From the NCBI GenBank assembly GCA_026075535.2, contig AP026539.1, positions 3,162,001-3,226,000 on the forward strand: a DNA stretch of 64,000 nucleotides. Reading direction: 5' to 3'. The stretch is from Tricholoma matsutake (Eukaryota; Basidiomycota; Agaricomycetes; Agaricales; Tricholomataceae). The position numbers and the translations under genes were made by a program. Below, in pieces: positions 1 to 64,000 of the stretch (position 1 is the stretch's first letter; each line of letters starts with the position of its first letter). Under the pieces are notes generated by a model. That model worked only from the letters and a program-made list of their open reading frames with translations. It was not told the origin of the DNA and did not search any database.

Positions 1-560
1 GTATATTTTGTCATGCCGGTACCCATGAACACCATATCTCTATGGCCTGGGTACAGGTGCCATGTTTATCGCAAGGTTGCCCACAGAATTCATGCATTTG
101 AATTTTGCTCAAACCCTGCATTTACCCCACACTGCACAGTTCTCGAGCAGCACCATTTATTATAGTATATACTATGTACAATACATATATACTTATAATA
201 AATCAACTAGAACAAAACGAACTAGAGTGAAACACAAGAATTCCCCCCTTCGCTGTTGGAGTGAGGGAGGGGGTGGTGGCAGCTGGTGTTGACAAAAAAG
301 AAACAAAAGAACCCCCCTCACTATTGGAGCGAGGGAGGAGGCAGTGGTAGTCGGCATGTACTAGAATGAAACAAGAGAACCCCCCCACTCACTTAAAAGC
401 AAGTGAGGGGGGTGGTGGCAGCCAGTGTCGTATGTAGCACCTGTGGTCCACCCTGTGAGCAGTTGCTCACAGTGGCAGGTACAGGTGCTGGGTCATCCAT
501 CATTGGTGGGGGGGCTTGGTATTGTCCTGTCCTCGTCCTGTCTTTGTCCTTGTCCTCCTC

Positions 561-848
561 CTCCCTGTTGTCATCCCCCTCCCTGTTGTCATCCCCCTCC
601 CTGTTGTCATCCCCCTCCCTGTTGTCATCCCCCTCCCTGTTGTCATCCCCCTCCCTGTTGTCATCCCCCTCCCTGTTGTCATCTTCTCTGCCATCCACCT
701 CCCTGTTGTCATCTTCTCTGCCATCCACCTCCCTGTTGTCATCTTCTCTGCCATCCACCTCCCTGTTGTCATCTTCTCTGCCATCCACCTCCCTGTTGTC
801 ATCTTCTCTGCCATCCACCTCCCTGTTGTCATCTTCTCTGCCATCCAC
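561..848. repeat. Two adjoining minisatellites (18 bp x6, 30 bp x6)
   Basis: Six perfect head-to-tail copies of an 18-bp unit beginning CTCCCTGTTGTCATCCCC (561-668) change abruptly into six copies of a 30-bp unit (669-848). The 30-bp unit starts with the same CTCCCTGTTGTCATC and has 12 extra bases in place of the tail. Both lengths are multiples of three, which explains the long stop-free frames on both strands. The 30-mer looks like the 18-mer plus an insertion that was then amplified itself. Confidence 0.9.
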
Positions 849-1301
849 CTCCCTGCTGTTGTTGTTGTCTCTGCCATCCCCCTCCCTGTCGTTTGTCCTC
901 CCCCGTTGCCATCCTTCTCCCCGTTGTCCCCATCCCCATTGCTCCCCATTCCCACCCTGCGAGCAGTTGCTCACAGCAGTAGTTGGGGGTGCTCCGGTGG
1001 TGGTGGCGCCATGTAACAGCTCCTGCATCTGGGAAGACCCACAATGGCGAGCTTCTTCGAGCACAGGAGCTGAAGACGTCGGGGCTGGGATAGGGATCCA
1101 CCCCGCAAGCAGATGCTCATGGCAGTGTTGTTGTGGGCCCATCATAACCATCAAGGTAGGCCAGGGAGCAAGAGTTGTGCCCCCTGTTCCTGGCAACACA
1201 AGAGGGGTCCCACCCCGCAAGCAGCTGCTCATGAGCATGGGTGTCATCTCGTAGGGATCCACCCCATGAGCAGATGCTCATGGCAGTGGCATTAGTACCT
1301 A

Positions 1302-1390
1302 AAAGGTTTGTTAGTAAAATGAAAATGAAACAAGAAAAGAAAAAAACACACCTGTGGCCCAAGAGACGTCGATGATGTCTCTTGGGCCTT
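1302..1390 (-). other. Hairpin plus intron-like module
   Basis: On the minus strand an inverted repeat (GGCCCAAGAGAC ... GTCTCTTGGGCC) is followed a few bases later by a GTGTGT donor-like hexamer, a pyrimidine-rich tract, TACTAAC and an AG acceptor before GTACTAATG. The same order (hairpin, donor, CTAAC branch-like site, AG) recurs at 54700-55265, 57075-57182 and 62310-62580. Whether it is ever transcribed or spliced is unknown. Confidence 0.5.
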
Positions 1391-2029
1391 TTTTCATTTG
1401 GTTTCCCTCATCCTCATTGCCTCCCAGTCATCAGTCTTTGTTCTGGGGCATTTCTCGTGCCCACCTTGTGTGTATGAGCCCCTCACATCCCATTTGGATG
1501 GGGAGGAGGGGTGGGCATGCGTCATTGTAAAAAGTAGTAGAAAACCTAAAAACAATAGAAAAAACCAATTAGTACTTGAAAAAGAATGAAAACAACAATA
1601 AAAATACTTAGTTTACATAGCATTGAGGGGCCCAAGGCCCCTCAACATGAGTTGACGGTTGTCAACATCCAAATACACATGTGATGTGGCACTCTTGCAA
1701 CCACATGGTTTGCCGTTGGCTCAGCGGCCTGTTGATGGAGCGGAATGGCGTTGGCAGCTGTTGATGGTGGTTGGAGGTGGTTGGGGTCAGAAGGAGGGGT
1801 GGTGGTGGGTGGTGTTGATGGTGGTGGTGGTGGTGGTTGCGTGCAGATCCCTAGTGGCGATATCGATCATCAGTGGCATGGCAATGGTGATGATGCTCAA
1901 CCCGGAAACCCAAACAAAACCCACAAAATGGCTTCGGATGGTATAACACGAGTCAGAGGAAGGATGCGAGGCCCTCTAGATGTCACCTGTCAGACTGACT
2001 GTCAAATAGTCACAAAACAACTGCTTGTC

Positions 2030-3203
2030 AAAGCAGTTCGAGGCTAAAAGAATGTGTTTCGAGGACTTGCGATGCTTTTCGAGATGTCGCAATATTTTTT
2101 GAAGAAGTCTCGAGGAATTTCGAGTGTGCAGATATGTTCGGACGCAAGATCAGGGGACTAGATGAGTAGTAGAAGTGAAGAAAAGGATAATTGAGGGAAG
2201 CGAGAGCAAAAATAGTGTAATGCAAGGAATTTCGAGGAATTTCGAGGAAGTTTAGCATAAAACACCAAACTTTGGACTGAATAAGCCTAAACCGAACTCT
2301 CAAATCACTGTGATCGGGGAGGAAGATGACGACTTTCTTGTTTTTCTTTGTATATAGTACATCTTTTTATATAAAATAAAGAAAGTACCTAAAAAGGCTA
2401 GAGAACATGAGGCAAACATGTGGAAAACTCGAGGCAAAAGACAATATAAGTATATCAGAACAATAAAGCGAGCCTAGAAGGGGTGAATATAACACATGAT
2501 GAAGAAATAATAAGAAAGAATAGCTAAAACTGGACTGTCCTTGTTATAAATTGAATAAAACATTGGAAACTGCTTCGAGCGGATTGTATGCATGTACATG
2601 CGGTCGAAATGTGTTTGATATACTCGATATAGTGTGCCATGTGTCCAGCATGCATCCAAAGATTGTTCAAACAGGAAATACTGTGTCCAACAATGTTTTT
2701 CGAGGTTCAATGTTTTTTGAAGATTTTCGAAGATTCTCGGACTTCATTTGTGGCCCGATATCAGTGCGATATTGTTCGACAATGGTAGGGAATATGTCTG
2801 GCATGTGTGCGATGATTATTTGGATAGCGATATAGTGTCCGATGTCGATTTGCGATGTTCGATGATTTTCGAAGTTGGTTGAGGAAATATTGGACCTGTT
2901 CGAAGGCTGATATTGCTGCAATATTGCTCGATACTGGTTCAGAACCCATCGATGATGTTCCAAGTGGATATCCTGAGCTGTACAAAGGTCAGGGGAATTG
3001 TACTATGGCGGCCGAAGGCATACGAAGAATTTCAAGGTGTCACAAAGAATTCCGAAGCATTTTCATGACTTTGTAGAGGTTCATAGAGCTTTGGAGGGGT
3101 TCATAGAGCTTCAGAGGGGTTCATAGAGCTTCAGAGGGTTTGTATGGGTTTGTAGAGATTGTAGATGTGTTTTCTGAGCTTGAACGACAAGGTGGACCTA
3201 TCA
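2030..3203 (-). repeat. LTR of about 1.17 kb, TGATAGGTCCACC family
   Basis: Read on the minus strand the block begins TGATAGGTCCACCTTGTCG at 3203. It matches, with much divergence, the plus-strand copies starting at 57276 and 63849 (both TGATAGGTCCACCTTGT, then an AAGCTC/GAGCTC motif). The match with the 57276 copy can be followed through a 'cctcatg...ccttttt' stretch and a TATA-like 'ttatataaa' near 2375. The body is full of short echoes such as 'ttcatagagctt' (3070-3160) and 'tcgaggaatttcgagg' (2225-2245). The inner end (about 2030) is a guess because no second LTR is present. It lies downstream of the minus-strand pol remnant at 3490-5570 and could be its 3' LTR. Confidence 0.6.
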
Positions 3204-3489
3204 ACGGTCCGCAACGGTTGTGTTGACCGCCAACACACCATGGTCTCAGTAATCAATGGGTTGGCAATTCTAATACTGTAGTAACTGTGCAGAACCTGTG
3301 ACCTGAACCCATGGATTTTACTGTACCTGTACCCATGTCATTCCTTACCAAGACTATATTAATATAATATTACTCATTTATTTAAATTTAATAGTAACCA
3401 TCTGTTCATCCATGGATATCACCCATGCAATATCCATATCCATATACCATATCCATGGATGCTCATCCAGATTATGGCCATCCATGGTA

Positions 3490-5570
3490 GTCCCTAGCAC
3501 CGGCAAAGGTCTGGGTTGTTGGGGACATAGATGTGATCCCTGAAATACAACAAGTCCTCCTTTTCAGCCCACTCTGCTGCATGCAAGGAAAGGGTGGATC
3601 CCTTCCTCAGTTCATTAACAGCTCAGGCAACAACATCGTCGTGTAAACTGCTACAGTTTGCATGATGAATGTCACATAGGATGTCCTGCTCCTTGCCCTG
3701 GGGTGCGATGCCTTCCAGTGCCTGAATGGTGAACAGGTCTGGCTGCAACAACACAATGTTTTGATTGTCATCACTGCCATCCCCATGGTCTGCACATTGG
3801 GAGAGGGCATCAGTCTTCCCCATGCTGTGACCTGGACAGTGGTGCAGGGAGAAGTCAAATCTGGATAGATACAGGGACCAACAAGCTTGATGATGGTTCA
3901 ATTTCTTGGCTGTCATAAAGTACTCGAGATTCTTGTGATCCGTCCAAATTTCCACCTTGTGTTTGGCACCCTCAAGGAAGTGTTGCCACTCCTCGAGTGC
4001 GCATTATTGCCAACATCTCCTTGTCATGGATCTCATAGTTTTGCTCTACATCACTAAGGCTTTTGGAGTAGAACACAACAGGATGCCACTTTTGGTCCTC
4101 CAGAGACTGCTGAGACAACACGGCACCCATTGCAAAGTCAGAACTGTTGGCTTCTACATGAAAAGGGCACAAATTGTCAGCAAAGGTAAGAATTGGAGTG
4201 GAAGTGACCATCTCCTTAAGCTTTTTGAATGCCTCCTGTTGTGCATTATTCCACCTCCATGCCCCCTTTCCTGTCAAGTTGAACAGTGGTCGTGCATGAT
4301 GTGAGAAATCCTTGATAAAACACTGATAGAAATTGATGAAGCCCAGGAAAGACTGCACCTCTTTCTTGTTTGTGGGCATTGACCAAGCCGTGACCCCATT
4401 CACCTTGATAGGATCCATCTCCACCTGACCCTCTGAGATAATCAGGCTGAGGTACTCAATCTTGGTCTTCTTAAACTCACACTTGTCCTGATGAAGGTAG
4501 AGTTTGTACTGTCAAAGTCATTCCAGGATGAGGCGCCTGATGTGATGGTGCTCTTCAAACATGTGAGTGAAGATGAGGATGTCATCAAGATAGATACAAA
4601 CAATGCCTTTGAGGATGAGGTTGTGGAAGATGTCATTCATCATGGTCTGAAAGGTGGCAGGACTATTAGTAAGGCCAAAGAACATGATGAGCAGTTCAAA
4701 AAGACCACAGTTGATATGAAAGGCTGCCTTCCACTCATCTCCCTCCTTTATCCTCACATTATTGTAACCCCAATGGACATCAAGCTTGGTGAAGTATCAG
4801 CCACAGAGCTGGTTCACAAGTTCAGAGATGAGAGGTAATGGGTAGCGATTTTTGACCATGATGTCATTGAGCCTTCTGTAGTCTTGAACTGGTCGAAGTG
4901 AGCCATCCTTCTTCTTGACAAAGAAAAAGGGAGAGGCCATGGGTGACTTCAATGGTTGAATATGTCCAGAGGCCAGGTGCTCATCGATGAACTGGTCAAG
5001 CTGTTGCTGTTCTTCAGGAGAGAGAGGATAGACCTTGCAGGATGAAGGGGTTGCACTGGGGGTGAGTTCAATCATGTGATTCCATGGTTTGCACACAGGG
5101 AGAGAGTTGAACAATTCCTTGGAGAACATGTGCCCGAACTCATGGAGATGAGGAAGCAAGGAATGAGTAGAGGATTTAGCAGCATCTTCCTCCACTTCCT
5201 CTGGCTCCTCTCATCATCATCTGAGTCTGGCATCAGATCAAGAATCCCCTCTAACTCCACCTCAGGCACAGGCAGGGGTCTGGCATGACACTTCTGAGTG
5301 CATTGTACTGAGGCCCTTTGTCCATGGTGTTCTTGTCTGGCTTCCATGAAACAAGTGCGACAGTGGGATGGACACTGGCTCATTGTAACCTCCCCAGTAT
5401 GCCAGTTGACCTCTGGGTTATGGTCTCAAAGCCATGGATAGCCCAAGATCACATTCTGCTTTCCTAACTGAGTGACAGCAAAAAGGGCACGCTCACTATG
5501 ATCTTTGTAATGGAGGACCAGGTCTACAACCTCGATAGTGAATAATTATGCATGGTTAATATATGAATGG
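3490..5570 (-). pseudogene. Ty3/gypsy pol remnant (protease C-terminus, RT, RNase H)
   Basis: Broken minus-strand frames read in the usual Ty3/gypsy order. A protease tail has 'VILGYPWL' near 5450. The RT start is at 4797-5195 ('KVYPLSPEEQQQLDQFI', 'FFFVKKKDGSLRPVQDYRRL'). The RT catalytic block is at 4518-4757 ('[10 protein letters not shown]', intact YxDD). RT thumb and RNase H start are at 3972-4424 ('FLGFINFYQCFIKDFSHHA', 'EANSSDFAMGAVLSQ'), and the RNase H end is at 3623-3955 ('IWTDHKNLEYFM'). Frame breaks separate every block, and no integrase or gag is recognisable. The region from 3204 to 3490, with many CCATGG/ATCCATG repeats, lies where integrase should be. A decayed copy with no coding capacity left. 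Confidence 0.88.
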
Positions 5571-6833
5571 GTGTACTTACCTGGAAATTGCTCATCTCGA
5601 CCTCCATATTGGCTGACTATAAGGGCAACCTTAAAGGCCACTTAATTAATGGACTAGCAAAAGGAAATCTGAAGTCAAAATCATGGTACATATTACAGAG
5701 AGTGGAGGTGCATCTAGCAAAGGGAAATCCAAAGAGAAAACTCTAAGGACCCCTTTGCCAATGCCCAGTATATGTGAAGATTGTAAAAATCAAATAATAG
5801 TCTAAAAATAGAAAAAGGCGGAAATAGGCAGATCAAGGCCGCTAAATGACATCATACCAAGGGGTAGATGTCAGAAGGAGTACTCTGCCTCTAAATATAA
5901 AACTGTCAACATGCACAAATGTGATAGAAAGGGAAATTAGTAATAAAATAAGGAAAAATCATAGAAAATGAAGAATAGGAGGAAATGAAGTGAGGAAAAA
6001 TATAGGATGAATGTAAAAAATAGGAGAAACACACAGGGCACCCCCTAGTCCCCTTACACTGTCCATTGATCATCTGTTGTGCATCGTGCCTCCCTCTGCA
6101 TCTAGGCAACTACTGTCCATTGATTGTCTGTTATGATGTTTGCAGTGAGTGCCTCACTTGTGGCTTCTTGGTCATATGCAAGAACTCCCGACCCTTGTCA
6201 GTTTTCTTCAAGTACAACATCAGAACCTTGTGGTAAAGGTTTGGCTCTGGCTTGAAGTGCAGATATATTTGATGGCCAGGGTGTGACCAATGAGGGTGTG
6301 AAGACCAATGATGAGAGGATGTAGTTGGGAGCTTGATGATGGGTTTGCCCACTGTGGGTTGTAAGGCAGTGTTGGGGATGGCACTGTTGGTAATGGCTGC
6401 ACAGAGCTATGGTGCACAGTGGATTGTGAATTTGTTGGGGTACCACAATTGAGAGAAAGTGATGTGTATGTCCGACGTAGAGGCATGTAGAAACGTAAGT
6501 CAACTATAATGTATAAAATGAGCAGCACTCAAGTAGCACAATGGTGGTGGGAACTGGACTTACATTTGTATAGTGTCCCACACACATATATACTCAGATG
6601 CATGATGCATTGATGCATGCATATGCATGTGCAAAATGGCTGGTTATTGACAAGACTTGATGACAGTCATACTGGTCAGTGTAGAAAGGCAAAGTTACAA
6701 ACACATTGTTTACAATGACACAAATCAATCATGAGTAAGCCAAAATCTCAAATACAACAACACAAATCGATTCAATCTTCCCATCTTGATCATTCTTGGT
6801 CACATCCGATCCGATTTTGACTGGGGATTAAAT
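5571..6833. other. Intergenic or decayed repeat DNA, nothing recognised
   Basis: No gene family is recognisable. Three overlapping minus-strand frames at 6131-6528 are open but do not look like conserved coding sequence. A purine-poor ATGCATG-rich patch lies at 6598-6632. Probably old transposon debris. Confidence 0.5.
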
Positions 6834-7200
6834 GGATGACTTCCTGTAGGATGTGGAAATGTAGAATAGTTTTCCAAACCATAAAACACAGTGCCAGGTC
6901 AGAGTGTGAATTGAGAGATCCATGTTCAGATGAGAGATGAGTGGAGCATGCTGATGTCATACTTAATTTTGCTGGATTTGGGTAAGGTTGACATTGCTTA
7001 GTAATCAGAGATGGAAAAAAAGGTTTAGAAAGGAAATCTACTCTTGGAAGAGGGACCCTTGTTCAGGTATAAAGTTTAGAACCTTCTGAGTGCGAAATAT
7101 TTTCTGGAGGTCTCAGGGAACTCTCCCGTATCACCCAGCAGCTCAGAAAATATGACCTGAAACTAGAATCTGTGTTTTCAGATGCTATGGGAAGTCATCC
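6834..7200 (+). mobile_element. MITE with GGATGACTTCC inverted ends (copy 1)
   Basis: A 367-bp element bounded by imperfect inverted repeats: GGATGACTTCCTGTAGGAT on the left, and the complement of GCTATGGGAAGTCATCC on the right. About 25 terminal bases match with a few mismatches. A second copy lies at 32923-33306 in opposite orientation and matches over its whole length (for example 'gaattgagagatccatgtt' and 'aaaaaaggtttagaaagga' in both). No coding capacity. The flanks read TTA-A...A-TTA, so a 3-bp target duplication is possible but not certain. The superfamily cannot be assigned from the ends alone. Confidence 0.85.
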
Positions 7201-8796
7201 AATTATGTATGGCATCTACCATTGACAAGAAGGACATGGTCAACATAAGGCTGTGAAATGTTGATTTCCTTGCCTTTCTGGTCATTTTTTTGGGGGGTCC
7301 TATAGAAGCTGTGTCACAGTGTGACATGGGAATTTCTTTACTGTATGTTAGAGGTTTAATTATATTGTAATATTCAATACTATCATAGGTCACCATCTGG
7401 ACCACCCTGTACTGGGCCAATCTGGTATTTACAATCTACAGAGCAAAAAACCTAGAGATATGTATGCTTGAATTTGAAGAAGACACATACAGAAAGCTAT
7501 GTACAGCAGCAGATTGACCAGTGGTAATGCTTCATTGAGTTATGATGCTGGTCATGTGGCATGTTGGCTGTCTCAGCATGATTACTAACTTGCCCAATAT
7601 GGGGAAATCTCCCACTGAATTAGTAGATTGCATTGAGAAAGTTGCAGCAGTTATTGTTCTGCTCAATCCTTTAGTAGTTACCTTCATTTTGCATGTCTCA
7701 TTTTATGCAAAAGTAATAAGATGAACTACCTAGGCCATGACTGGCCCACTTCCCAAGTTTTGTCAATTTGGCAGTCACCATCAAAATGCATTCACATGAG
7801 GTGCCACAGGATGCATACAACAATGGCACATATCTGAACTTCTTCCTAACACCCCAAATGTCCTACATGCCACATTTGAAGACCTAAAATAATATGCATT
7901 CAGTTGTATCTCATCACAAACCCTTAGGTGGTCCAGTACCTGACCTTTGATAGTAATGGTGGAGGGACACCATGTTCAAATCATGGGCACCCTGCCTTTT
8001 CAAGTTTGACCACATATTGGATGCCTTTTTGGAGATGTCTGGAAGTGTTTGCACATATGGATGTTGCTTCAAACATTGTTTTTTCTTACTGGCCGAAATA
8101 CTGATTGGCTTGTGACATGCTAGGTAGTACAAATCTAGTCTAAGTAAACATACTAATAATTCTGGGAGTGGAGTGACTGGTGGGATCTGGGGATACAGAA
8201 CCTCTGGTCTACATCAGAAACATCTCCTCAGATTCCCATCAACATCAAAACCAGGGGTGAGCTGAGAGAATGACTATGGAAATCTGAGCTGGGCTACTCC
8301 CTGTTTCTCCATGTTGCCTGACATCTGAAAAAGAATGAAAAAGAATGAAAAAGAATGAATCTGAAAAAGCAAAGCAGATATCTCAATGTCAGAAGGACGA
8401 GTGGACAGGAGACAAACCAGCAAGTGATGATGAGCATAAGAGAAAGGCAATGAGAGATCACATGATCTCAATGTGTCATAGTTCTACCATGCAAAACATT
8501 TGTACACTACAGTCATGTCTCATCTGTCTACCTCCATGGCTGAGCTGCCCTGAAGACCTCAGAATATTGTTCATCCTCCAATGCATCTTCAAACACGAAA
8601 TCTGGGAGGGGGGTCATGTCCCCTTTCTAGTTCTAAATGCAAAATGCAAACTGTTTTTAAATTCTGACCATCTCTCATTCCTCACACCCTTACCTTGCCA
8701 ATATTGATTGCTTACCAAAGATCTCTAAAGACTCATCTGAAGACTAGAGGGTTGCAATTTCATGCTTCACCTAGCACTGTAGTCACAGGTGCTACA
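7201..8796. other. Intergenic, no gene recognised; short microsatellite
   Basis: Short frames here show no family resemblance. A GAAAAAGAATGA-type 11-bp repeat is present three times near 8327-8360. The last bases, CTACA at 8792-8796, are the left target duplication of the gypsy element that follows. Confidence 0.6.
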
Positions 8797-9208
8797 TGTT
8801 AGGAAACCACCCCATTACCTAATAAAATTTCATTTAAATTTTATTATGTCAAATTAGGCTACATTACGCCAAATGATGCCAAATGACGCCACACTTTGAT
8901 AGCATGAGAATTTTATTTTGCATGCATAAATATGTACCTGCATGTATGAGTGCATCAGTAACAACAATGTACAATATATGTAACATAGTATATAAACCCT
9001 AAATATACACCTAGGGGACCCCAGTTGTGTTCTCTTAGGTATTCCACCTACACTTGTGGTGTGAAAGGCCTTTGTCAACAAACTCATCTATAAACAACCC
9101 CTCGCATCAAAACCATCAATTCCCCCATCATGTGCACAGATCCTGCCCCCTTCTTGTAGAGAGAACCCACACAGTCTTAGCTAGCAGATAGTGGGTGTCA
9201 CCCTAACA
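8797..9208 (+). repeat. 5' LTR of G1 copy 1
   Basis: 412 bp, TGTTAGGAAACC...GTGTCACCCTAACA, nearly identical to 15171-15582. It contains a TATATAAA box at 8989-8996 and, 34 bases after its first base, the 11-mer AGTTGTGTTCT (9023-9033), whose complement is the primer-binding site just outside the LTR. Confidence 0.97.
8989..8996 (+). promoter_or_regulatory. LTR promoter TATA box
   Basis: TATATAAA in the LTR, the only strong TATA match there. A start about 30-35 bp downstream would fall at 9019-9024, at the start of the 11-mer that pairs with the primer site. Confidence 0.65.
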
Positions 9209-9210
9209 GA

Positions 9211-9221
9211 AGAACACAACT
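9211..9221 (+). other. Primer-binding site of self-priming (Tf1-like) type
   Basis: AGAACACAACT begins two bases after the 5' LTR. It is the exact complement of AGTTGTGTTCT at 9023-9033, where the transcript is expected to start. Tf1 of fission yeast primes minus-strand synthesis in this way, with 11 nt of its own RNA 5' end. I see no tRNA-like TGG start here. Inference, but the length, place and exactness all fit. Confidence 0.75.
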
Positions 9222-9691
9222 ACCCATATCAGTGCGCCTTCTCTTACTTGTGCATACATCATTGTTTCACCACGCCACATCTGATTACTCATCCTTTCGG
9301 CATGAGCCGGAAGTACTTGTATATACGTAATCTACCTTTTCTTTCATAAGCCGACACCAGGCCTCGCCTTACATTGCAACTGCCAGTGATCGAGAGGCAG
9401 CACTTATCATTAGGACAGCTGCAACCAGACAACTGATTGGATCTGGTTTAGTCACAATTTACATCACTCTATTTGGATGACTATTTTAGTTACAAGCCAA
9501 ATTCAGTGTTATCCCTGAGATCAGGCACTGTTGGAAGGGTTATTGATCCAAAGTGTCAAATTAGGCACCTGACAAACGATGAACCATTGACGAACAATTG
9601 ACGAACAATCATGTGACCCATAAACGTTTGGAGAGATCTCGAAGAACAAATCTTGAATTTGTTGAAGAAGTGATTCATCACAGATTTTACC

Positions 9692-10792
9692 ATGATGTCT
9701 GAACCCTCAACTTCTAATCCTGGCCCTAATCCTGTTCCCACACTAGTGCTAGAGACGAAAATTGATGTGCTTACGGCACAAATGTCACAATTAGTGTCAG
9801 TGTTGGCAGCATCACAGCCCAGACAAGTGGAAGTACAGCCAGAGATGACAGGAGAAAGAGATGATGAGATGGAGGAGATGGTGGAGTGGATGTCACAGGA
9901 GGATGAGATGGTGGAGAGATCCGGAAATGGAAAAGTGTGCTTACCTAAGTACGTGCCCCCACAAATCTTTGATGGTACCATGGAGAATACAAAATCCTTC
10001 ATCAGCTCTATGGTATTGTACACCCATGGGAGGAAGCCAGAGTTTCATACAGCCAAGTCTAGGATTATGTTTGCTTTCTCATACATTCAGGGGGGGAAAG
10101 CACAGTTCTGGAGAAACAAGGCTATTAATCAAATTGCCATGGGAAATAAACCATTTGCAACCTTCAAGGAATTTCTGGAGAGATTGGAGGCACAGTTTGG
10201 AGACACTAATCCAAAGGCAACAGCCAATGCTAAATTAAAGACCATGCACCAAGGTTCCCTAATGGTGGATGAATTTATTTTGCAGTTCAAAGCAGAAGCT
10301 TCGCAAATGGATATGGGAGAAGGCACATTGGTAGAGTTTTTGAAAGCAGGATTAAATCCCTCTTTATTCAAGTCTATCTACTGACTACCTTCTATGCCAG
10401 AGAAGTTGGACAAGTGGTATAAGTGGGCAATGTGCCTTGACCGGCAATATCAGCAGGAACAGGCAGAGTCAAAGTTGATGTACAGAAGTAGTAAATTTGG
10501 AAAGCCATCAGGAGGAAAGTCCAAGAAAGGAAAGGCGCCTCAGGCACAAACTCCGAGGGCACAGCCACTGGCCATGGCAGTGACACCTATAGTTACGGAG
10601 TCAGCAGCACCAGCAGAGGCAATGGAGGTTGATCAAGTGGGGAGATGAGCCCCACTTAAATGTTTTAACTGTGGGCAGTTAGGACACATCGCTAGGAATT
10701 GTAGGCAGAAAAGAAAGATTAGGGAAGCTACAATTGAAGAAGTGAAGCTGGAGGAAGGCAGGCAGAAGAATTTTGTGGAAGAGTCCCAGTGA
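9692..10792 (+). pseudogene. G1 gag, interrupted
   Basis: Capsid-like protein starting MMSEPSTSNPGPNP. It continues through 'CLPKYVPPQIFDGTMENTK' and 'FLERLEAQFGD', typical of gypsy gag, to a CCHC zinc knuckle at 10661-10702 (C-FN-C-GQLGH-IARN-C). Two in-frame TGA codons break it: at 10382-10384, and at 10646-10648 just before the knuckle. The second copy (46573-47670) has CAA at both sites, which suggests an ancestral CGA. The C-terminal tail is Lys/Glu-rich and ends at 10790-10792, overlapping the pol frame that begins at 10789 by a few bases. Confidence 0.92.
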
Positions 10793-13700
10793 AGGTTTCC
10801 CCATTGGTGACCCAGAATCGTTACAATGTATTAGTATCCAAGGAAACCCAGAGTAAATCAGAAAAGGAAATCAAGGAGGAGTACAACTGTTGTGAATCAC
10901 ATGACAAAGAAAATTGCCAAGCACTATTTCTGAAAACCCCTAAATTCTTTATTTGCTCTGCACAAATAGAACCCAAAATCACCTTGACTGTGGGACTGAA
11001 GATAGTGGACACACATGCAGCAATTGATGTGGAAGTGTTGCTTGATAGTGGTGCTACAGGATTATTCATTAATCAGTCCTTAATTACTGGAAATGGTATT
11101 AGCACACCCAAGCTGGCACAACCTATAATGGTGTACAATATTGATGGAACAGTCAATTGTGGAGGAACTATCAAGGAGGAGGTGACTATGGTACTAAAGT
11201 ATCAGGAGCATCAGGAGCAAGCTGTATTCAAAGTGTGCGATCTTGGGAAAACCAATCTAATAATAGGATGTCCATGGTTATGGAAGCATAATCCTGAAAT
11301 TGATTGGAAAACTGGGAAAGTACAAATGACTTGTTGTCCTAAGGAATGTAATGTGTATGGGAGGAAGATGAAGAAGGAAAAAAGAAAAAAGAGAGAGAAA
11401 GAACATCCGATGAAGTATTCTGTTATGATGGAGGAAGTGGAGGATGAGGAAATGCCAAATGGGGAAGTTCCGGTCATGATCAAGAAAGAAGAGCAGAAGC
11501 AAACCTTTAGAGCAATTCATGGAGGACAGTCATGGGACAAGAATATTGTGAAGGTGGAGAAGCCAGTGGAGGAGTGGGTGCCAAAAGTGTATCATGAATA
11601 TCTGTCAGTGTTCCAGAAGAAGGAGTCTGAGCAAATGCCAGTGTGGAAGCCATTGGATCATGTGATTGAGATGAAGCCAGGGTTTGTGCTGAAGAAGTCG
11701 AAGGTATATCCGTTATCTCCAATGGAACAAGAAGAAGTGGATGCATTCCTGAAGGAGCAATTGCGCAAAGGATACATATGACCTTCAAAATCACTGCAGA
11801 CATCACCAATATTCTTCGTGCTGAAGAAAGACCAAAGGAAGAGGATGTGTACAGATTATAGGTATCTGAATGAGTGGACAGTGAAGAACATGTACCCCCT
11901 GCCATTGATCTCAGAAATAATTGACAAGGTGGGAAAAGCCAAGGTCTTTACAAAATTGGATTTACGATGGGGATACAATAATGCACGAATAAAGAAAGGA
12001 GATGAGTGGAAGGCTGCATTTGCCACGTGTCGAGGATCCTTTGAGCCGCTTGTCATGTTTTTCGGGATGACTAATAGTCCCCGACCTTCCAAAATATGCT
12101 GAACAACATTTTCAAGGACATAATAGACAAAGGTGTGGTAATAATATTTATTGATGACATTCTGATATTCATGGAGGATGAAGAAAATCATGAGGCAATA
12201 GTGCAGGAGGTGCTATGGAGGTTAGTGGAGAATGATCTATTTTTGAAACCAGAGAAGTGTGTGTTTGGGGCAAGCAAAATCGAGTTCCTAGGATTATTGA
12301 TCAGCCCTGACAGGATCAAAATGGATCCAATCAAGGTACAGGCGATCACAGATTGGCCTGCGCCCACCCATGTCAAGGAGGTTCAAGCCATCTTGGGACT
12401 CGCAAATTATTATCATCGCTTTGTGCACAATTTTTCTAAAATTGCTGCACCCTTACATAACCTTACACAAAAGAGGGTAGTGTGGAGGTGGGGAGAGCAG
12501 CAGCAGACAGTGTTTGAGGATTTGAAGAGGAAGCTTGTGGAGGGACCAATATTGGCCCCAGTAGATTTCACATGCCCTTTACAAGTGAAATCAGATGCAT
12601 CTGATTTTGCTACTGGAGCAGTATTATCAATGTTGTGCAAAGATGACAAATGGCATCCTTGTGCATATTTGTCCCGAGGGTTGAATGATGTGGAGAGGAA
12701 TTATCATGTGCATGACAAAGAGATGTTGGGGATAATATGAGCGTTGGAGGCATGGAGGCATTATTTGGAGGGATGTATGCATCAGATTGAGATCTGGACG
12801 GATCATCAAAATCTGCAATACTTCATGTCCGGTAAAAAGCTTAATTGCCGGCAAGTGCATTGGGCACTATTCCTATCATGTTTCAATTCTCACTTGGTCC
12901 ACAAAGTGGGAAGCTTAATGAGGAAAGCAGATGCATTATCCAGACATATTGATCATAAAGGGGGGTGGAGGAGGACAATAAGAATGTTACCTTACTCAAA
13001 CCTGAATACTTTTGCATTTGCGCTATGCATCAAGGGCATCTATTAATAGATAGCTCGGAAACAGAAATGTTGTCTAAAATTAGACAATGTTCAGAAATGG
13101 ATAATGAAGTAGTGGAAGCTGTGAAAGCTCTGAAGGGAGAGAAGAAAGGTAATATTAAAGGAGATGAATGGGCTGAGGAACAAGGGTTGGTGTTGTTTCA
13201 AGGAAAAGTGTATGTACCAAAGGATCGGGATTTGCGAAGGGAGATCATCTGGTTACATCATAATACGCTGACTGCCGGACACCCAGGAAGATGGAAGACG
13301 TTGGAATTAGTAATGAGAAATTATTGGTGGCCTGGAATTTCAAAGTATGTGTTGGGGTATGTGGATGGATGTGATATGTGCATGAGGGGGAAGAAATTTC
13401 CAGAGAAACCTGCAGGAAAATTAATGCCGAACCCTATACCTAAAGCGCCGTAGCGAGATATATCTGTGGATTTTATTACTGGATTACCCGAGGCTCAAGC
13501 AAGGAGGTCCATATTATTCCTACTACTACAGAAACCTCATCATTGGGCTTGGCGCACCTCTATCTAAATCAGTTACATGGGTTACCTGATACCATTATCT
13601 CCGATCGTGGACCACAATGTGCTTCTGCATTTATGCAAGAACTGAACAACATATTGGGAATTCAAACTAAATTATCTATGGCATATCACCCACAGACTGA

Positions 13701-15159
13701 TGGGCAGACAGAGAGAATGAACCAGGAGTTGGAGCAGTACCTACGTATGTTTGTCAACTACCAATAAACTGACTGGTCCAAATGGCTGGCAATTGCTGAA
13801 TTTTCCCACAATAACAAATTCCATTCGGCTACTCGTATGTCACCCTTTTTTGCAAATTATGGATATCATCCTCGCATGGGAGTAGAACCCAGAAGGGAAG
13901 TCAAAGTACAGTCGGTAGAAGACTTTGTATCTAAGATGCAACAGGTACAAGAGGAAGCAGAGGCGGCATTGAAGAGAGCACATGATGACATGATGTGACA
14001 CGCAGATCGTACTCAAACACGCGCTCCAGAGTACAAAGTTGGTGACTTGGTGTGGCTAAGTACCAAAGACCTGAATATTCCACGACCTTTGAGGAAACTT
14101 ATGGAGAAACAAGTAGTGTTTAAAAGTCCAGTTCAGTCCGGTTTTTGTGCCCCCATTTGGACGAACTGCAACCGTAACTGGTTGCCTATTATGGTAAGAC
14201 CCCAAAAAACCAGACTGAACCTGAAAAAACCGGTCCAAAACGGTTTGAATCAGTTCGAACTGAAGTCCAGTTGTAACCAGTTTGAACTGGTTTTAACTGA
14301 CTCAAACTGGTCTTCTACCACATAAAACCAGTTGTGAACAATAGTACACAGTGTATATTAGTCAACTGTAAAGGTGTTATGGTGATAACAATCCTCTACA
14401 TCTTGAAATACACAACTATGAGATGTCATGCAAGTTAGATTTTGCAGTAGCATTTCGTTTTGGCCATAGCACATGCAATTCTGGACCGTTTCTCTTTAAA
14501 AAAGTGGTCAAAAGATGCGTATTTAAGAGTGGTACCCTATGGCGGTTTGAACCGACCTGAAACGGTCCAGTTCAGCTCAGTTCAGAGCAGTTTTACAATC
14601 TTGGGATGACCAAACTGCTGAAGGTCTGGTTTTTTTCCAGTTCAGTCCAGTCCAGTTGCCAGTTTTTTCCAGTTTGATGAACTGGACTTTTAAACACTAG
14701 AAACAAGTTGGCCCATATGTGATCTCTAAAGTAATTTCGCCTAATGTGGTAGTGCTAAAATTAACCCAATCATTCAAGATTGATCCCAAGATTAATGTAT
14801 CCTGCCTATGCCCTTACCACCTGCCCACTATTCCTGGCCAACAAACTACTCTGCAACCTCTGATAATAGTAGAAGGTGCTCCAGAATACATAGTTGAAGA
14901 AATTCTAGACTCACATCTTCGACAGAACAAATTGGAGTTCTTAATAAAGTGGAAAAACTATACTGACAAAAATAATTCATGGGAGCCCAAAGAGAATTGT
15001 AAGCGAGCGCATAACATGATCGCCCAATTCTTTAAACGTAATCTGAATGCTCCCCATCGCATTGCAAGAATGGTGTATGAGGGGATGAGATTCTGGCCTT
15101 ACCAAAATTTCACAGAGGGGACAGACACAATATTTTCTTGCCTGGAAGTCGAGGCATAA
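10789..15159 (+). pseudogene. G1 pol: protease, RT, RNase H, integrase, chromodomain (broken)
   Basis: The aspartic protease at 10789-11781 has an intact 'LLDSGATG' near 11040. RT begins near 11700 ('KVYPLSPMEQEEV') and its catalytic block 'FIDDILIF' lies near 12150 (F replaces the usual Y, DD kept). RNase H 'KSDASDFATGAVLS' is near 12590 and 'IWTDHQNLQYFM' near 12795. The integrase zinc region (H-H-C-C, 'LHHNTLTAGHPGRWK' to 'CDMC') is at 13250-13380, and its core is split ('ISDRGPQCASAF' near 13590, 'HPQTDGQTERMNQELEQYL' near 13690). The chromodomain 'VEEILDSHLRQNKLEFLIKW' lies near 14890-14960. Breaks: TGA 11779, frameshift about 12085, TGA 12738, frameshift about 12960, TAG 13453, a roughly 30-bp deletion near 13507, TAA 13765, TGA 13996, and the hAT-like insertion at 14114-14699. 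Confidence 0.95.
14114..14699. mobile_element. hAT-like non-autonomous element, 586 bp, inside G1 integrase
   Basis: Perfect inverted ends of at least 20 bp: TAGTGTTTAAAAGTCCAGTT on the left and its complement ending ...TTAAACACTA on the right. An exact 8-bp target duplication GAAACAAG flanks it (14106-14113, 14700-14707). Ends of YARNG form with an 8-bp duplication are characteristic of hAT transposons. The body carries many GAACTGG/CCAGTTC and ACCGGTT/AACCGG subterminal motifs in both orientations, as hAT transposase sites often do. There is no transposase. The empty site is seen in the second G1 copy near 56150 (GAGAAACAAGTTGGCCC). Confidence 0.95.
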
Positions 15160-15170
15160 AAGGGGGGTAA
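15159..15170 (+). other. Polypurine tract of G1 copy 1
   Basis: AAAGGGGGGTAA directly before the 3' LTR start TGTTAGG. It is in the expected place for the plus-strand primer. Confidence 0.8.
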
Positions 15171-15582
15171 TGTTAGGAAACCACCCCATTACCTAATAAA
15201 ATTTCATTTTAATTTTATTATGTCAAATTATGCTACATTACGCCAAATGATGCCAAATGACGCTACACTTTGATAGCATGAGAATTTTATTTTGCATGCA
15301 TCAATATGTGCCTGCATGTATGAGTGTGTCGGTAACAACAATGTACAATATATGTAACATAGTATATAAACCCTAAATATACACCTAGGGGACCCCAGTT
15401 GTGTTCTCTTAGGTATTCCACCTACACTTGTGGTGTGAAAGGCCTTTGTCAACAAACTCATCTATAAACAACCCCTCACATCAAAACCATCAATTCCCCC
15501 ATCACACATGCAGATCCTGCCCCCTTCTTGTAGAGAGAACCCACATGGTCTTAGCTAGCAGATAGTGGGTGTCGCCCTAACA
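15171..15582 (+). repeat. 3' LTR of G1 copy 1
   Basis: 412 bp, TGTTAGG...CCTAACA, the same length as the 5' LTR with only scattered substitutions, followed by the duplicated target CTACA. Low LTR divergence combined with many stops in the interior suggests damage concentrated at particular sites, not simple great age. Confidence 0.97.
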
Positions 15583-15603
15583 CTACACTCATCACTAGGT
15601 CAT

Positions 15604-15828
15604 TGTGAGTCTACCTCCAATATGAAGGTAGACAAGCACTATAAGAGATGGAATGAGAATATGAAGACTTACTTCTTAATCACACAAGATGATAAGATAG
15701 GGTGTGGTATTCTAAAGACTAGAGCTAGTGTAGTACAAGTGGTGGTTCAAGATAAGAAGTGAGTAGTAATTAGTCACGATAGCGAGGAGTTTGTAATGTG
15801 TAAGTAAACAAGTCATAACAGGTTTACA
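15604..15828 (-). repeat. 3' LTR of G2
   Basis: 225 bp, matching 21077-21301 with a handful of differences. On the minus strand it is preceded by AGGGTGGGAGGG (plus strand 15829-15840), a good polypurine tract. Confidence 0.95.
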
Positions 15829-15899
15829 CCCTCCCACCCTTAGAAAAAGGTGGGGGTGTTAAAGTGAGATAAAAACCAAGAAGAAGTAAAGTGAAAAAA

Positions 15900-17546
15900 A
15901 AATTCAATCTGCATCAAAAACCCAGTGGGAAAAGCTACCATGTGCCCCTAATCCATACATGTGAGCCATCTATCCAGCACTTCACAATCCTTGAGCTCCC
16001 ACCAAGGCAACCACCGGTCTTCTTCTGCACCAAAGCCATGCCAACAGACCAGATATTGGTGCCCCCATCCCTATTTTTGCTCATCTATGATTTTCTCAAT
16101 TCAATATTCTTTGACTCTGTCAGTTGTTACGGTAGGGCCAAGGTGAGTGAATTCATGGGAAGGGAATAGTTCAGGATCATTTGCATGGTGGTGTTTCAGT
16201 ACGGACACATGAAAAGTAGGGAACACATCTGGAGAGTTAGGTAGATCTAGTGTATAAGCTGAAAAGTCAGGGTAAGCTTGTGTCATGGCCATCAAATCTG
16301 GGGAAGAACTTAGCGATGCAGTTTTTATCTCCAGCTTTCCACTCTTGATGTTGGTGAAGCATTGATAACATGACTTTGTCTCCCACTTTGTAGATGTCCT
16401 CTTCTCCACGATCTCTGTTTGCATAAAATGCCTGTGTGATTTTTGCTGTCAAAAGAGAATCCTTAGCATCTGCCTCGTCCTCCAGCAGTCAGCTGAACAC
16501 AGTCTGTGCATTGATTTCAGCAGTTGATGCCAATGCAGTGGGTACCAGTGGAGGTAGAATGCGAGGTGACCATCCCATACAAAGTTGGAAACCAGAATAC
16601 CCAGTTGAAGCATTGATGGTGTTCATCATGTTGAACCAGATCAAGGGGAGCATGCGTACCCAGCCTTTTTGGTTCCGTTCAACGTGAAACCAAATACACT
16701 GGTTTAAAGTTTTGTTAGTAAGCTCACTGCTGCCATCTGTTTGCAGGTGAAAGGCCATGGACATCTTAAGGTGTATGCCAGTCAGAGAGTGTAATGCTTT
16801 CCAAAATTTCAATACAAAGAGTTTGTCTCAGTCAGATATTAATTCTGACAGTAAACTGTTTCGCAATACCATTCTGTGGTGAAGAAAATACCAGCAAGTT
16901 TTTGAGTGGTGATGTTTGTGCGAGTAGGGACCAGGCAAACATCGGAGCTGACCCAGTCAGTTATAGTCAAGATGCAATTAAAGCCTTGATCTTCTGGCAA
17001 AGGACCCACAAAGTCAAGGCATACAGACTCACTGCATGTGTCTGGTATGGGTAGAGGGTGCAGTGGACCTTTTGGCTTTGTCGTTTGTCCCTTGCTACGT
17101 TGGCATTCAGCACAGGAGGGGACATACACCATCTTGAGATCGTGGCACATATTGGGCCAGTAGTAGGAATCCCACAGTGCAGCATAAGTTTTATCACTCC
17201 CAAAATGTCTGAGGGTGTCATGTGATAAGCAAAATAAATTTTTGCGGAGTGTTCCATAATGAGGAATAACTAAACGGTCCCCGACATACCCAAGATCATT
17301 CAAGTAATGAATATCTGAAATGCTGCAATCGATGGTTGATAACTTTTTGCAAAATTTGTTGACCTCATAACCCTTGCATACATTGCATAAGAATGATTTG
17401 TCCATGGAGATGCTCAGGATTGTGTTCACTGTCATTTGTTTTAACCAGTGTTCCCATCGGAGAGGTGGGTCAGCTACTTCCACATCAGTGAAAGAACCAG
17501 AATCAGGTGTTTCACTTGGTAGATGTGAAAGAGCATCTGCGACCAT
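15900..17546 (-). pseudogene. G2 integrase and chromodomain (broken)
   Basis: The minus-strand frame at 16839-17546 has the integrase zinc region ('LSHDTLRHFGSDKTYAALWD', then 'CAECQRSKG') and the first catalytic Asp in 'CLDFVGPLPEDQGF'. The core continues in another frame at 16489-16812 ('FHLQTDGSSELTNKTLNQC', with the catalytic Glu). Downstream frames contain 'YKVGDKVMLS' near 16390 and, near 15960-16120, a chromodomain-like stretch with 'EKIIDEQ', a stop, then 'WHGFGAEEDRWLPWWEL'. The stop and the frame change make this non-functional as a single protein. Confidence 0.88.
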
Positions 17547-17580
17547 ATTATCTTCCCCTTAAATATAGATGATGGTCATG

Positions 17581-18645
17581 TCAAATTGGGACATGTGCTC
17601 CCTCCAGCGAGCTTGCCTCTGTGAAAGATCTTTTTGAGTTTTGAAATTTTCTAGTGTGCGGTGGTCTGTGTAGACAAGAGTTGGGGAACTGAGCAGATCC
17701 AAGCACCATTTTTTTTAAGGCCCATACAATTGCCAGAAGTTCTTTTTTGTGGACAGGATAGTGCTTCTGTGCATCCTTGAGTTGCATCAAATCAAATGCA
17801 ACAGGACAAGCCATTTCCCAGGTCTTTCCCCAACTGAGGACAGCCCCTGTGCAGAAATCGCTTGCATCACAGGTCACAAAGATTTTTTTGTCTTCAGGAT
17901 GCATATGGTCAATAACGGTGAGACACTCTCATCCAACCATGAGAGATTTGATAGATTTGAATGTGTGATTTAGGTCATCATTCCAGGCAGGGAAGTTCTT
18001 CTCGCAGTCTTTTGTTGTCAAGGGCATCAGAACCAAAGTGTGATCCACCAAGTTGGGAAGGAAGGAAGCAATGTACCGCACCAGGCCAAGGAAACTTCGT
18101 ACATCCAAGGCCATTTTTGGCACAGGCCAGTTCAAGATTTTATCAACTTTGGAAGAGCAAGCTTTGATGCCAGCGCAGGAGATCCAGTGGCCCAAGAACT
18201 CAAGTTTAGTCAAGAAGAACAAGAATTTCTTTTCATTGCAGTATAGGTGGCATTTTCATAGTGCGTTCATGATCAATTTTATGTGTTGTATGTGTGTATC
18301 AAGAGTATTTGACCAGATGATAATGTCATCCAGGTAGATATGGCAAATATGGCCCAAGAAAGGGTGTAGAGCTTCCATAACCCATCATTGGTGTACAGGG
18401 GGAGCATTGTGAAGACCCTGTGGCATTACAAGCCATTCATATAAGCCTAATGGTGTGGTGACCACGGTGAGGTGTACACTTTCTGGATCCATCTTTGTGT
18501 GAAAGAAGCTATCTGTCATATCAATTTTACTCCAGATTTTCCCCCTCCCTGCATCAGCGAGTATGTTATCGACACATGGCAAGGGGTGGATATCTGTAAC
18601 CATATTCACATTTAGTTGATGGTAATTGTTAACCCAGCATGGCAA
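17581..18645 (-). pseudogene. G2 reverse transcriptase and RNase H (broken)
   Basis: RT starts in the frame at 18385-18645 ('NYHQLNVNMVTDIHPLP', 'FHTKMDPES'), reaches a stop, and resumes with 'HIYLDDIIIWSNTLDTH' near 18310-18350 (YxDD intact). It goes on through 'FFLTKLEFLGHWIS' and 'RSFLGLVRYIASFLPNL' (17929-18222). RNase H follows at 17581-17904 ('VTCDASDFCTGAVLSWG', 'YPVHKKELLAIVWALKK'). At least three stops or frameshifts separate the blocks. Confidence 0.9.
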
Positions 18646-18790
18646 GGCTGATGCATCTGCTTTAGGGATCAGGAAAGCAGGCGATGCATGTGCACTGCAG
18701 GAAGGTCAAATTTGGCTGGCTTCAAGGTGTTTATTAATCAAGGTAGACCATGCTTCTCTAAATTCTCTCGGGCAGGAGTAAGACCGAGTG

Positions 18791-20035
18791 CTAATCATTT
18801 TGGACGTGTCCTTGAGTTTTGCAGAGAACTGTGTCCAGCATTTCATTGACATGAGGGATCGGCTTGAAAACATCTGTGTAAGTCTCTTTAATATCCACAG
18901 CCAATTTTTCGAGATGCATATCAGATGCTAACTGTTCAATCCAGGTGTGCACTGCAGCCACAACATCCAGCAACTTCATGTTTTCACAAGATTCATCTAT
19001 GGTTGGTTTAAGTTTTGCACATACGATACATAGTTCATCTAGCAACAATTTTCTGTTTTTAATGTTCGATGCTACAACTTCACATAGTCTAGGAGGAGGG
19101 GTGGGAGGCTGTATCATTGCAATAGGATGTAATAAGTCAAAACCGTCATTTATCAATGCAGTACCATTGAAGACGTTTATGGTGATGTTATTATGGTACA
19201 TAAAAGGCAATCCCAGAATGATTTGGTGGCAAAGTTGTGGAGCCACAAGAGTGCATACAGTTTGTGCAGAGAAGAAGTTGTTCGGATCATGTAGCTTCAG
19301 CTTTACCCAGTGGGTCAGCAATATGGATGATGATGATGAGGGTTTGCCAAAAAAGGTGCCCGAGACAGGAAACTCATGCAGCAACATGCAAAGGCAAAGA
19401 TTCAGTCGAGATACAAGGTCTTGTGCAATTAGAACTATGTGGGAGTCATGGTCAATCAAAGCATCCACAGGACCACAATCATGTGAAGTGGGGTCATCAA
19501 TGGCACAGTGCCAGATGAGGTGGGGAACATAGAAAGGAATGTTCGTGCTCACCGAGTCATTTGAGTCACAAGACAAATCCCCATCCTCTCCCAACAGAAC
19601 ACTATGTTTGTTTGTGGGTTGACTGATGGATGCCACGTGGTAAGAGGTCATTCCCATTATGGCCGCAACAGGCAAGGGAGGAGGAGCAACATTTGGAGTG
19701 GCAGGTGTAGCAACAGTAATGGAGGTGACAGTGAGAGGTGTTTCATCATTAGGGACAGGAAGTATGCTTAGACCCAGGCATTGGCGAGCATTGTTCACAG
19801 TGGTCATTGTCCTTTCAATGTATCCCTCTCGCCTGGGGAACTCACAGGTGTGCCCGTTAGTGACGTAGAAGTTCCGGCACTTCTTACATCCACTGTGCAT
19901 TGATAAGTAGCGGTGTCCCCGTTCAGTAAGCTTCAGAGGTCTACTTTGAGAAGTAGAAGTGGGGTAAGAGGTAGTGCTGGCTTTTGTAGTGCCTGTCAAA
20001 GACTGCAAGGTAGATTGCTGTTGAGAATGGACCAT
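18791..20035 (-). pseudogene. G2 zinc finger and aspartic protease-like protein
   Basis: A 414-codon open frame in the position between gag and RT. Near its N-terminus is a cysteine/histidine cluster ('CKKCRNFYVTNGHTCEFP'). A retropepsin-like fold follows, with 'VDALIDHDSHIVLIA', where D-H-D stands in place of the usual D-S/T-G, and 'IILGLPFMYHNNITI', the common gypsy protease end (ILG.PF/W...HN). The frame is intact from its Met, yet RT lies in a separate broken frame after it, so the element as a whole cannot make pol. Fungal gypsy elements with a non-canonical D.DGS-type protease site are known to me, but I cannot say whether D-H-D is active. Confidence 0.75.
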
Positions 20036-20078
20036 GGGTGCTCATCGTGCGCCATCTGTGAGTCCTGCATTTGAGCTT

Positions 20079-20930
20079 TCAAAATGTGTCCTCAGCCTCT
20101 TTCTGGTGTGAAGCTGTCTCTTCATGAACCTTGTCATCAAGCTTGATTAACATTTGTAAAAAAATTTCCAGATGTTGCTCAGCTTTCCGTGCATTAGCTT
20201 CAGTGGTAGCAGCAGTGTCTTTGTCATCACTTGGTGTGGTGTTTTCATCATTTGCTTCTGAGTCAGAGTTGTTGTTTTCTTTGTAACAGTTGTATGCACT
20301 CAGAAGGTCATGTGATAAGTTTGCCTCGATTTGAGTGTGAAGTTGAGCAGGTGAGAGATGGTATTTGGTGTTTTTAAGTAAAAGGTTATCACAGCGAATG
20401 TTTGGGGAGAAATCTTGGAAAGGAGTGAGACCTTGCTTGGTGTTGCGTACTTTACGAGCAAGCTCTTTTTCCCATCCCACTGTCAGCCACTGAGTGTGGA
20501 CTTCTGCCATAAATTCTGCAAAGGATAATTTCTTGTAATAACTCTGGGATGTTTGGAACCAATCACTAAAGAGTGGGTCTTCAAACATGTAGGCTATATG
20601 CACAACATATTCTGCTTTTGCTAAATTTTCTCTGTTTGTGAGGTACCCATGAGTGAAATGTTCGAAATGGTGCAGGAGTTCCGCAGTCATGATGCCTGAG
20701 GTGATTGTTAATCTTTTACCATTGTTAGGCATAAGGGTGGCGAGTCCATTGTTAGACATCACAAAAAGCTGAGTATATGCATGAGAAGACTCATTGTCTG
20801 TGGAGAATAAAGCTGAGCATGTTTGAGAGGGTCTTTGCATGGTAGATACTCTCTCGCTGAGAGTTGATGATGCTCTGGGAGATGACACAGGTGATGGCAT
20901 GTTTGTCAAAGAAGTAAGAGGTGACGACAC
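20079..20930 (-). pseudogene. G2 gag-like protein
   Basis: A 283-codon open frame, first in the element by position. It has a Ser/Pro-rich start, a helical middle ('LLHHFEHFTHGYLTNREN', 'FAEFMAEVHTQWLTVGWE') typical of fungal gypsy gag, and an acidic, Glu/Lys-rich tail. No zinc knuckle inside; the Cys/His cluster lies in the next frame (18791-20035). The frame is intact, so this part could still be translated. I class it with the dead element. Confidence 0.75.
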
Positions 20931-21076
20931 CAGAGAAGGTGATGCAGGAGGAGGTGTTGTTCAATGACCCTTACTGTGCATAGTGAGGGCGGTCGGGATG
21001 GAAGGCAACCAAGACAGTTTGATGTGGACTGTCAATGGTGTTCAACAATGCACCATAATTGGTATCAAAAAAAAAG

Positions 21077-21301
21077 TGTGAGTCTACCTCCGATATGAAG
21101 GTAGACAAGCACTATAAGAGATGGAATAAGAATATGAAGACTTACTTTTTAATCACATGAGATGATAAGATAGGGCATGGTATTCTAAAGACTAGAGCTA
21201 GCATAGTACAAGTGGTGGTTCAAGATAAGAAGTGAGTAGTAATTAGTCACGATAGCAAGGAGTTTGTAATGTGTAAGTAAACAAGTCATAACAGGTTTAC
21301 A
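21077..21301 (-). repeat. 5' LTR of G2
   Basis: 225 bp, equal in length to the other LTR. On the minus strand it is followed by CTTTTTTTTTGATACC. I could not match the following bases to a tRNA 3' end or to the LTR itself, so the primer is unknown. Confidence 0.95.
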
Positions 21302-21989
21302 GTCATGACAACTGCTTTTGGTGTAAACAAACAAAAATTCTGCAAGCTAAACTATATTTTTCAAAGAATAGATATCACATTAAAATCACTTGTATAGTAC
21401 TCTAGTACACTATAGGTACCCCCCTTGTCAACCATTAGTCTATTGGTCAACTTTTTCTTTTTGGTCGATGAAAAAAGTGAAACATTATCCCAAAAGGAAA
21501 TCAAGGGTCCTGGGTAGTGCTTATGAGTTTGCTCCTTGACTAATAATGTTAATATCCATTGTAATATTGGTGGGAATACACCTATGAGACTCATATTTTT
21601 TAACAACATAGGCTGCCTGTTGAAAGTTGAGACCCCTCCTGCCATAAGTGAGAATGTTTTTGCTATGGTAAAGTTAGGAACAGGAACTTCAAGTTACCTG
21701 TAAGCTTTGAGATACTGGTGGCAGAGGCAAAAGTAGCAACAGATGTTATTTTGACATTGTTGAGACATTCTGGGACAAGCTGCTTTGCACAGGGAAAGGT
21801 CCTGTTGCTGAGCTCATGAAAACCTACCCTATCTTGAAACCTTCTGATGCAGAGTCATCAAAATCATCTCCAGAATCTTTATATGTTGGGTCAGGACATT
21901 CCTTGATCTCATACCGCCACCATCTCAACAATTCCCACAGTTCATAGAACTGAAGGAGAGGGAGAAGGAGGCAGAACAAAGGGATAGAA
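21302..21989. other. Spacer between G2 and the LINE; no gene recognised
   Basis: GTCAT at 21302-21306 is the G2 target duplication. A 94-codon minus-strand frame (21361-21645) with 'KEQTHKHYPGPLISFWDNV' and 'LMVDKGGTYSVLEYYTSDF' looks protein-like, but I do not recognise it. It may be a scrap of a host or transposon gene. Confidence 0.45.
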
Positions 21990-22151
21990 TAGTGTCAATA
22001 TACAACCTGCAGAACCTATGTACTGTACATACCACTATGTCTCAACCTGCACCCACACCCCCACAAACAAGACAAAAAACAAGCACAACAACTATGAAAC
22101 AAAACACAAAAAGAACTCGAGAATGCAGAGGGAATAGCCACCAAAGTACGA

Positions 22152-23139
22152 ATGAAAGAGCAGGCTATCAGCTTCCTAACAGCAAAAGTATACCTAATAC
22201 ACGGTAATCCTATTGATCTGCCAACACTATCTTACGTACTCTTACAGCTCATGAGCGCGGTGGCTAGAGGGCCAAAAGTGCTAACTGATGGAATTAGAGT
22301 GGTCACACTCCTCCTGACTGATGCGAACAGACAACAAGCAGCAGATGCGATCACAGCATCAGTCAAGGCACAACTAGATGACTACATGGAAACATTCACC
22401 ACCAACGTGGAATGATGTGCGACGTGGTGGAACACATAATGGAAGCCGCAAAAGAAATAACCAGAAAAATGGATGATTTCAAAGATGACTTCCAGGAAAT
22501 GGTGGAACAGCTGACACAAGCAACACAAGATTTCACTGAGAAAACCATGGAAAACCTAACAACGACAACACCCCACCACACCCAGCAAGCTAAACATATG
22601 CGTCCATCACACAGCAACAGATCCCCATGGCACAGCCATCCATAATAACAAGGGGAGATATCACCGATAAGCAGGTGTTAATACAAAAAGACAAAGATGC
22701 CACTGATAACACACTCAATCCCCTTTCAGAAAAAGACTTGGTAGTAAAAGCTAACACCACTTTAGATCTCATGGGAATTGAAGCAGCTGACAAACCACCA
22801 GAAACAGCCTTCATAGGAGCAAAGAAACTACAAAATGGGAGTGTACTCTACCAACTAAACACCAGGGAGGCCACAAGCTGGCTGAAACAGAATGAAGTAC
22901 AAAAGTCCTTCATGGCAAACTACGGTGGCACATCCAATATGCGCAACAAACTGTACTATGTCATCGCAGAATTTGTCCCCACCACCTTTGAAGCAGGATC
23001 CAGCTACATACACGCAAAAGTAGAAGAGGATAGCACTTTAAGCACCAACACCATAGCGTACTCAAAATACATCAAACCGGTGCATCTCCACACCAGCAAC
23101 CAAAAGGTGGCTCATGTAGTATTCGGCTTCAACAATTGA
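22152..23139 (+). pseudogene. LINE ORF1-like protein
   Basis: Starts MKEQAISFLTAKVYLIHGN, with a stop TGA at 22413-22415. It then continues with a strongly helical, probably coiled-coil stretch ('MEAAKEITRKMDDFKDDFQE', 'MVEQLTQATQDFTEKTMENL') and a globular part ending 'HTSNQKVAHVVFGFNN'. A frame change lies near 22627. Position and coiled coil fit a LINE ORF1 RNA-binding protein. No CCHC knuckle is left; the ORF1 end may have been lost with the deletion. Confidence 0.65.
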
Positions 23140-23140
23140 A

Positions 23141-24838
23141 TGGGCCAGAGACCATAACTGCAAGTTCGGCATTGAAAAATTCCAGCTACTCAACATCACA
23201 AGAAGACTCACCCCACACCCTTTAAACCCCAGGAAAAGGATACCAACACCAAGACGGACCCTAGCACTCGGGGACAAATGCATACCATCAAAAGACACAG
23301 CAAAATTCCTAGGAGTAATAGTTGACAACAAGATGAACTGGAAAGGACAGTGCACCGCAGCCCTAGCAAAAGGGCAGGACTGGCTAATACAATTCGGCAG
23401 ACTAACCCGAACATCCCGAGGAATACATTCCAACTACATATGGCAATTATATCTATCCATTGCAGTCCCCCACATGCTGTATGCCACTGACGTATTTCTA
23501 ACTCCACAACAGAACATTGGCAAGAGAACAAAGGATGGGCGCTCAAAGCAAGCCATCGTGAACAAGCTAGCATCGATTCAGAGGAAGGCAGCTCTCATGA
23601 TCACAGGCGCGATAAAAACTACAGCGACCGATGCAATAGAGGTCATGGCAAACCTAATCCCATTCAACCTACTCATCGACAAGTACCACCAACGTGCAGC
23701 CATCCAACTGGCAACACTACCACCAATGCACCCCCTCCACAAGCCCATCAGAAATGCGGCAAACAAACTGGTAAAACGACATGCTACCCCACTACATGAC
23801 CTCATGCACAGGTTCAACATACGACCGCAATCCATCAAAACCATAAAAGCAGTGCGTTTCAACACAGGATGGAAGCCAAAAATCAAAATCAAGATCGCAA
23901 GTAGTGCCGACAAAGCAATAGAAGATGCAAACAATGACAACCCAGATGTAAAGGTGTTCACTGACAGATCAGGCATGGAGGGAAAGATAGGTGCAGCAGC
24001 AGTCCTATACAGAAACGGAAGAGTGAAAACCATGCTACACTACCAACTGGGCTCGCAAAGACACCACACAGTATACAAAGGAGAAGGAGTGGGAGTGATA
24101 CTAGGAATGAAACTGATCTCCAAAGAATGGGGGATACAGTCAGCAACTATCTACACTGACAATCAAGCTGCTATAATGGCTATGCAACTGACAAAACCCA
24201 ATCCAGGTCACTATATTATCAACACTCTCCACGGCAACATAGAGACACTATGGAAGAAACACATTGGCATATGCATCACTATCCAATGGATACCGGGACA
24301 CAAAGGAGTCAAGGGCAATGAGATAGCTGATGAGCAGGTGAAGAAGGCGATAACAGAGGGGAGTAGCGACATGCCAGAGATACCAAAACAACTCAAGAAA
24401 ACCCTACCACACAGCAAATCTGCAGTGAAATGCGCATATGGCGAGAAACTAAAATGTAACGCACAGAAGGCATGGCAGAAATCACCATGGTATGAGAGGA
24501 TGAAGAAGATGGACCCCAGTACCCCATCACACAAGTACTTAGACCTGATTACAGACCTACCATGGAAGACAGCCAGCATACTATCACAGTTGAGGATGGG
24601 ACATGCGCCACTAGCTAAGCACCTACACTGTATAGGAAAAAATGACTCACCGATATGTCCAGAGTGCCAACAAAGCAAAGAAACTGTACAACACTTCATG
24701 CTACACTACACAGCACATCAAGCAGCCAGGCAGCTACTATGCAACAGTATGGGAGGCAGAGACATAAATGCCATGAAGCTGCTGACCATGCCCAAGACAC
24801 TACCAGCACTATTCTGTTATATTGCTGCAACAGGCTGA
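23141..24838 (+). pseudogene. LINE ORF2 C-terminal part: RT thumb, RNase H, zinc finger
   Basis: Begins right after the ORF1 stop with 'EWARDHNCKFGIEKFQLL', which in the other LINE copy lies well inside the RT domain after YVDD. So endonuclease and RT catalytic core are deleted. From 23333 the frame is open for 501 codons: RT connection ('LYLSIAVPHMLYATDVF'), RNase H near 23950-24350 ('KVFTDRSGMEGKIGAAAVLY', 'IYTDNQAAIMAM', 'IPGHKGVKGNEIADE'), and a C-terminal Cys-rich motif ('CPECQQSKETVQHFMLH'). The long intact frame is notable, but without the catalytic core it cannot retrotranspose on its own. Confidence 0.9.
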
Positions 24839-25182
24839 TTCCACAATGTTTATGGAGATATACCAACACTGAGCAAGGAACAACAAAGGGGCAAGAAAAG
24901 AAAGTAGGAGAGAGGAAGCAGAGTTGGAGAAAGAGGACAGAGGAAAGGACCCATGCACAGCAAACAATCAATACCTTACACCAGGTCTCAGCACCACTTA
25001 TTACAGTGCCACCGGCGCGGTGAGGACCACTCTGTGGCTCCTCAAGCAGATGACAAAGAAAACTTAGATGGGAAGAACGATCCACATTGCACAATTCATG
25101 TATGTTTAATCTCTTACATATGGTATGCCACAAAAGAGAATAAATGGAATTAATAAAAATAAAAATAAAAAAAATAAATATG

Positions 25183-27529
25183 TTGGGTTGGCACCGATCT
25201 CCTTTGTGTATGTGTGGATAGCCAACAGGGGGTGGCAGGACAGGAATCCTGAACCAGATGTAGGGGGGTCACGCTGGAGGCCCAGATTTTTTTTTGACTT
25301 ACATATTACCTGATGCTGCTGAGCCAAAATAGGCAAAAGGATTGCTTGAATAACCCTCCAAAGCTACCCAACAAAGTCTCTACTAGATACCATAGACATC
25401 TGACAGCTGAGGATGAAACTTTTCAGTTTGGTTGATTTTTCTGTCTTCAAGTTGGTTGTGCAAGATGGCAAAGAAAGTGAGGTAAAGTTTGAGTAAATAT
25501 TAAAAGCTCCAAGTCTAATATCAATGAACATGCAGGGGCACCAACTCAGTTGTCAAATTTACTGATACCAGTACACTTAATTGTCTAGACTGCAAGCAAG
25601 ATATTTGTGTTGGCACTGCTGGTTCTAATAACCTCAGCATCCACCATGGTTCAAAGAGTTGTTGAGCAGCACGTGAACAAAAATCTCAGGCCTTGCAGAA
25701 ACCCAAGGAAAAACCAGATGTGCAGCTGAATGCCTTTTTTAAGCCAAAGGCTGCTGTGAATCTGTCAACTGTATCAGCGCCGTTGCCCATCCATGCACCC
25801 AAAGTTTCACCTGCACCTCTAACAGAAGTCAATGCTGAGTCTCATCCCTCATCTTCCACAACACTCAGCCTAGCACTGGACACTGTCTCTGGAGGTCTAG
25901 AGGACAACAATGTGTGCTCAGTGGCAGTCAAACTCCTTCACGAGCTCCAAGTTGGGATGGAGTTGATACCAGCCCACAAGCCAGAAGCAGGTCCAAACCA
26001 TTGGCTCAGTACATTTAGTGTGAGTCCCAGCAGTTGTATTTGGCAAGTGGACAACAATTGGGAAGACCTGCTCAAGTTGTAAGGCAAGCAATGTGACCAA
26101 GTGCCACCACGTGTAATCTACCACATTGGAGTCTGGACTAGCATTATTTAGGTATTATATGTTGCTTTTTGTACCTCCAGACCTCCAGATGGTTGCTACA
26201 TCTTGACACGATCTCCAAGAAAACATAACACATGATTTAAACATACCGCATTAGGAAGGTCGACCAGTTGCTGAAAAATAAAAACCGATGTCAGGTGTAA
26301 AATTCCCATCCCGCCACCCCCTTGGATAGCCAGAGTGATTTCACCTCGTTTGGCAGCCTCGCCGCTCACATTCTCGAGCTTTTTGGGAACACTTATTTCA
26401 CTTAGGATTGTGGAATCTTTCAGTGTTCAACACACAGGCTCAAGCAGAGGTGTGTAATTTTTTTTTTCTGATTTGGGTCGAAAACAGTGAACCGCATGGG
26501 AAAAAATACAATCTTGTGGCAAACACATTCTTTTCATGGGTTTCCTTCCTAAAAAAAATTCTTTCGAAATTCTAGTAAGTTTTCGGGGGAACCCGAGCTG
26601 AGTTGGTGAGAGCACTGTAGTACTTTTGTTGTCGTCGTTTCCTATGGATCTAGACCTGGATGGTGTTCCACAGCCACATTTGTCTTGACACCTATCCAAT
26701 GTCTTCAAATTTCCACTATTTATGCGCTCGTCCTCTTTCCAGTTCCCATTCTCGTTGAGTTGTAGTTCTGGATGTGTGCAATACCTGTTAGATGTCGACG
26801 CCTGGTCGACTGCTTCGCTTCCGCAGTTGCTATCAGAGCACTCTCAACTCTAGCTAGGTTTCGCTGCTAAGCTAGCGCTCCTGGCAGTGCGTGCCCAGCA
26901 TGGCAGGCTTGCTGAACCCTCGTCCATGGATATTAATGGATATTATGGTGTCATTTACGGGACGGAGTCTGTAGTATTTTTTCCTTCCACGATGACAGTA
27001 TGCTTAAATCCATCCTCGAGCAAGCGAACCGAGGGATTGCAGCTGAACCTTCGCTATACCATGGAAATAAAATTGGCTACGGTCCTCATCCGTCTTTCTT
27101 GTTCAGAGCTGTAGAAGAAATTCGTCATGAGCGAGACGGTGACTGAGCACTGACGGGTCGCAACTAACAATATTCAAGACACAACTGTTGGGTTCGTCAG
27201 AACCACTTATTCATGACAATGACATACTCCAAGGGAACGTCATCTAAACAGATGCGATTCTTGCACTAAATAATGATCTGGTCTCGCAACATAAATTCAA
27301 TTTAGGAAGTTGTGTCTGGAGACTAAGAAGAATAAACTACGAACCTACAGAACTAACGATGTGACATCTGCATTACTTGAAGTCCGACCTTCTGGTCCTC
27401 TCGGCGACGGCCAGCGTCAGTCACAGGAGGCGGAAGTTGCGCCAACTCATCACTATTTTCCCGCCCAGCTTCTTTCAAAGAGAGATACAAGCGGTTAACC
27501 ATGATCGCGATAAGACTTGAGTTACAGAT
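25183..27529. other. Intergenic region with one unrecognised coding-like fragment
   Basis: Apart from the frame at 25693-26082 listed separately, I see no gene. A minus-strand frame at 26427-26708 and a plus-strand frame at 26887-27114 are open but unrecognised. The right part (27353-27529) may hold the last exon of the DUF6533 gene if that gene has one more intron than I assume. Confidence 0.5.
25693..26082 (+). pseudogene. Fragment of an unrecognised protein
   Basis: 129 codons with a Pro/Ala/Ser-rich middle, then 'VKLLHELQVGMELIPAHKP' and ending 'WQVDNNWEDLLKL'. It starts 'MQKPKEKPDVQLNAFFKP'. Composition and phase look coding, but it lacks a promoter context and follows repeat DNA. I think it is a piece of a transposon-associated or repeat-family gene; the function is unknown. 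Confidence 0.35.
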
Positions 27530-29149
27530 TCAGGGCTCTGAAGTATATGAACGAATGTCCGATTTACTTACGTCGAACATGGTCTGTGTTTCAAAAATAG
27601 AAATTAATCGTATATTCACGAATAAGATCGAGATAGTGACATACACGGCATTAATGACTCCTGGTGTGTTCTAATCCAAAGCAGGCAGTTAAGTAAAGAA
27701 ATGAAGAATGCGAAGAAATGTTACCTTGCTACAGAAGTTGAACAATAGCCATACAAGAGTGGCAGAGAACGTTGCGAAGAAATATAGAAATCCATCCCGT
27801 TGCATCACCTTTAGCCACCGTGGAGTTGGCAGACTCTGTGACGCCGCCAGGGTTGTGATTAGTGTTGTGGCAAAAACGATGGCCTCAAAACTCAGTTCGA
27901 GGACAAGGTATGCATTGTAGAATGGGTAGCTGTATCACGGCATTAGTATCCTGATATAATCGTTCAAAATGATCCACGAGCCTTTGGCGGTCCAGACTCA
28001 GCATGCACACTGAGAGAACGTCAGCCTCTGGCATAGTTGTAGAAAGAAGACATACCCTCAAATTTATGCTCTTTAAAATCTGGGTTGTGATCATGCGGAT
28101 GGGGATGCTTCCTAGGAACAACTATGTCTTCCTTCAGACCTACGTGTCCTCTAAAGGACAAAATACGCAGTGCGATCCCAATTTGCGCCAACAGATGACA
28201 AACAAGAATGGTCACGATATATTTATTCTTACGACTCAGGACGTAAACTCTGGGGTCGAGATTGAGTATACATGGCACAATCTGCAGGGTCAAGACTAAC
28301 CTCAGTATAAGGAATGTTGAGGCTATGCAGTACAACCACGTCATCCATGCAAATTCGGCCATGGCATAATGGTTACACCTGTGCAAACAAAACATTCAGA
28401 GATAAGGCAGTGTATGAATATATTGACGTACGCCTGTATAAGAAATTCTATCCAGGGGGTTAAAAACCATATTCTCGGAAATTACGCACACTGCGTGGCC
28501 ATGAGGAGGAGGTGTACGCTTCAGAACCACGTTCCAGCCGTTTATTCGAAGTATGAATTGCAGAGACTTACAGACTATGCCAGTTATAGAGAAAGCAACA
28601 CTCGAATATCGATTCTGAAAGGATTCATAAGCCGGAGAGCGAAAGTCATGGCAATCCATCGAAATTATTCTCACCAACAGAAATAATATAGATGCTGTAT
28701 ATGGTCAGATAGGTCCATCTAATATTCCCGCCACATACATACCAGTCGTTTTTCTGGATTTCCAAACAAGATCGGTCTACCATGAATATGCGTCAAAACG
28801 GATAAGCATGTACTAGTAGAAATGCTGCTTACCTCGGCGGAGAACGTCAAGCAGTAGTCGTACAGCGAGAGAGCTAGAAGAGCAATACGATACGTCTGAA
28901 ACGATCGTTGTCATTACCTAGTGAGGCCCGAAGGTATAAAGCCAACCTTCAATGATTGACTGGGATTCACAAATTACATGAATCGATGTTAGAGGATGAT
29001 TAGATAGGTGAACGTACATGTATGAAGCCGTATGGAGAATGTGAAGGTGATGATGAACGTGTTCGTTCATCCTGTTCACGAGTCACAGGACAAGACGACG
29101 GGAGTGACTGTATAGATAGCGGGATGTACTGATAGCCTCCAGAATTCAT
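27530..29149 (-). CDS. DUF6533-type seven-helix membrane protein
   Basis: Spliced on the minus strand from the ATG at 29147-29149. Exon 1 (MNSGGYQYIPLS...) ends GFIH. A GTACGT intron leads to 'TYRIALLALSLYDYCLTFSA', then a second to 'TDLVWKSRKTT', a third to 'ASILFLL' and a fourth (57 nt, GTGAGA...TTTCAG) to 'NRYSSVAFSITGIV'. This is the classic DUF6533 start (YDY.LTF..E...VWKS...LFLLNRY). Later exons give 'STFLILRVYVLSRKNKYIV', 'VMQRDGFLYFFATFSATL' and 'INAVYVTISILFVNIRLISI', matching the hydrophobic helices of this mushroom-expanded family. Function unknown; probably a membrane sensor or transporter-like protein. I saw no obligatory break, but two middle exon joins (about 28400-28560 and 27930-28060) and the 3' end are uncertain. 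Other ends are possible at 27475 or 27353. Confidence 0.8.
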
Positions 29150-30318
29150 GGCCTATTTATATAGATTCTGAAGCCTGGGTCGCATTCCGAGTTGATGATG
29201 AGGGGTACCATCAGGCAGTACAGGCGCTCATGTTTTTTCTGCAAGAAGAATACGCGCCAGCGCTTTGCGAGAAGCTGATGGACAGAGAGAAAGCATTACT
29301 GACGTATGTACATATCTGTCCATCATGTTAGATTTCAATCCTGCCGAAGTGAAGGATTACTGAACTGACCCCATTGTAACATTGTTACATTAGGAGATCA
29401 TCGCCGTCTGACGTACATTCGTGCAGTCATGATGCTTTTTCCTCGGGAATGTCCAACCGGAGGATAAAGATTGAGAAAAGCTATACTAGAAGCACGACGA
29501 CCGTTGATCGTTTGCCCAGGAGACGAATGTCTGTCGTGTTCACTGATTGCAAGAAAGGACTCTGTCGTGCAATATGGACGCTGTCATGTTCATGATGGTA
29601 GCGGCCATTGAATAAATTTGAAATTACATATAGATCGGAGTTACCGATTTCCAGCATCTGAGTTTAGCCTGCCGAGAAACCAGTGGGTAACCTGATCGTA
29701 TACCATCTTGAATAAATTTCACTACTACCACAAAATAGTTGTTATCTTCTCACCCAGATATTATTGTTGCCCGTATACTAAGTAATCCCAAGTTTGTGCA
29801 CATCGTTCTAAATTTCCGACCTGTACATAAGTTTAAACTTCAGACCATCTAAGTACTATATACTATATTCACGAATCTTTCCGTCTCTCAGGCTCTCATA
29901 CATGCAAGATCTGCTTCGAGCTACAACTTGAAACGCAGGTGATCCATTCTCCATGTATGAACTGAGCTTCGAGCGAGCTATAGCTAAAGCTCAGTACTTA
30001 GTCTCTGGGCCCAACCTTCCACGCGAAGACCGGGATGATGCGGGAAATGGATCAATCAGTTAGCACACCGGCATTTTCGAAAACCCATGCTCATCCCCCA
30101 CGATAAATTGTGAATAAATTGGAGAAATATGCACGATTTCTCTAGGAATGAGTTTACCACTGGCATGCCACCATGTGCAGAAGAAATTGTGCATGTGCCA
30201 TGTTTCTCTGGTGCGCTCCCACGCGGATACTATCACCGGTGGGCCGATCAATCATGCACGCTGCGATTGTTCAAGATAAGTTCCTGGGATTCGGAAGCAA
30301 GGATTTCCAGTTCTTCTA
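29150..30318. other. Intergenic between two diverging genes
   Basis: Upstream of both the minus-strand DUF6533 gene and the plus-strand amidase gene, so it should hold both promoters. I recognise no gene or repeat. Minus-strand 'TATTTATATA' near 29155-29163 is about 10 bp above the DUF6533 ATG, too close for a normal TATA box. Confidence 0.5.
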
Positions 30319-32385
30319 ATGCTGTTCTCTTATCTCGCTCACCGGCGAGCATGGTGAGTTTTACATTTCCCGTTCCTAGCTGGATAGAGACCACACATAA
30401 TATTAATCAGTACGGTTAAACAAAACGAGCGCCAAGAGCGTATCAGGAATCTTGCACCCCGATATCATGAACCGCTAGGAATCACTGATACAAGGATCCT
30501 GAATCATTCAGCAGCCGAGTTGGCTGCAAGTGTTCAGGCTGGAACACTCGATCCAAAGGACATTCTCGTGGCATACAGTAAGAAAGCCTTGAAGGCTCAC
30601 GCGGAAATCAATTGTTTGACCGAGATCATGATATCTGCGGCTGAGACGTGGGCAGTAGATTGCAACAGACAGGGACCTTTGGCTGGCATACCCATTAGTC
30701 TCAAGGACGTGAGTGATTAACCTATGTAGACCTTGCATCATTAAGAAGGATTGATCCTAGACCGCCGGTGTTGCTGGATGGGACTCGTGCATTGGATATT
30801 CGGCTTTGGTGGGAAAACCGGTGGCAAATGACTCAGCTCTTGTGCGTCTTCTCAAAGATGCAGGCGCTGTGCCCTTCGTAAAGACGAATATCCCAATTAC
30901 CCTCTTGTCCTTTGAATCGTATTCAGATGTCTTTGGAAGAACAACCAATCCGCACAAGAGTACTCATTCGCCCGGAGGTTCCACGGGTGGTGAGGCTGCT
31001 CTTCTTGCTTACGGTGGTTCTCGACTTGGAATTGGTACGGATGTCGCTGGGTCCGTTCGTGTACCGGCACACTACTCTGGCATATACACAATCAAGGCAT
31101 CAACAGGTCGCTTCCTTCAGATAGGAAGTGTGAGTAGCATGCCCGGCCAGGAAGGTGTTGCCCCTGTCTACTCGCCAATGACACGCACATTGGAAGACCT
31201 CGAAATGTTTTGGAAAGCTATTATCAGCATGAGGCCTTGGACCTATGATCCAACCGTACTTTTTTTATCAGTCTTATCGGAAAAAGTTATCAATTTCTTA
31301 CCACTTACGTTCCATTTACAGTGTCTTGTAATGCCTTGGAAGAGCGTGAATCTGTCCGAAAAGACTGTCAAATGGGGTGTAATTTGGGACGATGGTAAGC
31401 TTTGTTCATCAATCCTAGTGTGAAGTTTATAGAAGCACAGGTGTTGTCTTGCCATCCCCGCCGTGCGCTCGTGCACTGCAAGCTGTCGTCGATATATTGG
31501 AGAAACATGGACATGAGGTCGTAACGATGTACGACTTCCCTTGCATCTGGCCCTCAAATCTTCGACTTACTAATGTCATAGTAATCCTCCGAGTCCATAT
31601 GAAGGCTTGAAGATTGCTTCTCAACTGTTGATGGCGGATGCTGGTTTGTGTACTCACCCTTCAAAACTGTTCAACATAATTCATACTTTGTCCAGTGAAA
31701 ACCGCAACGAAACCTATACGCGCCTTCGAACTCAACGACGTAGGTATGCAGCAAGCTGTGCGGATGTTTTCCCTCCCACATTGGATCAGACGCATCTATG
31801 TCTGGTACATCCGATACATCAAGCGGGACGAAATCTACGCGGGACTCGTCGAGGGCTGGTATGAGAAGAGTCTCATAGAGTATTGGCCCCTTGTCACGCA
31901 GCGTGAGGATTACAGGCGTCGCTGGTTCGAGATGTGGAACAAGGAGGGTTTGGACTTTGTGCTTACTGTGCCAAACGCGCTGCCTGCAGTGCCGCATGGG
32001 GGGATGAAAGAAGGATTCAAAGCTTGTGGATACACCTTCTTGTTCAACCTAGTATGTTGTTTTTTTTTCTAGCGTGCGCAGAAAATTCCTCATACTATCG
32101 CCTTTTTTTCAGTTGGATTATTCAGCCGGTGTTCTTCCGATCACCCATGTCGACAAGGTGTTGGATAAACTTGGGTTAGGCCATTCCCAGAAATTTACGC
32201 CAAGGAACGCCATCGAGAAGGGATCGTATAAGATGTATGACCCTGTAGCTATGCATAGCCTTCCTGTTGGCGTGCAGGTTGTGGGAAGGCGACTGGAGGA
32301 AGAGAAGGTAATGGAAGGAATGAAGATCATTGAGAGTTTGTTGAAAAAGGATGGGAAAGCTTATCAACTTCTGGAAACGTCTTGA
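30319..32385 (+). CDS. Amidase-signature enzyme (fungal acetamidase/FAAH-like)
   Basis: Hydrolyses a small or fatty-acyl amide; the exact substrate cannot be told. All three catalytic residues of the Ser-cisSer-Lys triad are visible: Lys in 'GIPISLKD' near 30705, cis-Ser in 'SPGGSTGGE' near 30975 and the nucleophile Ser in 'TDVAGSVRVPA' near 31050. Upstream is the family's 'NERQERIRNL' and 'NCLTEIMI' N-terminal pattern; downstream 'AVPHGGMKEGF', 'HSLPVGVQVVGRRLEEEKVM' and the end 'YQLLETS'. The ATG at 30319 is joined by a 57-nt intron (GTGAGT...AATCAG) to the exon at about 30412. This start is my best guess because the second exon has no in-frame Met early on. Further introns lie near 30709-30760, 31257-31319, 31395-31440, 31550-31590, 31645-31695 and 32051-32112. 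Length is about 540 residues, normal for the family. Confidence 0.88.
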
Positions 32386-32922
32386 TGACACTTCATGCCG
32401 TGTGGTGCATAGTGTAAGTTATGTGTAGGTCGACCTATTCTGCTGTGACCTGTATAGTAGCTGAGAACTACTTACCTAGCTCTCTTTGATTCTGAATCAT
32501 CTGGCTAAGGGAGACTCAGGGAAAGCAGGATTAATTGGTATGTCTTCAGCACGATATCGATGTAGAATTCGGTTGGACCGATGCTCCTCATCCTTACGTT
32601 CTTCGGTCTAATGAGTTACGCCATCCGCAGAAGCCAATCTTGTATTGCCTCGGTTTTCCGTCAGTCAGCGTATGAGCAACAATAACTTGAAAGTCGTGGG
32701 AATGCATCCTTTGATAAGGGCTGTGGACTTCTCATCTTTTGATGAATCGCATCCGTACTGCCCAAGGAATTGCACAGGTCTAGACTATCTAGACCGCTGA
32801 TTAACTTCCAGCGTGCTCTTTCGCATTCATCTCCACCTGGGTCAGATCGTTGGATAAATTTAAGCTACCCCTAAATTTAAAGAACCCTCGATCGTATAGG
32901 GATGATGAGATGATATCAGAGT
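32386..32922. other. Amidase 3' flank, nothing recognised
   Basis: No frame of note. A TCTAGACTATCTAGA inverted repeat lies near 32780-32795. It ends at the MITE. Confidence 0.5.
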
Positions 32923-33306
32923 GGATGACTTCCCGTAGCGTCTGGAAGCATAGATTTTGGTTTCAAATCGCGTTTGCCGAGCTGATGGGTGATACGCGAG
33001 GGTTCCCTGTAGACCCCCGGAAAATACTTCGCACTCCGAAGGCGTTGTAAACTTTGAATCTGAACAAGGGGTCTCCCCCCCTCTTCCAGTCGTAAATTTC
33101 CTTTCTAAACCTTTTTTTTCCATCCCCGACGGCTAAGCGATGTCAACCTCACCCAAATCTAGCAGAATCATGACATTGGCATGCTCCGCTCATCTTTGGC
33201 GGCATTCTCATCTCAACATGGATCTCTCAATTCACACTCCGACCTGGCACCGCGTTTTATAGTTTGGAAAATAATCTAGGTTTCTAAATCCTACGGGAAG
33301 TCACCC
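32923..33306 (-). mobile_element. MITE with GGATGACTTCC inverted ends (copy 2)
   Basis: Reverse-oriented relative of 6834-7200: GGATGACTTCCCGTAG at the left, the complement of CTACGGGAAGTCACCC at the right. The two copies align over their full length with roughly one difference in eight bases. With this copy the inverted match extends outward (CAGAGTGG / CAGCAGTGG), so the true ends may be a few bases further out (about 32919-33311). It sits about 540 bp after the amidase stop and is the only clear mobile DNA inside the gene island. Confidence 0.85.
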
Positions 33307-34378
33307 ACTGCTGATCTGGAGCTTGTGTATTGTGCAGATCAGGGGTAATTTTATGACACTAACAAATTTGGCCACTGTTCAGGAGGACGTCGATGACGTA
33401 TTCTATGTAATACATATCTAGCATAATCCCTTGGGCCGCATCCATAGCACTGTGGCATAAAAACAACAGGCTTTGATACGGAAACCTGGGACTGTTTCTT
33501 GCTGATGGAGGAGTGTCTTCGACTATTTGAAACTGAAGGGTAGAGGAAAGAGAAGCGCGGGCTGTCGCATCCATCTATCACAAAAAAGATATATGATAGT
33601 GATTGCGGGCAAAAGTAGGAGTTGATTAGTTCACTAGCAATGAGTTTTATAGACAAGGAGCTGATTATGGTCCTGTTGCTCGGTGAACAATCGGTGAATG
33701 CACTATAACGGGTAAACTACGAACTGACGAGGAACCTATGCTGCAGGGTCGCTCGGTGGCATATCCTCCAAAACATCTGTCTTCTCCACGTGACTTGGGC
33801 CGCTCCGCACATGATCAGTGGACATGGAATCGTTGGGTCTCATCAGATGGTAGAACGGAGAGTGGAAGCACAATGATGTCGAGGCGGTGGTGAAGGGGGT
33901 GGAGGAGATGGACCCGGGCAAATGTGCTAGATCAGCGTGTAGGCCGTCGTTGATAGACTTTGATGGAGGGGCCTACGAAGATCTCATCGGATCAGGAATT
34001 CCGTTTGTGGGTGCCTTGCATACATCTACAATGAGGCAGAGCTTCGAGGCTAGCTGGCAGTAAATGGAACTCGAATTCGAGTTCGAGGTGTTCCCAGCAA
34101 CGAATTTTTTGCTCTTCGGATTTGCATCACTTTATCGAACGGTCATCGAACGGTCGCATTGTTTTCCCCCGGGCTTCCAGACTTCTAATGCCACAGCCTT
34201 ATACTGTTTGGACTCTAAAGGGGCATACGAATGGAAATTTCTTACGAGGTCCAAGGCCATTTGGTCAGCGACTTCAAGTTTGGGAACGTAAAATGAAAAA
34301 CACAGCCACATCGGACCTGTCTATTCCTCGACTGAAGTACTGTTGGATTGTCTTCCAATCCTAACCTTGACCCTTACC
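33307..34378. other. Region with short frames, gene content unclear
   Basis: Minus-strand frames at 33351-33656 and 33736-33921 have gene-like codon use (for example 'MRPNDSMSTDHVRSGPSHVE' and 'MDAAQGIMLDMYYIEYVIDV') and could be exons of one minus-strand gene, but I recognise no family and could not join them convincingly. The right part (33990-34378) is probably the BTB gene's promoter. Confidence 0.35.
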
Positions 34379-35688
34379 ATGGTATTTAAACCTCACCGAC
34401 GTCCAAACCATGACTTCCGAGGCAAGGACTTGGAGAAGCATCCCACATCCGAAGATGGAACAACGAAGACAAGTTATTATGTTGAACCTACTCGACATGC
34501 GGAATTCTGGCTACACGATGGCTCGATAGTGCTTTGCGTGCAAGATACATTATTTAGGGTTCATCAGACGATACTCGCTAACCACTCGGAAGTTTTTGCT
34601 GATTTGTTCAGGCTGCCTCAGCCAACGGAGGAGGGGGAGGATGCGCAGACGAAAGAGGGTGATGAGATGCAGAAGATCGAGGGGTGTCATGTCGTGCATC
34701 TACAGGATAATGTAGACGATTTCGTGGATGTGCTGAAAGCAATATATTATCCATCGTACGACTCGCTCTCATCCAAACTTTTAACGTTATGTCACTAAAG
34801 CCTTTTCGCAGGCATTTTGAAAACCTTTCGCCTACTGCGGACCTCGACACAATTCTTACTTTCATAAGTGGTATATTGCGGTTGAGCACAAAGTATTTCA
34901 TCCGGGAGTTGCGGAAGCGATGTATCGCCCTTCTCACAAGTAAATTTCCGACAACGTATCAGGAGTACTTGGCGAGATCCCACAAGTCTTCCAGCTCACG
35001 CTCCCACTCGAAGATTTCTTTGACGTTGTCAACGCCCAATTCTTCTCCCGCGCCTTCTTCCCCAGCATCCATTCCCGTCGCTCCCTCAACTTCCACCTCT
35101 ATCTCTGCATCAACATCCACGTCACATACCCTTGTCCCTTCAACACCAGCGACACCTCACCCACCTAGTACTACCAAAGAGCACTCAAAGCACAAAACAT
35201 CTTCCATCATGCGCGCTATTCACCTCGCACAACAAACCAATGTACCGCTCATCCTTCCCTACGCATTCTACGAGATCGCACGCAATCTACCCCGGCGGCT
35301 TCTCTCACATTCCTCTACTTCTATCTCTTGGCACCAGAAGACCATCTGCCTCGTAGGGCGTGAACAACTCCGACTCGCAGAGATGTCCCTTACCCACTCT
35401 TTCTTGCTTGCGTTCCAGCCATCACTCCGATGCCTTACGCCTTCGTTTTGTGGAAACGCCCGAGGTCCACATGCAGAGTGGCATGTATTAGAGAGCACGG
35501 GCCACGGCCCGAATCCGCTAAAGGCGTACGACAAGTGGGAAAAGATGAACGTGTGTGCTGAATGTATAAGGGACTCAAGAAGGGCGCACGAGAGGGGGAG
35601 GGAGGAGGTTTGGGAGCGCTTGCCGCAGTTTTTTGAGCTAGGAGGATGGGCGGAGTTGAGGGTCACGCAGGCGAGGCAGGATATATGA
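34379..35688 (+). CDS. BTB/POZ-domain protein
   Basis: ATG at 34379 (MVFKPHRRPNHDF). A BTB core starts at about residue 41 with 'FWLHDGSIVLCVQDTLFRVH' and continues 'ILANHSEVFADLFRLP', the usual 'D..I.v....F.vHr..La..S..F...f' pattern of the mushroom BTB family. A 56-nt intron (34756-34811, GTACGA...TTCGCAG) joins 'AIYYPS' to 'HFENLSPTADLDTIL'. 'GILRLSTKYFIRELRKRCI' then completes the BTB tail. A Ser/Thr/Pro-rich linker (about residues 185-245) leads to a C-terminal helical part with 'NVCAECIRDSRRAHERG', which holds a CxxC. Probably a protein-protein interaction adaptor; partners are unknown. The acidic insert 'PTEEGEDAQTKEGDEMQKIE' interrupts the BTB fold. Confidence 0.88.
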
Positions 35689-36061
35689 TTTTCTTTGGGC
35701 TTGGTGCACAGGGTGGACTGCTGACTCTACGTCGGGTTTGGAACGGATTGTATTGTACTGAAGGACCTTCAGTTGTTTCCTCTTCTTATTTCCTGGCATG
35801 TATAATATTCCCCTGGTCGAAGGTAGCCAACTCCCAATCGGGACAAGCAAGTGCTTCCATCCATCATGCACTTGTAGAAGGTGACATGAATAACAATGCC
35901 AGTGCCACCATTGAAACGCGCATCAGGGATTTCAGTTGTAACACGCATCAGAAGTCAAAGATGCCCATTTCTGACACGGCAGTCTACATCGACCAGGTAA
36001 TGGTATAGTCACTTTGCAAAAATGTCCGTAATTTTTACTATTCTCCCTCGGCGTCGTGTTG
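35689..36061. other. BTB gene 3' flank
   Basis: An open frame (35646-36008) overlaps the BTB end in another frame and looks accidental. No gene seen. Confidence 0.45.
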
Positions 36062-37457
36062 TCAGATCTTTGCACCAACCTGTAACCCCAATCGTACCGT
36101 AGCGTACGGTACTAGACTTCCAAGGCATTGCACGGTCGCGTTAGGAACTCGTATATCTGATCCTTCGCTGAACGTGAAGACCCCAAAATAGTACAACAGG
36201 GTCCCTGTTGTGGTTAGCTCTTTGCCCACATGCTGCAACTCGGCAGATACCATTATACTGTGACAACATCGATATGACAGACGTAGCAGAAAGGGGACTG
36301 ATGCCGTCGCGAAAGGCAAAACGTCAGTCAGCCGCGCCACACGACCCATCCCCTTTTTCATCACGGCAAAGAATTGGGTCTTGAACAATTCCACGACTTC
36401 CTCGAAATGCGATTTGGAATCCCCATTGCAAGAGAGAAAGAAAAATCGCAGGGGTATCGTAGATATACTTAAAGTTTCTTCACATGTGCTTCGATGAGGT
36501 TCTACGTACCTGGTCAACGGAAAGCGGAAGGGTCTGACAAGGAGAACCTCACCAGAACGAGTGTAAGGGATGTCGTGCTGTCCTCTTTGATAATGTTTCC
36601 ATCTTGAGGTCCCCCAAGAATTCCGCGTTCTTTGCCAAGAACTCCTGAAGAGCGGTGTTCATCACGCAAGAAAACCCCATTGTTGCGCACAATATATCCA
36701 AGGTTGAGATAGTGAATAGTTGAACAGTCGAACAAGGAAAGCACTTGGTGTTGGATGCTTGGATATAAAGCTGACCGAACGTATCCTCAAATGAATCCGG
36801 TTTGCTGTTGTCGTAATAGTTCTCAAGTGTCTGGAGGAAGATACATTTGTGGTGGTGGTGAGGCATTCGAAATTTAAATCGCTTGGGAGGACGAGAGTGT
36901 CATTGCCCTAAGAAACGGGAAACTAAAGCACGTTGGTGGGATTTAACATGGCGTACCATCTCAGGCTCAGCATCGGATTTATATATTGTCCCAGAACCTT
37001 CCAGGAGTTCAAGTGGACGCCCTTTAAGTTGACGGTGCGCAGCTTTTTCAACAGAAAGGTTCTTGAGAAGCTGTAAATGGCAGGGATCGAGGGAAATGAG
37101 AACAGTTAGTAGGCGGGGGGGGAAGACGCCACTCACTAACAGACGGGGCCTTGACGACGATGTGTAGGTGCTTCCGAGCGGAGGGCTCCAAGACTTCCGA
37201 CAGCTCTTCTGGAGGCAATAACGACCTTCCATCGACGAAATCGGGCTTGTGGAGGTTCCCCTGCAAACTTACGTCGACGGGAATGAAAGCCTTCTACAGA
37301 ATGAGGGTATCTGCGGGGATGCGGTAAAATGCAGGCCAGGCCTCTTCTTGTCCTTGATGGCATCCTTCAAGTTGAGGCCACTCACAGTCTTTGTAGCCGA
37401 AATTTCGACGAGAGATGTGACTGAGGTCTTCTCTGAGCACCAAACAGTTAAGTTGAG
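36062..37457 (-). pseudogene. Crinkler-like (CRN) N-terminal header, degraded, with unrecognised C-terminal part
   Basis: Minus strand from about 37457. 'LNLTVWCSEKTSV' and 'LKDAIKDKKRP' match the ubiquitin-like Crinkler header found in oomycetes and many mushrooms. The frame then shifts, 'ADTLIL' ends in a TAG where the family has Trp, and 'KAFIPVD' resumes. 'FVDGRSLLPPEELSEVLEPS' and 'HLHIVVKAP' close the header. An intron with CTACTAAC follows (near 37085-37142), then 'LLKNLSVEKAAHRQLKGRP'. There is no usable Met before the header (an in-frame stop lies just upstream). Downstream frames 36549-36866 and 36062-36517 may be the C-terminal domain; I do not recognise it. Frameshift, stop and missing start point to a pseudogene. 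Crinkler headers in fungi are thought to guide enzyme-like C-terminal domains, but here none can be named. Confidence 0.6.
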
Positions 37458-37529
37458 GGATTAGAATCCAGACTTAGGTGGGTGACTGCTGGAGCCGTGA
37501 GAGGCTATGAAGGCGAAAAGGGATTCGAA

Positions 37530-37887
37530 CTAACCAGTAGGAGAAGTCTCTATGACTATATGAAGGTGGTCATCCACAGGTTGTGTTCCGTGGGTGAACA
37601 GATGCGAAAGCAAAAAAAAGTTTCCGGCGGGGAGGACATCATCTTGCTCTCTCTTCAAAGTGATTTTGGGGTAACTGCATGTGGTCCAACGGATATACTG
37701 CTTGATTGCGGACAAGGGCCCAGCATGCCGCCATGACAGTTCCATAATGCACACCAGAAATGCCTACAGCGTCATAATCATACGCAGGAAGAACGAGGAT
37801 TGAAGGGCGCCGGGCGGACGGGGCCAATTTCGTGCGACAGTGGCTTGAGGTGAGCGCTGGATTGGATGACGGGACGCGCAGTGTCAC
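37530..37887 (-). pseudogene. Second Crinkler-like header fragment
   Basis: On the minus strand 'KREQDDVLPAGNFFLLSHLF' and 'PVDDHLHIVIETS' repeat the end of a Crinkler header ('...D.llp...lS..F......HLHIVv..P'), about 300 bp upstream of the first one and in the same orientation. Another open frame ('RPSILVLPAYDYDAVG', starting at 37885-37887) precedes it. The two cannot be joined with confidence. Together with 36062-37457 this makes a tandem pair of header remnants. The 5' end lies only about 130 bp from the start of the diverging NACHT gene at 38021. Confidence 0.45.
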
Positions 37888-38020
37888 AAGCGAAAGGTGA
37901 AGCTGTTAATTCCGTTATGTTATTTTCAATACAAAGACTTCGCTGCCAGCACGTGAAGAGTTCACTATAGCTAACCGGATTTGCTGGAATTTATTTTGTA
38001 CTTTGGACAGTGACAGCATC

Positions 38021-41000
38021 ATGGTGCGCGATCTCATTAATGAGTCTGCTGTGGCTGACCCTTTCTTTGATTGTCCACCCACACAGTTTGTGCGTGATCT
38101 CAATAACCTGTTGTGAGATGGCTTCGCTGACCCTTTCTTTGATTGTCCACCCACACAGCCTGTGCGTGATCTCAATAACCTGTTGTGAGATGGCTTCGCT
38201 GACCCTTTCTTTGATTGTCCATCCACACAGCCTGTGCGTGATCTCAATAACTTGTTGTGAGATGGCTTCGCTGACCCTTTCTTTGATTGTCCACCCACAC
38301 AGGAAGTGCGTGATCTCAATAACCTGTTGTGAGATGGCTTCGCTGACCCTTTCTTTGATTGTCCACCCACACAGGATGTGCGTGATCTCAATAACCCATT
38401 GTGAGATGGCTTCGCTGACCCTTTCTTTGATTGTCCGTCCACCCACACAGGAAGTGCGTGATCTCAATAACCCGTTGTGAGATGGCTCGCTGACCCTTTC
38501 TTTGATTGTCCACCCACACAGTTTGTGCGTGATCTCAATAACCCATTGTGAGATGGCTTCGCTGACCCTTTCTTTGATTGTCCACCCACACAGAATGTGC
38601 ATGATCTCAATAACCCATTGTGAGATGGCTTTGCTGACCCTTTCTTTGATTGTCCACCCAACACAGATAGTGCATGATCTCAATAACCCATTGTGAGATG
38701 GCTTTGCTGACCCTTTCTTTGATTGTCCACCCACACAGAAAGTGAGTGATCTCAATAACCCATTGTGAGATGGCTTTGCTGACCCTTTCTTTGATTGTCC
38801 ACCCACACAGAAAGTGTGTGATCTCAATAACCCATTGTGAGATGGCTTCACTGACCCTTTCTTTGATTGCCCACCCACACAGATAGTCTGTGATCTCAAT
38901 AACCCATTGTGAGATGGCTTCACTGACCCTTTCTTTGATTGCCCACCCACACAGATAGTGCGTGATCTCAATAACCCATTGTGAGATGGCTTCACTGACC
39001 CTTTCTTTGATTGTCCACCCACACAGGAAGTGCATGATCTCAATAACCCATTGTGAGATGGCTTCACTGACCCTTTCTTTGATTGTCCACCCACACAGTT
39101 TGTGCGTGATCTCAATAACCCATTGTGAGATGGCTTCGCTGACCCTTTCTTTGATTGTCCACCCACACAGCAAGTGCGTGATCTCAATAACCCATTGTGA
39201 GATGGCTTCGCTGACCCTTCTCTGATTGTCCACCCACACAGCGAGTGTGTGATCTCAATAACCTGTTGTGAGATGGCTTCACTGACCCTTTCTTTGATTG
39301 TCCACCCACACAGATAGTGTGTGATCTCAATAACCCATTGTGAGATGGCTTTGCTGACCCTTTCTTTGATTGTCCACCCACACAGTTTGTGTGTGATCTC
39401 AATAATCTGTTGTGAGATGGCTTCGATGATCCTTTCTTTGATTGTCCACCCACACAGAAAGTGTGTGATCTCAATAATCCATTGTGAGATGGCTTCGCTG
39501 ACCCTTTCTTTGATTGTCCACCCACACAGGAAGTGCGTGATCTCAATAACCCATTGTGAGATGGCTTCACTGACCCTTTCTTTGATTGTCCACCCACACA
39601 GCAAGTGTGTGATCCCAATAACCCATTGTGAGATGGCTTCACTGACCCTTCTCTGATTGTCCACCCACACAGCAAGTGCGTGATCTCAATAACCCATTGT
39701 GAGATGGCTTCGCTGACCCGTTCTTTGATTGTCCACCCACACAGCGAGTGCGTTATCTCATTGACCTAGCTGAACCTTGACTTTTCTATCACTGTAGGAT
39801 GTGAGTAAGTTATTGTGGGGTGCATTAAGCTGTTCAACATATTTTCAAGCTGGAGCCTGTTGATGAAGCTTTCTATGCATCTAAGGACCGTAGCACTGGT
39901 ACAAATTCTTGTCTACCTCAGACGCAGGTCCCCACACTTGAAACAATCCGCGATTGGGTAAACTCTGACACTAGCTCACCGTTGTTCTGGCTATGTGGTT
40001 CCGCCGGTTCAGGAAAATCCACCATCGCTTATACTATAGCTCAGGAGTGGAGTCATTCCGGTGCCTCATTCTTCTTCTCGAGGGCCCAGCTTTCCCTTCG
40101 CGAAAGTCGATTGGTCTTTCAAACCATTGCTTTTCAACTCAGGATCAACTACCCAATCCTCAGAACGTCCATTTCCCATGCCTTGGGAGATCCAGCCATC
40201 CTTACTGCGAACAATGAAACACAGTTGCAGAAGCTCATTCTTGACCCTATTTTGCAAACAGAAACCCATCTACCAGAACGTCTAGTCATCGTCATTGATG
40301 CCCTTGATGAATGTGACGACAATATCATTGTCAATATTGTCGAGCTCCTTGCAACAACCCTTGAAAAATATGATTCATCTATCCGGATTCGATTGCGCTT
40401 CCTTATTACGAGCCGACCTGAACGACCCCTCCTAGAGTTCTTCACAGAGAAACGTATCCCGTCCTTCGATCTGTCCGCCATTAATCCTGACGATAGGGAA
40501 AAGGATATTTGCATCTTCCTCAAAGACGAGTTGCGAAAGCTTGCTAATTCCACTCCATATTGGCAGAAGGAACCGGAGGAGAAGGATATTCGGCTTCTAG
40601 CCAAAATATCCGGAGGGGTCTTTGTTGCAGCACGTATCGCTGTGGATTTTGTCGCTTTCGGGAAGTCCCCGGATTCTCAGCTTCGAAAGCTGCACAAAGC
40701 TGGTCATATTTCAGGGCTCGATGTTGTGTACCAGCTAGTTCTAGATACCATAGCCAAGGAGTCGTCGGCGTGGGACATCCTTCAGCCAATCATCGGGACA
40801 GTTATTCTTTCCTTCACTCCACTCTCGAGACAGGGATTAACCGACCTTCTGCACATTGGAACTGAGGGTCTTAACGATTTACTAGTCGCTCTTCGTGCAG
40901 TTATCCATGTACGAGAGGGGGACGCAATTTACCCCATCCATGCATCCCTTCGGGACTTTTTAACGGATCCAGACCGTTGCACTGATTCCCGCGTCTTTGT

Positions 41001-41567
41001 TCACCCAACTCACCATCATAACATGATTTCTCATGCTTGCTTCGACCGCATGACTTCTCTGCTACAGAAGCCCGATCTTCGCGACATCCGTCGGAATGGG
41101 ATGAAGTTGCTTCCAGGTGACTTGACTTACGCATGTCAATACTGGGCAAGACACTTGGCCGAGTCGAATCTCGACCAATCCTTGGTAGATCGCCTCCAAG
41201 ACTTTGCCTCTGACCGTCTTCTGTATTGGATAGAGCGTCTATGTTTTATTGATGATTTAGACCTGGGGATCAGTGGTTTGGGTATCGTGATCAAGGTTTT
41301 GGTGGGTCCTCATTTGCATGGTTGTGAACGCAAAGCTCAATATTCAACCTCCAGCCCCCCAACCGAGTACCGGATGAGGTTATCGCGCTGCTATCTGATG
41401 CCCATTGGTTCTTGGAGCATTTCGAAGACTTACTCTCAATATCTGCAACGTACACCTATACTGCTGCACTACAGCTGACACCTGCAAACACCAGACTGTA
41501 TCAACAGTATGCATCGAAATACGAGGACAAGGCATTACACCTGACATTGAAGTGGGATGAACTATAG
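38021..41567 (+). CDS. NACHT/STAND protein whose N-terminus is split into 3-nt micro-exons (predicted)
   Basis: The certain part is the exon from 39850: 'LEPVDEAFYAS', then the P-loop 'GSAGSGKST' near 39997-40023, Walker B 'VIDALDECDD' near 40290-40318, 'LITSRPE' near 40404-40424, and a helical tail with 'LLPGDLTYACQYWARHLAES'. This is the agaricomycete NACHT family. A 53-nt intron (41302-41354) leads to the last exon, ending 'LHLTLKWDEL' at 41567. No WD40, ankyrin or TPR repeats follow. Upstream, ATG 38021-38023 abuts a GTGCGC donor. Removing 26 introns (38024-39849) leaves 25 single codons in phase with CTG 39850. The predicted start reads 'MFPPEDEFNIKKI' then 'IEFQRIFKEQQRD' before 'LEPV'. 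Total about 580 residues. STAND proteins of this kind are thought to act in fungal non-self recognition. The micro-exon model is inference and needs cDNA; the NACHT exon is secure. Confidence 0.8.
38024..39797 (+). repeat. Tandem array of 72-bp units: 69-nt intron plus 3-nt variable micro-exon
   Basis: 24 triplets lie between CACACAG (acceptor) and GTG (donor), the first at 38087-38089, the last at 39745-39747. The distance, 1,658 bp, equals 23 x 72 plus the net of five indels (+4 near 38433, -1 near 38485, +1 near 38659, -1 near 39217, -1 near 39648), all inside the intron part. Donors are GTGCGT, GTGTGT, GTGCAT, GTGAGT and once GTCTGT. A CTGAC branch-like site stands about 28 nt before the acceptor in nearly all units (lost in the one at 39421-39440). 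Triplets: TTT x4, GAA x4, ATA x4, AAA x3, CAA x3, CCT x2, CGA x2, GAT x1, AAT x1. The unit is otherwise almost invariant. The first intron (63 nt) and the last two (39748-39797 and 39801-39849, with triplet GAT between) have different sequences but the same boundaries. Because 72 is divisible by three, long stop-free frames also appear on the minus strand. Confidence 0.95.
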
Positions 41568-41854
41568 TGAACACCAGCAACTAAATACGTCTTTGGTATA
41601 GTGTTATGTAATGTACAACCATTGCGATTCCTAAATCAATCTGGGGTTGATATTACAGAAGGGAGACAACATTAGAGAGATAGTCTTAGCCAGGAACGGA
41701 GGTGAGATGGGAGGCGTTCATAAAGGACGCAGGCGTCGATTCAGAGGACCAAGCTGTAATTGCAAATGTTGACAGACCTTGGGGGCGATAAGCTGCGAAT
41801 GAGCACGGTTACCAATCAGCTATGAATTGAACATACCACCTATAGGCAGATGGC

Positions 41855-44689
41855 TCAGTTTTTGGATGGATCAGATCCACCATGATTCGCCCGCTCTTCC
41901 TTGTGGTACGTGGTGGCCATGTTTACAAACTCAAGCTTTTCTCCATAGTGTTTATAAAGTGCAGAGTTTCTAGGCGAAAGTGGCAACGCTGTAACGTATG
42001 TGTGCATTGCAGATATAGCAAGCAGGCCATGAAAATCAGTCAGGAAATGGACTGCATCGGAGAGCAAGGGTATCAATTTCGGCAGTACATTTTTGTATGA
42101 CTGCTTAAAGAAGTTAGTTGTGCATTGTTGCCGGAAAGGTCAGGGACTTACTTTGAGACTTTCAATCGTGGTCTGTAAGGCGTCAACTCCCTCGGACAGG
42201 CAATCAAGAAGACATAAGATTTCAATCCAATGTAAGAGGTGCTCAAGCGCAAACTTGGTGAGAAGTGCAAGTAAAGAATCATCTTGTTTGGATTTAGCAA
42301 AGTGCCCTGCCCAATAACGACTGGCATAAACCAAGTCACCGGGAAGCAATTTGACTTTCTCTTTCACTTCTGCATCTCTGTTCTTCTTCGTATGCTTCTG
42401 AAGGTGGCATTTATCCCTCTCTAGCTGATTCATCATACGCTCTAAACAAGACCTAGCAAGAACGCCGTGATACTTGGCGGTGTTGATAAACCAAGCAGTT
42501 TTGTTGTACTTGGGGTTGACTAAAAAGTCATGGAAAGATGAATGGAACGCATGTACGACGTCATTGGGGGTACCTGGAACATGGACGACCGAGCGCAGCC
42601 CGTCGAGCACGAGTTCCTTGATCTCCAAGTGTAGCTGTAACAGATCAAGCAACGCCTGCATGGACAATCGTGCTGATGCAAGTATGATGGCGCCAATGAT
42701 AACACGAAAGGACTCTTGCTCGCGTGGCACTGGCACTTCTCTAACCGCCGTCTTCATGATTAGTTGATACAAGTTGTCAAGCCCAGAGAGCCCATCTGAT
42801 CCGAGTCGGACTTCCTGAAGCCGAAGCGTAGGTGAGGGTCTAAGGAATCTGATGACGGTTGATGCTGCAATGAATAGTCCCTCTGAAATTTGGACCAGAA
42901 AGTCAATGTCCGTACTACTCAAGAACTTCCCGAGCTCATCCGTGATATACAGGGAAATATCCTGCCCAGCGTCGAAGTCGAAAAGATCAAGGCGGCATGC
43001 ATTAGAGCTGGTCGATGGTTGCATAAAGAGATTGTAGAGATGTTTTTCTGGTCGGCAAGTGACCAAGAATCGTAAGGGAAGGGGTGCACTGTAAGAGGAA
43101 AGGCTGGTCGCAAGGAGTTTGATTACTTCGGATGCCGCATCATCGGAGTCGCACTCATCTATTGCGTCGATGACAACGACAAGGCGACTAGGAAGAAAAG
43201 TAGCCGTCTTGGAAATAGGATCAAGGATTAGCTTCTCCAATTGGTTCGCCTTTGTATGGAGGATCGTCGTGTCTTCTATTATGGCGCCGGCAATCGCCTG
43301 CCTAAGAATGGAATGCTGGTGACCAAGTTGAAATGCAATGGTTTTGAAGAGAATATCGGTGTTGGATAGAAAACCCCTGGAGAAAAAAAAGGAAGCGCCA
43401 AGAAGGTTTTTGTTCGGCCTACTGTAGTACTCTGCAATTGTATGGGAAAGAGTAGATTTTCCAGATCCAGCCGGTCCATGCAGCCAAAACAGTCTGCCAG
43501 GATCGGATTCCACCCAACTGTGAATCTGCTCCAGTACTTTACCGCGTGTAGCTTCTAGACAAGTCCTGCCGCCCGAATGTCTACGCATGTCGGAGTTGAA
43601 AGTTGTATCATGCGGCGGCTCCAGCTTAGAAAACGCTGTGCGTTGAGCTTCCGACTAGAAAGACATTCAGCGCTACAGTAAAGAAGATCGAAACGTTGGG
43701 AGACCTTTTGCCAATTCTGATACAGAGTTAGACCCTGCCGCTCACAACCTTAGCGCATAGACTCACCCGGATATCAACTGTCAAGACAAACTGTAACACA
43801 ATATCATGAGCACTACGCCAAAGAAAGGAAGACGAGACTACTCACCCCTGCTTCATTTATTATTCCATCCAATTTCTTCCAGGACTTGTCAAGGGAAGAT
43901 GCATTATCTTTGCTGTTGATGTACTTTGTGATCCAGGCTTGATTATTCACGGCTTCAATCGCTGAACCTAATTCATCAAACGAACTAGAGGGGGAGTGTC
44001 TGTACGTTGAAGTGGTAGGAGAGTGTATGATGTTACTTTCTCAGCTTATCCAATATTTGAGACAATTCTTCTCCGTGCCCATGCAGCGAGTTGATGGTAG
44101 GGATTAATCGATCTATACGATCTTTTAGATCCTTGAAGGTCTCTTCATTCTCGTATTTTGTCTGAAAGCATATCAAGTGGAATACTCCAATACAATTAGG
44201 TGTCGCTAACCTCGACAGTTTCGACAACCATCAAGACCCCCTTAATGGCCACTGAGAGTGCATTACCGTGAGGAATTAATTTGGTCGCTGACGCTAGTGT
44301 ATTCAAAGCGAGCTTGGAGGCCTCGAGGGCAGTCTTGGCATTAGGAACTACTGCCTTTGGGCTGGCCTTGGTATTAGACTTGTTTCCTGCACTACTTGTT
44401 CATGCAGCAGTTCTGTCAGCTCCGGCGTCTATTCCACGATCATGATCATGCACCTAGATTGAGAGTTTCCTGCATCACTTGGATCTACTTCAGACTGACG
44501 AGCCCAGATCTTACGACGACTAGAAGGCTGGGATTAACACTTTAACATAAAAACTCGGGTTGCAAGAGACACATACCCGCTCTTGGGTCGTTTTTCAGTA
44601 GCTGGATCGATATCAGGCTGCGGGGTTGTGGACTGCGACCTGCGAGCGCGGGAGCGAAAGTTCAAACTGAAGCGACTGATATTGGACAT
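41855..44689 (-). CDS. NACHT/STAND protein with N-terminal helical domain
   Basis: Starts at ATG 44687-44689 (MSNISRFSLNFRSRARRS, basic). Spliced exons give 'KIWARQSEVDPSDAGNSQS', then a helical domain ('KTALEASKLALNTLASATKL', 'LSVAIKGVLMVVETVE', 'LKDRIDRLIPTINSLHGHGE', 'FDELGSAIEAVNNQAWITKY') resembling the HeLo/MLKL-like four-helix bundles that precede NACHT in mushroom STAND proteins (inference). Two mini-exons of 24 nt (43767-43790) and 30 nt (43705-43734), both phase 0, lead to 'AFSKLEPPHD'. The NACHT has P-loop 'GPAGSGKST', Walker B 'VVVIDAIDECDSDD' and 'LVTCRPEKHLY'. After 42140 one more intron leads to 'HFLTDFHGLLAISAMHTYVT' and the end 'GSDPSKN' at 41855. It has no C-terminal repeat domain. 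It is the tail-to-tail neighbour of 38021-41567 (288 bp apart) and clearly its paralogue. Confidence 0.88.
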
Positions 44690-45100
44690 TCCGAGTTCGT
44701 GAACGCATAAAGAAACCTGCGTGTCAGTAGTCTGGTCAGTGGTGCCAAGAGGTGGCAGATCCGGACATCGTTCTCACGGAGGCCCCCCAAATAAGGTGAT
44801 TTGTGTGGACTGTTTGGCTTGTTATGATTATTCCCACTAACTTTAGAGACCACGAATGAACGCATCGATGTTCGCCCGATGTGCAATTCCACATCGATCG
44901 ATTTCTCAGCATATTTGTCAGCGGATCACCGTTCTGCCTCACCATGATGTCGCAACCTCGTATTTATTCTGGGTGATTTAGTTAGCGTAATTTTCGTCGA
45001 ACTCCTGGATCTCTTGACTGGCAGTCAGCTTAAAGGTGCTCAGCGATCAGATGTGTATTGGGTTTATAATTGCGCAAGGAAGGGGGGACTTATTACTGCG
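44690..45100. other. Probable promoter region of the minus-strand NACHT gene
   Basis: No gene seen. Minus-strand frames at 44662-44945 run into the gene start in other phases and look accidental. It ends at the copia LTR remnant. Confidence 0.45.
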
Positions 45101-46316
45101 CGTGGTTAGATTTAAAGCAAGAGTTAGACATCTTGTATACTCCTATTTTAGTATTGATGCATCTATGATCTATATATAGCATGTACTAATAATAGAACTA
45201 TTTACTCAGACTGTGCATGGCTTGTCCATATCCCAACACTGCCCCTCAAGCCTACCACAGTTCGAGTACAGGGGTTAATTCATCCAGGTGCTCTGTGTGT
45301 GGTGGAAAAACCCTGTGGGAAAAACCTTTCCACATGCAAGGAAAGCTACTGGGTTACTAGTGTGTTGACTGGACACCCATCTCTTCTCTATGTTGAGTAA
45401 ATTTTGGCTTCAGTAGAGCTTTGGTTAATACATCTGCCATTTGCTCTGGATCTCAACAGTTCTGTATATCAAGAACTTTTTCATTCATGAGGTCCCTGAC
45501 CCAGTGATGGCGAAGAGTGATGTGCTTTGACCATTGAGGAAATTGTGGGTTGTGTGTTAATACTACAGACCCCTCATTGTCACCATAAATAATGGTTGGA
45601 TCCCCTTGAATAAATCTGAGTTTGCCATATAGATTTCTGAGCCATGTTGCTTCACATCCAGCTTCTGAGAGAGCCACATATTCTGCCTCTGTAGATGACA
45701 AGGCTATGATTGTTTGTTTCTCTGATTTCCAGGTCACTGCTCCCCCCACTGCTAGGAAAATGTATCCCATTGTGGACTTGTGGTCATCCATGTTTCAAAA
45801 GGCAGCATCTGCATACCCATAGAAGAGGTTATTTTCTCCAGTTGCATTCTGAGATGTGCAGTAAGTTATCCCAAGAGTTTTTGTACCTGAAAGGTACCTG
45901 AGTATCTGCTTTAATGCACCATGGTGTTGGAGACCTGGGTTATCAGTGTAGGCAGCCAATTTATTTATGGTGTATGAGATATCCAGCCTTGTGGAGTTTG
46001 CAATAAATTCCCAATAATTTCACATATGAATTACTCTGGTTGGGCTCATTGTGATCTGGATTTGGTCCTAGCTTAATATTTGGATCCATAGGTATACCAA
46101 CAGAGTTTGCATGGGCCATCCCCTCCTTGAGGAGTATATTCTCAATATATTTCTGTTGAGAAATAGTCATGGAATTGCTGGTATGATTTATTTCTATACC
46201 AACAATCTTGCTAGGTTTTCCAAGGTCCATAACTTGCCATTCTGAGCATAATGTGTTCTTCATATGTCCTGTCATCGCATCTGATGATGCAAAGAGAAGT
46301 GAGTCATCAACCCAGA
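45101..46316 (-). pseudogene. Ty1/copia remnant: RT end, RNase H and 3' LTR
   Basis: The minus-strand RT part near 45961-46316 begins at 'WVDDSLLFASSDAMTGHMKN' (copia xVDD) and continues 'KIVGIEINHTSNSMTISQQK'. RNase H at 45453-45791 reads 'MDDHKSTMGYIFLAVGGAVT', 'STEAEYVALSEAGCEATWL' and 'DNEGSVVLTHNPQFPQWSKH', the standard copia pattern. GAGGGGCAG then precedes an LTR that starts TGTTGGGATATGGACAAG at 45238; its other end is probably CCA at about 45101 (about 138 bp). The 5' part is missing: at 46316-46320 the sequence changes directly into the gypsy G1 leader. Confidence 0.85.
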
Positions 46317-46572
46317 TAGTACTTGTATATACATAATCTACATTTCTTTTGTAAGCCAATGCCAGGCCTCGCCTTACATTGCAACTGCCAGTGATTGAGA
46401 GGCAGTGTTCGTCATTAGGACAGCTGCAACCAGAAAACTGATTGGATCTGGTTTAGTTATGATTTACATTACTCTATTCAGACGACTATTTTAGTTACAA
46501 GCCAAATTCAGTGATAACTCTGAGATTAGGCACCTTAGCCAAAAGAAGTGATTCATCACAGATCTATCCATT

Positions 46573-47670
46573 ATGTCTGAACCATCAACTTCTAATCCCA
46601 GTTCTAATCCCATTCCTGCACCAGTGCTAGAGGCAAAGATTGATGCACTTACAGTGCAAGTGTTGCAATTAGTGTCAGTGTTGGCGGCATCACAGCCCAG
46701 ACAAGCAGAAGTACAGCCAGAGACGACAGTAGACAGAGATGATGAGATGGAGGAGATGGTGGAGTGGGTGTCACAGGATGATGTGCAGATGGCAGAGAAG
46801 TCTGAAAATGGAAAAGTGTGCTTACCTAAGTATGCACCCCCACAAATCTTTGATGGTACCATGGAGAATACAAAATCATTCATCAGCTCTATAGTATTGT
46901 ACATCCATGGGAGGAAGCCAGAGTTTCATACAGCTGAGTCTAGGATAATGTTTGCTCTCTTGTACATTCAGGGGGGGGAAAGCACACTTCTGGAGAAATG
47001 AGGCTATTAATCAAATTGCTGCAGGAAATAAACCATTTGTGACTTTCAAGGAATTTTTGGAAAGATTGGAGGCACAGTTTGGGGACCCTAATCCAAAGGT
47101 GACAGCCAATGCCAAATTAAAAATCATGGACCAAGGTTCCCTAATGGCAGATGAATTTATTTTGCAGTTCAAAGTGGAAGCTTTGCAAACAGACATGGGA
47201 GAAGCCGCATTGGTAGAATTTTGAAAGCAGGATTAAATCCCTCTTTATTCAAGTCTATCTATCAACTACCTTTTATGCCAGAGAAGTTGGATGAGTGGTA
47301 TAATTGGGTGATGCACCTTGATCGGCAATATCAGCAGGAACAGGTGGAATCAAAGTTGATGTATGGAAGTAGTAAAATTGGAAAGCCATCAGGAGGAAAG
47401 TCTGAGAAAGGAAAGGCACCTCAGGCGCAAACTCTGAGGGCACCACCACTGGCCATGGCAGTGACACCTATTGTTGCAGAGTCAGCAGCACCAGATGCTA
47501 TGGAGGTTGATCAAGTGGGGAGACAAGCCCCACTTAAATGTTTTAACTTTGGGCAGTTAGAACATATTTCTAGGATTTGCAGGCAGAAGAGAAAAATTAG
47601 GGAAGCTACAATTGAGGAAGTGAAGCAGGAGGAAGGCAGGCAGCAGAATTCTGTGGAAGAGTCCCAGTGA
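46573..47670 (+). pseudogene. G1 copy 2 gag
   Basis: MSEPSTSNPSSNPIPAPVLE to the end at 47670, homologous to 9692-10792. A frameshift near 46975 (an extra G in a run of G) and a stop at 47222 break it. The zinc knuckle reads C-FN-F-GQLEH-ISRI-C, so one zinc ligand is lost. At the two places where copy 1 has TGA stops this copy has CAA. Confidence 0.92.
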
Positions 47671-50600
47671 ATGTTTCCCCATTGGTGACCCAGAATTGTT
47701 ATAATGTACTAGTATCCAAGGAAACCCAGGGAAAATCAGAAAAGGAAATCGATGAGGAGCACAACCAAATCCAATCATGTGACAAAGAAAATTGCCAAGT
47801 GCTATTTCCAAAAACCCCCAAATTCTTTATTTGCTCTGTGTGAATAGAACCCAAAATCACCTTGACTGTAGGATTGAAGACAGTGGACACACATGCAGCA
47901 ATTGATGTGGAAGCATTGCTCAATAGCAGTGCTGCAGGATTATCTATTAATCAGTCCTTAATTATGGGAAATGGTATTAGCACATGCAAGCTATCACAAC
48001 TAATAATGGTGTATAATATTGATGGAATGGTAAATTGTGGAGGAACCATGAAGGAAGAGGTGACCATGTTACTAAAGTATCAGGGGCATCAGGAATGAGC
48101 TGTATTCAAAATGTGCAATCTCAGGAAAACCAATCTAATAATAGGATATCTGTGGTTATGCAAGCATAATCCTGAAATTGATTGGAAGACTGGGAAGATA
48201 CAAATGACTTGTTGTCCTAAGGAATGTAATGTGTATGAGAGGAAGGTGAAAAAGGAGAAGAGGGAAAAGAAAGAGAAAGAATGTCTGAGGAAGTATTCTG
48301 TTATGATGGAGGAACTGGAGGATGAGGATATGCCAAATGGGGAAGTTCCGATCATGATCAAGAAGGAAGAGCAGAAGCAAATCTCTAGAGAGATTCATGG
48401 AGGACAGTCATGGGGTAGGAATGTAGTGAAGGTGGAGAAGCCAGTGGAGGAGTGGGTACCAAAAGCATATCATGAATATCTGTCAGTCTTTCAGAAGAAG
48501 GAGTCTGAGAAAATGCTGGTGCAGATGCCATGGGATCATGGGATTGAGATGAAGCCAGTGTTTGTGCCAAAGAAGTCAAAGGTATACTCATTATCTCCAA
48601 AGGAACAAGAAGAAGTGGATGTGCTCCTAAATGAGCAATTATGCAAGGGATACATACAACCTTCAAAATCACCAAAGACATTCCCAATATTCTTTGTGCC
48701 AAAGAAAGATCAGAGAAAGAGGATGTGTACAGATTATAGGTATCTGAATGAGTGGACAGTGAAGAATGTGTGCCCCCTACCCTTGATTTCAGAAATAACT
48801 GACAAGGTGGGAAAAACCAAAGCCTTTACAAAATTGGATCTACAACGGGGATACAATAATGTATAAATTAAGAAAGGAGATGAATGGAAAGCCACATTTG
48901 CCATGCATCAATGATCCTTTGAGCCACTTGTAATGTTTTTCAGGATGACCAATAGTCCCCCAACTTTCCAAAATATGATGAATGTCATTTTCAAGGATGT
49001 AATTGACAAAGGCATGGTAATAATATTTATTGATGACATCCTGATATCTACAGAGGATGAAGAAAATCATGAGGCAATAGTGCAGGAGGTGTTACAGAGA
49101 TTGGTGCAGAATGATCTATTTTTGAAACTGGAGAAATGTGTATTTGGTGCAAGCAAGATTGGTTCCTACAATTACTGATCAGCCCTGACAGAATTAAGAT
49201 GGACTTGATCAAGGTACAGGTAATCACTGACTGGCCTGTGCCCACCCGCATCAAGGAGGTTCAAGCCTTCTTAAGACTTGCAAATTATTATCATCACTTT
49301 GTGCATAATTTTTCCAAAATTGCCACACCCTTACATAGCCTTACATAAAAGGGAGTAGTGTGGAGGTGGGGGGAGCAGCAGCAGACAGTGTTTGAAGAGT
49401 TGAAGAGGAAGTTTGTGGAGGGACCAATATTAGCCCAGTAGATTTCATGTGCCCCTTACGAGTGGAATCAGATGCATCTGACTTTGCTACTGGAGCAGTA
49501 TTAACAATCCTGTGTGAAGATGACAAATGGCATCCTTGCACATATTTGTCCCAAGGGTTGAATGATGTGGAGAGGAATTATGATGTGCATGACAAAGAGA
49601 TGTTGGGTATAATATGAGTGTTGGAGGCATGGAGACATTATCTGGAGGGATGTATGCCTCAGATTGAAATCTGGATGGATCATCAAAATCTGCAATACTT
49701 CATGTCAGCCAAAAGCTTAACTGCCAGCAAGCACATTGTGTGCTATTCCTGTCACATTTTAATTTTCACTTGGTCCACAAAATGGGAAGCTTAATAAGGA
49801 AAGCAGATGCATTATCCAGACTTATTGATCACAAAAGGGGGGTGGAGGAGGACAATAAAAATGTTACCTTACTCAAACCCAAATACTTTCGCATTTGCAC
49901 TATGCATCAAGGGCATCTATTAATAGATAGCTTGGAAATGGAAATGTTGTCTAAAATTAGACAATGTTCAGAGATGGACAATGAAGTAGTGGAAGCCATG
50001 AAAGCTCTGAAGGGAGAGAAGAAGGGTAATATTAAAGGAGATGAATGGGCAGAGGAGCACGGGTTGGTGTTATTCTGAGGGAAGGTGTATGTACTGAAGG
50101 ATCAGGATTTGTGAAGGGAGATCATCCAGTTACATCATAATATGCCAACTGCTGGACACCCAGGAAGATGGAAGACATTGGAATTAGTAATGAGAAATTA
50201 TTGGTGGCCCGGAATTTCTAAATATGTGTTGGGGTATGTGGATGGATGTGATATGTGCATGAGGGGGAAGAAATTTCTAGAGAAACCTGCAGGGAAGTTA
50301 ATGCTGAACCCCACACCAAAAGCACCATGGCGGGATATATCTGTAGATTTTATCACCAGACTACCTGAGGCTCAAGGGTACAATGCAATATTTGTAGTAT
50401 GTGACTGAGGTCCATATTATTCCTACCACTACAGAAACCTCATCATTGGGCTTGGCACACCTTTACCTAAATCAGGTATGGCAGTTACATGGGTTACCTG
50501 ATACCACTATCTCTGATCACGGACCACAATTTGCTTCTGCGTTTATGTGAGAATTAAATAACATATTGGGGATTCAAACTAAATTATCTATGGCATATCA

Positions 50601-50772
50601 CCCACAAACTGATGGGCAGACAGAGGATGAACCAGGAGTTGGAGCAGTACCTATGAATGTTTGTCAACTACCTACAAACCAACTGGCCCGAATGGCTGGC
50701 AATTGCCAAATTTTCCCACAATAACGAATTCCATTTGGCTACTCACATGTCACCCTTCTTCACTAATTACAG
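47671..50772 (+). pseudogene. G1 copy 2 pol, protease to integrase core
   Basis: A protease remnant near 47800-48200 has its catalytic site mutated. RT starts at 48111-48866, with 'FIDDILIS' near 49030. Broken RNase H follows ('DASDFATGAV' near 49480), then integrase zinc region 'NMPTAGHPGRWKTLE' (50142 onward) and core 'DISVDFITRLPEAQGYNAIF' near 50335, longer here than in copy 1 because it lacks copy 1's deletion. The piece stops at 50772, where the inserted LTR begins. Stops are numerous (for example near 48096, 48864, 49177, 49615, 50076 and 50405). Confidence 0.92.
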
Positions 50773-50964
50773 TGGAGTGTTGCAAAGAGACCCTCCAGGC
50801 CTCCTTAGCATGCCATTTGGGCACTGTTTGGCCATGTTTGGTAGTAGCTTTAGAGCTTAGTCAGCATGTAGCTTCTGTAGGAGGAGAGCCAATTCCAATG
50901 AGCATCACATCCCACTGCATTGCTAGTAACTCCAAGCACTTAGGAGGCAGCTCGGGCCTCTCCA
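50773..50964 (+). repeat. 5' LTR of N1
   Basis: Begins TGGAGTGTTGCAAAGAGACC and ends GGGCCTCTCCA. The same sequence recurs in two pieces at 53352-53465 and 55829-55914, which together make the 3' LTR. Confidence 0.93.
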
Positions 50965-50966
50965 TC

Positions 50967-50992
50967 TGGTGATGAGAGTGTGATTCAAACTC
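50967..50992 (+). other. tRNA-complementary primer-binding site of N1
   Basis: TGGTGATGAGAGTGTGATTC followed by AAACTC. The complement ends ...CACTCTCATCACCA and contains GTTTGAATCA, like the T-arm and CCA end of a tRNA. I cannot name the tRNA. This is a different priming mode from that inferred for G1. Confidence 0.8.
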
Positions 50993-51126
50993 TACTAAGT
51001 CACAGCAATTTTTTTGGGACACTTCTCGGATCTATCTGCTTTTTTATTGCATCCGTCGAACCAACAAAGTCAAAAGAACTATGAAAAAAAGTCTACAGTC
51101 TAAGTTTAAAAGTCTAAGAGTGAATC

Positions 51127-53040
51127 ATGGCACCTGGAAATGGCTCGTGTAACAAAAGCTCCAAGACAACAAAGAAAGTCACCGCAGCATTGGACACTGG
51201 ACACATACCCATGAAAAACACACCCCCTGAACTTTTGCCTACTGAGGTTTCACTGAGTCTCAGTAACTCCGAGCCCATAGATTCGTTTGGTGCAGCCATC
51301 GAAAGGTTCGCTGACTCACAAAACACTTTTTGACAGATCTGGGACTCAGCAATTGAGATTGGCCGACAAAATTCCTTGGAGGAAGGGGGAGTAGAGGAGT
51401 TGACAGAAGCACAAGACATAGGGTTTAGAGAGGGGAGGTTGCTGGGAATTGAGGAAGGATTTGAACGGGAAAAGCTCTTGGGAAAACAGGACACCGTTAA
51501 TGGTTTCAAGAAGGCTATGAAGAGCGAGTGCCAGCGGGGGTACTGCATTGGGTTTGGTGATGGGCAGGATGATCAGAAAGCAAAGCAGAAGCAAAACAAT
51601 GCACCTGCAGTTTCCTCCACTGCCCAAGCCCTAGCGGATAACAGCCCTCAAATGAAAAACCCAGATAACAACACAATGTGCATTGACACAGCCACTGCTG
51701 CATCATCAAACGATGCAACCTCGCAACCCCCGCTGTTTGCCTACAACCATGATGACGTACAATGGCTCCTGGAAAATGTGAGACTGGATGGATGGAAAGG
51801 AGGATTAGAGGAAGGTCAGAGGATGGAGAAGAGGAAGGGAGAGGAAGGGAGGAAGAGAAGTAGGGACAAAGTGGCAGAAAAGGGAGTGCAGGTCGAAGAA
51901 GATGAAGAAAACTTATGGTGGACTGTGGAAGGACACGGCGTAGGGCTCTGCCTGTTGATGGCTGCCCATACACATGCTCTTTTCTGCAACGCAGCCTTCT
52001 TGGATGAGGCTGGAGTTCAGACCAATCCTGAAACAACCACCTGGAATGATGCAACCACACAGATAGCCCCCAGGACTGACGAGACAGCCATGCAGACCAA
52101 CACTGCCCCCGAATGATGCTGTGCCGCCCTACAAACAGAGCTGCCTGATGATGAACGACCCCACTCACCAAGAATCAAATTGACGGCTGCTACAACGAAC
52201 GTCCGCACCCAGAATGTATCTAACACCAAGGAAATGGCTGTACAAGCCCACGGCAGCCCTATGCCATTGTTTGCAACCCCCAAAACGCATCCAAAAGAAG
52301 GGGAAACCCCAACGTCGACGAAAGACGACCAAAAGACAATGAGATCACCTAACCCAGCAACCCCTGCCATGCCATTGCCCACAAGGGAGGAGATCCAGCC
52401 CAAGAATGAAGCTAGGCCATACACACCACCCGGAATGACCCTGTTTGCCCCCCAACAAGTTGTTTCCCCACCCCCAACATTCCCCAATGTCGCCATGCCA
52501 TCATTGGCGCTGCCACCAAAGCGCCATACCCCAAGCCAATCGAGAGAGCGAGCGGTGTGTGCGCCACACACCTCTGCAACTGTATCTTTGCACAACAATG
52601 ACGATAACCCCCAACGTCAGTCTACCACCATGGAAACCATGCCCTAATGTGACAAGCACCCCCTGTTGTCGAAAAAAGGCTGAACGATGATGAGAGAACC
52701 CAGTCCCACCCCTCGTTCCCCATCTGCGCCCACTAAAAGGCCCATGATACCCAGTTTGCCCCAGCTCAGCCAAAAATGAGCCGTTTCACCAACTCCTGCA
52801 TCTTCCGCAGCTGCCGGCACATCTAAATCCCCCACAGCCACCATTTTGCAGCCCCAGTCTCTCGTTGAAAACCCTCCCAGCTCTGTGCTGCCATGTTTGA
52901 TACCTGCACCCCCGGGTTTCGACTGGGCTGAGGATGCAGAGTCCTTGCCCATTCACTTGAGCACTTTCATTAGGGATCTTTCAGGCCTACGTATGAACTG
53001 TGCAAAGCCATTTGGGACACTACAGAGATGTACACAATGA
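51127..53040 (+). pseudogene. N1 gag-like protein, interrupted
   Basis: Starts MAPGNGSCNKSSKTTKKVTA. TGA at 51331-51333 is followed in the same frame by 'IWDSAIEIGRQNSLEEGG' and a glycine-every-four-residues stretch ('GFREGRLLGIEEGFEREKLL', 'GYCIGFGDGQ') suggesting an unusual helical repeat. A TGA at 52114 is then followed by a long Pro/Thr-rich part ending at 52647 and a last piece 'FDWAEDAESLPIHLSTFIRD' to 53040. I do not recognise a family. Its place between primer site and polypurine tract argues for a structural (gag-like) role. Confidence 0.6.
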
Positions 53041-53351
53041 CATCAAGCTCCACAACAAATGCACTACTACCCACAGCCACCACCATGAGCACCTCCCACA
53101 TACCCTTGACATGTCACCCACCACCATGCTGCAGGTATTGCACCCAGCAGACTGACTATCCAAGTTCCAGCATGTGCCATGCCTGGCCATGCCCCACTGC
53201 TGTCTTCAATGTTTCTGACACTTGATTGGGATCAAGACCCACGACTTCTTGACCTTGGGAAGGTACTGAGGAGTTTAGGATGGGTTAGAGGTTGAGGAGT
53301 TTTCTTTTCTTGGATCGCGGCAGGGATGCCGCTTTGTTTGAGGGGGGTACA

Positions 53352-53465
53352 TGGAGTGTCATGGAGCGACCCTCCAGTCCTCCTTAGCATGCCATTTTGG
53401 CACTGTTTGGCCATGTTTGGTAGTAGCTTTAGAGCTTAGTCAGCATGTAGCTTGTGTAGGAAGAG
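53352..53465 (+). repeat. 3' LTR of N1, left part
   Basis: Begins TGGAGTGTCATGGAGCGACC directly after the purine tract. It ends in AGGAAGAG (53458-53465), the 8-bp sequence duplicated by the hAT-like insertion. The LTR resumes at 55829. Confidence 0.92.
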
Positions 53466-53647
53466 CTGTAATTTACCCTCCCCCACCTATTCCAGTCGGA
53501 GTCCAGTTATTCTGGTTGGAGTCCAGTTATTCCGGTTATTCCAACCAGATTCTGGTTACTCCAGATCCTCAACTTAGGGTATATACCCTAATGGATAGTC
53601 AAATTTCAAGTCTTAAGTTGTTAAAGTGCCTACAAAATATATTTGTG

Positions 53648-53735
53648 CAGAGTAAGGATTGAACTCAAGACATCTTGATTAGAGTGATCACATGACAAAC
53701 CAAACATGTGTGCTTAACCAGTTGAGCCACAGGAG
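53648..53735 (-). other. tRNA-like sequence, decayed
   Basis: On the minus strand: an A-box-like GTGGCTCAACTGGTTAAGC, a CACATG...CATGTG stem at the anticodon-arm position, and a B-box-like GAGTTCAATCC. The variable region is long, as in Ser/Leu tRNAs. The acceptor stem does not pair well, so a tRNA-derived relic (SINE head) is more likely than a working tRNA. Confidence 0.5.
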
Positions 53736-54130
53736 AATTATTAGATAGTAATATAATGTTTATTCATGACACTCTAATTTTTTTCAAAGTAGTTAAGATC
53801 AAATTTTTTAATTAACCACATCCCTCACATTGAATGTGAGGGAGTGGGGATAATTGTAATTATATACATAAACAAAAAATCCTCCATCTCACAAGATGCA
53901 AGAGGGAGTTTTATTTATATACATAAAAAGCTAACCTCTTGTGCCAAACGCAAGGGGGGAGGTAAAAACATGAAGAAAAAATCCCTCCCCCACACAAAAT
54001 GGGGGAGGGGGGGCACAATACTAATAAATAATTAAAAATACAAAAAAATCCCTCCCCACACGAAGTGCAGGGGAGGGGGAGGGGACGCGACCCCACTGTG
54101 GTCTGTCCTTCCACCCACGATCCACCCCAT

Positions 54131-54375
54131 GAGCAGTTGCTCGTGAGGCTGGGGGTAGGTGGCTTGTCATTGTTGTCGTTCCACCCATGATCCACCCCAT
54201 GAGCAGTTGCTCGTGAGGCTGGGGGTGGGTGGCTTGTCATCGTTGTCATTCCACCTGTGATCCACCCCACGAGCAGTTGCTCGTGAGGCTGGGGGCAGGT
54301 GGTGTGTCATTGTTATCTCCTGTCCCTGTGCCTGGGCATCATTCCACCCACGATCCACCCCACAAGCAGTTGCTC
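54131..54375 (+). repeat. Four spaced copies of GAGCAGTTGCTC in a 70-93 bp repeat
   Basis: The near-palindrome at 54131-54142, 54201-54212, 54271-54282 and 54364-54375 (last one AAGCAGTTGCTC), each inside 'atccacccca...gagcagttgctcgtgaggctgggg'. The same core recurs at 457-468, 961-972, 56849-56860 and 62653-62664. A poly-T/poly-G run follows near 54437-54476. Confidence 0.85.
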
Positions 54376-54699
54376 GTGAGGCTGGGGGTGGGTGGCTTGT
54401 CATCGTTTGTTGCTGTCGTCCCCTGTCTGGATTTCTGTTTTTTTCTTTTTTTTTTTTTTTGGGGGGGGGGGGGGGGTTTGGGCATGTCAGTGCGACATGG
54501 CACGAGTACAGAGGTTGGTGGGTGCTTACTAGGCAGGTACCCCCCTTCCGGGGTCTCCTGGCATCCCTCTGCACCCTCCTAGCCCATGTCAACAGCCTCA
54601 CATCCCATTTGAATGGGGAGGAGGGGATCAGGTGGGCGTGGGCATGGGTTGCGTGTTTTTCATTGTGGCAGGTCGTCCCCAGTAGTATACAACCTAAAA

Positions 54700-55265
54700 A
54701 GCAATAAATTACAATTAGTTAGTTTATAAAAACAAAAAGCAAATGAAAAAAACTCACATAGGGCCCAAACGACACGATCTGCGTCATTTGGGCCCATGTT
54801 GGCTCGTTTGCGGGTGGTGGCATCATTACTAGTAGATTATAACCTAGAAATGAAAAAAATGAGTTAGTTAGTTTATTAAAATAAAAACCAAATGAAAAAA
54901 ACTTACGTAGGGCCCAAACAATGAAATCTGCATCATTTGGGCCCACATTGGCTCGTTTGCGAGTGGTGGCATTGTTGCCAGTAGATTATAACCTAGAAAG
55001 CTAAAAAAAGGTTAGTTAGTTTATAAAAACAAAAAGCAAATGAAAAAAACCTTACTTAGGGCCCAAACGACGCGATCTGCATCGTTTGGGCCTGTGTTCT
55101 GTCCAATCACGTCGTTTGGGCCCATGTTATGTCTGGCAGTCGAGTAGAACCTATAAAACAAATGAAACAAGTTAGTTAGTACAAAAGAACAAGAAGCAAA
55201 CAAAAAAAAACATACTTAGGCCCCAAATGACGCGATATGCGTCATTTGGGCCTGCGTTCCATCCA
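54700..55265 (-). repeat. Tandem array of hairpin exon-like plus intron-like units
   Basis: On the minus strand four units each carry an inverted repeat of the form GGCCCAAAYGACG ... CGTCRTTTGGGCC. After each comes a donor (GTAAGT, GTGAGT, GTAAGG or GTATGT), a T-rich tract, CTAAC or TACTAAC and an AG acceptor before GTTATAATCTAC or GTTCTACTCGAC. Intron-like lengths are about 50-65 nt, the normal size in this window. Short exon-like pieces (about 80-100 nt) contain 'PPPANEPTWAQMTQIVSFGP' in one frame, but their phases do not keep one frame. Confidence 0.7.
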
Positions 55266-55517
55266 GTCAGCTCGTTTGAAGGTGGTGGTGATGGTGGCTT
55301 TGGGTGTGGGAATGGTGGTGGGTGCGCATGCAGTGGTGGTGGTAGAGTGGAGAGGAGGAGGCGGCGTTAGCGACAGTGGTGGTGGTGGTTGTGGGCTGGC
55401 AGTCACATGTCATGTGTCATGTGTATGCATACTTATTAATTATTCTGTTAATGGCTGTGATTAACTATGTACCTTGGTTGGGTAATAAAAGTATTAAATG
55501 TATGCCCAAGAATAATT

Positions 55518-55593
55518 GCTTGGTAGCTCAGTGGTTAAGCGTGCTGTTATGTATGCACACCCAAGGTCGAGTGTTCAATTCTTGATGTGTGGC
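55518..55593 (+). other. tRNA-like sequence, decayed
   Basis: TGGTAGCTCAGTGGTTAAGC is a near-perfect A box and D arm; GTGC...GCAC could be an anticodon stem, and GAGTGTTCAATTCTTG a B box and T arm. The acceptor stem is poor and the anticodon loop is too long, so it is probably a SINE-type relic. It lies near the opposite end of the same hAT-like element as the relic at 53648-53735 and points the other way. Confidence 0.55.
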
Positions 55594-55828
55594 GAACTTT
55601 TATTTGGGAAAGCACATGCATTCCGGTTATTCCAGTTATTCCGGTTGTGATGAGTCTGGTCAGATTCCAGGGATTCCAGCTGTAAATTCGATCCTTATTC
55701 CAACCGGAATTGTGCTGCATAGGGAAAACTACATACAAAAAAAATTCCACCGGATTCCAGAAATTCTGGAAATTCTGGCCGGACGAACTGGAATCCAACC
55801 GGAGTAGGTGGGGGAGTGTAAAGTACTC

Positions 55829-55914
55829 AGGAAGAGAGCCAATTCCAATGAGCATCGCATCCCACTGCATTGCTAGCAACTCCAAGCACTTAGGAGGCAG
55901 CTCGGGCCTCTCCA
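55829..55914 (+). repeat. 3' LTR of N1, right part
   Basis: Starts with the second AGGAAGAG and runs AGCCAATTCC...GGCCTCTCCA, matching 50880-50964 of the 5' LTR. Confidence 0.92.
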
Positions 55915-56458
55915 ATGGGTATCATCCCCGCATGGGAATAGAACCCCAAAGGGAAGTTAAGGTACAATCAGTAGAAGACTTTGTATCTAAGATGCAGAAG
56001 GTACAGGAAGAAGCAGAAGTGGCATTGATGAAAGCATGTGATGATATGATGCAACACGTTGATCATACTTGAGCTCCCGCTCCAGAGTACAATGTTGGTG
56101 ACTTGGTATGAAGGACCTTAATATTCCATGACCTTCTAGGAAACTCACAGAGAAACAAGTTGGCCCATACACAATCTCTAAACTAATTTTGCCTAATGCA
56201 GTAGTACTGAAATTACCATGGCCATTCAATATTTATCCTGAGATTAGCATTTCCCGCCTATGCCCCTACCACCCACCCACTATTCCTGGCCAACAAACCA
56301 CTCCACAACCTCCAATAATAGTAGAAGGTGCTCCAGAATATGTAGTCAAAGAAATTCTAGACTCCCATCTTCGACAAAACAAATTGGAGTTCTTAATAAA
56401 GTGGAAGAACTATACTGACAAAACCAATTTGTGGGAAGCCAAAGAGAATTGTAAGTGA
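55915..56458 (+). pseudogene. G1 copy 2 integrase end and chromodomain
   Basis: Resumes after the nested insertion. 'VEDFVSKMQKVQEEAEVALM' and, after a stop at 56071-56073, 'TIPGQQTTPQPPIIVEGAPE' lead to the chromodomain ('VKEILDSHLRQNKLEFLIKW', 56340-56405). The copy breaks off near 56459 within 'EAKENCK'. Confidence 0.9.
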
Positions 56459-56459
56459 C

Positions 56460-57275
56460 CTTGTAATGAGACCATTTATAGCATAGTTTCACCATGTTAT
56501 TAGGGTAAATTTCAAGCCACTAAAAACAAAATCTACTCAAAAGAAGCAAAAAAAAACATCCCCCTGGTCCCCAATCATTGTCATCATTGTGGCACCATTG
56601 CTGGTGTTGGGGTCATTGTCCATTGCTGCTTGCACCCATGATCCACCCATCTTTTCCTCATCTCCCTATTGTCCCTTCAGCCCTCGTGTCCCCATCCCCT
56701 GTTTCATCGTCCCTCATCAGCTGCTGCTGGGTCATTCCCTATTGTTGGACTTGCTGGCTCACAGCTGTGGTGGGTGCCCATTGTCATTCATTGTCATTCC
56801 CCTCTCTGTTGTTGTCATCTCATTGTCACAGCTCCTCCCACTCCATGTGAGCAGGTGCTCACAGCGGCAGTGGGGGGTGTTGTCCTGTTGTCCCTGTGGT
56901 GTTGTCCTGTGGTCCTGTTGTTTGCTGTCCCTCATTGCATCTGTGTCCCTTTGTCCTGTCGTGTCTCTCCAGTGTGGCAGTCCCCCATCCTGTCATTGTC
57001 CCTGTCCCAGTCCTTGTTGTCCCCCTTCTCACCCCACGAGAGGGGCTCATAGCAGTGGGGGAGTGGGTGGGTCATAAATAGTCCCTAAAAAGAGGTTTGC
57101 TAATAACAAGAAAATAAAGTGAGAAAAGAAACAAAAAACTTACCCACAGTCCAAGAGATGTCGCCAACAATGTCTCTTGGGCAATATGTTTGTTTTCCTC
57201 ATCTCCCTGTCATCCTTTCGGCCATCGCATCCCTGTCCCATGTTTTGTCCTCCCTCATCTTTGGTGCTGGGTCAT
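56460..57275. repeat. Modular repeat DNA related to the hAT-like elements
   Basis: Contains GAGCAGGTGCTC at 56849-56860 and, on the minus strand near 57182-57075, a hairpin (GCCCAAGAGACAT ... ATCTCTTGG) followed closely by GTAAGT and, about 50 nt on, by TTTTTAG. These are the same modules as at 457-1390. Termini were not found. Frames here are stop-poor but meaningless. Confidence 0.55.
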
Positions 57276-58437
57276 TGATAGGTCCACCTTGTTGCTGAGC
57301 TCTGAAAATGACACATCACACTCGGACACATTACCTAACAAGCCCTATGATTTTGTGAATACTTATGAATGCCTACAAACATACAAAACAACAACATGTC
57401 ACTTTGAAACATTTCAAAAGACTTTGTACCATTTTGAATGCCTTTGGCTACTGTATTCATATTGTACCGCACTTCAAACACATGTTCCCAACATTCTACA
57501 CATTAATGTGTCATATCCTAGGCATGCTGGCCACCAGGTAACACAATGGCTAGCACTTTAGTGTGCATCAAGGTGCTTTTCAATGTTTTCCTGATTTATT
57601 GGAACAACAAGACAAGGAGCTATGATATATGATGACTTTGCACATTTTTCTTTGCATCATTTCTCATTTACTTTGTGATTTATACATCTTTTTCACTGCC
57701 TTATGTCTACCTCATGTTTGCCTCATGGCCTTTTTCCTTTTTTACTCTATCTCTTTAAAACATATATAAGCTTGTACTATTTATGGTTTTTAAAAGGAAA
57801 GAAATTGTCTTCCCCTATCGCATATCATCAGACTTAAGGGTTCTACTCTTGAGTCTTAGCTCAGTCTTAGTCCAAAGCTCTCCAGTCTTCCATGAACTTC
57901 TTTGTTCTGCTACTTAGTCTCTCAAAACTATCGTCAATCATCTATCAACTTCTACATCATCTTCTACATTCTCTTCACCTATCGTCATTGTCTCACAAAC
58001 TCCTCAAAACCATTTTGAGGCTCTTCAAATTCTTTCACACCACAGCTAAATTGTTTTGAAATGCTTTGTAGTGTTTTGTACTACCTCATACTGCTTTGCA
58101 GGACTTTGCATCACTTTGCAACACTTCATATTACATCTACCAACCTTTGGTTAGCACAGTGATATTTGGTACCACCTTGCAACCTTCCTCTGACTTGTGT
58201 TATATCTCCTAAGACCAGTTTAGTTGGTTTTGGTTGAGTTTCCAGGTTGAGAATCATCATTCTGGAGCACACCGCGAGGGGTTTCTGAATCATTTCATCG
58301 CCTAATCCATCTCAAATCTCCCAGCTTAGGCCAACACAAGCCAGAAACCTCCAAATTGATACTCGCCACACCTTTGAATCTCTCAAACAATTGGGAGATA
58401 TCTTAATTCCAGTAACTGAAGCAGAATTGACTCATCA
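57276..58437 (+). repeat. 5' LTR and leader of a gypsy element, TGATAGG family
   Basis: Starts TGATAGGTCCACCTTGT, as at 63849 and (minus) 3203. It is a diverged relative of the minus-strand LTR at 2030-3203. The LTR/leader boundary is not clear. A gag-like frame follows at once, so this is the 5' end of an element. Confidence 0.6.
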
Positions 58438-59125
58438 TTGACTTTTTCCTTCACCCGTTCCATTGTCTTCATCATCTTCTACCTCTTTGTCCTCAGCTTC
58501 TACCTCTTCATTCATCTTTCTGATAACTTCCACACCTCTACCCTCCATCACCCAAGTCCTAACCCCTACTCCAAGAGCTATTGCACTCATGACTACACAA
58601 GCCACTATGCCAGCTTGTGGTCATTCCACAGCTCCAAAGTTCAATCCTACTCAGCCTTGAGAACCTTGTAGGTACTTCAACGAACTCGCATTGCTGTTCA
58701 CAGCATGTAATATCACAGATGATGAAGAAATGAAGAAACATGCTTGTCATTATGTCGACATTGACACATCCAAACTATGGGAATCCCTCCCACAATACAC
58801 TGTCACTAATTTGTTTGATGACTTTCAGAAAGTGGTTCACGTGCTTTACCCCAGTTCAGAAGACGAATGCAAATGGTCCATTTTGGACATGGATAAACTT
58901 GTTGGCGAACAACTCCATGTTGGCATTTACATCGTGAACGATTTAGGATTGTACTTCCATGCCTTCTATAACATCACAAAATTCCTCCAAGTCAAAAACA
59001 GGATTTCGACAGCAGAACAAAGCAGAGCTTTTGTTTGCAGTTTTCAACCCGCTCTATGGTCTCAAATCACCCACTGCCTTGAACTTAAATTCTCCGATCA
59101 TTATCCCAATGACCCTTACCCTCTT
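58438..59125 (+). pseudogene. gag fragment of the TGATAGG gypsy family
   Basis: 'YFNELALLFTACNITDDEEM' and 'KKHACHYVDIDTSKLWESLP' match the start of capsid in many mushroom gypsy elements. An earlier frame ends in a TGA just before 'RYFNEL'. It breaks off near 59125, where the minus-strand LINE's 3' tail begins, so the LINE inserted into this gag. Confidence 0.7.
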
Positions 59126-59367
59126 AATTTTAATTTTTAATTTTTAATTCCCATTTATTCTCCTTTGTGGTGAACTATATGTAAGAGACTAAATATGTAC
59201 TGTGCTGTAGTCCAATAATAGTTGTATCTTTCAAATTCCTCATCATCTGAAGGGAGTCACTTGGTGGGACTCAGGCACCATTTCGCGCTGTAATAAATGG
59301 TGCTGTGGCCGTGTATAATATAATTGTGTTGTCCATTGATTGTCGACGCTTTTCTTGTTCTCCTCTT

Positions 59368-62117
59368 CTATTCCTCCTCTAATGTCGGTATCTTCCCAAA
59401 GGTGCTATGCCATCTCCCTGTTTCTGTGATGTACAAGAATAGTGTGCATGGGGTTTTCGACATGGTGAGCAGTTTTGTAATGTCAATGCTTCTCCCTCCT
59501 GTATTGTTGCATAAGGTTTGTCTGGCTGCATTGTGTACTGGGCAGTGCAGTAAGAAGTGTTGTATGGTCTCCTCAGCCTGTTGACAAGCTGGGCAAATCG
59601 GTGAGTCTGCTTTTCCAATATGGTGAAGGTGCTTAGCTAATGGTACATGTCCCATTCTCAGCTGCGAGAGGATACTGGCAAGCTTTCTCAGCAGCAGTGT
59701 GATGAGCTTGAGGTACTTGTTGGAAGGGGTCGTGGGGTCTGTTTTCTTCATTCTGTTGTATTGCTGTGATGTTGTCCATGCTCTCTGTGCTCTCTCCTTG
59801 AGTTTCTCCCCATAAGCTTGTATCATTGCTGACTTGCTGTATGGCAGTTTCTTTCTGAGTAACTTTGGTAGTTTGTCTGCAGGACTGCTGCCATCCGTAA
59901 TTGCTTTCTTTGCCTCCTCATCTGCCTTCTTGTTCCCTTCTACCCCTTTGTGTCCTGGAACCCATTTGATTTTTATCCTTATACCTGCATGTTTCTTCTG
60001 TAGTGCCATGATGCTCTTGTGGAAGGCATCGAAGATGTAATGACCTGCAGAGGGTTTCATTAGCATGGTTGCTTTAATGGAAGCTCGATTGTCAATGTAA
60101 ATATTAGCTGATCGTACTCCCCACTCGTTAGTTATCAGTTTCATGCCTAGTAAGACTCTGACCCCTTCCCCTTCATATACTGTGTGTTGGCATTGCAATC
60201 CAAGCCGGTGTCATAGAGTCGCCTTGAGTCTCCCCCTCCTGTATAGGGCTGCACTGGCTCCTATGTGATTCTCCATCCCGGACCCATCTGTGAAGACCTT
60301 TATGTCTGGGTTGTCATTCGATATCAATTCTATTGCCTCGTCTTTGTCTGGGCCCATTATGATTTCAGTTGTTACACTGGGTGTTCATCGTGTATCGAAT
60401 CTGATTGTTTCAATGGCCTTGATCTTCTCTGATTTTATACCATACCTGTGCATAAGGTCATGTAGCGGGGTGGGGTGTCACTTCACTAGTTTGTTTGCTG
60501 CATTTCTGATTGGTTTGTGGAGCGGGTGTGAGGTGGGTAGTGTTGCCAGGCATAGTGCTGCCCAGTGTCTGTGCTTGTCCACCAACATGTGGAATGGTAG
60601 TAGATTCACCATGACTCCAATGCATCCGTGGCTGTGGTCTTCATGGTGCCCATTATCATGACCGCCACTCAGTGTTGTACTGAGGTGAGTTTGGTGAGTA
60701 TCACCTGTTTTTGTTCCAGCTTCATCCTCTCTTTTGCCTATGTTCTGTTTTGGGGTGAGGAAGATGTCAGTGGCATATAGCATTTGGGGAACAGCAATGG
60801 ATATATATAATTGTCGGAAGTACTTAGCATGTATGCCCTTTGATGCATGGGCTATTCTGCTGAATTGTATTAACCAGTCCTGTCCTCTTGCGAGTGCTGC
60901 AGCATATTGTCCCTTCCAGCTCAGCTTGTTGTCAACCATGACCCCTAGGAATCTCACAGACTCCTTTGATGGAATGTGTTGGTTGCCTAAGATCAGCATG
61001 CTGTGAGGGGTTGGGATCTTCTTCTTGGGGTTAACCGGGTGTGGGGTCAGTTTCTTTGTGATGTCCAGAAGTTGGAATTTTTTGATTCTGAATTCACAGT
61101 TGTGGATTTTGGCCCACTCGAAGATACTGTTTGAGCAATTCATAATGCCTCTTAGCTTTTTATGGGTTTCTTTGAAGTCTGCACTGGTGACTACAATCAC
61201 CGTGTCATCAACATAAAGTAACATATGTTCACTGTTCTTGGTATCTGGGATCTTTGGTAGGTCAGCATTGTAGAAAAGATAGCAGATTCCCAAGAAAGGA
61301 TCCCCCTGGTCTAAGCCATTTAGAACAATGAATATTTCCATTTGGAAGTTGTCGAAGGATATTGTGGTGCATCTGTTGCCAAGTCTCCTTTTCATCTATT
61401 CAATATATTCCTTGGGTATTCCACATCTCTACATGTTGTGAAATAATCGCTTGATGTCTATGCTGGGGAAAGCACCTTTAACTTCCAAGAAGAGAGTAGA
61501 GGCGACTTGACCTTTTCTCCAGGCATCTTTCACTGTCTTTGTGAGCATATGTAGGGAGTCTGTCATAGTTCGTCCAGATCTGGCGCCAAAATGGTTGCGG
61601 GTAGCAGGTTGTGGTTTTCACCCATGGTGACAATGTCTTCTGTTTGGCAGCTGTTGAGTAGCCTGGCCATCCCATCAGAGAGTACAATGGGTCACCAAGC
61701 TGAAGGTGATGCATAGTCCGGTTTCCCTGGTTTTTTGAGGATTACTGTTTCTGTGAGTGACCATTCCTGTGGGTAATAAATCAGAGTGTTAGTCGCTCGG
61801 AAGAGTGGGGTGAGGTGTGGAACAAGATCTTCTCTAGCATGTATCAGTACTGAGTTTGGGACCATTGCCCTTCTGCTCGCTTTGAATGGTTTCATCTTCT
61901 TTTGTTTGTTGGTGATGTTCTGGAATTTCCATCATGGCAGTGGGTACCAGTAATCGTTGGAAGGTGCAGTCAATGTTGGGTTTTCTGGGGGGAAAAAGGT
62001 CTCATAGAAAAGCTTTCCTTTGGTGGCGTTGTCTGCTGCTTCCCTGGTGACCCTTTTTGTTGTGGGGTCCCTCACCTGTAGCATTGGGATCCTCATCTTA
62101 CCAGAATCTGAAGGTGG
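59368..62117 (-). pseudogene. LINE ORF2: RT, RNase H, zinc finger (broken)
   Basis: From 62117 leftward: 'GKLFYETFFPPENP', a stop, 'MVPNSVLIHAREDLVPHLTP', 'ETVILKKPGKPDYASPSAW' and 'HFGARSGRTMTDSLHMLTK'. RT palm 'LNGLDQGDPFLGICYLFYN' and 'LLYVDDTVIVV' follow (60478-61395), then the connection 'LYISIAVPQMLYATDIF', a frame break near 60700, RNase H at 59368-60198 ('IYIDNRASIKAT', 'VPGHKGVEGNKKADEE') and 'CPACQQAEETIQHFLLH'. The first RNase H Asp region is separated by a further break near 60200-60350. Several stops make it inactive. Confidence 0.9.
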
Positions 62118-63067
62118 TAGGGCACAGCACGGGTACAGGTATGGGATTGCCATACCTGGGCAACACTGTACCCTTTTCCATGGTGTTATGGGTATGTGCG
62201 GGTATGCTGGTACCCAGATTTTGGTCAGGTGAGTAATCATCTGACTTTGTTGAATACTCACGACATGTCTAATTCTAAACTATACGACGATCCAACCACC
62301 ACCATAGCATGGCCCAAACGACGTGAATCATTGTTTGGGCCTATAGTAAGTTTTTTTGTGTTTCATTTCTTGTTTTTTTAAACTAATTGATTATGTTTCT
62401 TCTTTTTCAGGTTCTAAACTACTGATAACGATGGATGACAACAGCTAACGACACACACCCAACAGTGCCACATCACCCAGGCCCAAACGACGTGATTGTG
62501 TCATTTGGGCCCATGGTAAGTGTTTTTTGGTTGTTTGTTTTTTCATAAACTAACTATTTTGTTTCTTCCATTTCCTAGGTTGGAATTCCCTCGGAATGAC
62601 CCCATGCCAATGCTGCCACATCACAATGGCACACCACCCGCCCCAGCCTCAAGAGCAACTGCTCGTGGGGTGGAAATGGGGATCAATGACTACAGGCACC
62701 ACCCCCCTCCCTCGCTCCAAATGCGAGAAGGGGGGTTTTTTGTTTTGTTTTCATTGACTACAGGCACCACCACCCCCTCCCTCACTTGAAATGCGGAGGG
62801 GGGGGGGGGTTTTTCTATATTAATTTAATGTAATTTATTTATTAGAATAGGTCCACCACCCCCTCCCTTGCTCCAAACGCGAGTGAGGGGGTTCTATTAA
62901 CTTAGTTTAGTGTAATAAATTATTAAAATATGTATTCTTCTCGAAACCCGCATATAACCACAGGTAACCCATGGAAACCCATGGTAACACCATACCTGTA
63001 CCCATGCGGGTACAGTGTTCATGGGTACGGGTAAGGGTATGAGAACATATACCCATGCCGTGCCCTA
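62118..63067. mobile_element. hAT-like non-autonomous element, 950 bp, inside the LINE
   Basis: Ends TAGGGCACAGCACGGGTACA and the complement of ...TATACCCATGCCGTGCCCTA, flanked by an exact 8-bp duplication GAAGGTGG (62110-62117, 63068-63075). Subterminal GGGTAC/GTACCC and CATGGGT motifs are abundant. Inside, on the plus strand, GGCCCAAACGACG-type hairpins (near 62310 and 62482) each precede a GTAAGT donor; acceptors TTTTTCAG and TTCCTAG precede GTTCTAAAC and GTTGGAATT. GAGCAACTGCTC is at 62653-62664. No transposase. Confidence 0.94.
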
Positions 63068-63848
63068 GAAGGTGGTGAGGTAACAAGCTTGCTCACCTGC
63101 CACACATCCGTTTTGTCTAGCCCTTCTAACCACTCTATCCAGTGTTCTGCCTTCGCCTGCCATATCTTTTCTGCATATTGGTTATGTTGTTGGCGATGTT
63201 CATTGTGGATAGGGTGGGTCAGGTTGGCACAATGATGTTTCACCCTACCTGCCAACTGTTGCATTTGTTTCTTTTCCTTGGAGAGTTCCAGTGACCACCA
63301 CCATTTTGAGTATGGGCTTGGTTTTGACAATTCTGCATTCTTGTTGATTTGCTTTCAGAGTTTTTACCAGTTCTGTCCAGTCCACTTGTATAAAATTGTG
63401 TCTGGGTGTTATCTTGGTTCTTGGTGCACAGATGTCTATCTGTGTTATGATGGGATAATGGTGTGTTTTTACTGGGTGCAACACATTGTCCATGTCGCAT
63501 TTGATTATTGCATTCAGTAGTCCCACGCTGCAGAAAATGTTGTCCACCCTAGTGTGATTCCCTGTGCTGTGGGCTCGTAGTGTTGGGGTGTATGCCAGGA
63601 GGGCCATTTTCATATTGTGTTGTCCTAACATGTTGAGCAAAGGTTGCATTGGTTCTAGGTTTTCTTGTGTGAAGAGGTGTGCATTTTGGGCCTTGTCCCA
63701 TAGGGGGTGGTGACAATTGAAATCACCCAGCCAAATGGTGTGTAGTGGGCCTGTGGTGTATCTCTGCCATTCACAGTCTCGCATGTATGTGGACAAGTGG
63801 GTTGGTGCACCATTGTTTTTACAATCATTATAAATGTTGATAATGCAT
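63068..63848 (-). pseudogene. LINE endonuclease domain and linker
   Basis: 'IINIYNDC' then 'WLGDFNCHHPLWD' near 63700, 'VDNIFCSVGLLNAI' near 63540 and 'THHYPIITQIDI' near 63450 are AP-endonuclease-type motifs (GDFN.H.., D.....S, HxP/YP). The frame is open for about 200 codons, then shifts near 63330 into 'WWWSLELSKEKKQMQQL' and ends at the hAT-like insertion at 63067. Confidence 0.88.
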
Positions 63849-64000
63849 TGATAGGTCCACCTTGTCATTCAAGCTCGGAAAATACATCTACAATCATTGT
63901 CGAAGCTCTATGAAGATCTACAGACCTCTACAAAGCTCTACAAACCCATACGAGCCCCTCCAAAGTTCTGCAAACCTCTACAAAACTCTACAAAGTCATG
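63849..64000 (+). repeat. Start of a TGATAGG-family LTR, cut by the window edge
   Basis: TGATAGGTCCACCTTGTCAT and the short CTCTACAAA / CTCTATGAA echoes match the minus-strand LTR at 3203 more closely than the one at 57276. It interrupts the LINE endonuclease frame ('IINIYND') and continues past the window. Confidence 0.75.

Follow-up and report, generated by a model that had tools for sequence, protein, structure and literature searches.

The NACHT-ANK genes of the truffle T. melanosporum are described as containing "dozens of 3 bp mini-exons" (PMC9815663), "3-bp long microexons" (PMC10197012), "tens of codon-sized microexons" (PMC3689799), and "multiple codon-sized microexons" (PMC4986451). 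In these same descriptions, which cite Iotti et al. 2012, the mini-exons are alternatively spliced. Fungal NLRs are also described in which WD, ANK, or TPR repeats are highly conserved and a few codons are hypervariable (PMC4986451). Micro-exon genes of schistosomes encode secreted proteins from exons of 3-81 bp (abstract) or 6-81 bp (text), mostly 15 bp, that are separated by introns of 0.1-5 kb, and the portion of the source consulted makes no mention of an array of identical introns (PMC10526429). Lastly, in Cryptococcus CNN00420, intron gain is attributed to expansion of a tandem repeat of ~107 nt that is present in few copies (PMC2395259). The statement of an earlier note on the DNA analyzed here, that no gene with a run of 3-nt exons is known, is contradicted by these four descriptions of the truffle genes. 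The literature searched, as far as its excerpts extend, describes runs of 3-nt exons in the truffle case only and makes no mention of one-codon exon chains in basidiomycetes.

The gene described here belongs to the basidiomycete Tricholoma matsutake and lies in a 64,000-nucleotide stretch of contig AP026539.1 (hereafter, the window). The best explanation for the whole of the observations, which is considered highly likely, is that 25 predicted one-codon exons would encode a variable N-terminal tail of an NLR-like gene.

Predicted exons upstream of the NACHT exon

Between the ATG and the NACHT exon, 24 sites of the form CACAG/NNN/GT are found, with triplets located from 38087 to 39747 (Table 1). 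The introns are 69 nt long in 18 of the 24 units and 63, 73, 68, 70, 68, and 68 nt long in the other six, whereas the triplet is invariably 3 nt. Consistent with the earlier note, there are 24 units with exactly three bases after each intron, all array indels are intronic, and the first donor (GTGCGC) directly follows the ATG at 38021-38023; the 72-bp unit length that it gave to all units applies to 18 of them. The uniform intron signals that it described are likewise present in part: CACAG acceptors are found at all 24 sites, one array donor is GTCTGT, and one unit is without the CTGAC site. The first array intron, at 63 nt, resembles the repeat only in part. Downstream of the array, the reported succession of an intron, GAT, and a second intron is confirmed, with the amendment that the first of these introns is not wholly unlike the array. 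When joined, the window codons (MFPPEDEFNIKKIIEFQRIFKEQQRD) contain zero stops and enter LEPVDEAFYAS in phase 0, as had been noted for the 25 triplets. The central proposal of the note, an N-terminus encoded by 25 consecutive 3-nt micro-exons, is thereby strengthened by the frame and, as described below, by stop avoidance, a codon motif, and a homologous protein, while the splicing itself stays predicted.

A scored splice-chain scan was performed on both strands of the whole 64 kb for exon lengths of k = 1 to 12, and chains with at least 3 exons and a score of 10 or more were listed. The sole chain listed is the window array at k = 3. Its score of 103.7 (25 exons) compares with a maximum of 2.0 (1 exon) among 200 dinucleotide-preserving shuffles of 38021-39852. 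No RNA families were found at gathering score in 37500-40200, and the exact intron pattern gave 0 matches in the viral contigs searched. Elsewhere in the window, a 149-bp tandem repeat of 2.5 copies is located at 54715-55092 and is unrelated to the array.

Table 1. Coordinates of the window gene, numbered from the first nucleotide of the window.
Feature	Position	Strand	Description	Basis
Predicted start codon, end of first coding exon	38021..38023	+	ATG, then donor GTGCGC	sequence
Array	38024..39747	+	24 introns (63-73 nt), one predicted 3-nt exon after each	
Array triplets in order	38024..39747	+	TTT CCT CCT GAA GAT GAA TTT AAT ATA AAA AAA ATA ATA GAA TTT CAA CGA ATA TTT AAA GAA CAA CAA CGA	
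Intron	39748..39797	+	50 nt; 5' part like the first array intron (by eye), remainder unlike	
25th predicted 3-nt exon	39798..39800	+	GAT (Asp); homologue P0003 likewise has Asp before the NACHT-exon Leu	
Intron preceding NACHT exon	39801..39849	+	49 nt; final codons ..FK before Leu, as in P0005, P0006, P0008, P0025	
Main exon	39850..41301	+	NACHT / NPHP3_N; opens CTGGAG; 484 codons; phase 0 at both ends	
Intron	41302..41354	+	53 nt; missing in homologue P0003	
Last coding exon	41355..41567	+	terminus ..LKWDEL, stop	

The spliced model joins the ATG, 24 triplets, GAT, 39850-41301, and 41355-41567 to give 580 aa plus a stop. The main exon matches NPHP3_N (7.3e-27) and NACHT (8.3e-09), and by this predicted NTPase domain the gene is classed as a fungal NLR-like (STAND NACHT) gene. 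Part of the fungal NLR-like family has C-terminal WD, ANK, or TPR repeats. With E values up to 0.1 accepted, a scan of 39850-41478, which did not follow the last exon (41355-41567) in its own frame, detected none of these repeats. A second NACHT gene, 42% alike, is located on the minus strand at 42140-43654 and is convergent with the window gene.

A view of the predicted splice pattern at the protein level comes from homologue P0003 (574 aa, source jgi), which aligns with the window model over 559 residues (76%), starting at RKRDL / QQRDL and running through the C-terminus. Its tail before the Leu is MTEYDYSPEAYEAYLRKRD; P0003 reads ..RKRD joined to the main-exon Leu where ..EQQRD is predicted for the window gene. 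Because it is without the intron at 41302-41354, P0003 looks spliced. At the same junction, P0005, P0006, P0008, and P0025 read ..FKL.., like the unspliced window. P0003 supports the predicted last splice and the final Arg-Asp rather than every single exon. Its N-terminal tail has 19 residues versus the 26 predicted for the window gene, and this single homologue could be an intron-poor gene rather than a cDNA.

Chains at paralogous NACHT loci

A genome search with the NACHT exon gave at least 73 matches, from which 30 loci were fetched, or 29 after removal of the window's own (L005-L033), each with 1.5 kb of flank, such that chains farther off would be missed. Among the matches listed, the best after self is the minus-strand neighbor at 42140-43654, at whose locus (L005) no chain of 3-nt exons was found. 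Chains of at least four 3-nt exons are present on the sense strand, 3' of NACHT, at 17 of the 29 loci (L012, L013, L014, L016, L018-L021, L023, L025-L030, L032, and L033), and 12 are chainless. Exon lengths besides 3 gave no chain above one exon at any of the fetched NACHT loci. Five of the chainless loci (L007, L008, L010, L011, and L022) have repeats of 126-129 bp 3' of NACHT, a length that is presumably typical of WD repeats. Judged by their sequences, a WD-like repeat tail and a one-codon exon chain look like alternatives at these NACHT loci.

The chain introns are mostly 67-69 nt across several repeat families (50-97 nt overall). In addition to the window's own, these families begin GTGCGTGATCATTC.. 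(a), GTAAGTGATTCTG.. (b), GTAAGTAGCAGC.. (c), and GTGTGTGATCTGC.. (d); the first bases of the window array intron resemble family a, and sister arrays exist with 70- and 71-bp units. DNA searches of the genome with the family arrays gave 24 (a), 27 (b), 3 (c), and 3 (d) matches, which were grouped by hand into 33 places. At 27 of these, the array is on the same strand as, and 3' of, a NACHT match, at a distance of 0.4-1.1 kb at 26 places and 2.2 kb at one. The six places without a NACHT match alongside are C12:3302803, C13:1192808, C1:2366069 (68% identity), C10:4669162, C13:5725500, and C10:2553505. The family-a chain at L042 (C12:3301300-3305800) comprises 21 exons, includes one TGA, and has no NACHT match listed nearby; this array is probably a relic. 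Introners and introner-like elements were rejected as an identity for the arrays, as the window array used as a query matches only itself in the genome and 27 of the 33 places of the other families adjoin a NACHT match. Stops are found inside the NACHT match at nine of the 17 chain loci (L012, L013, L019, L020, L021, L028, L030, L032, and L033), and two more, L018 and L027, look frameshifted after NACHT; therefore, many of the chain-bearing paralogues are probably pseudogenes.

For whole-gene chains, longer DNA was taken around selected paralogues. The chains comprise 63 exons in g016, 42 in g029 with AAA, TTT, and GTG ahead, 37+3 in g026, 34+3 in g027, 27 in g012, and 24 in g020. In g029, the NACHT exon ends ..STQKK and is followed by an intron of ~48 nt and the exon LQGLVKRGGTQVLEWKLRSISGILQ. 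Downstream of LQGLVKRGGTQVLEWKLRSISGILQ are AAA, TTT, GTG, the chain, the last exon FAKQKFNLLPNMIMLEGSIILAFKHISL, and a stop, in phase 0 throughout; the gap between GTG and the next AAA is ~135 nt, in which another small exon could hide. In g016, a family-b gene, the exon WRDVIGSFNHVLNVVQ leads into the chain with phase 0 at the 5' end. Both chain ends are in phase 0 in the window model and in g029. A GC in place of GT is observed at 5 of the 63 family-b chain donors of g016 (C3:11607600-11615685), for example in GAT/GCAAGT.

The public T. matsutake models P0121-P0124, which share 76-95% identity with a paralogue model over 64% of the searched region, are without the chains. P0121 contains the same two exons as g029 plus K and then VSLSCDHFL, a read-through into the next intron. 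P0122-P0124 likewise splice to the first one-codon exon (K) of the family-a genes and then continue into the intron. These ends are likely misannotations of the chain family, and they illustrate how gene finders miss the chains: all four models end shortly after entering the intron downstream of the first one-codon exon. In the Amanita brunnescens homologues P0127 and P0128, the exon end ..ISGILE / ISKILQ is found in common and is followed by an apparent intron; the genes for these proteins may have one-codon exon chains as well.

Coding signal and alternative readings

The array triplets are very probably one-codon exons in at least part of the transcripts, with splicing predicted from the sequence. 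The alternative that fares best, although it is improbable, is a composite intron, in which the mature mRNA mostly runs from the ATG, or from an upstream exon, straight to GAT or to the NACHT exon, with the triplets seldom or never included. The donors and acceptors of the array are alike and would compete, and this reading agrees with the chainless models P0121-P0124 and with two protein searches that used spliced paralogue models (15 matches; 161 candidates, none significant), in which nothing past the first one-codon exon, and no chain peptide, was recovered. It does not fit the P0003 tail, which is joined at the same junction, or the scarcity of stops in phase 0. Pooled over 19 loci, namely the window, the 17 chain paralogues, and the C12 place, the 429 triplets contain 3 phase-0 stops versus a mean of 26.9 expected with shuffled columns (minimum of 13 among 5000); the pooled units are not independent, hence these counts are given without a probability. 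The other phases contain 13 stops in 404 triplets (phase 1) and 58 in 404 (phase 2). The three chain stops, located in g027, g033, and the C12 place, all fall in damaged loci: compared with its sister g026, g027 appears frameshifted downstream of NACHT; g033 has five TGA in NACHT (L033), and its chain TGA falls in a stretch of uncertain parse; and the genome search listed no NACHT match at the C12 place. Since most damaged loci are without a chain stop, damage is a poor predictor of chain stops.

The composite reading also leaves aside that exact 3-nt exons and a codon motif persist where the introns are dissimilar. The chains end in ..WKDVIDH (family b), ..WENVINQF (c), or ..(N/K)DV(D/N).. 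(a). Between families, the four introns around this motif are like interior-shuffled introns (z of -1.2 to 2.9 in 32 comparisons), whereas within families z is 7.1 to 14.2 (8 comparisons). At the family-b head (8 loci), the substitution values are 0.065 for exons, 0.057 for splice sites, and 0.120 for intron interiors, with 0, 0, and 247 gaps, respectively; at the family-b tail (3 loci), they are 0.074, 0.044, and 0.101, with 0, 0, and 24 gaps. In the family-a tail (7 loci), exons and intron interiors are equal at 0.134 each, with gaps that come partly from cut-off loci, and this comparison does not support codon constraint.

A second alternative, regarded as very unlikely, is a minisatellite, a non-coding and unspliced unit in which a mutable triplet is by chance flanked by GT and AG. 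Tandem Repeats Finder does report the window array as a plain 72-bp tandem array, and CpG-type decay accounts for 34 of the 48 changes in the window introns. However, several repeat families beside NACHT genes have the same 3-nt exon and introns of mostly 67-69 nt, non-repeated stretches of the chains keep 3-nt exons too, and shuffled sequences yield no chain. Least credible is a coding gene on the minus strand, where a frame (37991-39685) is open for 564 codons and would specify a 24-aa repeat in which a single residue varies. The unit length of 72 is divisible by 3, and the unit is open in two minus-strand frames; where the length changes by 1 and 4 nt, one repeated peptide gives way to another, unrelated one. 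Judged from unit length, the 70- and 71-bp sister units would shift the frame at every unit. This repeat protein was rejected.

Codon diversity, proposed mechanism, and known systems

In the window, the mean diversity of intron columns over 23 array units is 0.05 versus 0.75, 0.65, and 0.44 at triplet positions 1-3. Across six arrays, intron diversity is 0.03-0.09, compared with 0.56-0.77 at triplet positions 1 and 2 and 0.38-0.51 at the third; the exception is g012, in which third-position diversity is 0 and all 13 triplets end in T. Among unit pairs with identical introns in the six arrays, the codon is unlike in 53 of 68. Because the codons are far more different than the introns, duplication alone fails to explain the array. 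Array triplets always end in A or T (C or G in 0 of 245, all families), flank triplets end in G in 46 of 184 cases and never in C, and NGT array codons number 4 versus 69 for NGA. A ready reading is avoidance of NGT codons (a second donor) and NAG codons (an acceptor), along with CpG decay of any C that precedes the intron G. The few NGT codons and absent C or G endings are as expected if stray splice sites carry a cost; the absence of all G-ending array codons is not explained by this reading. CpG-type changes are a minority in the introns of the other five arrays (1-18 versus 23-125).

The arrays show a weak trace of tandem growth. In the window, likeness falls slightly with distance, with r of 0.175 for introns (P 0.029) and 0.137 for codons (P 0.044). 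In the five paralogue arrays, no distance trend of intron or codon likeness was detected at P 0.05 (P 0.05-0.95); an introns-only test of the six arrays gave no dependence of codon distance on intron distance (P 0.11-0.85), and no excess of adjacent equal codons was found (P 0.13-0.98). The earlier note had offered two origins, multiplication of one intron between successive codons or tandem expansion of an intron-plus-codon unit. The latter is the simpler, because the introns form tandem families, though its trace is weak and duplication alone is insufficient.

In the proposed mechanism, an array would grow by tandem duplication and unequal exchange of the intron-plus-codon unit. The introns would be kept alike as spacers for recombination, and the codons would diversify, with selection on a recognition or signaling surface as the probable cause; such selection is plausible by analogy and given the contrast with the introns. 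Each short intron would be removed by intron definition, probably in the order of emergence from the polymerase. Since all exons are 3 nt, pairing of any donor with any later acceptor would keep the frame, and exon skipping could plausibly give a pool of in-frame tail isoforms, varied in both length and sequence, alongside a main product. If spliced as predicted, the chains would be an extreme test of exon recognition, with dozens of exons that have no room for exonic signals, and would reveal a receptor family that varies single residues without a frame break.

This strategy is the same as that of the 3-bp mini-exons of truffle NACHT-ANK genes, as those are quoted, here in a basidiomycete and, in the window gene, at the N-terminus. 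Like the truffle nank genes, the matsutake genes, known here from DNA alone, combine NACHT, tens of predicted one-codon exons, an expanded family, and a proposed role in NLR diversification. In contrast, the truffle genes are from an ascomycete, have ankyrin repeats, and have reported alternative splicing, whereas no ANK was found in 39850-41478 of the basidiomycete gene. The truffle mini-exons are described as diversifying a C-terminal recognition region, whereas the window array is N-terminal; the 17 paralogue chains are 3' of NACHT. Near-identical introns with hypervariable codons characterize the matsutake arrays, a comparison for which the truffle genes are represented by the quoted descriptions. 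The occurrence in a basidiomycete and in truffle makes origin, whether shared, convergent, or transferred, a concrete question. Tentatively, and with somewhat less than even prospects, the chains may constitute a repertoire generator at codon resolution, in which unequal exchange between near-identical introns shuffles single residues in DNA and in-frame skipping shuffles them again in RNA, at either end of the receptor, and which arose or persisted in two fungal phyla.

The CNN00420 case resembles this one in the multiplication of an intron-bearing repeat, and differs, as described, in that its repeat includes larger exon parts. Cryptococcus is also a basidiomycete. Schistosome micro-exon genes, in the source excerpt, share many short exons, mostly multiples of three, and protein variation by splicing; their long introns (0.1-5 kb) are not encountered here, where chain introns are 50-97 nt. 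With the fungal WD, ANK, or TPR NLRs, as described in PMC4986451, the matsutake arrays share an NLR setting and tandem repeats that are kept alike while a few codons diversify. In those NLRs, the repeat is conserved at the protein level, whereas here the conserved portion is intron, and the variable codon alone would enter the protein. Relative to these systems, the matsutake array is not a first; what is new is the basidiomycete host, the N-terminal array, and codons whose variability far exceeds that of the intervening introns.
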